From the NCBI GenBank assembly GCA_013076295.1, contig RQOL01000660.1, positions 2,976,001-3,040,000 of the forward strand: a stretch of DNA of 64,000 bases, written 5' to 3'. Under the pieces are notes generated by a model that saw only the letters and a program-made list of their open reading frames with translations, was not told where the DNA came from and did no database searches. Each line of letters starts with the position of its first letter. Within the stretch, counting starts at the first letter, position 1. Of the stretch, positions 1-64,000 are shown one piece after another. This DNA is from Sanderia malayensis (Eukaryota > Cnidaria > Scyphozoa > Semaeostomeae > Pelagiidae). The position numbers and the translations under genes are program-made.

Positions 1-1415
1 TGCCATGTCAAAAAAAGACTTGGATCTCTTTTTCAATTTTCGCTGTTGTCTTGGTCTTTGTTGTTGTGATGTCGAATAATTTGACATTGCTGCTGGCATC
101 ACTGTATACGCTCTTTGTCTTGTTTGTCTCTCTTTATTGTCTTTATTGTCACAACCGAATACGTCGTCTGTTGTTTCCAAGCCACCACTATCCTCATTTT
201 CAACTTGCTGCTTCTGACAAACATCATTTAAAATTTGTTTAAATTCTTTCTTATTTGTCGGGGTGCAAGGCATTGATTGACTAAGTTGTGAACTTGGGAA
301 ACTTGTCGTCTTCAAAACGTTTTTCAATTCCTTATGACGCTTTTCAAGCCTTCCATTGTCTGACAAAGAAATCGTTCGAAGCATCGGTTTCTTTTTATTG
401 CCGTCACTATCATTGAGTTTTCCAGTATTTGGAGCATTGTGACCGTCCAATGTTGTACCAACTCTTTTCCTATCAAAGGAAATGTTACTCCTGCTGTTCT
501 TCACCGTCTCATGCTCACCATCTTCATCTCTCTTTGAAGAAAAACTTCTTTGACTTTGACAACGTTCTTTAGTTCTTTGACCAATCCTTTCCCTACCTGC
601 ACAACAGTCTCTCGTGAAATCACGACCACAATTAGGATTGCCTCTCAGGGACAGACGTTTCATGTCTAGTTTTTCATGTAGCCGTGTGGGATGAATGCTA
701 GGATGTTCTTCATCAATCTGATTGGTTTGCAGCGAGTGAGAAAAGCCTGCAACACAACAACATCTAGTAATAGCTCTCCTTTGATAAAACTAGTAAATTT
801 ATCAAGACCATGCATTGATCATGATCTTTACACGCTTTTTATTAACCTAGCTCAAACCCTACTAGCAAAACTTTCTTAAACTTTCTATTGTTTTCTATTG
901 TTAAGGAAAACAATAGAATAAAGGAATCTATTGTAATTTAGCACAAATTCTACTAGTAAGTTTCTTATAAAGTGGTTTCTTATAAAATGTGTATATTCCA
1001 ACTCTCATAGTATTCATTATGTAATAAAAAATATACCTCCAATTGGTGAGCTGAGACTTTTGATCCTATTCTTAATCAATGAGCCAGTTTTGATGTTTCG
1101 TTGAGCTATACTATTATCACCTTCTGCTGCAAAAGGCGAAGACACTTGTCTTCTTGAAAGCTTAGGACTGTCATTGTATTTATCTGCACCGCCATGATAG
1201 CTGTATGCTGTCTTGCAGCGACGAATTTTCTCTTTTGCCTTGTTGAATTTGTTTGTCATGACTTGGATGTTCACCTCGTGAAATCGTTTTGTGTACGCCT
1301 TCTCTTTATCTAAACTTAAAACGTGCTTTTGTAATTCCAACTTCTCTCGAGTATTTCTTGCCAGTGCACTCATCTCTGATTGAGACGAGAATATCAATCC
1401 TTCTAGACTCTCCAT
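1..1415 (-). CDS. unrecognised coiled-coil/basic protein, 3' part outside window
   Basis: Two exons are visible on the minus strand. Exon 1 runs 1415 to 1037 and starts MESLEGLIF; exon 2 runs from 746 past base 1. The donor is GGAG|GTATAT and the acceptor GTTGCAG|GC; the phase (one base left over) agrees, and exon 2 stays open for all 746 bases. The first ~75 residues are charged and helical with heptad-like leucines (residues 1-70), suggesting a coiled coil. The rest is rich in Lys, Arg, Ser and Gln and looks disordered. I do not recognise the family. A shugoshin-like layout (short N-terminal coiled coil, basic tail) came to mind, but no diagnostic C-terminal motif is visible, so no function is assigned. 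The C-terminus lies upstream of the window. Confidence 0.6.
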
Positions 1416-2822
1416 GGCATGGCATCTACTTCACACACAACGTAAAGATTGCTGACTTTGTGATAAGGTTGGTAAATAAAGTCAAACCCTTTTTATACAC
1501 GCAAGTCTTGATACAGCTGTGTTTATCGAAACCTCTCTGAATCCAAATGGTTGTTTTTTTCGGCATAGTTGTCGATATATGGAGGTCCATTATCCAAAGA
1601 GTCTCCCAATGAAAGACTTCTCAATTGCTATAACACGTTTGTTGCATCTATTTTGCATGAAGTAAAACAGAGCACTTACTTAAAGTCTCCCTAGATGCAT
1701 GATTATAGGTGATAAAATTCAATGCCTGAATAAAACTTATTCAATTCGGTTGCTCATTAAAAATCCTTTGAGTGTCAACGCCAACTAAATTACATAATAA
1801 CTTGAAATATCCTCAACGAGTTTACTCGAACTTTAACCTCAATTTAGATATAACGTGTTAAATTGGATTGAATCCTAGACAGTCAGCAATACTGTCTAGG
1901 ACTCAATCCTTTGAGAATACTCAACCTTTTGAAAGACCCCCAGTCTCAGATTTTGAACCAAAAGCCTGGGGTACACAAACCTTTTTGTCACCTGCGACAG
2001 GGAAAAACAATGCTCAGGGGTCCCAAGGAACAAGGTAACATTGACAGCAAGCAGGGGGGTTAGCAACACAAACATCGAACATTCCTCATTTGATCAATGA
2101 GGGAGCATTTGCAATTTCTACAAAGGATCATGGGAACGTGAACTGTCTATATGACCTCAACCCTAAAACTCTACGACCAAAGTCATAGAACCACGATGCT
2201 TTGATATCAAGTAACGCCATGATGTGACCTTCAAGCTAATAAATAAATCTTCGTCCGTCAAATTTATAAACTATATTCTCATAAAAAGTGTGTACAGAAT
2301 TTACTTTTACGGGAAGCTGCATATAATTATTGTTAATTACTACTATAATTGCATTGCAATTAACAACTAGCTTATAAATTAATACCAATGTTGTTTTTTG
2401 TTGTAATGCGATGTTGGACACCAATGCATTATGTTCCAATGTTATGTCCCTTGGCCATTTTATTCCGATTCCTTTTGGTTCGTTTCTCTTTACCTTATCG
2501 GTCAACTTTACGCCGGTCTTAAATGGCCTTGATTTTTGGGGCGGCGTAAAAAGGCTTCTGCTTAAAGCACGATGTTCAGGGTCAAAAACGTGGAACTTAT
2601 CTCAATAACACACAATTGAATTGTCAAATTGGTTTAGTTTTCATACGTGAAGCTGAAACTTTTGTCATCATGGAACATATCTTGAAGCGGCGTGAAAGCT
2701 TGAAAAATGGCCCCAACTGGCGTCGGAACAAATTTTGAGACCGGCAGAATTAGGATCGGTGTAAAAACGTCCGTTGCAACGATACGAACCAAACAAAACC
2801 AAAAGAAGGGGGAATAGCAAGA
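1416..2822. other. intergenic, no supported gene
   Basis: This AT-rich stretch separates two minus-strand genes. Short open frames (for example 2236-2505) have no recognisable similarity or splice partners. The promoter of the coiled-coil gene (start 1415) should lie in its left part. I see no repeat of note. Confidence 0.5.
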
Positions 2823-4235
2823 TTAATTCCCTCTACCAACATAGCTTGAAGCGCGAACCCATGTTGGTTCATCTTTGCAAGGAACTGGCCTAGCAAAATA
2901 TCTTGCCCCCATCATTCCCCAGTAAAAAACTTCTCTTGAGTAGGGGCAATTGTCAATGACTGGCGGAATATCATATGATGTTCCAAGATTTCTTTTCTCG
3001 CGGGAGACAATTTTCTGAAAAACTTCCATCTCACTTGGATATGTTCCGTGCAAATTCAAAAAAGTGTGGCAAATTTCTTTTCTATGCTTAAATTCCAAAA
3101 TATAAGAGGCTGGAGGATCGTGGTGAATACGATTGTCGGCGAACCATGTGATTGGCTCAATATTCATTGATCGATAAATCCACATGGCAACAGCTTGGTC
3201 ACCGAACTTGTGACAGAGAAGTTGATCTCTGTCGCGAAGAAATTCAAGAACCAGATCAACACTCAGAATCATGAACCCCTCATCAATTCTTGTTAAACCT
3301 TGGAAAAAAATTACTGGTTTAAATTTATGTCTTGGCGTATCGGCATCAGAGCAAATTCAAAAGAGCATCCATGGTGATACCGTAAAGGTATTGACTTTGC
3401 TTTCAAATACTGGAATAGTGACTGGATAGAAAACTGCGCAGACATAATTAGCGATTAGGCTTGTCTTCCCGAATCTCGTAATTATTCACCAAAAACAAAC
3501 AGGAATTGATCATTCCCTACAAGCTTGAATAAGCAATGATGGGTAATCTATTGTCCGCTTCGCAGTTTCCTATCTAGTCATTATTCCAGTATCTTTGTAA
3601 ACATGAACACAAAATAAGCAAGAATGAAAAGTAAATATCCGCATACCTCTAATACAATGAAGGTAGCCCCAGTATAATCTTTTTCTAGGCCTGACTGGAA
3701 GTTCTTCAATTAGTCGATCCAGACAGAGAAAATTATCATCATCGATTCTGAGTAGATAATCAAATTCGAGATTTTCTTTTCCCCATTCCATCAAAGCAAG
3801 TAAACGAATCGCGAAATTAACCCCACTTGGAGTATCGAGAATGATCAAATCATTTCTGTTCTTCTTTGATTCATCTTCTAACCGTTCGGTGATATTATCA
3901 GGTATTGGGTCTCCTCTCTCATTGAGGCCGTCGGTGAAAAACTTACACACAACTCCACGATTCAAGTCACAGTCTTGCATCCACGTTTCTCGAATTGCTT
4001 GTCGTCGACTCGAGTAATTCTGGGCTGAAAGAATCGCGACGAATAATCTTGGTCTGCTTATCAACTCGCCCGCGCTCTCAGCTCTACTTTTCAATATTTC
4101 CATATTTCTTTTTGCCGCCACTATTTTCTCCTCCTGTCTATTTGAACCAAACGCAAGCAATAGGTAAATAAAGACAACAACTTGTCCGCTTGTCATTATA
4201 AAAAACAAAGTCTTATTACATTTAAATATCTTCAT
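2823..4235 (-). CDS. GT31 family beta-1,3-galactosyltransferase-like type II membrane protein
   Basis: Exon 1 is 4235-3647 and exon 2 is 3298-2823. Splicing CATTGTATTAGAG|GTATGC to TTCCAAG|GTTTAAC gives a continuous 354-aa frame. Residues ~9-30 form an N-terminal signal-anchor (LFFIMTSGQVVVFIYLLLAF). GT31 hallmarks follow in order: RPRLFVAILSA, RRQAIRETWM, FFTDG, the metal-binding RIDDDNF (DxD-type) and RLYWGY in exon 1, then EGFMILSVDLV and an acidic GDQAVAMWI block in exon 2. In the family such enzymes transfer Gal, GlcNAc or GalNAc from UDP-sugars in the Golgi lumen. Acceptor and sugar cannot be read from sequence. The stretch between YWGY and the FMILS block is shorter than usual, so a small exon may be missing (3299-3646); a 53-bp candidate at 3381-3433 breaks the phase and was not used. 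Confidence 0.85.
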
Positions 4236-5459
4236 AACTATAAATACAAAATAGTCTCAGGTTCAGGTAGCCACTAAAGTTTATCGTATCACAAGCAGTT
4301 GCTGTGAGTGATTTTTAATCATCTGATCCTACCGGAAAATTTAACAATAGCTTTGAAAATCCGGCGCGTTCCATTCCGGACCTGGTGTTCAAAAACCATG
4401 CCTGATACAAAAGTACATTGCATTGCATTTGAGCAGGTGTCTCGTGATACCTGCAATATGAATTCAGGTAAAACGTAGCTGCTTGTTCGCGCAGATGCAC
4501 GTGTAGGGACAAAACTTAGGGCACAGAAATTAAATGACAGAGATCATTGCAGTATTAAAATAGCCGGTGTTCACGAGTGCAAAATATGATACTCTTCCCA
4601 AAAAAGAATCAATTTAAAGAGATTCAAGTTCATGTCATGGTTGCTCCTGCACAGTAAATGTCAATAATATGGTCATCCCTTACGTCATTGAAAACGCGCC
4701 AAAATAAAAGGAGACTCCCTACATTGTGTCCCTGTGCTTTCGCCCGTATCTTTGCTTCGCCATCATTACAAAATAAAAATGCATATAGTAAATTACTCAA
4801 TATAGCGCAGTTTTGATATGACATCTTCAAGTGCGCTTCACAGTTCCTAATAGTCCCTAAAAGCTTAGAATTTGTTGACATTAGAACAATTGAATGGAGT
4901 CATGTCCAAAGCTTTGCAGAAGATATGGCGCACACTCGTAAACAACAACAACAACAACAACAAGGGTTACATTTGATAGCTGCAAGCTCTCAGATCAAAC
5001 TATTTTTAACAAATATCAACAGCAACAGACGTGAGAGTCAAAGAAAGAAAAAAGTTGAAAATGTCAAATAAGCTAATTCAGTCAACCAAATGTAGCCATG
5101 GTGATTGGGTTGGCGAAAAGGATTGCGTCGGCGAACGTTCGCATTCATCGAAAAGTTGCGGAAGAACTTCGCGAAAGATTGTTGAGTGGATGTGTTGATC
5201 AAGCAAAAATGAAAAAGTGCTATTGTGGATGTGTCCACTGGCCAATGCTGAACTGAAAAGAAAGTTAAAAAAATAATACTCATAGTATGACATGAGTGTA
5301 TATTTGATAAGGATCAGGGGAAAATTCTGTAACTAAGTAACAAGTCGTAACAAGTCTTAGAAAACTTTCTAAAACAAAGTTTTGATATTCTTTGATATTC
5401 TAAGAGTTTTAAACGTAACAGGTTCCCCGAAAAACTCCAATAAATAGTTGAAAAACTGG
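4236..5459. other. intergenic, no supported gene
   Basis: No gene is supported. A short CAA-triplet run lies near 4937-4962. Small open frames around 5038-5293 have no recognisable content. The region leads into the 139-bp satellite. Confidence 0.5.
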
Positions 5460-5469
5460 GTTGAACATT

Positions 5470-7330
5470 TTAATGGCTGGGGCATTGGACTTAGGGTTAG
5501 CCTTAGGGGAGGAGAAAGGTGGTCAGGATGCGCAGTAGCATGAATATTGGTACTGCGCAGGAGCGTATATGACGTAATGGTGTCTTAATGGCTAAGGCAT
5601 TGGCCTTAGGGTTAGTCTTAGCCTTAGGGTTAAGATTAGCCTATGCGGAGGAGAAAGGTGGTCAGGATGCGCAGTAGCATGAATATTGGTACTGCGCAGG
5701 AGCGTATATGACGTAATGGTGTCTTAATGGCTAAGGCATTGGCCTTAGGGTTAGTCTTAGCCTTAGGGTTAAGGTTAGCCTATGCGGAGGAGAAAGGTGG
5801 TCAGGATGCGCAGTAGCATGAATATTGGTACTGCGCAGGAGCGTATATGACGTAATGGTGTCTTAATGGCTGAGGCATTGGCCTTAGGGTTAGTCTTAGC
5901 CTTAGGGTTAAGGTTAGCCTATGCGGAGGAGAAAGGTGGTCAGGATGCGCAGTAGCATGAATATTGGTACTGCGCAGGAGCGTATATGACGTAATGGTGT
6001 CTTAATGGCTAAGGCATTGGCCTTAGGGTTAGTCTTAGCCTTAGGGTTAAGGTTAGCCTATGCGGAGGAGAAAGGTGGTCAGGATGCGCAGTAGCATGAA
6101 TATTGGTACTGCGCAGGAGCGTATATGACGTAATGGTGTCTTAATGGCTGAGGCATTGGCCTTAGGGTTAGTCTTAGCCTTAGGGTTAAGGTTAGCCTAT
6201 GCGGAGGAGAAAGGTGGTCAGGATGCGCAGTAGCATAAATATTGGTACTGCGCAGGAGCGTATATGACGTAATGGTGTCTTAATGGCTAAGGCATTGGCC
6301 TTAGGGTTAGTCTTAGCCTTAGGGTTAAGGTTAGCCTATGCGGAGGAGAAAGGTGGTCAGGATGCGCAGTAGCATGAATATTGGTACTGCGCAGGAGCGT
6401 ATATGACGTAATGGTGTCTTAATGGCTGAGGCATTGGCCTTAGGGTTAGTCTTAGCCTTAGGGTTAAGGTTAGCCTATGCGGAGGAGAAAGGTGGTCAGG
6501 ATGCGCAGAAGCATAAATATTGGTACTGCGCAGGAGCATATATGACGTAATGGTGTCTTAATGGCTAAGACACTGGCCTTAGGGTGAGTCTTAGCCTTAG
6601 GGTTAGGGTTAGCCTATGCGGGGGAGAAAGGTGGTCAGGATGCGCAGTAGCATAAATATTGGTACTGCGCAGGAGCATATATGACGTAATGGTGTCTTAA
6701 TGGCTAAGGCACTGGCCTTAGGGTGAGTCTTAGCCTTAGGGTTAGGGTTAGCCTATGCGGGGGAGAAAGGTGGTCAGGATGCGCAGTAGCATGAATATTG
6801 GTACTGCGCAGGAGCGTATATGACGTAATGGTGTCTTAATGCCTGAGGCATTGGCCTTAGGGTTAGTCTTAGCCTTAGGGTTAAGGTTAGCCTATGCGGA
6901 GGAGAAAGGTGGTCAGGATGCGCAGTAGCATGAATATTGGTACTGCGCAGGGGCGTATATGACGTAATGGTGTCTTAATGGCTAAGGCACTGGCCTTAGG
7001 GTGAGTCTTAGCCTTAGGGTTAGGGTTAGCCTATGCGGGGGAGAAAGGTGGTCAGGATGCGCAGTAGCATGAATATTGGTACTGCGCAGGAGCGTATATG
7101 ACGTAATGGTGTCTTAATGCCTGAGGCATTGGCCTTAGGGTTAGTCTTAGCCTTAGGGTTAAGGTTAGCCTATGCGGAGGAGAAAGGTGGTCAGGATGCG
7201 CAGTAGCATGAATATTGGTACTGCGCAGGGGCGTATATGACGTAATGGTGTCTTAATGGCTAAGGCATTGGCCTTAGGGTTAGCCCATGCGGAGGAGAAA
7301 GGTGGCCAGGACGCGCAGTAGCCTAAATAT
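5470..7330. repeat. 139-bp tandem satellite with embedded palindrome, CRE-like site and TTAGGG-like runs
   Basis: The motif GGTCAGGATGCGCAG recurs at 5521, 5660, 5799, 5938 and so on to 7189, exactly every 139 bp (12 periods), with a shortened, degenerate unit at 7304. Units are nearly identical; changes are single bases such as taa/tga in 'ggctaaggc'. Each unit contains a perfect 9-bp inverted repeat, TGCGCAGTA...TACTGCGCA, then TATGACGTAATGG (a CRE/ATF-like TGACGTAA), then CTTAGGGTTAG runs resembling telomere repeat. The array ends about 130 bp before the MRPS11 start codon, so it is next to, and might influence, that promoter. Short minus-strand frames inside it are repeat artefacts. Confidence 0.95.
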
Positions 7331-7397
7331 TGGCACTGCGCAGAAGTATGTATGACGTAATGGTGTCTCCAATTGCTGAGGCATGTTTTTGACGAAA

Positions 7398-7433
7398 ATC
7401 GAGCGAAGCACAGGGACGCAATGTAGCGAGTCT
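7398..7433. repeat. fragment of TAGACTCACTACATT-type MITE (one end only)
   Basis: The bases CACAGGGACGCAATGTAGCGAGTCT match the right half of the complete element at 54572-54683, with one change in the terminal repeat. Only one end is present, so this is a truncated or eroded copy just upstream of MRPS11. Confidence 0.6.
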
Positions 7434-7458
7434 TTAGATAGCTCGCATGGTTGCCAAT

Positions 7459-9079
7459 ATGGCGGCGGCAAGCGCAAGAACAATTTTCAGGAATGTCATT
7501 AGCTTGAATTTGTTGCCAAGGTCTGGCTGTGGCTGCTCAAACATATTACATTCCAAGGGTAAGTACAATTAAACAGGCATGTGTATGATATATGTAGAGT
7601 TGAGCTGTAAAGCTGAGTGAAAAAGTGAAGTGGTTTCACATCAAAAAAATTAATCCATCTGTTTCTTCTTCTCTGTTCACCAAATTGACAAAAAGATATC
7701 TGTATCACCTTTTTTACCATCCTTTACTTTAGGTATAGCCACAAAGCCGCAACTTTCTAATTTAACAAAATTAAACTTGGCAGAAAATGTGTGGCCAATT
7801 CAAAATTCAATGCAAACATGTTGGTTTGTGTTCAAAAGATTTCTTGCCAGCAGTAGAAGATCAAGGTAACTATAAGCGCAATAACTTCAGAAGAATTTAC
7901 TTCTCTAAACATTTAGCAAATAGTTTGAAATATCTGCTGCTAGAGGAAAGTATCGGCTATATTTGCAAAAGGCAAAACCATTCAATAAACCAAATAAACT
8001 TTGCAAATTTAACTCTTCTTTCTATAAATTCTTTCTATATAAACATCTAATTATATCCAATTTCAGTAAAAAAATAAACATTGCAAGCAAAAACGAAGCC
8101 CTTAAACCCGAACTCAAACTTGGACCTGCAGTCATGTACCATGAATTGCCAATTATATTTGTCAATGCGACTTACAACAACACAATGTTTACAATCACTG
8201 ATCATAATGGTAAATATGCGGTATATAGTTTTCTTTTTCACAACAATTACTAATGCTGTTTTCGAAATATATATAATCATTATGCAGCAGTACTACTCTT
8301 GTGTTCTTGCACTATTAGTTATTGGTTTGTTCTTAACCCTGGACCCTGCCTGCTTTGCAAATGAATCATAAATAGCAAGCTTTTCATTGTCCTCCACAGG
8401 AAGAACAATAGCTTGGACGTCTGCAGTGAGTTTCTCATTTGACATTTTATTCATATTTCATATTTATTTCTCATTTTGCATGTGTTTTGTGTTTAAATTC
8501 TTGCGTTGCTTTTGAATCTAATCTTACTTAAAATGCTCATATTGTTAATCTGTTGTGTCTTTCACAGGGGGCTCTTGGATTCAAAGGAGCAAAAAGGGGA
8601 ACCAATCACGCGGCACAAACAGCTGGTGAGGCAGCTGCCAAGGTAAACAACCCTTGTAAACAACAAACAAACAACAAATCAACTCACCTCACCAACAAAT
8701 ACCTTATAATATTTTTATAATATTGATCTTTATTTTACAGAAAGAGCTAAATTTGTATTTATTTTTCAGAAAGCATCTAGTCTCGGTATTGGTCGTGTAA
8801 GAGTTAAAATTCGAGGCATGGGTCCTGGAAGACAGGTTAGAAAACATGACTATTGTTTCTTATTATATTGTTTCTATTGTTCAATTTTGATTTGGTTTTG
8901 GGTCCATGTTGGAGAATCAAATGCATTTATTCCGTATTTTGAAGCATGTGTTGAACATTTCATTTTTTCAGACATCAATAAAAGGTTTACTTGCTGGTGG
9001 AAGTGAAATTGTATCGATAACTGATGTCACCCCAATTCCCCACAATGGATGCAGACCACCAAAGCAGCGAAGAATTTAG
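7459..9079 (+). CDS. MRPS11: mitochondrial ribosomal protein uS11m (MRPS11)
   Basis: Seven exons: 7459-7558, 7733-7865, 8067-8209, 8400-8425, 8568-8642, 8770-8835, 8972-9079. They join in frame to 216 aa. The N-terminus ([17 protein letters not shown]) is rich in Ala, Arg and Ser and lacks acidic residues, as expected of a mitochondrial targeting peptide. The uS11 core begins near residue 110 ([20 protein letters not shown]) and continues through [20 protein letters not shown] and [13 protein letters not shown] to [20 protein letters not shown]. The ending HNGCRPPK marks the mitochondrial/bacterial-type protein rather than cytosolic RPS14. In the family it sits in the small-subunit platform and contacts rRNA and mRNA at the exit site. 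It is convergent with DHX35; the stop codons are 478 bp apart. Confidence 0.95.
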
Positions 9080-9557
9080 TTAAATTAATGACCATCTTTA
9101 TCAAACATCATATATGAAGCATGATGTTCTTTTCGTATGTTGCTCAATATATTCCACCTATTCTGTGTTTATTTTGATTCAAATTATCAACTTGACTTTA
9201 AAAAATTCTCAAATATTTTCTGACCTATTTCTTTATTGGACACAATTGGGAAAATTGCAAGAAACCAGACAACGTGTGAAATCATTCAAAGTTGGCATTA
9301 AGTTCTCACCTTTGGTAGCACAAAAATTTCTGCCTCTCTTTATTCAAGTTTGGCTCTTTTACTCATTATTGATCTCTCCTGAGAAAAAAAATTGCATTAA
9401 ATTAAAACAGTTTTAAAATCATCATCAGCTTTCAAATATAAACTTGTGCACCCTGTGTCATAGATAATGCTATGGACTCCCTATGGAATCATAAATTTTG
9501 TATTTTCCATTGTGTTGACTGTCTTATCCCAAGTATGTTAATAAGGAGGGGGGAAAG
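9080..9557. other. shared 3' region of convergent MRPS11 and DHX35
   Basis: These 478 bp hold the 3'UTRs and polyadenylation signals of both convergent genes. Open frames here are short and AT-driven. I see no conserved coding content. Confidence 0.5.
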
Positions 9558-12500
9558 CTACGTATTTGTACGTACAGTCCCAAACTCGTAGTAATGCGAT
9601 GCCAATTCCAATAACCATGCCGAGTCGATCTACGAAAAAACACATTACCCCCGTCATTCAATTACGTTTCATTTAAACACGATTATAAATAAAAATTTCC
9701 ATGGGGGTGCAGATAGATGCTCGCGGGGAGTCTGGACAAGGAATCGCTTCACCTAAGCGAATAACATCATCCATCATTGCCTTGGAAACAACGAGTCAAG
9801 ATGCATCTGATATCAGTAATGCATACTTACGACTGTGATATACTTCATATACTCTTTCGCCGTGAGAAGAACTTGACTGAACACAACCCTACAATAAATA
9901 TTTTTCACCTTTACATTCATGTAAAGGAAACGAGTGATAAAAAAAAGAATTTCGGATAATGACAATGATGATGATGAGAATAGGAGTGAATGACCAATCA
10001 ATAAGAAGCAATACAATGTAATGCAATGCAATGTGTCAATGCAATTAGAAGTGTAAACAAACCATTTTGGTGGATAAGTTTCAGTTGCAAGAACACTCTG
10101 CGGATGAATATGCAATGGATGTTCATCTCTTATAGTCCTAAAAAGAAAAGATCAAGCTAATCGTACAACCCCCGTCGACACTCGCTATTACTTTTATCTA
10201 CCAGTCAAAATCATTGGCTTTCAGGGGGGCGATTCGATAAAAATTCAAAAGACTATAAAGCAATTGACTGCGTTAGTATGAGCTTCACTACGATTGCAAT
10301 TATAGCAGATAACTCAAATTGTAAAATTCACAGATATAAAAACACATCTGCTACAATAAAAATTCTAACAACAAGCAGGGCTGATTTTATTTACAGGGGG
10401 TTATCACACCATTGAATGTTGCATTGATGATGTCATACCGGTATTCTCCGTTTGGGTGATATTTGGCTGCGTTTGCAAACAATCCAGCGACGATGCATTT
10501 TCTGATCTTCTCGTCGTCTCCTGCAAGAACAAAATGCCACTATACAATTGGTAAGAACGTCCGACTGCGGAAAACCAACGCATGTATTCCTTTCTGGACT
10601 GAAATTGTTATTCGAAATCGTTCAAGTTCACCTTCACAAGAGATGATAGGAATTTTGTATCTTTTGAGAATTGCTTGTAGTTGTTCTTTAATCTTCACAG
10701 CATGGTTTAAAGCTAAAGAAAAACAAAGCAAATATTCATTAATTGGTAACAATTAAAACGCCAAGATGAGTTACCCGCAAAATTTATCAACCCGTTACTT
10801 TATGGATACTCGTGCTTTTTTATCCCTATATATTTGCGCGATTTTTATCCATATAATAACCCTGTATTATCCATAAAATGCATGAGAATTATCCATAAAT
10901 AACGTCACAACTAACTTTTGGAATACTCGTGCTTTTTTATCCCTATATATTTGCGCGATTTTTATCCATATATTAACCCTATATTATCCATAAAATGCAT
11001 GAGAATTATCCATAAATAACGTCACAACTAACTTTTGGAATACTCGTGCCTCACAGCTGAGAATGAGTTCAAAGTGATCAAAGGATCATAATTATTTGAA
11101 AATACGCTCCCTGTGAATCACACTTTCTTTAAATTCGAAAGCTCGAGTTTGAGAATGGCTGGTGCATTGTGTAATAGCTATAATCTTGGTGTAAGGAGTA
11201 ACAACTATTTAAATATTTCATTTTAAAGCACCAAGATAAAATTTGTTATAAAAAAGTATGCATTCCACTTACCTCTGAAGTTTAGAAAATTTGCATGACA
11301 CCACTTCGACTTCTTCTTATTCTAGAAATAAACATAAAAAAATAAATATAAACCTTAATAACTAAACATATATATAAATGTGAACATGAATGTAAGTATG
11401 AAAAAACTTACTCTGATAAATGCTCGGTAAACATTAAGTAGTGTTAAATGATCTCCTTCGTAAACTGAAAACTTCAATTTTGCAAGAGACTACGAAAAGA
11501 AAGCAAAAAATTAAAATACACCGATTAAGTGTAGTGTATAACTATAATAAACAACGAAAGTGCATATACAACAAATGATCTCCTTTCTTTTGGGCGCAAA
11601 AATGTGCGTAGATTGCAAATAAGAAAGAACATTGTTTTGTTACTAATGCTAATAATTCTTGGTGAAACAATAAAGGAATTTGTAAACTTTATAGTTAAGA
11701 ACAGGAATCTTCATAATTAATAACATAATTAGGAAAGTTGTTGAATTCCAGATATCAGTTAAAAGATTCGCTACACTTTCATCAGTAATGTCAGGGGCCT
11801 GGGCACGATATAATCATGTGACGTCACGTGTTGGCGTCCAGAGAAAGCATTCACATACACCAAACTAGACAAAATAATAGTAAACAAAACTAAACAGTAT
11901 ATTATCTCTTTGCATAATAATGCATTTTCAATAGAGATAAAATAGCAATGTAAATTCGCAGACTTACAGCAGCTTTGCTTTTGTTGTATGGAGTTATAAA
12001 GACGTTCTCAAGCTGTAGCATTGCTGTAATAACAAGAGCTTCTTCAGAACACTCAAAATCACCTGGAAATAATTAGAATTAGAAACAATAAGAAGCGAAG
12101 TAGAACAATGCATGCATGCAGTTTACAATCTGTTAAAAACTGATCGAGCATATTAATGAGCTTCAATCGTCTTCTAATGCGAACGCCCCAGTATAACCAA
12201 CCAAACATTGGCATCTCCTCTCACCTGAGAACAGAAGCATTTTCGCCAGCATTGGACTAACAGGCAGCTCAGCCATTCGAATGCCCAGTGGACTAGATAG
12301 ATCACAATTGTTGTCAATAGCTACAACATAAAAAAAAACGATATTCTGGTCGCATGTTAGACTCACTACATTGCGTCCCTGTGCCTCACTCGTTTTGTTC
12401 GCTTGCGTTGAGCGAGTTGCGAGCGAGGCACTGGAAGGTATGTTAGGCCTTATAAAAACTGCAATTGCATATTAAAGTAGGCCATAGGTGACGTCACGAG

Positions 12501-15500
12501 TATAAATTACTCACCTCCCAATGCGTTTAACAACTCAAGGCTGCGAACCATGCACTGCGCAGGAGGCCTCTGTAAAACAAAGATTGCAACTTCATAAAAA
12601 CGTCGCAGAATAGATGAAGAGCTTTATAGAGTATTGAGACAAGAAACGGAGAACTATTAGTTTATAATTGTTAGTTGAATACTTGTATAAAGTAGTATAA
12701 AATAGAATAAATAGCAACAGAGCAATATACAGGGCAATGATTAGCAGCTACATGAAGTATTAAGTGGTAAATAATGGAAATAAAAGTATAAAGCATTGTG
12801 TAGGGGGGTATAAAGTTATATGGAATGGAACATGACAGATAGATTTGTATGGAATAAATTACTTACTGATAGAAATGTGAATCGAAGAACGTTTTGAATT
12901 CCAAGTGATTTCAATTGAAGAACTACTGGTGCGAGATCAGATCTGAAATACAAATCAGAAGAGGATATAAAACGCGGACCAAAAATGACATGCGGATCCA
13001 TGGAACACAGGACATGAAAACAGGAATGGCGGAGCATAAGCTAGTGGTCTGTAGCTTTGATTCTGAAAATCACCTTTGCATTTCAGGGCAGGTTTTCTTT
13101 TCTAAATCATGGTAAGCATCCTCTGAAATTTAATGACATTTAAACATTAAGTATTTTAGATTATAGAGTAAAACAATGTGGTGAAAGATTGCTGAGAAAA
13201 CAAACCTGTATACAATCGATATGCTTTTCCTGGAAAAAAATATTACAAATACCTATTATACTTGACGAAAGAACTCAGATATTAACCAAAAAACAAAGAG
13301 ACAAACAAACAAAAAACAAACAAATAAACAAACAAGTAAACAAACAAACAAACAAACAAGTAAACAAACAAACAAACAAGTAAACAAACAAACAAGTAAA
13401 CAAAAAAAGACAAACAAATAAACAAGTAAACAAAAAACAAGTAATCAAACAAGTAAACAAACAAACAAGTAAACAAAAAGGAGACAAACAAATAAAGAAA
13501 CAAACAAGCAGACAAACAAACAAGTAAACAAACAAACAAACCTGATCTGACTCTGCCAGCTCTTCCTGCCCTCTGAGTTGCAGATGCTTGTGAAACAAGG
13601 ACAACAACTAATGACTCTGAAAAACATTACAAATATGTTAACAAATGTTATCGCTTGTTGTCGTTATAACGTTGGCAACCTCCCATAAAACTGCAGGCTG
13701 CATCGGTATGTTTGTCTCACCGAACCTCAATTATTACGGGGGTTGATCATAATTGAGATACTTTATCACTTAAACCGATACATTTACTTGTAATTGCCTT
13801 CGCAACTGTCTTTGTGATGACAAAAAAATGCAAATAACAAAAATATTGAGTATTTAAAGTGCAATTCGTTTGAGAATACTTGCCAATTCCAGAAGATGGA
13901 TTATAAGCCTTGAGTTTCACAAATCCACAATCAATAACTACAATAACAACAAATTGGGGTAGACTCTATTCCTGCCTCTCAATGAAAATGGAAACATTGC
14001 TGAATAATGTATGTAGATTCTAGAGCAACAAAGATATGTTGACATTTATCGCTCTAGAGTCTACAGTAAGAAATTCATCATGTTGTATTCCTCTTCAAGA
14101 CCAACTAAAAGTAAATGGTGAGCTACCGTGCGAGTTGAACTTGAAGTAGATAAAGACATTACTATGCTGCTATGCTATGTGATGGTAGATTGCATAGTAG
14201 GTATAGATTTGTATAGATTTGATAGAGTAATATCTCTGTGATTTCTTACTATAGACAATGCCATTAATCGTGACGGATGCCTCTGCAATATTCGTAGCGA
14301 TGACGACCTGTAAAAGAAGTAAAAAATCACATCAACAAACAGGAAGAGGAGAAAGCGGCATTAAAAAGCAACCAACAAATAGAGTTTACAACAGCGTCAG
14401 GCAACAACTACCTACGCTGACGCTGATTTAATGTCAGCCGTTTTTGCGCCAGCCCTTGTTACGCCAGATGACGAAAACTTAGGCCATTCAGTGCTGGCGT
14501 AACAAGACCCGACGGGGCAAATTAAATTTGAAAATTACATGTTTTGTGCAATTATTTCCTTGCATTTCGTCGACATTTTGGGCGCAATTTAAAACTAACC
14601 TTTCGGGTATTTTGGGGCGGACGTTGAAAAGCTTTGAGCTGCGAAAAAGAAGACGAATCATTGTAAAAGATATAGCAAACATTTTAATAAGTACAGTCCA
14701 CTTTGCTAATGTGGCCACAAGCTTTCTTCAATTCTGTCACGTTTTGTAAATATTAATCATGGAAAAGCGTGGCCTGAAAATACTTATCAACCAATTTTAC
14801 GGTCTGTTTGCTTAAGTTTTCAGTGTTCTTTAAGGAACTAACAAAGATAGTAATCGCTAAATTTTCGCCAGATATTGTCCTAGAAGAGACATCAAATCAC
14901 TCAGCAAAGCCGAATAGAAATATGCTGTAAACAGTTACACAAAATAAATTGATTAAACAGAACAGGTGATGTAAAAGAAAGAGGGAGACGAAAATAGGCA
15001 AAATCGTGATGATATTGCAAATGTTAAATTTAGCCTTTTACGAGCATTATATAAATAGAACAAACAGTATGCAAAAATTGCTACTGTAGAATTTCAGAAG
15101 CAGGCAGTTCACGTCGCTAATGACTCTGACGCCGTTGCATCTCTAGCAAATGCATGATGATCATTGGTAAAGGGCTTACAAATCTTGGATTAACAGCACA
15201 AATAAAAACCATTGCAGCTGGTGTTTTTGAGCGTTGATGAAAAACAAGAAAAAAGCGCTGAACATTTCTGTCGAGTTGCAAAAAAACAAAAAAAAGGGTA
15301 TTCTGAAAAAAGTGTACAACAAATGCTGGTGCATACGAAACTAAGAAACGGAAAAATGTTTGAATCTTTGCGAAAGCCAGCAGCTTGCAGGAAAGGTTAA
15401 AAAGGTAGCCATCGCTTACAATGATAGTGAGCGCTTTGAAAAGCAACAAATTTTGAGCTCGCCATACAAAAAACGATAAGAACCAAGCATCATAAAAACA

Positions 15501-18500
15501 TCGTTTACGCTATAAAAGATTCACGGATTGTAAGCAAATATCAAGATGATAACCGGGCAACTTCTTGCGATAAAACTGGCATCGTTCTTTGTATTAACAG
15601 CCTCATTCTTCCTCAACAGTATCGGCATTTATTTACTTCATGTGACAAGACACTCCAGCTCGAACCAAGCAATAATCATCATGCATTTGAGCATCACTCA
15701 AATTCTCATAGCATGCGGATACATTGTACAAGACGCATTAACCATACAAAAGGAAGGTTATGACAAGTATAAGCATAATTAAGCTATCTCAAGAAATTGG
15801 GCGGTTAGCCTACCGGCCCGGATTGCTTGAGCAAAGAAAGGCATTTACGGTCGGTGATTCCGACAAACTCCGGCCGGTACACCAGGCAGTACTGACCGAA
15901 TGGTCAAACTACAGAACAATGACTGAAATCATAATGCAAATCAATAAACAATAATAAGGAGAGGGAGGGTGGGAGAAATTGTGCTAGCTCTCTGAGTTCC
16001 AACGAAGAATGATTAGAAATGCTACATGTGTATTCCTATGCCCCAAGGATTTAATCCCTACAAACATGCCGCAGTAGCCGCGTGGCAAGTCTCCCCAGTG
16101 CCCAATATCCGGGGTGTTACTGAAATAGCCATACGTGTTAATGAAGGACTTAATCCGTGCCGCCAACTCCACACGAATATTATAATCAGCGAGCGATGCA
16201 ATTTCTTTCAACCTTAACCATTTTTAAATTGCATTTAAAATCATTTAAGCTATCTCAAGAAATTGGGCGGTTAGCCTACCGGCCCGGATTGCTTGAGCAA
16301 AGAAAGGCATTTACGGTCGGTGATTCCGACAAACTCCGTCCACAGAACACGTAGTGTGACCCCACGAATCCCGAACGTAAAGACTACAACTTATGGTACC
16401 CATTTCTCAATTTTGAACTTAAATTAAATTAATCACACTTGCCGTAGGAGCTAGCAATTCCTCCCCTCTCCCCAAACAATAACACTTAGCAAAAATGGCA
16501 GATCAGGAACAAATGGCTAAGGTAAATGTTTACTATACGCAATCAAAAAATCATAATGGAGGCCCCTGACTGACGGCACCACCGGGCAGCCGCCGTGACC
16601 TCCTAAGGAAAACAAAAGCCAAAAAGGAAGGCTGCAGGCATAAGGCCACGCAAGCCCAAAAGGCGTGGCATTTTTCATCGGTGGTAGCTACCCTCAATGA
16701 GGTATTTAACAACTGAACCCTTGACAAGGTACTTTAGCACTGCAACATTCTGTGGGGCACTTTGAAGCTGTACCGTCCACAAGGCATTTTATCCCGGCAA
16801 CTCCACGAGGCACTTGAAAGCCGAGTGACATCTGATCCAAGCAAGACAGCGTGCGTTGTCCCGTAGGCTGACGCGACAGGAAGCCAGATAACAACAACAA
16901 AATTAACACATAAACAGTAACTAAAATGTAAATAGAATATGATGACGTACATAACTTTAGCAATAACAACAATAACAAACAGAATTGGCAGTCATGAATT
17001 TAAGTAGTGATAAGTTTAACTATCTTGGGCCTCTTGTGACAAAGCATAAGAGGCCGTGATCAATTGACTTTGCGGTAGTTTGATATAAGCTTTGTAGGCC
17101 GTGCTAGACCAGCGGCCTAAGGCCTGGATAAGGTAGTCCGGCAGGCCGACAGCAGCCGCTGTGGTCGCGGCCCCGACCCGAAAACTGTGCAGAGAAAATG
17201 TTTTAGGCCATCCACATTGTCGTAACACGGCTTGTAATTTGGCGTTCAGCGATTGTTTAGTTAAGGGCGCCCCATGGGCCCAGATGAACAAGGGACCACG
17301 AGAGCCCCCCCGGAGGGCTAGGTACGTCAGAAGTGCCGCAACGGGACAAAGCGGACCGCTCGTGCGGGGAAAAAGTACTGTGCAACCCTTTCCGAACTGA
17401 TCAGTTTTTGAAAACTTAAGTCTGAGGTAAACACGGTCCGGAACTGGATGTTGATCAATAGAAATGTCATCAACCGTTAACTGTTTTGAAGCTGTAAAAC
17501 CTTCCGGTGGTACCGTGAATTCAGAGGCGCGTAGGAAACCGAAAAAAGCCGTCAGACAAGCTGCCCAGAACATGACATCATCGGGTCGTGACATATTGAG
17601 TTCAAGTTTGATTAAACGAAGGACGAAGGGCGTAATCGGCATTTTTTGCTTCGGTGGGGCTGCCTGTTGTCTGCGTAGGCCGCGAATAGCCATAGGAACC
17701 CGCACACAGCCGTCCAACGGGTCGCAAAACCCGTGGCGTAGTTGAAGCGCCCGAACCGCGGATAAATAGACTTTTATCGAAGAGGCTTTACAGGACGGGC
17801 TGAGGCTTGAAATAAATCGGAGCAGTGTTAGTTCAGACACAGGAAAAGGAGACCCGTGGCGATTGAGAAACCCGTATGCCGCGCAGAAAGCTATGAAACG
17901 TTTCTGAGCCGACGCATATGTCTTTTGAGTGTTGACTGCAAGGGAATTGGCCATTAAATTTTGCCAGCCTTGATCCAGGGCGGAAAAAGCAACCGATTGA
18001 GGAAGCTCTGGGGTATGACCTGAGGCGCTTGATCCGCGTCCGGCATGTTGCATATAAACGTCTGAAAATCAAAGCGGGAGAGAGCATCAGCCGCGACATT
18101 AGTACGCCCAGGGATGTGAATAGCCGTAAACGTAAAATGGTTAGCGATAGCAAGCAACGAAAGCTCTCGCAACAGGTAGGCCAGGTGCCGATCTCTGCAC
18201 GTTCCCTGTTGGAGACATTGCACCACCGCCATATTGTCACACCGGAAAGCCACCCGCCTCCGCGACCACGATTTTCCCCAGAGCCGAGCCGCTAGCACGA
18301 TCGGGATGAATTCCTTAATGGCAATATTCAAGGAGAGGAGGCCGACGGGCCAGGCCGCCGCAAACCATTGAGTGCCAAAAATAGCCGCGTAGCCTTTACT
18401 TCCCGCAGCGTCCGACGTCACGCTAATGCACGGGGCCTCGGACCACGTGCGGTATAGAAATAAGCTGCGGCCATTCCAACAGGACAATAGCTGATCCCAC

Positions 18501-21500
18501 CACATAATATCATCTCGTTCCCAGGCCGATAAATGGGCATGATGATGTAATTCGGGCACCGAGCCCGCCCTATCAATTAAGCGACGTAGAAACGGTCGGC
18601 CCAAAACAACGGCTTGGCAACAATGTTGTAAAGTGCCAATGAGAGATAACAATTCACGTTTTGTTCCCGAGGATTTTTGAGACCACCGTGCGAGGTTGTG
18701 CTTGATTTTCGCAATTTTTTCGTCCGGTAAACGTAGTTCCATTGTGACAGAGTTCAAAATAAACCCCAAAAACGATATTTCGGTTGCAGGACCCTCGGTT
18801 TTGTCCTCGGCTAGGGGAACCCCCAGCTGCGAGCAAGTCTGAAAACACCGCTGCAGGGTGTTCGCACAATCCGTTGTGTCTGGTCGTCCGAGGACAATGA
18901 AGTCGTCTAAGTAGTGCTGAATGAGAGCAGCCCCCCCGGTTTGTTCAAAAATGGCCTGCAGAACGTCAGCAAAGCGAGTAAATATCTGGGGGGCGGAACG
19001 CAAGCCGAACGGTAAAGCGAGATCCACAAAATAAAAACCTCGCCAATACATGCCCAAAAACGCACGATCCTCGGGCCGAACTGGCAATAAGCGATAGGCT
19101 CGTTTTATGTCGAATTTTGCCATCCATGTACCCTTGCCTAATGCCATTATTTTGGACACAGCTGCGGGAATGCCCATATACGATACCGAGGCATTCGCAT
19201 CAGGAATGCAGTCATTCACACTGTGGTTGACTGGGAAAGACAAATCCGTAATTAAGCGCCATTTTCCCGGAGTAGACTTGGGGATAACCCCAAATCGGTT
19301 AATAATTAACGATGGTAGAGGAGGGGCAGCAAACGGCCCCGCCATGGTGCCTTGTGAAAGCTCCTCCGCAAGATAAGCATCAATGATTGCTGGTTGTTTA
19401 AGAGCGGAAACACAGTTTCGGGTAGCCGCTCTAGGTGACCCCAAGGTTAAGCCAATATTAAATCCGTGAATAATCCCATCAAGCACCCACTTAGCATCCG
19501 GGTGAGACGAATAACGCAGGAAATCACACCAAGCATAAGAACGTAAAGCAGTGATAACGACAGGTAATGCAAATACGTATGAAGAATTAGTTAAAATGTC
19601 AAAGTCTAGTCATTTCGACGAGCGCTGCTTCTTTGTCGCGGGCGGTGAAAGAGATCTTTGACGATCATCCCTGATTGGCCTGGCCGATTTTGAGGGGCAT
19701 GCCACGGCTTGGTGGTCCCCCCGACAACGATTGCAAATATGGGCATAGCGGCATTGCTTGGCAAAGGGACAGGAGCCTCGATTCCATAACTGACAGGCGC
19801 CGGCTTGCGGGCTGTTGGGCTGTGAGGCCCGGAATGGCAATGCAGATTGTTGGACCCCGGAGGTCAATACCGTGGAGATATACAATGTAGGATCGAGTGT
19901 TGACCAAGAGAGCTGAGCATTGCTGGCTGCTTGCTTGCGAAAAGCGGTATCATAGGAGAGCCACCCCCGTCCCGGGACATCCCTGTGCGCTTTTGCAATG
20001 AGCAAAAAATAAGACAGCAGAGAGGGGAGTTTTTCGGCGGAATTTCTGACGACAATAGCGGCAAATATGGCCCAAGCCTCGGCCCAATCTTCGAAGGTTG
20101 CGATAGGCGGCAGCGTTTTCAACAAGCGGTCAAGCTGAACACTTGATGGCGGCGCTGTAGGCAATGCAGCGATATTACAAAGACGGAGAAGCATAAAATC
20201 AACGAACTCCCCTCTCTCAATGGCGGCTACGATGTACCCTGGGACGGGAGGGAGGCCACCCATGACCGAAACCGCTGGCCCAGGAGGCAGAGACATAAAC
20301 GGTGGTGGGGCATTTTTCCAAGCGTCGGCCTGGGGGCCAAATAGATTTTCTAGCCAAGTTGGAGGTGATGTGTGCGGGGCAAGAAAACCAGGCATAGGGT
20401 GGTTGGTTGAACCTGCCATCGACGTCGGTGGAATGTGATTCTGAACCCGCAAGAAACTAGGCGCGGGAGGGACGGCTGCCTGGCCACCCTGATGCTCCGG
20501 AGCCGAGAACATACCCGAAACAGATGATCCAGAAGCTTCATTATTGTCCCCAACAAGAGTACGAAGAGTTTCCTGAATGCTAGATAGAGAGTTTTCAAGG
20601 GACTCAATGCGGGCCAGTGGGGCGGAGCCTTCAGGAGTTTGCTGATTTTCTGCTGCCATTACGTAACGTAAATAACGAAAAGCAAAAAGGAACGAGCTCA
20701 CCGAATGTCTTTCTCCAATCGTCTGTCGTTAACCTCACTGTGGCTGTAGGGCAAGGCAGCGTTAACTTCACTTGGTCCCGTAGCGGTTGATGAACCACTA
20801 AAAACTTGGAATCCTGTAGCTTCGGTAGAGCGGCAAACAATTCACGGAGAGGAATAATAAACGAAAGAGAACAAATTGTGCTAGCTCTCTGAGTTCCAAC
20901 GAAGAATGATTAGAAATGCTACATGTGTATTCCTATGCCCCAAGGATTTAATCCCTACAAACATGCCGCAGTAGCCGCGTGGCAAGTCTCCCAGTGCCCC
21001 AATATCCGGGGTGTTACTGAAATAGCCATACGTGTTAATGAAGGACTTAATCCGTGCCGCCAACTCCACACGAATATTATAATCAGCGAGCGATGCAATT
21101 TCTTTCAACCTTAACCATTTTTAAATTGCATTTAAAATCATTATGAAATCAATTGCGCAGATAATCTGGGCATGTAAGTCAGGCGCCTACTGCGTTTGGT
21201 ACTTCATCATATATTTCATCGCCTTAGACCGTTTTGTCGCCTGCAATCTCCCGTTTAAGCATCGAGTTATCGCCTCAAGGCGAAATACGAAAGTAATCGT
21301 GATGATTTTTTGGATTCTCGGGGTAATCAACACGAGTATTCTCGGCTTAAAATACGAGTTCTTCTATACTCTCTACACAAAGTACGTCTGGTTGATATTA
21401 GATGGGTTGTTCTTCGTCGTGATCATCATAGTCTACGCTTCGATATTCGCGAGAAAAAAACCGAAAATTCGCGTAAATATTGTTTCGCGATCAACGGAGA

Positions 21501-24500
21501 GTCGACGAAGTTCTCACCAGGCTAATCGGAATCAGCAATTTTTCAAAGTCGTCGGATTAATTGTGATCAGTTTCATTTTATTGGAAATTGTTCCAACCAC
21601 AATTTTCTTGATTCTTTTCATCATTACACCAAGCGGAACAGAAATCACATTGGCCTTGATATTATTATTTTATAGCCTTCAACTCTTGGCTAATCCGGCT
21701 ATTTACATATTTCTTCAGAACAGAATAAGAAGAAAATTGCTTGATGAACTTCGAAGAATAACACAATACAGAAGGAATAATATTAAAGTTCACAAAACAA
21801 ACACAAAAATTAGCCCCTCCGAATTTAAAAACAGCAATATTCAAGAGACAAAGCTGTGAAGTAACAATATTTTTGCATAAAACGAAACAAAAATTGACGA
21901 TTCAAGCACGCGATAAAATTTCGTATTCCTTTCAGAGATTCAATTATCCGAAAGGATTCCATAGTAAGGGTCTCATTTCTTTTTATTCGTTCCGTATTTT
22001 ATGCAGGGCCTTAAGGAAATAGGCTCCTGTTCGCGAGGCAACAAATCAATGGAACAATTGAACGAACCACAGTGAGGCAATGCAATCCAAGAAGACAAAA
22101 GACAGAAAAACCACAGAATATAAAAGTATCTTTCTCTATCCTGGACAGACAGACACAGAAGATAGCTTCCAGCATGTCCGCCATCAAGACAACACCGCTA
22201 TCCAAAGATGAAGCAGAACGCCTCAAAGGATTGTATGCTTCTCATCAATTAGGGAGATCTTTTCTAAGAACAACTCCTGGTAACTGGGTGTTATCTGCAG
22301 TTTACGAGAAGAACAAATCTGATATTTACAATTTGAAATTGCGATCCGATGACACTTTTATTTTAACCTGGCCTAAAAATGGAACAACGTGGACCCAAGA
22401 AATGGTTTGGTGCATTTTGCATGACAATGATTTGAAGAGAGCCAAAAGTATTCATCCTTACACGAAAGTGCCATTCCTTGAAAAGCCATTTATGCTTGAC
22501 TACCGAAGGGTAAAACGCCCTGGGGACAAAAAGGGGGAAGTACCAGAAGTGCTGGAACCAATGCCTGCAAATCGTGTTATCAAATCACATTTACATTTGG
22601 AGTTGCTTCCACCGAAATTATTAGACCAATGCAAAGTTGTCATGTGCCTTAGAAATCCTAAAGATACGGTGGTATCATATTATCATCATGAAAAATTATT
22701 CAAAGCTGAAACATTTATTGGAGATTTTGACGCAAGTTTTAATCTCTTCATGGATAATCTGCTTGAATACAGTTCGTATTGGAAATACACAGTTGATGCC
22801 TGGAAATTGAAAGACCATCCCAATGTTTGTTTGCTGTTTTATGAAGATATGAAACAAGATCTCCAAAGTTCCATCCGAAAAGTTGCGAAATTTTTGGGCA
22901 GGGAATTGACGGATGGCCAAGTTGAATCACTTGAGGATCATTTGAGTTTCAAAAGCATGAAACAGATTTCTGTAGCAGTTGAAGATGAAAAGAAGTTGGA
23001 AATGTATGTCGAAAGCGCAAAAAAAGACCAACACTTTTTCAGAAAAGGTGAAGTTGGTGATTGGAAGAATCATTTCACAGAAGAAATGAATAAAATAATG
23101 GATGCTGAAATAGAAAAACACTTCAAAGGCATTGGCCTCGAATTTAGATACGAATAAATAAACAGATTCATTAGTTAAATGCATAATGCAACAAAGTTGA
23201 TAAATGACTTTATGATTCTGATTTGCTTGATTTTATTACTGAATTAGTATTTTATTTTAGCTTTAGTTTTGAAAAGAACGGAGGAAGCTATGCGGTAACA
23301 GGACGTTTCGCCCCCAAACCAGTTCACCCCTATTCAAGTTGGTCAATTCGCCCCCTCGAGATAACCGATTCGCCCTCTATTGATTTTGCGGTGTTGGTCA
23401 GTTCGCCCCTAGAGAGATCAAATATGTTAGTGCGTCCCCTTGTTTGTTTATCAACACAATCTTCAATGAAATCCTGTTGTTAATGAAGCTCACACTATTA
23501 GCGACTTAAAACAAAACGAAATACGGAATCATAATCGCCAATTGTAAATTAAGGCCCTGTTCACACGACACCGTTTTTATTTGGCTCCGTTCATTTTGAT
23601 CGGTTTACGATACGATATACTGCGTTCACACGGGAAACGATTGTAATTGACTTTCTGTTCATTAATATGTAACTTAAATACTCTAACACAACTTGATGTT
23701 GCAAGAAACAATGATAAACAATTTTTTAAGAACTGATGAAATGATTTTGCGCACGGCCAAATGCGAATTTACCTTGGCCTAAATTGCCCACCTATCAAAC
23801 TTTCCTGAGCAAGTTAGCAAGAACATCAGATGTTGACCAACTCAGAAGTCAAATGAAAATACAAATATTATCCTTAATTTAGATTTATGTCTCATATATA
23901 GGAGAATTCAGAAATATAATCAGTAAGGGGCGAACTGGTATGAGGGCGAATTGGTAACGAGATGCGGGCGAATCGACCAGAGATGAGGGCGAATCGACCA
24001 GGGATTGGGGCGAATCGATCGGTTAGGGGGCGAAATACTTTTAGGACAGGGGATGACGCTGTAAGAAAGGTAAACCATATGGCCTGAGAAAAAGAGGACA
24101 CATGGGGAAAACATGGAATCGGCAACTCGGGGAAGAGATCAAGAAAATTGGGCTTGGGAATGAAGATGCTTTCAATCAAATTGAATAAAGTTGCGCGAAA
24201 CGGGAGGAAAATCGGTCTCGGAGTGAGATAAACCCGGTCATCGTCGTCAACATTGAATAAACCGGATGACGATTAAGACGGCAATTAAGATGGTAGTGGT
24301 TGGGGAATGTTTATTTTTAAAGACGCAAAATAAGTAAAACAAGGATCGCCTCACCTGTTCCGCAAACGGTAATCCTCCATACAATGGAACAACGCTCAGC
24401 TTAATATCTTTTTTTCTCAAATTATCAGCCTCATTCCTAAACAAACAATAAATTTTAACTATAAAAATATGTTTATGAATAGTGAAAACGTAATTGGAAA

Positions 24501-27500
24501 TCAAAGCATGCTAAGTAAAAAAAGACTGTCTGATTCACCACCCAATGAAATATAACGAGAAAGAAAATACCTTAACATAGAGACAACAGTTTCAACTTCG
24601 TCCTGCCAGAAATAATATTAATCAATCAAATTAAATTGCAATATTGCAGCATTGTCACGATAAATCGAACCCTAATATTCTAAGGAATCGAACCCTTGAG
24701 CGATGACCAGCGCGTTAACATTTCGCTCGCAGTCTCATTGACTCGAACCACTTCCATCTGTCCCCTGGAGGTTCGAGTTATCGGTGGTGATATAACAAAT
24801 ATTTATTAAAAAGCCGTGTACGAAACCTGTCCAGTGAGAAATGCTAAGACATCTCCATTCGGTTCTTCTCTGTGAATCGACATAACAGTTTCAAACGTCG
24901 CTTTCAAGTAGTTAGGGACAGGGCTGTTGAATAGATAATACGAATTTAAATGCTTGATCAGGACAATTTCACACATTAGGGACACATGACTACAGATCAA
25001 CTGATGTGCAAAATTACACAAGAGAAGCTGAATACCGTAAATCCTCGAATGAGCCTCCACCTTCGAATAAGCCCTCCCCTCGAATAAGCCCCCATCCTGA
25101 TAATCATTTGCAAGGATATTGAGCCCAAGTTTCCAGACATTGAAGTTGTTTAGTGAATGTATTGTAAGTAGCAGCAAGTTTAAACCAATAATATTATTGA
25201 TTGGCTGCATCGCATAGCTTTTATTTTGCTTAATATTGAACAATAACCAGGCTAAAATTTCGTTTTTGTAAACAAGCCCCCGGGGCTTATTCGAGGATTT
25301 ACGGTACATTAACTAAAAATTACCTTTGAATGTAAAAAATGTCCACGGGGAACATTCTTCCTTCGACAGTCATTATAACACATGTATCTTTACTGCGAAA
25401 TAAATAAATATATTACGATAAATAAAGTGATAAGTGATAAACGAAGTCTTGCATCAGGTTGACTAAAAATGTGTAAACATAAATCTCAACCTTTGGTCGT
25501 CGGTTTGATTCAGGTTAAAGAAGCGATGAAACTCCTTGAAATAAAAAGTAACAATCCATGAGGTTTCAAATCACACTTACTTAATCAAGATTAAATCGGA
25601 TTGATTAGGTTTGCGTCAAATTGAACAGATTCGTTAAACAATATAAAAAGCGCGAATACCTCAGCGTCCAAGGTTGCAGAAGATACAATCAGTTTAAGAT
25701 CTGTTCTTTTCTTTAATATCTATAAGAAATTACAAAGCAACCCGAATTAAATTTAGATAATCTGCAATAGTGGACAAAAGTCCTTGGGACACTTGGAAAA
25801 ACGCGAAAATAGTAACCAACCCTTACACTTAAGGGTTTAATTCAACCCCACACTGCCCCTAAAACAATGTTCTTCTCTCAATAAGACCCCTGAGATCATG
25901 GAGCAAAAAGAATTGTGTCAATATTGCATGAAACTGTCTCTAAAGACAACATTGTTTGGGGAGAAGGGGAGTGAAGGATGCGTGTAAAATTTGAGAAAGA
26001 GTCAAGTGCCCTATCGCCCATTATACCTTGCAATCAAATGTTAACTGTTGGTCAAATAGCAAAAGCTGTTTATTGCGCATGATATAACGCATCACCTTTT
26101 TCAGAAGTCCAGCTATGATATCTGTGTATAGGGTTCTCTCGTGTGCCTCATCCAACATGATTACGCTATTGAAGAGGAAAAAAGCAGTCTCAAATATATA
26201 TCATCCTATAAAGGTTGGGGCTTCAAAAACTCCCAGAAAATGTCGGTACTCTCTCTCTGCAGGACACTAGTGGTTTGGGGTGAGATAGCTTAGGAAATCG
26301 GAGCTTTAACCCTACCTGTACTTTGAAAGCAGAGGATCCGCCATCATTTCTCTGAGTAGGTAGCCATCCGTCATGAACTGGAGAGGAAACAATCTTAGTT
26401 GAGCAAGAGAAACAATACAACTTCTATGCCAAGTTTCAGTGATACCACTACTGGCTGTCTTGAACATCTATGCTTTGAACTGGTTCATAGCATACTTCCA
26501 TTCAACCTCAATATAACATGACATGGTTGCGAAACAGCAAGTATGCTGCATATGGCAGAAGTATATTCCAGTATATTCCACGATCAAGAATTTGTGAATG
26601 GGATGGATTTACGGGGTGCCGGAAACACATTTATAGAACCCAATTGTAACACACAGTGTACTAGTACCCCCCTAAACTCTGCTTACAGCTAGCTTGTGGA
26701 AGTATTTTTGTATCCCTACCAGGCTGAATCATTAAGACTTGATTGCATTTCAAAGAAAATGAATAATACCTTGATTCGAGTTAACTCAGGATCAATACAA
26801 TTATCAAAACGTATTGCATAGCCAACTTCTTTGCCAACAAATGTACCCATTTCTTCAGCAACTCTTTCTGCTACCTTCATTGGAAAGAAGCAGATAATAT
26901 TACATTGAGGAATTCGACTTCACTGGTAGTCAACAAAAGTTCAGGTGTATTTTCATTAAGTTAGCAAATGTGCTGGTTCTTACAGTAGTTGCAGCAACTC
27001 TTCTTGGTTGTGTAACAGCCACAACCATTCCATTATCGGTCCACCCTGATTCATGCAAATACTATTAGAAGTAGAGACAAAATCCATGTGAAATGCATTC
27101 TGACATCAACAAAAAAACCATCTGTCATATTTATAGCTGTATAATGAAGACACCAGTAAGAATGTATTTGGCATCTGTATACCAACAATGCAGTTGATAA
27201 ATAAACAAAGTAAAATCAGGTTCTTGGCATTTCGCAATTCATGAACTGTTTTAGAAAATCGCTCTCTAGTGGCATGTTACCTGTGGAATCTGGAAAAAAT
27301 AAAGGGTTACAATAAGAGCATCTTGTTAAAAATAACTAACATTTATAAAGTTGAAACAATGATTGATGTGGGTTGGAAAAGTATGCTATATTTTGCCTGA
27401 GCATAGTTACAACAAAAAGCAATTTGTTGCCTGCAACATACAACCAAAGGCAATTGGTTCGCAAGCAAGGACTAAGCAGAAAGTACTCTGGCAAAAATGC

Positions 27501-28280
27501 AAGGTGCAAATAGTCAAATAAATGTTAGATGCAAGAAATTAATATCAAGCACTGTGATAAATGGATATCTAATGAAGGTGCGACTGCAACAGCATGCGAG
27601 GCGAGTTTTCCAGCCTAGAAATAAGTACTGGATTGTTAAAATTTACCTGAGTAGACTTTCCTGATCCTGTCTCTCCAACAATTACCAGGGTCTGATATTG
27701 CTCCAAAAGATATAAAATGTGATTTCTGTACTACAAAATAATATTCACTGATGCATTATACCGATAAACTTTTAAATAACTCATCTATGGTCAATGTGTT
27801 TATCAGCATTGAAATTCAAATTAAGTTAAAACTAAGGTTAAAATTTGAGTACTTACTGTGAACACAGGCAGCTTTTGCTTCTGTTGTTGCATTGACAGTG
27901 AAACATTTGGATTATATTTAATGACTGTTCCAGCACCTTCATTCCCTTCTGATAGCTCCTCTTTTGCCCCGGAACCCGGAGCTTCGGCTCCTAAGAAAAC
28001 AAATGCAAATGCAAATTCAACTTTTTTCAACATCAAATTTTTACAATACAGTAATTAATAAAAAAAATGGTGGGGTGGAGGTGCAACAAATTGAAAAGTT
28101 TCTCTCTGGATAGATGTTTGTTGTTTCAAGCTTGCAAAGTTTGCCAAAATCAAAGTTCTTAGAGGAGAGTTTCAACAAGCAATTAAAAGATACAGGCATT
28201 TATAGAAGAAATGAAACTTTTCAAATTCTGTTGCAAAATTCGAGAAATATGTAATACACACCTGGCTTCCAAAACTTCAT
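9558..28280 (-). CDS. DHX35: DEAH-box RNA helicase DHX35
   Basis: 31 exons join in frame to 686 aa (human about 703): 28280-28262, 27990-27857, 27730-27647, 27289-27281, 27061-26984, 26874-26770, 26377-26316, 26165-26096, 25719-25660, 25534-25491, 25392-25324, 24923-24827, 24602-24571, 24436-24355, 14638-14600, 14307-14250, 13937-13884, 13616-13542, 13229-13206, 13122-13074, 12942-12867, 12569-12515, 12320-12225, 12062-11968, 11489-11412, 11321-11273, 10712-10632, 10520-10439, 10137-10063, 9888-9831, 9629-9558. The start MKFWKPG matches the family. Helicase motifs: I GETGSGKST (70-78), II DEAH (169-172), III SAT (201-203), V TNIAEASVT, VI QRAGRAGR (380-387); then winged-helix, ratchet and OB regions ending IDSAWLLELASHYY. 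DHX35 homologues occur in spliceosomal C complexes and have been linked to RNA sensing. Exon 17 uses a GC donor. A 9.7-kb intron (14639-24354) carries other genes. Confidence 0.95.
10808..11041. repeat. 117-bp tandem duplication in a DHX35 intron
   Basis: ACTCGTGCTTTTTTATCCC starts at 10808 and again at 10925, and a third truncated start lies at 11042. The two full units are almost identical, each containing several TTATCCATA words. It lies between DHX35 exons 26 and 27. Confidence 0.85.
12358..12437. repeat. truncated MITE copy (TAGACTCACTACATT end)
   Basis: The left end TAGACTCACTACATTGCG matches the 54572-54683 element, and the body continues through TGTGCCTCACTCG to GCGAGGCACTGG. The opposite terminal repeat is missing. 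It lies in the intron between DHX35 exons 22 and 23. Confidence 0.7.
13288..13541. repeat. CAAA/AAGT-rich microsatellite abutting a splice donor
   Basis: About 250 bp of CAAA repeats is interrupted by CAAGTAAA units. On the gene strand it reads GTTTGTTTGTTT and starts with the first base of the intron after DHX35 exon 18 (donor G|GTTTGT at 13541/13540). Long minus-strand frames rich in Cys, Leu, Phe and Val here are translation of the repeat. Confidence 0.9.
15780..15872 (-). repeat. split direct repeat Y, outer copy (Y2)
   Basis: 93 bp from TAAGCTATCTCAAG to CAAACTCCG, identical to 16246-16338. It forms the 3' terminus of the retrotransposon and joins the GPCR codon AAT directly. Confidence 0.9.
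15976..16245 (-). repeat. split direct repeat X, internal copy (X2)
   Basis: 270 bp, nearly identical to 20873-21142. It abuts Y1 at 16245/16246, the junction expected if a circular intermediate joins X and Y ends. Short frames within it are not genes. Confidence 0.9.
16246..16338 (-). repeat. split direct repeat Y, internal copy (Y1)
   Basis: 93 bp identical to 15780-15872, directly adjoining X2. Confidence 0.9.
16339..17015. other. non-coding 3' region of the retrotransposon
   Basis: About 680 bp between the recombinase stop and Y1. Only short unconvincing frames are present; presumably it is the 3' untranslated part of the element RNA. Confidence 0.6.
17016..18053 (-). CDS. tyrosine recombinase of the YR retrotransposon
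   Basis: 345 aa from an ATG at 18053. The N-terminal SAM-like/core-binding region (~25-110: LMANSLAVNTQKTYASAQ, FIAFCAAYG, SVKVYLSAVRAL-like helix) is followed by the catalytic domain. The first catalytic Arg is in FFGFLRASE (~171), the HxxR box is HSFRVGAA (~294-301), an H/W-type position is in LGRWSS (~316), and the nucleophile Tyr is in TAYKAYIKLP (~320-325). All R..HxxR..Y positions are present, so it should be competent to integrate a circular cDNA by site-specific recombination. The ORF overlaps the end of the RT/RNase H frame by 100 bp in another frame, so translation by reinitiation or from a spliced RNA is implied. Confidence 0.93.
   Translation of the reverse strand: MQHAGRGSSASGHTPELPQSVAFSALDQGWQNLMANSLAVNTQKTYASAQKRFIAFCAAYGFLNRHGSPFPVSELTLLRFISSLSPSCKASSIKVYLSAVRALQLRHGFCDPLDGCVRVPMAIRGLRRQQAAPPKQKMPITPFVLRLIKLELNMSRPDDVMFWAACLTAFFGFLRASEFTVPPEGFTASKQLTVDDISIDQHPVPDRVYLRLKFSKTDQFGKGCTVLFPRTSGPLCPVAALLTYLALRGGSRGPLFIWAHGAPLTKQSLNAKLQAVLRQCGWPKTFSLHSFRVGAATTAAAVGLPDYLIQALGRWSSTAYKAYIKLPQSQLITASYALSQEAQDS
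17954..19609 (-). CDS. reverse transcriptase-RNase H (pol) of the YR retrotransposon
   Basis: This frame is open from the codon after the gag stop (19609) to a stop at 17954, about 551 aa, with no good early ATG. RT motifs are FGVIPKSTPGKWRLITDLS, FDIKRAYRLLPV (first catalytic Asp), LPFGLRSAPQIFTRF and YLDDFIVLG (YxDD). RNase H follows with SDAAGSKGYAAIFG (D), KEFIPIVLAA (E), CDNMAVVQCL (D) and NVAADALSRF (D), so the D-E-D-D set is complete. A tail of ~45 residues follows, with no methyltransferase. It lies in the same frame as the gag-like ORF and is separated from it only by a TGA, so it is probably expressed as a gag-pol readthrough product. Confidence 0.93.
   Translation of the reverse strand, partial: LDFDILTNSSYVFALPVVITALRSYAWCDFLRYSSHPDAKWVLDGIIHGFNIGLTLGSPRAATRNCVSALKQPAIIDAYLAEELSQGTMAGPFAAPPLPSLIINRFGVIPKSTPGKWRLITDLSFPVNHSVNDCIPDANASVSYMGIPAAVSKIMALGKGTWMAKFDIKRAYRLLPVRPEDRAFLGMYWRGFYFVDLALPFGLRSAPQIFTRFADVLQAIFEQTGGAALIQHYLDDFIVLGRPDTTDCANTLQRCFQTCSQLGVPLAEDKTEGPATEISFLGFILNSVTMELRLPDEKIAKIKHNLARWSQKSSGTKRELLSLIGTLQHCCQAVVLGRPFLRRLIDRAGSVPELHHHAHLSAWERDDIMWWDQLLSCWNGRSLFLYRTWSEAPCISVTSDAAGSKGYAAIFGTQWFAAAWPVGLLSLNIAIKEFIPIVLAARLWGKSWSRRRVAFRCDNMAVVQCLQQGTCRDRHLAYLLRELSLLAIANHFTFTAIHIPGRTNVAADALSRFDFQTFICNMPDADQAPQVIPQSFLNRLLFPPWIKAGKI
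19606..19615 (-). promoter_or_regulatory. candidate stop-codon readthrough site (UGA CUA G)
   Basis: The gag-like ORF ends AAA TGA CTA GAC, and the pol frame continues in the same phase. UGA followed by CUAG is a well-known leaky stop context in viral and cellular readthrough genes. Nothing else is needed to fuse the two frames. Confidence 0.75.
19610..20659 (-). CDS. gag-like ORF1 with CCCH/zinc-knuckle region
   Basis: About 349 aa from the ATG at 20659 (MAAENQQTPEG); the frame is open further upstream to 20701 without an ATG. Residues ~14-40 form a short coiled coil (ARIESLENSLSSIQETLRTL). The middle is Pro-rich. The C-terminal part has a Cys/His cluster CQLWNRGSCPFAKQCRYAH (CCCH-type spacing), then CNRCRGDHQAVAC, which resembles a zinc knuckle. 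A nucleic-acid-binding structural protein packaging the element RNA is the likely role. It ends in the TGA discussed as a readthrough stop. Confidence 0.85.
   Translation of the reverse strand: MAAENQQTPEGSAPLARIESLENSLSSIQETLRTLVGDNNEASGSSVSGMFSAPEHQGGQAAVPPAPSFLRVQNHIPPTSMAGSTNHPMPGFLAPHTSPPTWLENLFGPQADAWKNAPPPFMSLPPGPAVSVMGGLPPVPGYIVAAIERGEFVDFMLLRLCNIAALPTAPPSSVQLDRLLKTLPPIATFEDWAEAWAIFAAIVVRNSAEKLPSLLSYFLLIAKAHRDVPGRGWLSYDTAFRKQAASNAQLSWSTLDPTLYISTVLTSGVQQSALPFRASQPNSPQAGACQLWNRGSCPFAKQCRYAHICNRCRGDHQAVACPSKSARPIRDDRQRSLSPPATKKQRSSK
20873..21142 (-). repeat. split direct repeat X, outer copy (X1)
   Basis: 270 bp forming the 5' terminus of the element on the minus strand; a near-perfect copy of 15976-16245. 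It probably contains the element promoter, since transcription must start within or near X1. It meets the GPCR codon ATG at 21143. Confidence 0.9.
22174..23157 (+). CDS. cytosolic sulfotransferase (SULT family), intact copy
   Basis: A single-exon ORF of 327 aa from ATG 22174 (MSAIKTTPL). The frame is open upstream without an ATG, and the second copy supports this start. PAPS 5'-phosphosulfate loop TWPKNGTTW (65-73), catalytic His in RVIKSHLHLELLP (His139), the 3'-phosphate contact CLRNPKDTVVSYY (158-170) and the C-terminal RKGEVGDWKNHF (290-301) are all present. The family transfers sulfate from PAPS to hydroxyl or amine groups of small molecules in the cytosol; the substrate cannot be predicted. 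It lies inside the long DHX35 intron on the opposite strand. Lack of introns in an intron-rich genome suggests retroposition or lineage-wide intron loss. Confidence 0.92.
   Translation: MSAIKTTPLSKDEAERLKGLYASHQLGRSFLRTTPGNWVLSAVYEKNKSDIYNLKLRSDDTFILTWPKNGTTWTQEMVWCILHDNDLKRAKSIHPYTKVPFLEKPFMLDYRRVKRPGDKKGEVPEVLEPMPANRVIKSHLHLELLPPKLLDQCKVVMCLRNPKDTVVSYYHHEKLFKAETFIGDFDASFNLFMDNLLEYSSYWKYTVDAWKLKDHPNVCLLFYEDMKQDLQSSIRKVAKFLGRELTDGQVESLEDHLSFKSMKQISVAVEDEKKLEMYVESAKKDQHFFRKGEVGDWKNHFTEEMNKIMDAEIEKHFKGIGLEFRYE
23290..24055. repeat. fold-back-like element with TTCGCCC subterminal arrays
   Basis: The left part (23305-23415) carries repeated TTCGCCC/TTCACCCC words; the right part (23925-24030) carries GGGCGAA words in the opposite orientation. 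The outermost blocks TTTCGCCCCCAAACC and GGTTAGGGGGCGAAA are near inverse complements. It looks like a non-autonomous DNA transposon ~750 bp long in the DHX35 intron. Boundaries and target duplication are not certain. Confidence 0.6.
25035..25304. mobile_element. MITE with ~21-bp TIR and TA target duplication
   Basis: The ends are CCGTAAATCCTCGAATGAGCC and the inverse complement of GGCTTATTCGAGGATTTACGG, matching at 20 of 21 positions, flanked on each side by TA. This fits a Tc1/mariner-type non-autonomous element of 270 bp. It sits in the intron between DHX35 exons 11 and 12, starting 110 bp from exon 12. A related end fragment occurs near 44199-44225 in a MALT1 intron. Confidence 0.8.
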
Positions 28281-30416
28281 CGCTAATCAGAATATCCTGA
28301 AAAACGTGTCAAGAATTACCATTCATGTTCATAACTGCTTGCTGTTAGGCCAAGAAAGCCTCAGTCTGTCCCACCTTTTAGCTCGCAGACCACGTGTTAA
28401 AAGTGGATAGCTGTGGAGTGGACATAACAAAATTCAAAATAATTTGAAGATAGCCTCATAAGCAATCGAAACATAAGAGCCTTCTCGTCATTCCTGAGAC
28501 AATTTCCATCATTCTAGAACACATTTTTCAAAAGTTACATGTCATGAATGAGCTGGGAATTGTCTCAACATATGATCAGTAGGATCTATTTAGTAGAATT
28601 CGACTCCTTTGGAGGCATTTTTGCTCACGGCAGTGAGAGTATAACATCACTGGGGAAAATTCATGTGAACTTTTTTCGGCTTTTATATCTCCTACCATAA
28701 TACATTGCGGGGAGGCACCTATTTTCATTGGGCAATTTATAATTTCCTTGCCAATCAAAGGACACAACAACAAAGGATGCAATTGGATTAGTGCAAAACG
28801 CAACAGGGATTCATTGTTTCGAAAATGCTCAACAACGCACGATCGATCCGGAAGCATTACATCATCCAGTCGCAATAATTGTCAGGGAGTCGCATAGCTC
28901 AACAGGCTTTGTTCGAATCGAAGAATTCAGTACGCGAGGAAGCTCGGGACATCTCCCCCTCGCACGCAAAACAAAAGCCTGGGCACTGCAGCATCTGCTG
29001 ACAGAGAGCACACAAAGCACTAAAGCAGAGATTAGACGAAAACAAAGGGCGGAAGATTTTTCGAAGGAGAAAAGTGTAAAAATTTCGAAAAATACAGGGA
29101 ATTTTTAGCTGAAAAAGAGCCATTACATCGAAGGAGGCGAAGGGGAATAAATTGAAGTGTTTTCGGAAAAGAACAGGCAAGGAACGAAAGGGCCAGGCGT
29201 GGGAAATCGATCTCATCTTACGAACAATAAAATTGAATGAAGGAAGGATTCAAAATAACCGTGTTTAAATGAAAACCTTTTCACATTTTCCTGTCAACAT
29301 GAAAAGAAGCTTCCAACAGTCGTGGAACACTTGCAGAACACTGTCAGAGATCATCTGTAATTTCACAAAAAATTCAAATTCCTGAAAACTTATTCCAGCG
29401 AAAGTTTTAACTCATTCACGAAAGTAAATTCCAAGAACTGCGCGTTTTTCTTTCTTTACAGTCACGAAAGTTTCTCCCCGCTAGAGTTTCTTCCCTTAAT
29501 TAAATATTATCAGTAACAACTACCATCCATCATATTCAATAACCAAAGTGCCGTGAGCACCGAAAGGTTACCCTTTGATTCAGTCTATTTCAAAATTTGA
29601 ATTTTTCAGTACTACCTACTTCATGTATGATAGAAAGCTTAAACAGCTACTTATCCGCGGGATATCGGTCCAATCGGTCAAATCTCGGTCCACTAAAATG
29701 TGCTAACTTCTTTTCGATTTTCCTGTTCAGCATAGGTTCCTGCACGGAGCAAAAAGTATCCGGGGTCTGATACAATATTTTGTCACATCCACGTTGTTTT
29801 CTTTGTTTTCAATGAAACATTTTTCATTAAATTAAGAAACTTTTAAGAAACTTTTAGAACTAAAATGTGACTAAAACTTTTACTACCCTAGGCCTTGTTT
29901 CTTATAAAAAAAAGGTTACACGCTTGGATTCCCACCCTTAGCATCACCCCAGATTCCCACTCTAACACGGCTATCACGAGCTACCCTCTATAAACACTGC
30001 GCTTTTTTGGAATATCACAAAGGATAGTCCTATAGCTACATGGAAATATATAAATATGTATCTCATATTAGTCGGTTCAACGATTGTGAAAGCATGAAAC
30101 TCCGAGTAACAGAGAATTAGTCTACTTTCTTGCTTCTGCCCTATTAATGCTCTGTACTTCTAAACCTGAACATCGATTTCTAAAGATTTTCATATGACAG
30201 CCCTGTTTCCATCCTATTCTGGTTTGTATATTGTTGCCCTGTCTTTTCACTTTTGTTCTTTTTAAATTCCTGGTTTAATTTTGTAACGCTATCTCATTCT
30301 TGCGGTAAAAAAAGGTCAAACAAAACAAAAGTCTAAAGGCGGCTGGTCATGATTTTGCCACAGGTCTGGCGAAGAAGGCGTTGCATTTCTGGAACATTTT
30401 TATCAAGCCTGGAAAA
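28281..30416. other. intergenic between divergent DHX35 and sulfotransferase copy 2
   Basis: No supported gene. The DHX35 promoter must lie just right of 28280. An open frame at 28791-29108 shows no recognisable protein features. GC content rises modestly near 28800-29200. Confidence 0.5.
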
Positions 30417-31378
30417 ATGTCCACTATCAAGACAACACCGCTATCCGAAAATGAAAAAGAACGCCTCAAGGCACTGTATGGTTCTCATCAATTAGGAAAA
30501 TCATTCATAAGAACAACTCCTGGAAATTGGGTGTTGTCTGCAACTTACGAAAAGTACAAGTCTGATATTTACAATTTGAAATTGCGATCCGATGACACTT
30601 TTATTTTAACCTGGCCTAAAAATGGAACAACGTGGACCCAAGAAATGGTTTGGTGCATTTTGCATGACAGTGATTTGAAGAAAGCCAAAAGTATTCATCC
30701 TACCATGAAAGTACCATTCCTTGAAGAACCAATTGTGGTTAATGGGGAAATGGAGGAAACCCTGGAAATACTAAATTCAATGCCCGCAAATCGTGTTATA
30801 AAGTCACACTTGCAACTTGAGCTCCTTCCACCGAATTTATTGGACCAATGCAAAGTTGTCATGTGCCTTAGAAATCCTAAAGATCCGGTGGTATCTTATT
30901 ATCATCATGAAAAGTTGATGAAATGTGCTAGTTTTCTTGGGGATTTTGAAGCAAGTTTTAACCTCTTCATGGATAATCTGCTTGAATACGGCTCGTATTG
31001 GAAATATACAGTTGATGCTTGGAAATTGAAAGACCATCCCAATGTTTGTTTGCTGTTTTACGAAGATATGAAAAAAGATCTCCAAACTTCCATCCGAAAA
31101 GTTGCGAGTTTTCTGGGCAGGGAATTGACGGATGACCAAGTTGAGTCACTTGAGGATCATTTGAGTTTTAAAAGCATGAAACAGATTTCTGTAGCAGCCG
31201 AAAATGTTGAGAAATTGGAAGGGTTATTTAAGGAAAAATGGATGAAAACGGGCACTTTTTCAGGAAAGGTGAAGTTGGTGATTGGAAGAATCATTTCACA
31301 GAAGAAATGAATAAAATAATGGATGCTGAAATAGAAAAACACTTCAAAGGTATTGGCCTCAAATTTAGATACGAGTAA
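30417..31378 (+). pseudogene. sulfotransferase copy 2, frameshifted near the C-terminus
   Basis: A paralogue of 22174-23157, highly similar along its length. ATG 30417 (MSTIKTTPL). WPKNGTTW, the catalytic His in RVIKSHLQLELLP and CLRNPKDPVVSYY are intact. Between TTGGAA and CACTTTTTC copy 1 has 30 bases and copy 2 has 32, so the frame shifts. The ORF ends at 31310 (297 aa), while the normal C-terminal coding, including the PAPS-contact RKGEVGDWKNHF and final FRYE, continues in another frame to a stop at 31376-31378. Copy 2 also lacks a short stretch around codons 110-122. The shift removes a cofactor-binding loop, so it is either a young pseudogene or an assembly error. Confidence 0.85.
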
Positions 31379-32713
31379 TTCATTAGCTTAATGCAACAAG
31401 ATCTAAAAATAGTTTCATGATTTAATTCAATATTTCAATAATTGAGGATTCTGCTTTGGTTGATTTCATTTGAATACTGACTTTTATTTTACAACGCTTA
31501 TTGTTAATCATCTTTGTATGTAGTTAGTTATCTTCGTGTAATGGAGTAGGCCCCAGGCTCCTGAATTATTTTGATTTTACTTGCTGAATACCCGATCGTT
31601 CACTCTCTCAGTCTCTTCCACCTCGTTTAATTTATATATTCACGGAAAGCAAAATACTACACTTGGTAATCATGTTTTTTGCATTTTGTCTGTTTACATG
31701 TTTTTGTGTGCATCTAGACTGCCACCTGATAAGTTAAGCATATAACGTATTTCTCGAGTGAGCACCGCCCCCGTATCAGCGCTGCAGTTTCCTTCTTTGT
31801 AAATGCGTCGTTTCATCGAAAAACAGCCAGAATCGTTAGAATCAAACAGGAAAATAACTTCAAATATTTAATCAACCTCGGGAATTTATTTTTTTGTATC
31901 GAAACCCCCCATAGTTTTTCATGCTTTACTACTAAAAGTTTGTTTTCGCGCTCACTCGAGTAAATACGGTAAACGTTAATCTACTCTTCTTGGATTTTGG
32001 TGTAAAGCAATTGTTTGAAATAACAGATAGTTAGATTGTTACCATTCGAATCCACTGTGAAAAGATAAGGTTTTCAACCTTTAAAATAATCTTGACGTAA
32101 GCTCCAAATCCTTTCATGCATGCAAGATGAAGTCTGAAATGGAAGCAAGATCGATATAAGACCTATCGATCAGAAATGATATTGAGTCGTTTAAATACAA
32201 TCAATTGATAAAATGAGGATATATTTTTTACAATATTCTTCTCTATTTTGCGCTACGTCTTCCGTTTTTCGCTCCTCTCGCAGCTCATTAAATGTTTCAT
32301 CGTTTCGTTCTCATTACAATAAACATTTCCTATCTTTTCCATAATTGTTTCATAGACCCCAAATTTCCAATGTTGTTTTTAAACATCCAGATGCTCCTCC
32401 AATTCCTAACATTTTAAAATAACCTTTTCTTTAGCGAGCCATCCATTTGTTGTCTTTAGATTTTTATATTTATCCCCTTTGACACTCCCCTTTTAAGGCT
32501 ACGCCTACTTTAGTGGCTGATATTCAAAGTACCTGATACATAATGTTCGTCTAAAAAAGAGTTGGGTACAAGCTTCTCATTCTCTCTCTCTCTGCTCCGC
32601 CGCATGCTGCTGTTGGGTGAACAGAGAAGTTCTTGGCTTTCATAAATTTCACCTATCTCTGCATTTATTCGGCCATTGCCGTGTAATTTATCACATTGAG
32701 CTGAAATTAAAAG
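31379..32713. other. intergenic, contains one MITE
   Basis: No gene is supported. It contains a MITE-like element (31744-31971), a CT-rich run (32578-32595) and presumably the NCLN promoter at its right end. Confidence 0.5.
31744..31971. repeat. MITE-like element with CTCGAGTGAGC inverted ends
   Basis: The left end CGTATTTCTCGAGTGAGCACCG and the right end CGCGCTCACTCGAGTAAATACGG are imperfect inverse complements about 225 bp apart. A shorter relative lies at 35746-35876 in an NCLN intron. Confidence 0.65.
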
Positions 32714-35700
32714 ATGTGGAGTGAAACACCTGATATTTTAGATTGTCTACGAGGACTACCGACACCAATATGTCTATTATTATTTGTGCCTATCGTTCTT
32801 CTGACATCTTCTATTTCTCCTGTTTACGGCATGCAGGAATTTCCCGTCTTCAGAATGCAACAATATGATTTGCATGGCACCCGATATGGTTCGTATACCT
32901 TGATATAAGTTTGCTTCATCTGTTTTTATCTTGGCTTTCTCTTTTAAATGATTCAAATCCTACCTTTTCTTAGTTTAATTCGCACGTGGTCACACTCCTT
33001 CCCCTCCCTTTTTTACACCAATTCTTTGTCCCCTGTCTTTGATACCTCCTAAATGACAATGAAAGCTGTTCATAACTATTACGTATGACGTGTAGACCAG
33101 CATCCTCTCGGAACAACGAATACAATATATAATAAGTGATTTATATGGTAAATTTTTAGGATCTCGTAGTGCTGTTGTAAATCTTGAAGCAAGACCATTG
33201 TCATCAAACAATCTCGCTCGCAGATGTGCCGTTGCTAAAATGTCTGAAATTTCTGTTGACAAAGTTAAGACTGGCATTGATGAAGGGCTCAGTGCTTTGC
33301 TCATTCTTCTTCCAAAGAAGTTTCCTGAGCTTTCAGAGGAAGACAAAATTGTAAGTATTAAAATGAAGTCATATTCAACTTTAACTGAGGGTTCGAAAAT
33401 ATTTTGATGCAGGAAACAGAGGGCAGCTCTACAAATATTGATCCTGGTGAAAACTTTGTTAATGTGGGGGGGGGGGGTATTATTTTCATTATATGCATTA
33501 CTGTTGGGTGCTGCATTGTCCAAGTTTCTGAAATCTTTTGATTTATTTGAAGCTCTTTGTTTTCATGAATTTCATTCTTTCTCCAGTATTACCAACAACT
33601 TGAGGTACAGTTTCTTGAGACAGAAGTTCCAATACCAATATATTTTGCATATGAAACAGAAGATCTTCTTGATTTGTATAAGAAGATTACTGCGTCTGTA
33701 ACAAGTGATTCTGCAACATCTGCTCTCAAAGGTTAATATGAACCAACAGATTTTGCTCCTTTTACGCACTCATTGCATTTCAAATGTAGTTATTTTCTAT
33801 GGAGCTTAAATGTATGTGTGTTTCTTTTTAGCATTAACAACTGTTGCTTCTACGAATGCATTTCATTTGGTATCAAGCGCATCTGAATCAAAACAGTTGA
33901 CTGACTTTCCAATTATTAGTTTACAGGTAAGATAAAACCATTTTTTATGATCTTATGATGTCATCATAAGCTACCACACAAAGAAGAAGAACTATTTATG
34001 TAATACATTGACTGACCCTAGTTAATCCATTTTTGACAACTTGTTTTGATATTTATTAATTTGTGCATATTGAATGTTTTTTCTAGGGCAAATTACCTGG
34101 ACAGGGGTTAGAGGATCAATTGCCTACAATTGCATTTGTTGCCCATTATGACAGTTTTGGTCTGATTCCTGTAAGTGGAACTGAATTCCTACATTCCTCT
34201 TTAACATCTACTATTTTATGATGGATTTATGCAACAAATGCACAATAGATGAAAATGTTAAAATAACAAAATAATTTCTAATTTCCTATTTTTTTCTAGA
34301 CACTTTCTAAGGGAACAAATTCAAATGGAAGTGGAGCCATTGCATTATTTGAATTAGCAAGACTTTTTTCAAAGTAAGTATGCATTTCTTTTCGATATGA
34401 TACTACTTGTTTTTGATTTGATTTGATTTTCATGATGATTTGGTGTGTTTTAGATTGTACGGTCAGAGCAGCACACATGCAAAGTATCCTTTTTGAAAAT
34501 GTTGTGTTCACAGCTAAGAAACCTTTCTATAATTACTGACATTACTTATGTTAATTAAGATTATGTCAACAAAGAAAGGAAGATTACTGCTTATAAACAA
34601 GTCACTGTTAGTTCATTTTTACTAACTTGTGAAAGATAAGTTTGCTACATTTCATTGTTTTCATATTTTAATATTTCTTCCATGTCACAGAAATTCATGG
34701 AACATATTGCTTTGCGTTGCTAAATATTTGTTTAAAGTTTATGCCTTAACAATGTGCAGATATAATATCATATTTTTACTTTCTGGCGGAGGAATGTTTA
34801 ATTATCAAGGAACAAGGAAGTTTATTGATGAGAACCTAGAAGCATCAGGTTTGAAGTTTAAAAATTGAAAATGACATGTTGGCAGTACAGTTGACATGTT
34901 TCACCATTTTTTTTGTTCCATCTTTCATTGTGTTTTATCTATCTAATCTCATCTTGTTTCATATACAGTTCAATGGAAAATTAGACGCATTTTAATCATG
35001 CAGTAAAGTGTGCTGTTTTGTATTAATAGTTATCTTATTAACTTTAATTTGTTTTTAGAAATAAGTCTTTTGACTGAAGTTGATTATGTGATTTGCTTGG
35101 ATTCACTTGGGATTGGAAACAATTTGAATATTCATGTTTCAAAACCACCAAAAGAAGGAACAGTTGCTTTTTCTCTAACCGAGGTCTGTTTATTTAACAT
35201 ACTTTCATTGTTCTGACTCAAAATAATACTCACATACTCAACTGCTTTTGGCAATACCTTCCTCTATATATACACTCCTCTATATATATAGATATATACT
35301 AATTATATTCATTCGTATTTGGTTTGTTTAAATCTTTTTACATTACTCAATGTGATGAATGATCATAGACTGTGGAATGCCATGATTACCAACCCCACCA
35401 CGCATGGCACCTAATTGTGATGATCCCGTTGCATATCATGGCTTTTATTGATAATTTAATGAATTTTGATTCTAATTTGTGTATTCTCTACTTCCCAAAC
35501 AGGAATTAAAGAAGGTATGCATGCATTGCTTTTATTAATTCCAATAAAGTTTAATTGAGTCCTCTTCCTTACCCACAGTCACAAATTCCCAATTCGCTTT
35601 TATGTTAGTTGGGGCCAAAGCTGTGGAAAATTATTTGTCTTGCTTTTATTTGCAATGTCACTTTCTTTCAATTGGAGATTGTGGCGCGCGGAGCAAGATA

Positions 35701-38362
35701 CAGTACAAAATACCTTGTTGCTATAAATAATTTGATTCGTGAGCACCGTATTTACTCAAGTGAGTGCAGCCCCCGAATAAGCGGCGCCCCAGAATAAGCG
35801 GCGCCCCTGAATAAGTGCCGCATCAAAAGTACAAAAAGTTACAAGAACGCATCGGCGCTCACTCGAATAAATAGGGTTTTGCAAATTGTTGCTTATTGTT
35901 TTTTTCAAAATTTATTAACAATTTATTATTCTTTATTTCTTCAGATGATTTCAGAATCGTACCCAGAAATGACATTTAAGATGGTCCATAAAAGGATCAA
36001 TTTGGCTCAGGAGCATCTGGCTTGGGAACACGAAAGGTTCTCACTTCAACGTCTTCCTGCCGCCACCATTTCTAATTTTGACTCACCCACTGTCAACGTT
36101 AAAAGAACTGTCTTTGACAACAAGTAGGTTTTTATTGATGGATCATATATTTTGTCTGTTATATTATTTGTCATTTTTGAACCCATGGTTACAAATTCCC
36201 AGCTGCTGTTTTGTGAGTTACAGCTAGTGCATATGCTAACCATAAGCCTTCTTTTCTTATTACTCACCATCGTGTATTTACAATGCCAACTTGTTATCCA
36301 AAAACAAGGAATATCTACCATATCTATATTAATAAGTATATTATTAAACTTGAATAATGAATTTTGATTTATTTTTGTTTCAGTGCAAATGTAGATATAC
36401 TTCATCGGAATATCAAAATTATTGGAGAAGTTTTAGCACGGCATATTTTCAATTTAACTGGAAAGGTAACATTCCTTTGACGATAAATGATAAATAAATA
36501 ATTCATTAGATCTTGTGTTAGATATTGTTATTTCTTCATGCCTTCTTCTTTTATCCTTTATTTATTTCTGCGATCTTTATTTTGTTTCTTGTTACTTCGT
36601 TTCAATTTTCGTTTTGATTTTTGTTTCATTTGCACACGTTTTCATGCTTAGTCTATCCTTTCCTTATAAATGTCCATTATTTTTTCATAGCCAGCATCAA
36701 GACATTTAGATATATTCTCAGGAGCAATGGTAAGCTATTTTATATATATAGGGCTCTGAACAGACCTAATCACGATACATCCTTTGGGCCCTCAATAGAC
36801 CTAATTACAATGCATCCTTTGAGCTCTTAACAGGCCTAATTACGATGCATCCTTTGAATTACAACAAACCCTGGTCGCAGTGTATTGTCAAAAGTTCTAA
36901 CAATTTTTGATCAAGTTTGGTTTTAATTTCAGGAGCCAGATAAGACGTTCATATCAACTTGGTTAACACAGTTATCATCAGAGGCAAGAAGTGCCCAACT
37001 AATTAGCAAAGATCATGTCTTATTAAAAGCTTTAGAACAGGTAGGGATAAACTGATAATTTTTTCTTTTATGCCATACGATTTTTTTGCTATTTTAGTAG
37101 GAATAAGCTTTCATGTGTCGCTTAAACTCTGCACCATTTTGATTGTCCTCTTGCGTCACGTTTTAATTAAGGACAAGAGCTTTGTTACGCGCTAGAAAAC
37201 CTTGCAATCTTTTGCAAATCATATTGTACTATCTGAATTACTCTTTTTCACACCTTCAATTGTAATTATTGATACCTGGAACATTTATTAAAACTGTCGG
37301 CTCTCTTTTACAGTCTATGTCTAAATATTTGAAAGAAGTGAAGCGAATAACTGCAAAAGCAGATAAGAAGTGAGTTCATTGTCAGCGATAATTATGGATT
37401 AATCAATTCCATCAATCCATAGTTATTAGATCTTCAATTAATTTCATGTATGAATATTATTTCGTTTTAGGGATCCAGAATTTGTCTTTTACGATAGTTT
37501 TGAAGCCAAAATGTCTGTTTTCAGGTAAGGCATTTATTTAACAGGCAATGACGCCCCGTGTCATTTGATATTTTCTATTGAATCAAACTGATAATTCCCA
37601 ACAACACCAAGGGGGCGGGAAATTACAAGGTTACTCCACTGATTTAGAGGTATTGCAGTTTGTTTTAATCTGTTTTACCAAACGGAGCAGTGGTATATTA
37701 AACCACAATGACGTCATTATTCAGCATTGCTGACCTGATAGCAGTCTGTATTGATATTACGTGGAAAATTCCCCAATCCCGCCATCGCTTGACATTCTGG
37801 TGTAATTTATGTGTGTCTAATGCATTGTGTTCTTTTTATGTTAGCGTCAAGCCTGCACTATTTGATTTATTCTTAGCTGTTGGTATTGCATCATACCTTG
37901 GTCTTGTCTATCTCTCGATCGAGGTAAAATTCATTACTTTAAAGATATTTTTATTATGCTCAATCGTTTTATATTGAACTGAACACAGTACAGTAAACAC
38001 CCGTATATAAGAGCCCGGAGTTTTGCATCCAGCCTATTGTCCAAATACAATAGACTATTGTCTCTTCTATTGTTTCGAGCAGAAACATCAGCCTTGAAGG
38101 TTTTAATCTACTCGTTTTTTTATCCGGCTGTTTACTGTAACATTTACCTGTTGGTGATCTTGCATTTGAGCAAATAAGTTTCTGATTAACCATGTTTATT
38201 GTTTATTATCAATTTGTTTCCTTTGGCTTTATATATGAAAATTAATCTGTGGCATTGTTTGATGTGTTGATTGACGAACTCTTTACTTTTTTCCAGAACT
38301 TTTCGTTTTTACTGGAACTATTCCCTAAACCAGTCACGAATGGAAAATCACATCAAAGTTAG
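32714..38362 (+). CDS. NCLN: nicalin, ER multipass-translocon (BOS complex) subunit
   Basis: 18 exons join in frame to 560 aa (human 563): 32714-32888, 33160-33350, 33587-33731, 33832-33926, 34087-34170, 34300-34373, 34454-34483, 34760-34848, 35059-35183, 35503-35514, 35945-36123, 36384-36465, 36691-36729, 36933-37040, 37314-37369, 37471-37524, 37845-37923, 38297-38362. A signal/TM segment (~18-38) leads to [14 protein letters not shown]. The lumenal M28 aminopeptidase-like domain shows [45 protein letters not shown] and [22 protein letters not shown]-terminal TM ([21 protein letters not shown]) follows. Nicalin pairs with NOMO and TMEM147 in the ER membrane and helps insert multipass proteins; the fold is thought to be catalytically inactive. 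Exon 10 has only 12 bp. The intron after exon 7 looks U12-type. Confidence 0.96.
34484..34759 (+). other. predicted U12-type (minor) intron in NCLN
   Basis: The donor is GTATCCTTT immediately after codon-split GCAAA, the classic U12 5' splice site. A branch-site-like CCTTAAC lies at 34744-34750, about 10 bases before the terminal CAG. The polypyrimidine tract is weak, also typical. Phase agrees on both sides ([14 protein letters not shown]). Confidence 0.85.
35746..35876. repeat. short MITE-like copy in an NCLN intron
   Basis: The ends CCGTATTTACTCAAGTGAG and GCTCACTCGAATAAATAGGG are imperfect inverse complements. The body repeats GAATAAGCGGCGCCCC. It is related to 31744-31971. Confidence 0.65.
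36753..36857. repeat. three 35-bp tandem units in an NCLN intron
   Basis: The word CCTAAT..CGAT/CAATGCATCCTTTG recurs exactly every 35 bp in three units (36753, 36788, 36823). Confidence 0.85.
37991..38137. mobile_element. 147-bp MITE with TA target duplication in last NCLN intron
   Basis: CAGTAAACA at the left and TGTTTACTG at the right are inverse complements, each flanked by TA. Tc1/mariner-like and non-autonomous. Confidence 0.65.
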
Positions 38363-38835
38363 TCAACTCTTGAGTAAAAGAACTCGCGTGTTTTATTGTT
38401 TTATAAAGGAAGCAAATAATGCCGTTATTTTCTGGAGAAAATAGAGAATTCTAATAAAGTTTGTTCAAAGCTTAATCTCTTTAATTGGCAAATATTTTCT
38501 TTGAACAAAAATTATGATAAATGTCGTTGTTTGTGGCATTGAATTTGGTTAACAAGCTTACTTTTAGTTTTTTGTTTTTGATTAAGGTAATCAAATGATT
38601 AATTGTGATTGGTTTTGTTATGAAAAGATAGTGGGGTATCTGATAAGTTTCAAATGATTTAAAAAATAGATAAGTAAAGACTCCAAAAAGATAATTTAAC
38701 GTGGATTCATCTTAAGTTTTTCATATCATATGATGAAATATAAGATTATTACTATCTATTATAAAACATGCATCTTATTAACATCTTAGTATAGATCGAA
38801 GAACCGAAGGTATCGTTTTTAATTGCAATAATAGT

Positions 38836-39402
38836 TTATGCAAACAAATTGTTCTTTCTGATGCTATATTGTTTATTTTCCGATGCCCAATTTTGATCAA
38901 TAACAAAATATCTTCTCGTCCTTTCGTTCGCCGGGTTGAAGAAGCAATGCGAATTAATGTAAGGAAATGTTTTTTCATATCTCGTCATCTCAGACCTGGG
39001 CCTAGGCAATTCAACTGCAGCATTATTAATTCTTCTTGACATTTCTGCTGTGCTGCTTCTAGTGTAAGCACCAGAATTCCACTCCCTTCCTTGTGCATCG
39101 AATCTGTTTCTCCACCCTTGATCTGACATCAATAAAGATCTTCTATAGTTACGCACTGATTCTGATGTTGGTATGTGTCTAATTGTATGTGGATTATTCA
39201 TTGGTGTCAAACGTGGTGGGCTTATAGCTTGACATGTATCTGGTCTTCCAGCAACGTATTTCCATGAATTGAAAGCTGTAGGAACCCTGCTATGCTTCAA
39301 AACATCGCGTCTACCTTCATACATTTGTTTATACTCTGATGTATAGTTGTTTGGTGAGATTGAATGTGCCAGCAGTGGTGGTGCATTCATCATCGCATAC
39401 AT
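38836..39402 (-). CDS. 188-aa orphan protein, single exon
   Basis: A clean ATG-to-stop ORF (MYAMMNAPPLLAHS...). The composition is rich in Asn, Arg, Ser, Tyr and Pro with no signal peptide, TM helix or coiled coil. Short Tyr/Arg/Pro words (YEGRRDVLKHSRVP, WKYVAGRPDT, NYRRSLLMSDQGWR) resemble the style of ciliary microtubule-inner proteins, but I cannot match a named family. It is convergent with NCLN, whose stop is 473 bp away. Length and amino-acid use argue for a real gene. Confidence 0.6.
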   Translation of the reverse strand: MYAMMNAPPLLAHSISPNNYTSEYKQMYEGRRDVLKHSRVPTAFNSWKYVAGRPDTCQAISPPRLTPMNNPHTIRHIPTSESVRNYRRSLLMSDQGWRNRFDAQGREWNSGAYTRSSTAEMSRRINNAAVELPRPRSEMTRYEKTFPYINSHCFFNPANERTRRYFVIDQNWASENKQYSIRKNNLFA

Positions 39403-41395
39403 GTTGAATCAGTCTATGATTGTTGAATTGTATTGCAGCAAAGGTTTGTTGTCGTAGACTTTTTTCAATTATATCTCAACAAAGTAGCGCCGATAACGTG
39501 AGATGAAACTTCTTGTATCACCGTCTTTGTTTTTAAAAAGCAACTTGTGGTTGCCATGCCAAGATAACTGCCATCCCTTGGTGTTACTTATCTGTCATTA
39601 ACATTTCCTTCAACTCTTGATTATGATTATGATTCATCTCACTTTCAACCATCAATCCAGTGTCAGGTTCTGTTTGTCCTTTGGTCTTTTTGCTTTGTTC
39701 CTCAACGGGTTCTATTCAAAGTCTACAGATCTTATTTCAAAAGAGTGTAGATAATCTTAAGCCAAATCCCCACATAAAAGTGAATGATTGTTCCTTTTAA
39801 CTTGAGGCGCTTGTTGTTGAAGTGGAAGATGATAGCATTTATGCCTGCCTTCTCATTCTCTGCGAAAATAAAAAACTTTTCGTCAATTTCGGAACATTGC
39901 AATGGCAGAATGAGGTAGGCTTGGTTGGAGCTCGTAGAAGTTGGGGAATCTTTGTACAGAGAAAGCGAATTTGTGTTTTTCGACTTGATAAAGAGCATTT
40001 AAACCTTGTAGAAATATTTTACACCTTATGTAAAATTATAGACAATGTCATTTTATGGCAGGGGATGTACTTTTCTGACAAAATCCTAATTATCAAATCT
40101 TGGGGGGAACCATAGAAATGATAATATCAAATATCAAATAATATCAAAGTTTGTAATATCAAAAGATCGTCAAGTCAAGGGTGACTGGACTGATATGCAT
40201 TTGATGGGGGGTCAGATTCCTTGGGCCCCCCACCCCAAGAGTTTCCAAAGCACCGCCAGAGCAAAATAGTGACGTCATCAGGGTACCGTTTTCAAGCCAA
40301 GCCTCGATATGAATGAATAAAGAGAAATTCTTTGAAGCTCGTTTGCTGGTGAAGAAAGAGGAAGTTGAAAATTTCGATGTCGTAAATACCTTTTTTTAGC
40401 CGCAAGTTCCTTGTTTGCTATTGTTTTGCACCAAAGGAGGAAAATTCAATTATTGAACTGAGACATTCTCCGAAGGTATGAAAACATTTTGAGTATTGAC
40501 GCACGCGAATTAAATCGAAAGTTGTATTTGATGCCGAAATTGGCCTAAGGATTTTGGCCACATATACCAAAAGCGCATTTCTGTTGAATAAATTTACTTT
40601 GCTTTATCTCTAAATTGTGTTTGCGCTGAAGAAATGGGTTTCGGAAAAGCCGACGGTGCTGTAGCTGTGAAAAAGGTTTGCTTCAAATGTGCTTTGCTTT
40701 GGTAAAGTTGATTGTTTATTCCCGACATGTTATAATATTTTTCCGCAGAGCTCAGAATATCCAGCAAACATCTATTAATACATGTGCTTATTATTCTGGG
40801 GCATAATGTGCTAGTTAAGGCAAGCAATGCCGTGGCGTGGTTAACAAAATATCTTCCACAAAACAAAATTAAAAAAGGAACACAGAACAGAACTCTAATC
40901 CGATCCGCGTAGAAGTTTAATTTTGTTTCGATGTTTCTTAACTTAACCATTTCTTGGCGGCTTATTGATTATATACGAGGTTCTCAAATTTCCAGATACA
41001 TGGTGCCGAGACCCAAATTTTTATCAAAAAATAATACGTACTGAATTCCAGGTGGGATTATGAAAAAATTGCTTTCCTGTTTGTTTATTCTGTGATTTGT
41101 AAACTGTAAGGTGATAACTTTATGCAAACTTTAAATGATAGAATATTTTGCTTGAAAAAAGTAAATCAATTTTGACTGCTGTAGTAAATTGATGTTTTTT
41201 GTAACTAGTTTCTTCTTATGACCACGCCCATGTCACACCTCTGTCTCATTGACCACACCCAGCTTGGTGGCCTTGAGCCAGCAATGACCAGTAGAAAACT
41301 CTGAGCCAGTCCACCACTGCTATAACTATCATGTGATCTGCATGTTTAATTAGGCTTTGCTGATTTTTTCGTTTTTTCAGGGTGAAAGAAACAAC
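39403..41395. other. intergenic region between orphan ORF and MALT1
   Basis: I support no gene here. A minus-strand frame at 40594-40950 (118 aa) has no recognisable features. A pyrimidine tract with AG at ~41380, 16 bp before the MALT1 ATG, looks like a splice acceptor, so MALT1 probably has an upstream non-coding exon (or receives a spliced leader). Confidence 0.5.
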
Positions 41396-44300
41396 ATGGC
41401 AAAACCTGATCCAAAAACAGAGATCAGAAAATTACCATATCGGTACTACAGGGAGTTGGCTGAATTATTGGATAAACCTGGTGATAAAGACTGGAAAAAA
41501 CTGATCTCTGTTTTGCCAGAAGGAATGTATACCATAAATCAGGTAGAAATATTTTCACAACAGTTGAGGTGTTTCGTTTGCTATTCCAAAAAGTTCAGTT
41601 ATTGCTGCTCATTATTACAAGATTTTATTTTAACACATGTTGCTTATACTGATGCTTATACCTATGAGCATTATACAGATTCTCTGTCCTGCTCAGTATT
41701 GGTGTTAGTGTAAATAATAATAATACACTGTTTTTACAGCAACAGGACATTGTTGGCTGTTATATAGATGCAAGTGTATCCATGTCGTGATTATATTATT
41801 CATGGTTACTGTTTTGATGGATGAGATCATTGATTAGCTCTGTTTCTTAAAGGTTGGCAGACTGGAACAAGTTGGCAAAAGCACAGATGGAAGTGCTGCA
41901 TATGAACTTCTTACTGATCTTGGTCATCAGCTTCTTAATGTTAAACAGTTGATTGGTTATTTGTCATTGATGAATCACCAGGAGGCTTTATTACTTTTGA
42001 AAGAAGAAGGTAACTAGTTTTATGTTTTTCTTCACAAGTTGCATGCCCATACCAGCTGTATAGCTGCCAGAACCCTCAGCCTACATTAACCAATAAATAT
42101 TGCTTGCTTGCCTGTCTGTTTGTTAGTTATGAAATTAATCCTTGGGGCATTTAAATTGACTTCATTGAAACATATTATTTTTAGAGCCAGTAAGAATTGT
42201 AAAGCAGCCAGTATCGATTTGCATTGAAGTGGGTAGGCGCGCGAGTCTGAAATGCTTAGCAAAGGGATTTCCTCAGCCTAATTACCAGTGGATTAAAGAT
42301 GGCTGCGATGAATTGGAAACAGGTATAGACAAGGAACTTATTTTCAAAGAAATAACTTTGGATGACGCAGGAGAATATACTTGTCGAGTATCAAACCCAA
42401 TCAGTTCAGAATGCACAATTCCTGTCATTGTCGAAGTTACTCAAAGTAAGCCATTTTTTCATTCTTGGTCTTTATTTTTTGCTCATTGAATGATAGATTG
42501 ATAAAGAAAGAATTAGTTATATGTCTAGAATCTTAAATCCATGTGTTTACCTGTTGAATTATCAATACTTTTTGTTCTCTTTATACTTACATAATTAAGT
42601 TAACTGATAGATGATGTAATGAAGCATTCATGATTAAAGTTAAAAAACTATATTTATAAAAGGTTGGAAAACTAATGGAAATTTTGTCTCGTTTTAGTTC
42701 CAATGGAATATATTCCAAGAATTCATCCAAACAACGGCCCATTGCAATCTGTTCAAAACATGGGTGGTAAGTCAATATAATACTCTGTACTCTCAGTACA
42801 CGCCTTTGTCTGTTTTAATGTTATTCTTTATCAAATTTAGCACAATCTATTTAAAATCCAGTAAAATTTGACCCATAGAACCTTGTGTCTTTCTAGTCAT
42901 TCTAATGTGTTTAGTGCTTCAGAAATATCGCAGGGAATTAAATTGCGTTTGCTATGCTTAAGTGGAGAGAGACGTTCATCAAATTACTTTTTGAAATCCT
43001 TTTGTTTAGATATCCATGTGACTGACCAACTTCCAGCAATAAAAATTTTACCTGGTCAATATTATCAACTTTCATGCGGGATAGAAGAACGACCAGATCT
43101 GCAATTTTATTGGTTGAAAAACGCGCAAGAAATGCCGGGCGAAAATCGCAACATCCTCGTTTTCAATTCATTCCAAGTTGAAAACGAGGGCTATTATTCG
43201 TGTCGAGTTGTCGGAGCTGACATGAGGTTCTTGACGAAAGTAGTGGAGCTCAAGCTCGGTAAGTGACTAGCAGTAGTAACTTATGGCGGCACCATTGGTA
43301 TAGATGTTGAAAAACGTATTGCCGATATGTTATGTTATTGCTAACTGTTCCATCCGATCAAATCTTTGTTGTTGGTGTATTTTAAACGAGGCACACTACT
43401 GACCATATGATGTTTTATTTTGAACAGACAGCATGACGTCACTTAACCGGCAGTTTGGTATGTATTTCAGATAATTTGATTGCAATGCGCAATGTAATTA
43501 GACTCGAACTCATTGCTTTCTCAGTTTGAGTTTCTATAGCTTTAGGATTTTGAATTTGTCGAATGTATACTTCAAACTTTACCCTTGACAAACTTCATAG
43601 CTCCTCCTCAATAGATCAAGCTTTCCCTAGTGTTCGAAGTTTGACTGCGGAGCATCAAGCATTTCATCTTGCTTTTAGCAACTGGAAAAGTCGCCTTGGT
43701 TATCGGCAACCAGGATTATGTGACAAAGCGAGCACCAAATCTTGAACTTGTGCACCCAGTTGATGACGCGAGAACCCTGACGAGTGTTTTATACGAAATG
43801 GGCTTTAAGGTTCTCTGCCTTGTCAATTTGGACAGAAATGAGATGATGAAGGCCATTGATGGGTTTTGTGAATTGCTACGAATCTCTGAAGGAATGTATG
43901 GCTTGTTTTATTTCGGTGGCCATGGCTATGAAGAAGGTGGAAAGACTTATTTGGTCCCTGTTGATGCACCAAAAGATTGGACGCCCCAAAATACCGTCTG
44001 TGCTGACGAGGTTCTGTCCCAAATGCAACAATCAAAAACCAAATTGGATGTTTTATTTCTTGACGTTTGCCGAAGACCGTGAGTTGGTTCAATGTTATGT
44101 CTTGTTTTTGTTTATTTAGCAAGAGCTTGTGGGCATCTCTTAGTAAGTTGATTTGCACACCCAGGCTAATTAGCCATTTTTGTAATTAACCCCCCTGGTG
44201 GGGGCTTATTCGAGGATTTGCGGCGTTGGACTAGGATTCCTCAAGGTCGTGTAACAATGACATTCTGTTAATATGATCTGGACATTATTCGTTATTATCT

Positions 44301-45948
44301 GCCAAAACACCAGTTGCTTTCTTTTATCGTCTCCTATCTTTTCAAATTGAGCCTACATGCTCTGATGATTTGTAATGCAAGCTATTTGGCTTCATAATTG
44401 CAATTGTTTATCGTTTCAAGGTCTGGAAGTGAAACAAAAGCAACAGCGAAATGTTTTGATCCAAAATTTTACCCTGGAGCACAGTCCGTAATTTGCTATG
44501 CAACGTAAGTTGGCAATTTACCTTTTTACCTTTAAATTGAAATTCTAGTTGTGTTATATCTACATGTGTTATTTTATATTTTAATATGCTTTGTGAACAT
44601 TTATATTTATTCTTGTTATGTTATTTTTCTTTTTTACACTAACAACAGATGTCCACAGTCTCAGGCATTCGAAAAGGGACATGATATGAATGGAATGTAC
44701 GTGAAACATCTCGTGAAACACATCGGAGCTGACAAGAAAATTGAGGATGTCGTCTTTTCAGTTCACAGTGGTAAGAAATGACCCAGTGTTGACTTTATGT
44801 TCTTGCTTTTGTGGTTTTATGTGCTTGGCTGGGATTATAATACGCGAAATGTTTTGAATTCAGATGTGGCAGAGGAAGCAGCAAAAAACATTGAAACGAA
44901 AGGCATGAGTCCAACATATCGTTCGTCAACCACAAAAGTTTTCAGTCTTTGTGACAAAGTGCTGCATGATATTGACAAGGATCCGACGCTTAGTTGGTTT
45001 GAGCACCACAGTAAGTGACAGTTTTGAAATTTAGAAGGGTCTTGAAATTTGTGCCAAATGCCACGCTGTTGCTTAAAATGTTGGACAGTTATCCAGTAAA
45101 GAGGGAATTGATTATAATTGATTATATGTTATGATATTTTCATTCAAGGACTCCCAGCAGCTCAACTGTTGGAGATTGAAAATGGAATCAGTACAGAATT
45201 AAGATTTGAACCAGTTTGTTCCAATGTTTCACATTTAATACTTCATGTGACAAATATTGGTGATTCTACCGAATGTGACGTCATTTTATACGACATTTCA
45301 GAGGTATGGTTATTTGGGAATTAGTTTTCATCTCACAAAGTCACAAAATCACTAACCGTTTACATTTTAAATGAAAAAAATGATTAACGACTAATGATTA
45401 GTTGTTGATGATTAATGATTAGTGGTCAGGGATTAATGATTAATGATCAATGATCAATAATCAATGATTAATTATTTCAGGAACTTCAAGTCAATAAAGA
45501 TGGCATGAATTTTCAACAGTCTATTCTCCCAGTAAGTAAATGAAATCCGTTTGTTAATTTATTTCCTATTTCATCTTATTATATATTATTCAAGTTTTAT
45601 TTAATGCTTATAATGAACTATGATTTGTTGTTATAGCAATTTGTCGCAAGAAGTAATCCATACAATGAGCCATCTGGCGATAAACCATTGGATTATGAAA
45701 ATGTGACAATTGTCCCAAATGTCCAAAAACTTCGTGTAAGCGTCTTGCAATATTTCTCACTGACATTTTGGTGTGTGTCTGATCAAATCTTTCTTAGGTC
45801 TAATTATTTTATTTATTTTAACTGATAGACAAAAATGTCCTTGACATTCGAGGCAACGTACAAGGCAAGAACAGGAGAGCAGAAGAAAGCGTATAAAGTC
45901 ATAACAATAACAAGAGACGAGTTTGGTATTACAGGACTGTTTGAATGA
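41396..45948 (+). CDS. MALT1: MALT1-type paracaspase
   Basis: 14 exons give 696 aa: 41396-41542, 41853-42009, 42185-42445, 42698-42766, 43010-43258, 43428-43457, 43679-44078, 44421-44504, 44649-44770, 44864-45010, 45149-45303, 45481-45531, 45637-45735, 45829-45948. Domain order matches type 1 paracaspases: an N-terminal death-domain region (~1-100), Ig1 (~103-188, Cys pair in ASLKCLAKG/GEYTCRVS), Ig2 (~213-300, QLSCGI/GYYSCRV), the caspase-like domain (~305-520) and Ig3 (~550-690). Catalytic His386 (FYFGGHGYE) and Cys435 (LFLDVCRR) are 49 residues apart, the same spacing as human His415/Cys464. The protein is expected to cleave after Arg and to act with BCL10/CARD-CC proteins in NF-kB-type signalling. 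It lacks the long human C-terminal tail; no TRAF6 motif is seen. Confidence 0.95.
45385..45478. repeat. GATTAATGATTA-type degenerate tandem repeat
   Basis: Short repeats of (T)GATTAATGATTAG/GATCAATGATCAA fill the end of the MALT1 intron before exon 12. Confidence 0.75.
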
Positions 45949-46665
45949 TAACGAGGTAAGCGCAAGATTGCGTCTTTCTTCTTTCCAGTTTTCCAACGCG
46001 TATTTGTTTAACCCTTCTCGCTCAGTCATTATTCATATAAATATTCTAGAATTAATATCGATACCATAAGTAGAAGCATTTTAGGTTTTGTATAAATTCA
46101 TTAACATTCAATTTTCAATGTAAATTTCAAATGTAAGCATGTAAGCGAGGCTTTGATCAGGAAAATCTTCAACTATTAAATTCGTTTTTCTTTTTTCATC
46201 GGACTAAGTTCACGCATGACAATTTTGTTGTTTTTTGGCCAAACGAGTTTGTGAAAATTAGTTGCAAGGGAATTGAAAAAAAAAATGGTGGAACTTGGTG
46301 TAGTAAGCGTCACTAGATTAAGTTTTCCTGCGCAGAATTAATTTAAGAGGAAAATGACTGAACCGTGCGGCATAAATTGAGCAAGCAACAATTAGAAATA
46401 CACAAGTTTGCGTGCACAGCGCAATGCGCAACTAAGTAGGCCCAATTTTGAAACTTGATAACGAATCAATCCCGAAACGTTGCTGGGAATGATTAATAAT
46501 AGCTAACTTTACTGGTAGCCATTATTTAAATTATTATTTCATCAACAATCAGAAAACCGACTTCTCATTTTCACAATTTTTGTTACAATACATTCATAAC
46601 ACGGTGCAGTTTTATTTTGTAAAAACCAGTTCAGATCTGAGACTGGTAGTGTCTTCAAATGCAGA

Positions 46666-49662
46666 TTATTTTGTTGTCTTGTACAATAGGAACATTGATG
46701 CCGGATCTACCGTGATTTCGTTGGTATTGCCGGGTCTTTCCACACAAACCATTGTATTCTGGTCGGTTGATACCAAATAACGAAATATTTCGGAGGTTTT
46801 TCCGCTGACTGTATGACCGATTTGTACATACATATTCTGCGGAGGGTCATATCGTCTGAATTCGAACTCCATTTGGTATTCTTCTTCATTGGGCTCGACC
46901 TTTAAAACAAACAATGAACGATATGATTAATTGTTCAGTATATTGTTCAATGTCAGCGTCAAATAGCCTTTATGAATTGTACAATGTTATCATTTAGGCC
47001 GACTGTCATAACAGCATTTGAAATCTCTTACCACAGCAACAACTTTTTGATCTGAACGTCTATAGCAAAGATATGCTTCTGTATTTGCGAACTGGAGTTT
47101 TGATTTTCCATCTGTAAGTTTGTGAAGAGCTGTCCCATCTAAAAGTATAGATTTCATTGATGTTACAAGATGGCTCTTGAGGTTATCAACGGTACATGAA
47201 GACCGAGGGAGGTGTATACTAAATTCTGGATGCCCTATTTCCTCGATTACGCGCCATGGGACGCTTATTAATTCCAGCATTTTTAGGGAGGTACTTATGC
47301 GATGTTGGGCGCTTATTCGAGAGAATAAGCGCCTTTATCAACACTACGCCATTATCAACCCTACGAAAGAATACGGTACCTTTTGTGCTTGGAATAATTG
47401 TGGTCATTCCAGTTACTGTAACCGGATAAATTCCATTACTTGTATCTGATCGTGGATCAATGCTGATATAACCCTGTCCCTGAGAAGATACAGGGGACCA
47501 TATGCGATAATAGCCAGGCGGGAAAAAGCCATTTTCAGCTGGTTTCAGTTTATCATAGTTCACCCAGAATGGAAATTCGTAATGCGCATGCTCGTGCTCA
47601 AATGCGCGGATGTGAATTTTCATGTCTTTTATTTGAAGAGCAATATCGTAACTATCCACATCCTCGTCGTTGGGTTTTACGACGTGAGAACCTGAATGCT
47701 GAAAAAAAAAACAAATTTATTATACAGTCAAATCTGCATAGTTCGAACTCTATCTAATTCGAACGAAATTCTCTGTCCCTTCAAGGATTACTGAGCAAAC
47801 CTCTATAATTCGAACTTTTTTTAATTCGAACATTTTCTCGCTTCCCCAGGGTGTTCGGATTAGACAGAGTGGACTGTATTAATAAGATTGCGATAAACAT
47901 TGAAAACCTCACGTACAGAGGCTGCAGTTATCAAGCCAGGCTTGAACCAGTAGAGGGGGGTTCAAAGGGGTTTTCAAGTGTCGCGTCCTTCACCATTGGT
48001 AAAATTCCACACCCTCAAATACTTGTAAGTAATAATTCAAGCATGCAGTTTAATCAGATACCCTCATGTAACCCAACGTATATTTTCTCATTGAATTTAA
48101 ACAAATGTCGAGGTCCATCCAAGCAATAGTGGGGGATCATATTTATTGCTTAAGGCGGATTTACACGGTACAAGTTGGCTACAAGTTTTTTCGATATTGG
48201 ACTGCAAACTTGAACTTGTATCGTGTAAATGCCCTAAAATTCTGTTCACGCCTGTTGTTTTGATTGACGTTAATCCTCCATCACAGTCGAAAAATTTCTG
48301 ACTCGATGTCAAAAAGTTTTTCAGTTCACACCATTTTTTCAAAGACGCCGCAAATCGCTACTTCACGTAAGGTTTGTTTTGATTCGCGAATCGCAGATTT
48401 TGGGAAGGAAAACTCAATTTTTGCAGCAAAATGGTTCTGATAACGGATAAAAGTTTATCTCGCGTGCGTCAACTTAAATTATCAGATTTATGAAGAAATT
48501 TATGACAAAATTTTAGCACCAGTAGTTAATTAAATACTCAAAACAAGCCATTATTAATTATGGTATAATAAAATAATAATAATAATCATTATCCATCAAA
48601 AGGTTTATTACAATATTATTTGCATTTTCATTGCTGATTATGGTGCTGCTTGTATTGCGGTGGGCCTAATATGCTTTTGGACAAATTAGCGTTGTATATA
48701 TCCATTTCTAACATGTTTTTGGCATGGTCATCTGAAATATGAAGGAAACAGTTTGAGAAACAGTTTGAGAGACGTTTGCAAACCATCTTTATGGCCCAGA
48801 ACGCGTTTCATGGCATGGGGCAATGTTGTTGCTTGTTTTGAGTATTTAATTAATTATGGTGCTGAAATTTTGTCATAAATTTCTTCATAAATCTGATAAT
48901 TTAAGTTGACGCACGCGAGATAAACTTTTATCCGTTATCAGAACCATTTTGCTGCGAAAATTGAGTTTTCCTTCCCAAAATTTGCGATTCGCGAATCAAA
49001 ACAAACCTTACGTGAAGTAGCGATTTGCGGCGTCTTTGAAAAAATGGTGTGAACTGAAAACTTTTTGACATCGAGTCAGAAATTTTTCGACTGTGATGGA
49101 GGATTAACGTCAATCAAAACAACAGGCGTGAACAGAATTTTAGGGCATTTACACGATACAAGTTCAAGTTTGCAGTCCAATATCGAAAAAACTTGTAGCC
49201 AACTTGTACCGTGTAAATCCGCCTTTAGCAACATTGAAGGGGGCATCCAAAAGGTGTTTTCCCTGCCAATGTACGAGGGTTATATGCAACATATAAAAGA
49301 TATGCATTTTAACTCACTTCTTGCCCAATTACTTCTGCAATAATTGTGCACTTATTCTGGATATCCTCAACATCTATTAAATCCACCATCGCTTCGAAAT
49401 CCTTGTTGTAAATTTTCAAGCAAAGCAAATGAAAAAATTGTTCGTGAACAGCTTCTGTTTCAACTTTGACTTTTGCTGCTTTGGCAATTTTCTTTGGAAG
49501 AATGTCCCCATAAGCATTGACGACTTCTTTTTTTAATGAATGTAAATCCGTTTGTTGAAAAGTGATGATTCGTTTATGTTTATGACCATTGTCACAATGT
49601 TCAACCAGAATTTTTTTCCCATCAGTACTGGATGATGACGATGAAGAAAACAACTTGGGCAT
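46666..49662 (-). CDS. 366-aa orphan protein with predicted beta-grasp N-terminus
   Basis: Four exons join in frame: 49662-49318, 47698-47380, 47234-47032, 46899-46666. Residues ~12-112 (GKKILVEHCDNGHKHKRIITFQQTDLH..., LCLKIYNKDFEAMVDLIDVEDI) have the strand-helix-strand rhythm and the acidic YNKDFEAMVDL patch of PB1/ubiquitin-like beta-grasp folds. This is inference, not a family match. The rest is beta-rich in three blocks, one per exon: FPFWVNYDKLKPAENGFFPP with GQGYISIDPRSD; SIHLPRSSCTVDNLK...AYLCYRR; and MEFEFRRYDPPQNMYVQIG...MFLLYKTTK. No signal peptide or TM segment. I do not recognise the whole protein. Its first intron (47699-49317) carries two transposons. Convergent with MALT1. Confidence 0.8.
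47308..47333. other. perfect 11-bp hairpin in an intron of the 366-aa gene
   Basis: GGCGCTTATTC and its exact inverse complement are separated by GAGA. It lies in the short intron between exons 2 and 3 (47235-47379). GCTTATTCGAG words recur in the MITEs at 25035 and 44200, so it is probably a transposon remnant. Confidence 0.7.
47725..47876. mobile_element. 152-bp MITE, Tc1/mariner-like, TA duplication
   Basis: It begins CAGTCAAATCTGCATAGTTC and ends GAGTGGACTG, flanked by TA on both sides, with internal ATTCGAAC words. It lies in the first intron of the 366-aa gene, 27 bp from exon 2. Confidence 0.7.
48153..49224. mobile_element. fold-back DNA transposon with ~395-bp terminal inverted repeats and TTA duplication
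   Basis: 48153-48548 is an almost exact inverse complement of about 48830-49224. The visible differences are a few bases (for example TTTTAGCACC versus TTTCAGCACC), leaving a ~280-bp centre. Flanks are GC[TTA] and [TTA]GC, a 3-bp TTA duplication typical of PIF/Harbinger elements. No transposase is encoded. It sits in the first intron of the 366-aa gene. Confidence 0.9.
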
Positions 49663-50196
49663 GATTTATCTGTTGAGGAAAACAAAGTCCTTTAATTATG
49701 AAACGCTTGAATAAAACAAATGCCACACGAGGAGTGGGGGCTGAATAGTTTCGCACTCTCTGCAGATATTGTCAATTTTATTTTTTCAAAAATTTGTTTA
49801 AAATGTTGTGTTTAATTGAAAGCAACAGAAATTGAATGAAAATGTGGGGAAAATATCGCAATTTTAGCCACCGGTGATAAAATTTAAATTAGTGTGACCT
49901 GAATTGAGCTCTATTAAAAAACTGTGGTGCGCGGTCAAATTTTGATCAAGTTTCCCATACTGACCTAACTGACCCCTATAAAAATGCTTCCCGTGTCATC
50001 AAACTGACATCATAACTGTACAACAATCTTCAACAGACCTGGGTGTGTTTGAGCTTGAAAAAAACATACTTATATTTGTCAGAAAACACTCAAAATAGGC
50101 TCATAGCGATACTCTGATCTTTGTCTTTCCATTTCCGTAAAAATCGGTATTTTAGGCTGCACACGCCCTGTCAAAAAGATTGAGGCTTGCCCGAAC

Positions 50197-50247
<51 letters not shown>

Positions 50248-51036
50248 TAACTGAAGGTTTGAGGGTTGGGGGCTCGGAGATTAGCATTCAAGCAATCATG
50301 AAGACGCAACAGTTTCTAGTGGGAAAATTTTTGTAAACTTTGTAAAGCAGTCTCCCTTCTTACATTCCTCGAATCGAAGTTCACGAATAGATGCTAACTT
50401 ATCCAGATACTTTGACGAGACCTTCTTAAAAATAATTTAAAAAAATGAAAAGGTAGCCTGACTGGAAACTGGTGTCACAGTTTCCAGTATAACAAGATTG
50501 CAATATTAAAATTTTAGCTGCAGATAAAAACACATGATAAACAAATTCAACACACTGCCATCAGTGTAGCATAGCATGTTATATAAAAATAAACTTATAT
50601 GGGTAAATAATCTGACTGAACATCCCCAGGAGACAATTATTTGCGAAGTGATGGCAAAATAAAGTCAAAAAAAGCTATCTTACCTAAAAATCTGAAAATG
50701 ATGCTGGTTCCTCACTTCTGCAAGATATCAACTGAATTAAACTGTGGGATAAAAACGAGTCTTGTTTTTGCTACAACGAACGAAACTTCAACGCCTTGTT
50801 TTTATCAACGTGTTGCAAATCACTTCACTGGTTTTGGTTTCGTTTTCGCTTCCTGTTGCAATCGTGGATAAGAAATAACAAAAGATGGAAGCGAAAAACC
50901 TTGTCAACCTTGTCAACCTTGTCAATCACAGACATTTCAAAGAAGGAAAAGAAAAGGAAGAGGAAATATGGAGAGATTGTTCTAAGAAATATGGCGTAAT
51001 GTGATTAGAGAATATTATTTTTATGCTTGTACGAAA
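49663..51036. other. intergenic, holds an AAT microsatellite
   Basis: No supported gene. An (AAT)n tract occupies about 50205-50245. Promoters of the 366-aa gene (left) and IDNK (right) should be here. Confidence 0.5.
50205..50245. repeat. (AAT)n microsatellite
   Basis: Uninterrupted AAT triplets for about 40 bp. Confidence 0.95.
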
Positions 51037-52162
51037 ATGATTTTAATAATAATGGGTGTCAGTGGATCAGGAAAGTATGACAACACTGAGTTTATTGTTT
51101 TGAACATTTTTTCACTTATTAACATGACCTATTGTACATATTTGTTGGTATTTTTTTTGCTATCGACCATCAATACGAATTCATTTAGGCCAATCACCAA
51201 ATCTTGACTTTTGAAGTTAAGTTATTGCATTATATTTTGAATTTAATTTTTTTATTATATAGATCAACAATTGGAGCAATGCTTGCACAAAGAGTAAAAA
51301 CTTATCCTTATCCATTTAATTTTAATCATCTTTTTCCATTGATGTTTCGAGAGAATCAACTTAAACGATTTTCTTTTTTAACTCATGCTACAAAGTTCTC
51401 TGTTTATTTCTTTTAGAGGTCATATTTGTTTGAAGATGCAGATAATTACCATTCTGAAAGTAACAAAATAAAGATGGCATCAGGAATTCCTTTAAATGAC
51501 AAGGTTGATCAAAATATAATTGTCATTTTTATGCATTCTGTATTTATATCTTTAATCTTTATTTCAAAGATTCAATTTCTACTCTTGAATTTAGATTGTA
51601 CAAGATACACATTTTGCAAAGATGTAATATTTATTTTTGTAAATTTGAAACTTCAGGATCGATTTCCGTGGTTGGATACTTTAAAGGCACAAATCAATAG
51701 GTATGTCAATTGTTGTTATAAGCTCAAGTAGCTCCTCTGGCTCCTGCAATATGAATTGCTATCTCAAACGCTAACAAATTTAGAAAGTCGGGTTTTTGCT
51801 TTCATAGATGGTTTCTGGAATCAACGAACGTTGTTTTGGCCTGCTCTGCTTTGAGGAAAATATACAGAGAACACATAACAGCTGAGATACAAACTTTGAA
51901 GCCTTCGATCGATGGCAATGCTTGTACAAATAAAGATAATATTTTTAATGAAAAAAATCCACTTGTTCATAGGGATGAAGTCTGTTTTATTTACTTGAAA
52001 GGAACAAGAGAGCAATTGGAAAGTCAAATCTCGTTAAGAAAAGGTCATTTTATGCCAACAACATTGCTGAACTCGCAATTTGAAGCTTTAGAAGAACCTA
52101 GTTTTCCCGAAAAATATCTCACTGTTTTGATAAGGGATAAAGAAGAAATGATAAAGGAGTAG
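51037..52162 (+). CDS. IDNK: gluconokinase (GntK/IDNK type)
   Basis: Five exons: 51037-51074, 51263-51293, 51417-51503, 51657-51700, 51808-52162. They join in frame to 184 aa, close to human IDNK (187). Residues 1-16 form the strand-P-loop MILIIMGVSGSGKST, split between exons 1 and 2. Then come EDADNYHSESNKIKMASGIPLND (gluconate-binding region), DRFPWLDTL, VVLACSALRKIYRE and the lid/C-terminal signature LRKGHFMPTTLLNSQFEALEEP. The enzyme phosphorylates D-gluconate to 6-phosphogluconate with ATP, feeding the pentose phosphate pathway. A ~25-residue lysine/asparagine-rich insert after REHITAEIQ matches the position of variable length in animal homologues. PDCD7 starts 283 bp downstream on the same strand. 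Confidence 0.95.
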
Positions 52163-52445
52163 TTGAAAAACTCAATTTGTAGTAGCCGATGTTTATTTCT
52201 ATTTGTTTCTATATGTAATTACTTTTGGCTGCCAACAACATTTGGTGGACAACAATGGTCTTATTGTCGCTAATGGGTCGCTAATGAAGTAACTTGAGCC
52301 AACTCAAACCCAGCCGCAGCCCACAGCACCAACACCACGGCCACAGTTGAAGAAGGTAAATCTCGAATGATGTGACAACAATGGTGAAATTCATTGCCAA
52401 AGTCGAATAATTATTTCAACAAAAGGCATCTAAATTGTTTCTACA

Positions 52446-55400
52446 ATGCATCAAAATAATAAATATCCACGATGGCATCAAAATAATGCTTCCAATAGCT
52501 CAGATAACTTCAGTGGAAGAAGAAATGCCAATACAAGGTGGCGCTATCCTCTGCCTAGGCCATCTTTTCAACAGCAACAATGGCGAAGTACCACTGGATT
52601 TAATACTTCGCGAACTGACCAAGGATTTGATAATTATATGCAGACAAATAGAGTGCAAGCTACAAACGATGGTCGACAAAATACAGATGATTTACAAGGA
52701 TCTTTAAAAAGTACACTTCGAAATTCTGATAATCAATATGCAAACTTCAATCCGAACCCAAATACCAATATATCATTTGATAATCATCTAAATGTTCATC
52801 CACATGGACCTATTGGGGTTGATATGCGGCAACACCATTTTCATCCAGGTCATGCTCCAAGACATTTGCCTCCATTTGCGAATTACCCTCCTCCTTTTAT
52901 ACAGAACTTTTCATTGGAAACCCCACCCCCATATTTACCCCATGTTCCATTTGCACCCTATTTACAAAATCCTGATGTTAATGTCGACAAAGATACAAAC
53001 GTCAATGAGGATGATAAGAAACTCATCCAAGAATGGCTGCGAGAAAGAAATATAAAAAAGACTGAAGCTAAATCTATCCAGATGGAACCAAGTGTTAAGG
53101 TACCAAGAGAAAGATTGCTCTTCATAAAGTATTTCTATTTAGGAATGAATTATTTTTAGTGATTTTTATATGCATTCCAGATAACTGATGCAAAAAGAAT
53201 GCTTACGGAATATCTCTGTGGAGTCAATGAATTAGTGGAGAATAGAGATCGTCTTAGTCAAAGTCTTCAAGCGAGTGAACCAGACTGGTCAGAAGTGGCA
53301 GAAAAATGCGAGAAATTAATGGTAAGAATTATTATGTAAATTGGACAACAGAAAGAAAGTAAAGCATATTATTTGTCGGTATGGTGCAATCCTGGCATAA
53401 TACCCCATTTGGTTGTATACAAGGCACAGCACACTCTCATATCTGTTTCTTTGCCCTTGATTTTTATTGTGAATTAATTGGATAAATTATCGCCAAATTT
53501 GATATTGTTTTGTTTGCCAGGACCATTTGAAAAATGTACAGTTGGTCTTGTTTAATCCAAGTTGCATGGAGAAATTGCAAGGTGAAGTAAAGAAACGGCA
53601 GAAAAAGAGGGTAAAGTATATTCATATTTCATGCATTATTCTTTTAATCAAGTGACAATTCAAGTGGCATATATTGGTCATTATATTCTTTAAGGAAAGG
53701 CAAAGAAAAAAACGAGAGTTAAATGCCAAAGAAAAGCAAAAAAAGCTGGAAAAAGCTGTACTTTGGGATCAGAAAATTGATGAGTGGAGACAGAGGATTC
53801 TGTCAGATATTCACTCCAAAAAACTGGTATGCATACTCAAAATATTCCTATTAATATTTTGCTATGTTTCTTTGTTATACTGGTTTATATCAGTTTTATC
53901 GGTAAAATTAGATGAAACTTTTTAGTTTGTTTGTGTTTGTTTAGCAATGAATAGTAAATTTGTGTATTGCAATATTTGGCAGCTGCCTTGCTATGACAGC
54001 AAACAGCCCCTTTTTAACTTGAAGACCTTAGTTTATTTTTAATTTTTTTTCAAGACGGATTCCTTAAAATCAGAAGCGGGTAAATCATTAATGGAAGTTA
54101 GAAAGAAGAAAAGCGAGTCATCAAAGTATCTGGATAAGTTAACATCTATTCACGAACTTCGAGGAATAAGAAGGGAGACAGCTTTACAAAGAGGCGTTTT
54201 CATCTTTGGTGAAGAGGACAGGAAGTTTGAGAAGAGAATCAAAAGCTTGATTGATTTGCTTGAAAATAGAATTGATGAATATAAAGACGAAGAGAAAACA
54301 CTGGTTGTTATGTTAGAAGAAGAAAAAGAACAAATTCAAAAGGAGGACGAGAAAAAGAGGAAAAATCAAATGCAAAATGGTTTGTATTTTATAACCAACA
54401 ATAATATAATTCTTCTAATTCGTGTGTGCTTCTTATTTCACCATCAATATTAGGAATTCTCATCACCCTGATCACGTGTCTGTCTAATCTCGGCTCCAAT
54501 CATTGACGCTTAAGTTTTCTCTCCCAGCATCCCACGCGGCCTCGGCCATATCTGCTACTGTATAAGAACAATAGACTCACTACATTACGGCCCAGTGCCT
54601 CGCTCGTAACTCGCTCAACACAAGCTCACCTCAACCCAGCGAATAAAGCGAATGAGGCACAGGGACGCAATGTAGTGAGTCTATAAGAACAACACAGAAC
54701 TAAATTCAAATTGAATTGATTTTATATTTTTATTTTCAAGAACATGTTCGCGTATTTGGTTACGATCCACTTCTTGAATGCCGTCGCTATTGGCAACAGG
54801 CCGAAGAGAGCTCCCTTTCTCTTGTTCAAATCAGGTAAATATATTATCATTCTTAAAACCTCTGCTTTTATCCAGTTTCTGATACGAAAGCTCCTCAAGT
54901 GATCCCACCAAACATTTTGTTACATGGGTAACTCATTAAACCAAAGTTATGTGAGGGTTCAATCCTCTGCAGGCGATGCTTTCGCTAGCTCGAACTCGCG
55001 TACGGTCGGGACCACAAGCTATATGCTGTCAGCCAACTCCACTATCCAATCTTTTGATGTCCGTAAATGTCATTGGGAGACACATTGATAAAGCTATCAC
55101 AGTTGCAATGGGTATTTAGTATAAACATTCGTACCTATTTCTTTGGTCGATGTATTTTTAGCTTGTTATACTGGCTGTTAACATTGCTGGTGTGATGTGA
55201 AACCAATAATCAGGACTAAAGCATCTAGCAATTGATTAAAAAGATATGTTTTGAAATGATTGCCTGCAAAAAATTATGGAAAGAGGTGTAGACAAAAGCT
55301 TGCAAGCAAGCAAGCTTCATTTTCCTTGTTAAGCTGCGACTAAACTTTCACCAAACAGTGAAGTAGTTCAAGGGGCTAGATGTTAGCTTGCTTCTGTCGT

Positions 55401-56616
55401 ATGTCAAGCCCGCATATTAATTCGATAGCCGAATGACTTGCTATGCGGGCTTGTGGGGGCCAATTTCAAATCTGGCATGACGCATGTATGTAGAGCATAG
55501 CGGTAGATGACTAATATCAACAGGTGAAGGATGACTATATGTCTTGTGCTTTGACCATATGCTATTCTCTACTGCTAAGAAGCGCCACTGTGGACTAGCG
55601 GTAACTTACCTGCACACTAACCTCGAGACCACTGGTTCAAAACCTGGCGAGAGCATCTACTTTGTGTTTTGATCAATTTGTAATTTAAATGTCTTGAAGG
55701 TGGGCGTGTATGCGCAGTGCCCTAGATTGGCTACTACGCAGGAGTTTGCATGACGTAATAGTACTGATAGTGTCTTGTGTATCAGTTATATTACTGGCAG
55801 TGGCTGATGGTTGAGTTAGGGTTAGGGTTAGGGTTTGGGTTTAAGGTGGGTGTGCGTGCGTAGTGCCATATATAGGTTACTGCGCAGGAGTATGCATGAC
55901 GTAATACTACTAGCAGTGGCTGATGGTTGAGTTAGGGTTAGGGTTTGGGTTTGGGTTAGGGTTAGTATGCCCTAAAGGTGGGTGTGTATGCGCAGTGTCA
56001 TATATAGGCTACTGCGCAGGATTATGGATGACGTAATACTACGGACGGTGTCTGATATATCAATTAGTGTCAGGGTTAGTGTTAGGGTTAGGGCTAGTAT
56101 GCCCTAAAGGTGGGTGTGTATGCGCAGTGTCATATATAGGCTACTGCGCAGGAGTATGGATGATGTAATACTACTGACTGTGTCTGATGTATCAGTTAGG
56201 GTTAGGGTTAGGGCTATGGTTAAGGCTAGGGTTAGGGTTAGGGTTAGTGTGGCCTAAATATGGGTGTGTATGCGCAGTGTCATATGTCGGCTACTGCGCA
56301 GGAGTATGCATGACGTAATACTACTGGGAGTGTCGTGTATCAGTTAGGGTTAGGGTTAGGAAACGACTCGATTATATTCTGCTGAGTAAACACGTCTCTA
56401 CGCTGACGGTTATGGTAAAGTCGCTATAGTTTAAACCCCGTTGGTGTTGTTCTTAGGATGTTATTTTTCATTTTTAGGCGTCTTTGGGATGTTTACATTG
56501 TTCCTGATGACATTCCGGGAGCGGATCATATACCGGATGGGTGGGTTCAGCCCGAACCCGGAAAAAACCAGGCCTGGGATCAGTATCTGAAGAAACACGA
56601 TGGATCCATTGGATAG
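52446..56616 (+). CDS. PDCD7: PDCD7, U11/U12 di-snRNP 59K-type protein
   Basis: Seven exons: 52446-53099, 53181-53321, 53521-53610, 53695-53826, 54055-54379, 54741-54834, 56478-56616. They join in frame to 524 aa. The N-terminal ~190 residues are low-complexity and rich in Asn, Gln, Pro and His. The middle (~220-450) is a long charged coiled coil. The C-terminus carries the conserved block RLWDVYIVPDDIPGADHIPDGWVQP, matching the human ending around WDQYLVPSDHPKGNFVPQGWVLP. In humans this is the U11-59K component bridging the U11/U12 di-snRNP that recognises minor introns. The last intron (54835-56477) contains palindromic telomere-like repeats, and the intron before it contains a MITE. Confidence 0.92.
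54572..54683. mobile_element. 112-bp MITE with 15-bp perfect TIRs and 9-bp target duplication
   Basis: TAGACTCACTACATT at the left is the exact inverse complement of AATGTAGTGAGTCTA at the right. TAAGAACAA flanks the element on both sides (54563-54571 and 54684-54692). The interior is largely palindromic (GTGCCTCGCTCG...GCGAATGAGGCAC). A 9-bp duplication fits Mutator-like (8-11 bp) better than mariner or Harbinger. It lies in a PDCD7 intron. Truncated relatives are at 7398 and 12358. Confidence 0.92.
55590..55662 (+). repeat. possible tRNA-derived SINE head
   Basis: TGGACTAGCGGTAAC followed ~35 bp later by GGTTCAAAACC resembles RNA polymerase III A and B boxes. No clear cloverleaf or tail was established. 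In a PDCD7 intron. Confidence 0.3.
55700..56365. repeat. five ~130-150-bp units with TGCGCAG palindrome, TGACGTAAT and TTAGGG runs
   Basis: TGCGCAGTG-type words start at about 55711, 55857, 55989, 56121 and 56271. Each unit reads TGCGCAGTG..ATATAGGCTACTGCGCAGGAGTATG(C/G)ATGACGTAATACTACT, then GTTAGGGTTAGGG runs. The core matches the satellite at 5470-7330 (inverted TGCGCAGTA/TACTGCGCA and TGACGTAAT) but with diverged spacers. It lies in the last PDCD7 intron. Confidence 0.9.
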
Positions 56617-57318
56617 GTTATCATTTTTAGATATGTCTGATATAGATTTATCAAATGCGCCAATGTATATTGATACTGAAATTAATCATTTAGCAGTGTT
56701 TATTGTTAATATCAATATTTATTTTTGTGAAGATCAACCAAAGATGAGTTTTTTAGTTAAATGCTGACTAGCATTTTGTTTGTTTCTTTCCTTTAGCTTT
56801 AACATTGAGAAATTATTTTACCTTTTCCATGTCCTGATTTATAGAATTAGAAGGATCATTTAGAATTCCGATTTAACCTTCACTCAAGTTTTTTTCTCAA
56901 ATTTTTTGTTTTTTCTTTGATGAATAAATGGGACAAGTAAAAGAGAATTGACCCTTCACCTTGAAGCCTGAACCCCGAACATTGGGTCAAGATGCAAAGG
57001 GGGCTGCAGAACTGTAAACGAGGTTGCAGGAATTTTCGATTTTTCTTTTCGATCGAATTTGCAACAGTTGCGTGCGAATAATTTTAAAATCTTGTGATTT
57101 TATGAAAATTGTTAATTTTACGATTATAATATGGATTGATGGTTGAGTGAGTGATATCTTGGGAATTATTAGTGGAGATCAAGATAATTACGTTACTTCT
57201 GAATGTCTGAAGACAGCATAACCAACACACCTTCTCATCTCTTTGGCCTAACCATTCACTCCCCATCCCTGCAGCGATCTTGGATTGCTTAGAGGTGCTT
57301 TGGTAAGCGCCAACTAAC
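56617..57318. other. intergenic between PDCD7 and DCAF12
   Basis: PDCD7 3'UTR and the DCAF12 promoter/5'UTR region; no further gene seen. Confidence 0.5.
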
Positions 57319-60274
<2,956 letters not shown>

Positions 60275-61062
60275 CGTTCCAATTTCTATAGAATTGAAGT
60301 CCAGCTTTAGGAATCGATTAGAAAACAATAAATTGACGTAGAAATTCAAAATGAATTGTGATTACTTTCCATTTATTATATATTGCATATATGAATTATA
60401 TTAACAGATAGATTTCTCTTTTAAAGGAAGCTTTTTATATCACGGTGAATACAATGTATTATAGTTACATTAAGTGTTATCAACCCCGAAGTTTTGCACC
60501 ATTTATTATTATTGCGTCCAGAAATTGTCGAATCACAAGGTTAATTCTTATAACAGTAAGTGCTAAGACACCCTTTAAAAGAAGGACGTGGTTTTCAAGG
60601 GGTTAACATCTAGATGAGTTGCCATCTCTAACTATTCTGTTATAATTATTCTTGTTAATATAGTTAATTTCAGTTTATAGTTTTTAATTTATGATTTTAA
60701 GCATAGCTTACTCTATATTTCAAATTATATCACCATATAATTAATTGTCATCTTATTATTCACATTATGTTTTCATTATTATTTCATTAATGTAGTTTGG
60801 GTAAGAGTTCATATTGGATTGTGTATTATTTGTTTATTTGTATGTCAACAAATAGATTAGAAGCAGAAGAAACCTGTGATAAAAAGGTAATGAAAGCCAA
60901 CAAAGTAGATTGTTAGATTGCAGAAAGTAATTAGAATTCTCAAGTATATTTACACAAATAAAATATTTGAAACACAAGCTCTCCAACCAAGAGTTCTTCA
61001 CAACATTGCACAATTTTCTTCTGAAAAAAATCTTAAATTTATATAATAAAGACAGCATCACA
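60275..61062. other. shared 3' region of DCAF12 and KGD4
   Basis: AT-rich 3'UTR and intergenic sequence of two convergent genes. No additional gene supported. Confidence 0.5.
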
Positions 61063-61679
61063 TCAATCTATTGGTCCACCGTGCTGAAAAAGAAAAAATA
61101 TCAGATAAGACATCATAATAATTATAATCATACTTGGTGCCAATTAAATTTTTCAAATATAATGATTCACACTTCAATGTAAACCATTTCATCCATTGAA
61201 ATTTGCTGTCTTTTGTATTTTTCAGGCAATTCATCAACAGTTTCAACAATAACTCCGTTTCGCTTTGTGGTAGTTCCAATTTGTGGTGGTTCCACCACCG
61301 CAGATGATTTTTGTATCACCATGTTTTTTAACTTGTCAAGCATTGGGACTGGAAAAAATTGAAAATATTAAAGATGATGCACGCACGCCGGAACAAGTTT
61401 CAATTAGATGTGTGTCTAAATGGTATTTCTTGGCATGTTTTAATTGAAATGTCCAGCGCCACCCACTTCAGGGGCGTGGCGTGGGCCTACGACGTATGAT
61501 ATGACCTTCGGTAAGTACAGTATAGCTACAAATGAATAGTAAAGACATAAAATAAGACCACTCGTACATCTGTTCTGCAAAGGGATGCGTTGTGGAAAAC
61601 TGATGAGAGGAACACGCGACATTGCAGCTGCAGTTTGCATTAGACGAAGCATGGTTGATGCTGTTGACGTGGTAGCCAT
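61063..61679 (-). CDS. MRPS36: KGD4/MRPS36, small 2-oxoglutarate dehydrogenase adaptor subunit
   Basis: Three exons: 61679-61568, 61348-61173, 61083-61063. They join in frame to 102 aa (human 103). The N-terminus MATTSTASTMLRLMQTAAAMSRVPLISFPQR is a mitochondrial-type presequence followed by the IxFP(Q/D)R motif. The C-terminus ELPEKYKRQQISMDEMVYIEHGGP aligns with human LPQKYRRKLVSQEEMEFIQRGGP. Originally listed as a ribosomal protein (mS36), the animal protein tethers E3 (DLD) to the E2 core of the 2-oxoglutarate dehydrogenase complex. The last exon encodes only HGGPID and the stop. It is head to head with PYM1. Confidence 0.9.
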
Positions 61680-61788
61680 CTTGTTTCTTGCGTTATGTTA
61701 GAAGGGCCTCGTTTGCAGATTTAAGGCTTTATTTCTCAAACATTTATTAAATTTATTTCCCTTTGCTTGTTTGAAAGGAGAAAACATA
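61680..61788. promoter_or_regulatory. 109-bp bidirectional promoter region of KGD4 and PYM1
   Basis: The start codons of KGD4 (minus, 61679) and PYM1 (plus, 61789) are separated by only 109 bp, so 5'UTRs and promoters must share this interval. No clear TATA element; a short pyrimidine tract ends in GAAAG before PYM1. Confidence 0.6.
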
Positions 61789-62358
61789 ATGGCAGAAAAG
61801 CAAGGGTATACAGTTATTCCCGCGTCTCAAAGGCCAGATGGAACATGGAGAAAAGAGATTAAAGTTAAAGCAGGCTATGTACCACCAGATGAAGCTGAAA
61901 GATACCAAAGCAGGGGAAAGCAATGGGCCAGTAAGACATCAAATTTACCTCCAGGAATGGCTCCTGATGATACAGCAGCCAGTGTAACAGTCAAATCGAA
62001 AAATCAGAAGAAAAACGAACGAAAAAAGCAAAAAAGAAAAGAGCAGAATGCTGGTTTACAGAGCAATGACGATGATTCTCCTGTGTCTAGTTTATCTAGT
62101 GACGTGAAAAGTCTTGCAATTGGTGAAAGAAACACAGCTGATAATTCAGAGGCAACAGATAAAATTTCAAAGGAGGTTTTGGGGAAGAAAATAAAAGGAT
62201 TGAAGAAAAAACTAAGGCAAATAGAAGAACTTGAGAATAAACTCAGTTCAGGACAGGTAAAAGAATTAACAAAGGAACAGATTGAAAAAGTTGCACGGAA
62301 AAAACAATTATCAGACGAGTTAGAAGATTTGGAGCTTGATTTAAAACTTTGCGACTAA
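61789..62358 (+). CDS. PYM1: PYM1 (partner of Y14 and Mago), exon-junction-complex disassembly factor
   Basis: A single-exon ORF of 189 aa from ATG 61789 ([11 protein letters not shown]). The N-terminal Mago-Y14 binding motif is intact ([26 protein letters not shown], residues ~9-34; human [21 protein letters not shown]), followed by NLPPGMAPD. The centre is Lys-rich. The C-terminal ribosome-binding helix region [19 protein letters not shown]...[24 protein letters not shown] closely follows the human ending. In the cytoplasm PYM1 removes exon-junction complexes from mRNA via the 40S subunit. It is divergent from KGD4 and convergent with the FAM184-like gene; their stop codons are 157 bp apart. 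Confidence 0.95.
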   Translation: [189 protein letters not shown]

Positions 62359-62515
62359 ATATGTTTATATTCACATTTCATTGACATATGGCCATTTTAA
62401 AATATATTTACAAGAGGTTCATACAAATATTTCTCAATGATGCTTCTGTTTTTTAGAAGTTTTATCTGTAAGTTGAGGATGAGTAATTAGTTCTTCTGTT
62501 ACATTATGCGGTAAG

Positions 62516-63858
62516 CTATCGAAAGGTTGTTCTTTTTATTCCACCAGCAAATGTTAATGATCTTTCATTTCCAAGTTTCGGAAGGTGTTGTCTTTTTGAA
62601 ATTCTAGTTCCTGTCAGATTTCTTTCAACCTAAAATTAATCATTTTCTTGAAGCTTCAAAATGTTTAACAAACATAAATACAATATAAAAGAATAAAGTA
62701 TACAATACAATACAATGTGTGTGAACGTAAAGATTTGATAATATATGAAATTGAAGAAAAAGCAGAAACAATATCTTACCAAACTAGGGTCAGGTTGGTT
62801 TTGTACTATCACAGGTTGTTGATCAGCAAACATTCTGTTAAAATTTCCTTCTCTATTCTGTAACTCCCTTTTGTAAAGTTGGACTTCTTGTTTTAATCGT
62901 TCCAATTCTTCATCACGCTGTTGAAGATAATGATTGCAATTTATCGACTGATTTTTTTTGCATTTGCAAATGTAAGTTATTTTCCCCGTTATTCAAAGAA
63001 AAATATATGATCGAGGAGTGTAAAACTTACTGTTTGAAATAAAGGTTTTTTGGGTCTTTCTTGTTCCTCTGGATATTTCTTGTTTTTATTATTATTATTT
63101 TTTAAAAGAAGATGCATTTGTTCGTTCACAATTTGAAGCTTTTTTTGCAAATTCTTTTTGTCTTCATTTGATCTTCTAAGAGCTTCTTCAATTTCGTCCC
63201 TTTCTAATTTCATTTCATCCATTTTCTTCTGATCTTCAATTTGCTTACTTGTTAAAATATGCAGACTTTCCTTCAAGTCGTCTAACTCTTGTGATAATGA
63301 TGAGTTATAATTTTCTAACTTCCTCTGCAACAAAACCTTGTCACCATAAAGCTTCGTAATTTCATCTTTGTGATTTAATTTTAGTTCAGCTAGTTTATCT
63401 TCTAAACTTCTAACCAATTCATCGTTATCTTCTTTTAACGGTTCTTGTCTTTCTGATTTATTAGCTAATTCTCTCACCAAACTTTCATTCTTATCCTTTA
63501 AATCAGTAATTTCAAGATTTGCAAGGATAAGATCCTGTTCGTTTATTTCAACCTGCCCCTTTAATTCTTTAACTAGCTCCTCTAATGTGCCAATTTTTCC
63601 TTGTAAATTTGCCAAGTCGCTCAATTGATATTCAATTTTAGATCTATATGTCTCCTGCTCTGCCAATTGCTGCTCAAGCCAAGCTATTTTAACTGTACAT
63701 TGTTCTTTCGATTTCTTCTTATCTTCTTCGTTTACTAATTTGAAAAACTCGTACTCGACTTCTTTTTCGTGGTTTCTCTTGAAAAGCATATGAACAACCA
63801 CTGTCAATTCTGCAATCTTTTTTGACAATGTTTGAATAATATCGACTTTTCCAGCCAT
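62516..63858 (-). CDS. short FAM184-like coiled-coil protein
   Basis: Three exons: 63858-63031, 62917-62780, 62629-62516. They join in frame to 359 aa. Almost all of residues 20-265 is coiled coil, ending in an Asn/Lys-rich linker. The N-terminus (SKKIAELTVVVHMLFKRNHEKEVE) resembles FAM184A (SKKIAQLTKVIYALNTKNDEHES). Exon 2 (ERLKQEVQLYKRELQNREGNFNRMF) resembles its C-terminal LIEDNKFYQLELVNRETNFNKVF. The vertebrate proteins are about 1,100 aa, so this is a much shorter relative that keeps both ends. The function of the family is poorly known. Convergent with PYM1. Confidence 0.8.
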
Positions 63859-64000
63859 TTAAGTTGTCAAAGCCTTCATAAATAAATTCACCGCAGTTCT
63901 TGAGTATTTAGATAATTCAGCGTACCTAGTGGGAGAAGCAGAGGATAATCCAGACGCATCATGCAATGAAAATTAATTCCTTTTGTAATCACCTAGAGAT

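Follow-up and report, generated by a model that had tools for sequence, protein, structure and literature searches.

In Sanderia malayensis, two open frames that encode parts of a G protein-coupled receptor (GPCR) lie on either side of a retrotransposon, and the insert falls exactly between two codons. This arrangement raises the question of whether the locus is a broken gene or one that the animal could restore by removing the insert. An earlier note on the same DNA considered a receptor switched by precise recombinase excision an intriguing possibility. Here, we analyzed the 64,000-nucleotide stretch that contains the locus (the window), together with the genome assembly and the relatives of both the receptor and the element. 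We are highly confident that a single-exon class A GPCR was recently interrupted, in its first extracellular loop, by antisense integration of a Ngaro-type retrotransposon that is full-length and probably self-sufficient. Elements of this kind are known and the gene disruption is an ordinary one, with no sign so far of receptor switching.

Two parts of one receptor

The receptor 5' half occupies positions 15546-15779 of the plus strand (234 nt, or 78 codons from the ATG at 15546) and encodes transmembrane segments (TM) 1 and 2. Its frame stops at a TAA at 15780, a stop codon made by the end of the element. The 3' half, at 21143-21859 of the plus strand (717 nt, i.e., 238 codons and a stop), begins with an ATG at 21143, ends with a TGA at 21857-21859 and encodes TM3-TM7. 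Leaving out 15780-21142 yields an open frame of 316 aa in a single exon, as had been claimed, and among the five join offsets compared (-2 to +2) offset 0 alone gives an open frame, so that the reported split at a codon boundary, 78 codons on one side and 238 on the other, is borne out. At the predicted element-free junction, CATAAT would be joined to ATGAAATCA, and the empty site would read CATAATATGAAATCA.

The joined protein has seven distinct hydrophobic stretches, a DRF variant of the DRY motif after TM3 and a canonical NPAIY in TM7, in agreement with the earlier assignment of TM1-TM2 to the left half and of TM3-TM7, with DRY-like and NPxxY motifs, to the right. The break lies at residues 78/79, between hydrophobic stretches 2 and 3, which, judging from class A topology, would place it in the first extracellular loop. 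The Pfam profile 7tm_1 matches the joined frame with 37.5 bits (cut-off 30.5) over profile positions 2-260 of 260 and the right half alone with 34.1 bits; a Pfam search with the left half alone gave no match. Taken together, the 7tm_1 profile, the seven membrane stretches and the motifs of DRY and NPxxY type identify the predicted product of the joined frame as a class A (rhodopsin-like) GPCR. A PDB search with the receptor also returned class A proteins (best E 0.0017, beta-2 adrenergic receptor), and because these matches are weak they suggest no ligand class. A 20-bp inverted repeat, 95% complementary and possibly due to chance, pairs the upstream region (15147-15166) with left-half coding sequence (15670-15689).

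The two halves could in principle derive from two different receptor genes, an objection that the earlier note itself had raised. A search of approximately 5.8 billion proteins with the joined receptor returned five relatives that passed, and the best two, P0001 and P0002, are 44% and 43% identical to it over 92% of its length, aligned through the junction; none of the relatives listed exceeds 44%. P0001 is 47% identical to the left half and 42% to the right half, and the corresponding values for P0002 are 48% and 43%. When P0002 was searched back into the genome, the right half was the top match (193.6 bits) and the left half appeared as a short match of 48%, the highest identity among the matches listed. 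A paralogue on C829, matched over its whole length, reached 190.2 bits (38% identity), nearly equal to the right half alone. The receptor matched 26 places in the genome; two (L002 and L006) are the window's own halves, 12 (L003-L005 and L007-L015) were aligned, and the weaker L016-L027 were left out. Each of the 12 aligned paralogues has one uninterrupted open frame across the junction position, with a length of 286-352 aa counted from the first Met. Since both halves are about equally similar to the same two relatives, the back-search agrees and the paralogues run through the junction, an origin from two genes is rejected; by sequence similarity, the halves are parts of one receptor.

The split receptor resembles other 7tm_1 receptors of this genome, most of which share with it a DR motif and a TM7 motif of the D/NPxIY type; the joined frame, like theirs, is single and open, and differs in being split by the insert. 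It has glutamine in TM2 where 12 of the 17 aligned relatives have glutamate, and NP in TM7 in contrast to DP in nearly all of them; the third DRY position varies among the relatives as well. Conservation among the other 17 aligned sequences defines 22 columns; the joined protein departs at one of these, and each of the 17 at 0 to 5. No frame damage was found in either half, so the earlier statement to that effect stands, and a receptor already decaying before the insertion was not seen in this comparison. The closest intact paralogues in the genome are 36-39% identical to the receptor, and the genome search revealed no close intact duplicate. At C569:5487799-5502774, a region of approximately 15 kb contains six frames of paralogous receptors and one further, partial match.

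Several other genes are present in the window. Two sulfotransferase frames (Sulfotransfer_1) are located on the plus strand near the receptor, at 22015-23157 and 30309-31310; the latter covers the profile from position 2 to 208 (of 255), and visual inspection suggests that its end is out of frame relative to the former. Further downstream (41354-44082, plus strand), Pfam identified two immunoglobulin exons and, after them, an exon with a caspase domain; the first frame (41354-41713) gave no Pfam match. This gene resembles a MALT1-type paracaspase.

Anatomy, relatives and integration of the element

The element is 5363 bp long and lies on the minus strand at 15779-21141 or, equally, 15780-21142. 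One T is ambiguous, and both placements of the ends give the same empty site, consistent with the absence of a target duplication reported earlier. The G+C content of the insert is 49%, compared with 38% for the receptor. A repeat search revealed two pairs of split direct repeats, all on the minus strand. A1 (20873-21141) forms the 5' end of the element and is repeated as A2 (15976-16244); B1 (16245-16338) is repeated as B2 (15779-15872), which forms the 3' end, and the two B copies, 94 bp each, are identical. A spacer of 103 bp separates A2 from B2. B1 and A2 abut at 16244/16245 in AAAATCATTTAAGC, the sequence expected from joining the element ends.

Three minus-strand frames, open from stop to stop, lie between the repeats. 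A gag-like frame (19610-20728) carries a CCCH zinc finger near its end, where the motif is present and the profile match is below the curated cut-off (zf_CCCH_4, E 7e-4). It is followed by a reverse transcriptase (RT) and RNase H frame with a YLDD box (17954-19609; RVT_1, E 4e-17; RVT_3, E 0.001, the latter below the curated cut-off) and by a tyrosine recombinase (YR) frame (17016-18068; Phage_integrase, E 1e-4, again below the curated cut-off). The recombinase frame contains LRASE, HSFR, GRW and AYI, which we take to be the catalytic residues, in the order expected of them. Thus, the order on the minus strand is A1, gag, RT/RNase H, tyrosine recombinase, B1, A2, spacer and B2. Pfam searches for a methyltransferase domain gave no hit at E up to 1 for gag, YR and the larger part of the RT frame, nor at 0.01 for the whole RT frame.

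Relatives of the element were searched for in the 184-Mb assembly of 918 contigs. Among the best 30 left-end loci, the internal junction of a longer element is preserved at 20. Another 7 are solo A-B remnants of approximately 466 bp followed by flank, and 3 are undecided. A second AAAATCAT, at approximately 776-797 of the left-end loci, is internal and continues with AATGGAGGCC, as it does in the window. For the long repeat (20873-21142), 40 of 83 candidate matches were scored, and 32 of these could be paired as copies within one element (e.g., L036/L042, L037/L038 and L051/L052). In 13 of the 16 pairs the spacing is approximately 3.9-4.3 kb, compared with 4.9 kb in the window element. Six such loci (L061, L064, L065, L078, L079 and L083) match the first 968 bp of the window element at 90-94% and then diverge. 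A shorter related form of approximately 4 kb, perhaps non-autonomous, outnumbers the window element among the copies listed.

The ends of these copies delimit the element. In 29 left ends, including that of the window copy, the shared letters start with TTAAGC and the flanks beyond differ; these are from the best 30 loci, with L086 left out of the counts because the end pattern was not found there. In 14 right ends, the shared letters finish with AAAATCAT, and the flanks beyond again differ; the 30 long-repeat loci comprised 14 internal copies, 14 that gave right flanks, and L044 and L046, which do not extend to the end and yielded no flank. As the loci were fetched by the element ends themselves, the information lies in the point at which likeness stops. 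The one exception to differing flanks is a pair, L081 (C698) and L085 (C913), that share a satellite flank; the same insertion with its flank on two contigs may reflect a duplication or the retention of both haplotypes by the assembly. This satellite, with units of approximately 200-230 bp on several contigs, is found beside copies of the element family more than once (L078, L081, L084 and L085).

By eye, the flanks of 13 copies show no target-site duplication, and none is present at the receptor; Ngaro elements in general are not known to make any. The 19 right flanks (14 and a further 5 at solo copies) begin with T in 15 cases and have A as the third base in 18 (13 of the 14 and all 5 solo-copy flanks), a mild preference. 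The receptor target, which reads T-A-T after the element end, is slightly atypical. We compared the joined flanks of the 13 copies with the other fetched loci and the window; three had matches across the junction, and one of these was usable. This copy, on C698, lies in the satellite; over 500 bp, empty units match its joined flanks at 98.8-99%. The spanning alignments, 41 in all, are to five loci (six had spanning matches; L047 was left out). Within 20 bp of the junction, 33 of them are free of gaps and the other 8 contain one. The remaining two copies gave distant matches only (76% and 73%), and their alignments are gapped at the junction. At the C698 copy, no base was gained or lost on integration. 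The codon-exact fit of the receptor halves follows from such conservative integration, as seen in this one sister copy, and needs no further cause.

Age of the insertion and fate of the receptor

The paired repeats provide an estimate of age. A1 and A2 show no substitution in 269 bp and differ in the length of two C runs, by a single base each; B1 and B2 are identical over 94 bp, the single mismatch at position 95 of the 97-bp pair given by the repeat finder being taken as the repeat edge. Zero substitutions in about 363 bp correspond to a 95% upper bound of approximately 0.8% divergence, a value calculated for 364 sites that presumes that the paired repeats were identical at insertion. These data support the earlier view that the insertion is young. 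Among the 40 candidates scored for the RT segment, the closest copy apart from this one is 94% identical, so there is no near-identical sister that would show present activity.

In a young insertion, an undamaged receptor frame is expected anyway. At the upper bound, approximately 3.9 substitutions are expected in the 948 nt of the joined frame; the frame would escape any nonsense change with a probability of 0.84, and both nonsense changes and frameshifts with a probability of 0.47 if indels are assumed to occur at 0.15 per substitution. Preservation of the frame as a sign of selection is therefore rejected, and the intact frame carries little information on continued receptor function.

We propose that the RNA of an element was copied into a DNA circle that joined both element ends, and that the tyrosine recombinase exchanged this circle with the target with no bases added or removed. 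The internal B1-A2 junction, which carries the sequence of such a circle, and the sister copies with the same ends are the basis for this intermediate. On this chromosome, the insertion would leave a 78-aa fragment with TM1-TM2 and a TM3-TM7 fragment that is, as far as known, promoterless. The resulting allele would be null or near-null and too young for decay. Loss of function, allele frequency and assembly correctness are here inferred from one assembly.

The insertion may well be polymorphic, with an empty, working receptor on other chromosomes. This proposal is compatible with the disruption described above, and we favor it by a slight degree over a fixed insertion. The substitution-free repeat pairs and the undamaged frame fit an age before necessary fixation, and the genome offers no close paralogue as a stand-in. 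On the other side, the right half and the 646 bp upstream of the receptor match the genome once each, so the assembly holds no second allele, and the protein search, too, listed no closer relative; a single-copy locus is also what collapsing or purging of the assembly would produce. The 646-bp region was also considered as another repeat, which was rejected because it matches only itself.

Three further proposals would retain or restore function at the disrupted locus itself. Receptors can be reconstituted from fragments, and the halves might be made as separate peptides that reassemble, with the break in the TM2-TM3 loop; both frames are open and the right half begins with an ATG at the junction. 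The right half, however, has no known promoter and the element is antisense to it, and intact P0001 also has a methionine near the same place, so the ATG is probably incidental. We regard this split receptor as very unlikely.

Hardly more credible, and in our estimate a little less so, is the reversible switch, in which the recombinase excises the element precisely in some cells and carriers are mosaics with a restored receptor. The recombinase has an open frame in which the motifs follow the expected order, and conservative integration run in reverse would restore the frame exactly. Against this, the loss products that we could recognize are solo A-B remnants (7 of the 30 left-end loci), precisely emptied sites not being recognizable in these data; the flanks of other copies show a preference in base composition and nothing that points to receptor genes; and the portions of the literature returned by our search contain no report of Ngaro excision. 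With the codon fit already explained by conservative integration and the recognized losses being solo remnants, switching by precise excision, as the earlier note envisaged, is unsupported.

Splicing of the element from the transcript as an intron can be dismissed almost entirely, as it has the intact flanks and nothing more in its favor, the element ends are TT...AT or TA...TT and not GT...AG, and cryptic sites inside the halves would probably cost codons.

A recent disruption by a Ngaro-type element thus remains our preferred explanation. The locus offers a clean natural case of a YR retrotransposon inside a coding sequence, in which the reading frame certifies to the base that nothing was gained or lost. 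Should the insertion prove polymorphic, animals with and without it would provide a natural knockout comparison for an orphan receptor, and the locus would be a good one in which to seek precise excision by such an element.

Comparison with known tyrosine-recombinase retrotransposons

In three studies (PMC4157794, PMC9210276, PMC8547959), Ngaro elements are described as having split direct repeats in the arrangement A1-[ORFs]-B1A2B2, gag, RT/RNase H and YR with HxxR and Tyr, and no methyltransferase. Isolated AB repeats elsewhere in genomes with Ngaro elements are also mentioned in one of them (PMC8547959). The receptor insert shares all of these properties, including the isolated AB repeats, and its anatomy shows no visible difference; its placement rests on structure.

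According to another study (PMC3266345), the terminal repeats of DIRS1-like elements are inverted, and these elements also possess internal complementary regions and a methyltransferase domain. In the model outlined there for DIRS1, a proposed circle intermediate recombines with the genome without target duplication, and no base is added or removed. The receptor insert is likewise a YR retrotransposon without target duplication, but its repeats are direct and a methyltransferase domain was not found in the Pfam searches; this absence sets it apart from DIRS and PAT. Overall, the structure of the insert argues for a Ngaro-type retrotransposon, a known kind of element.
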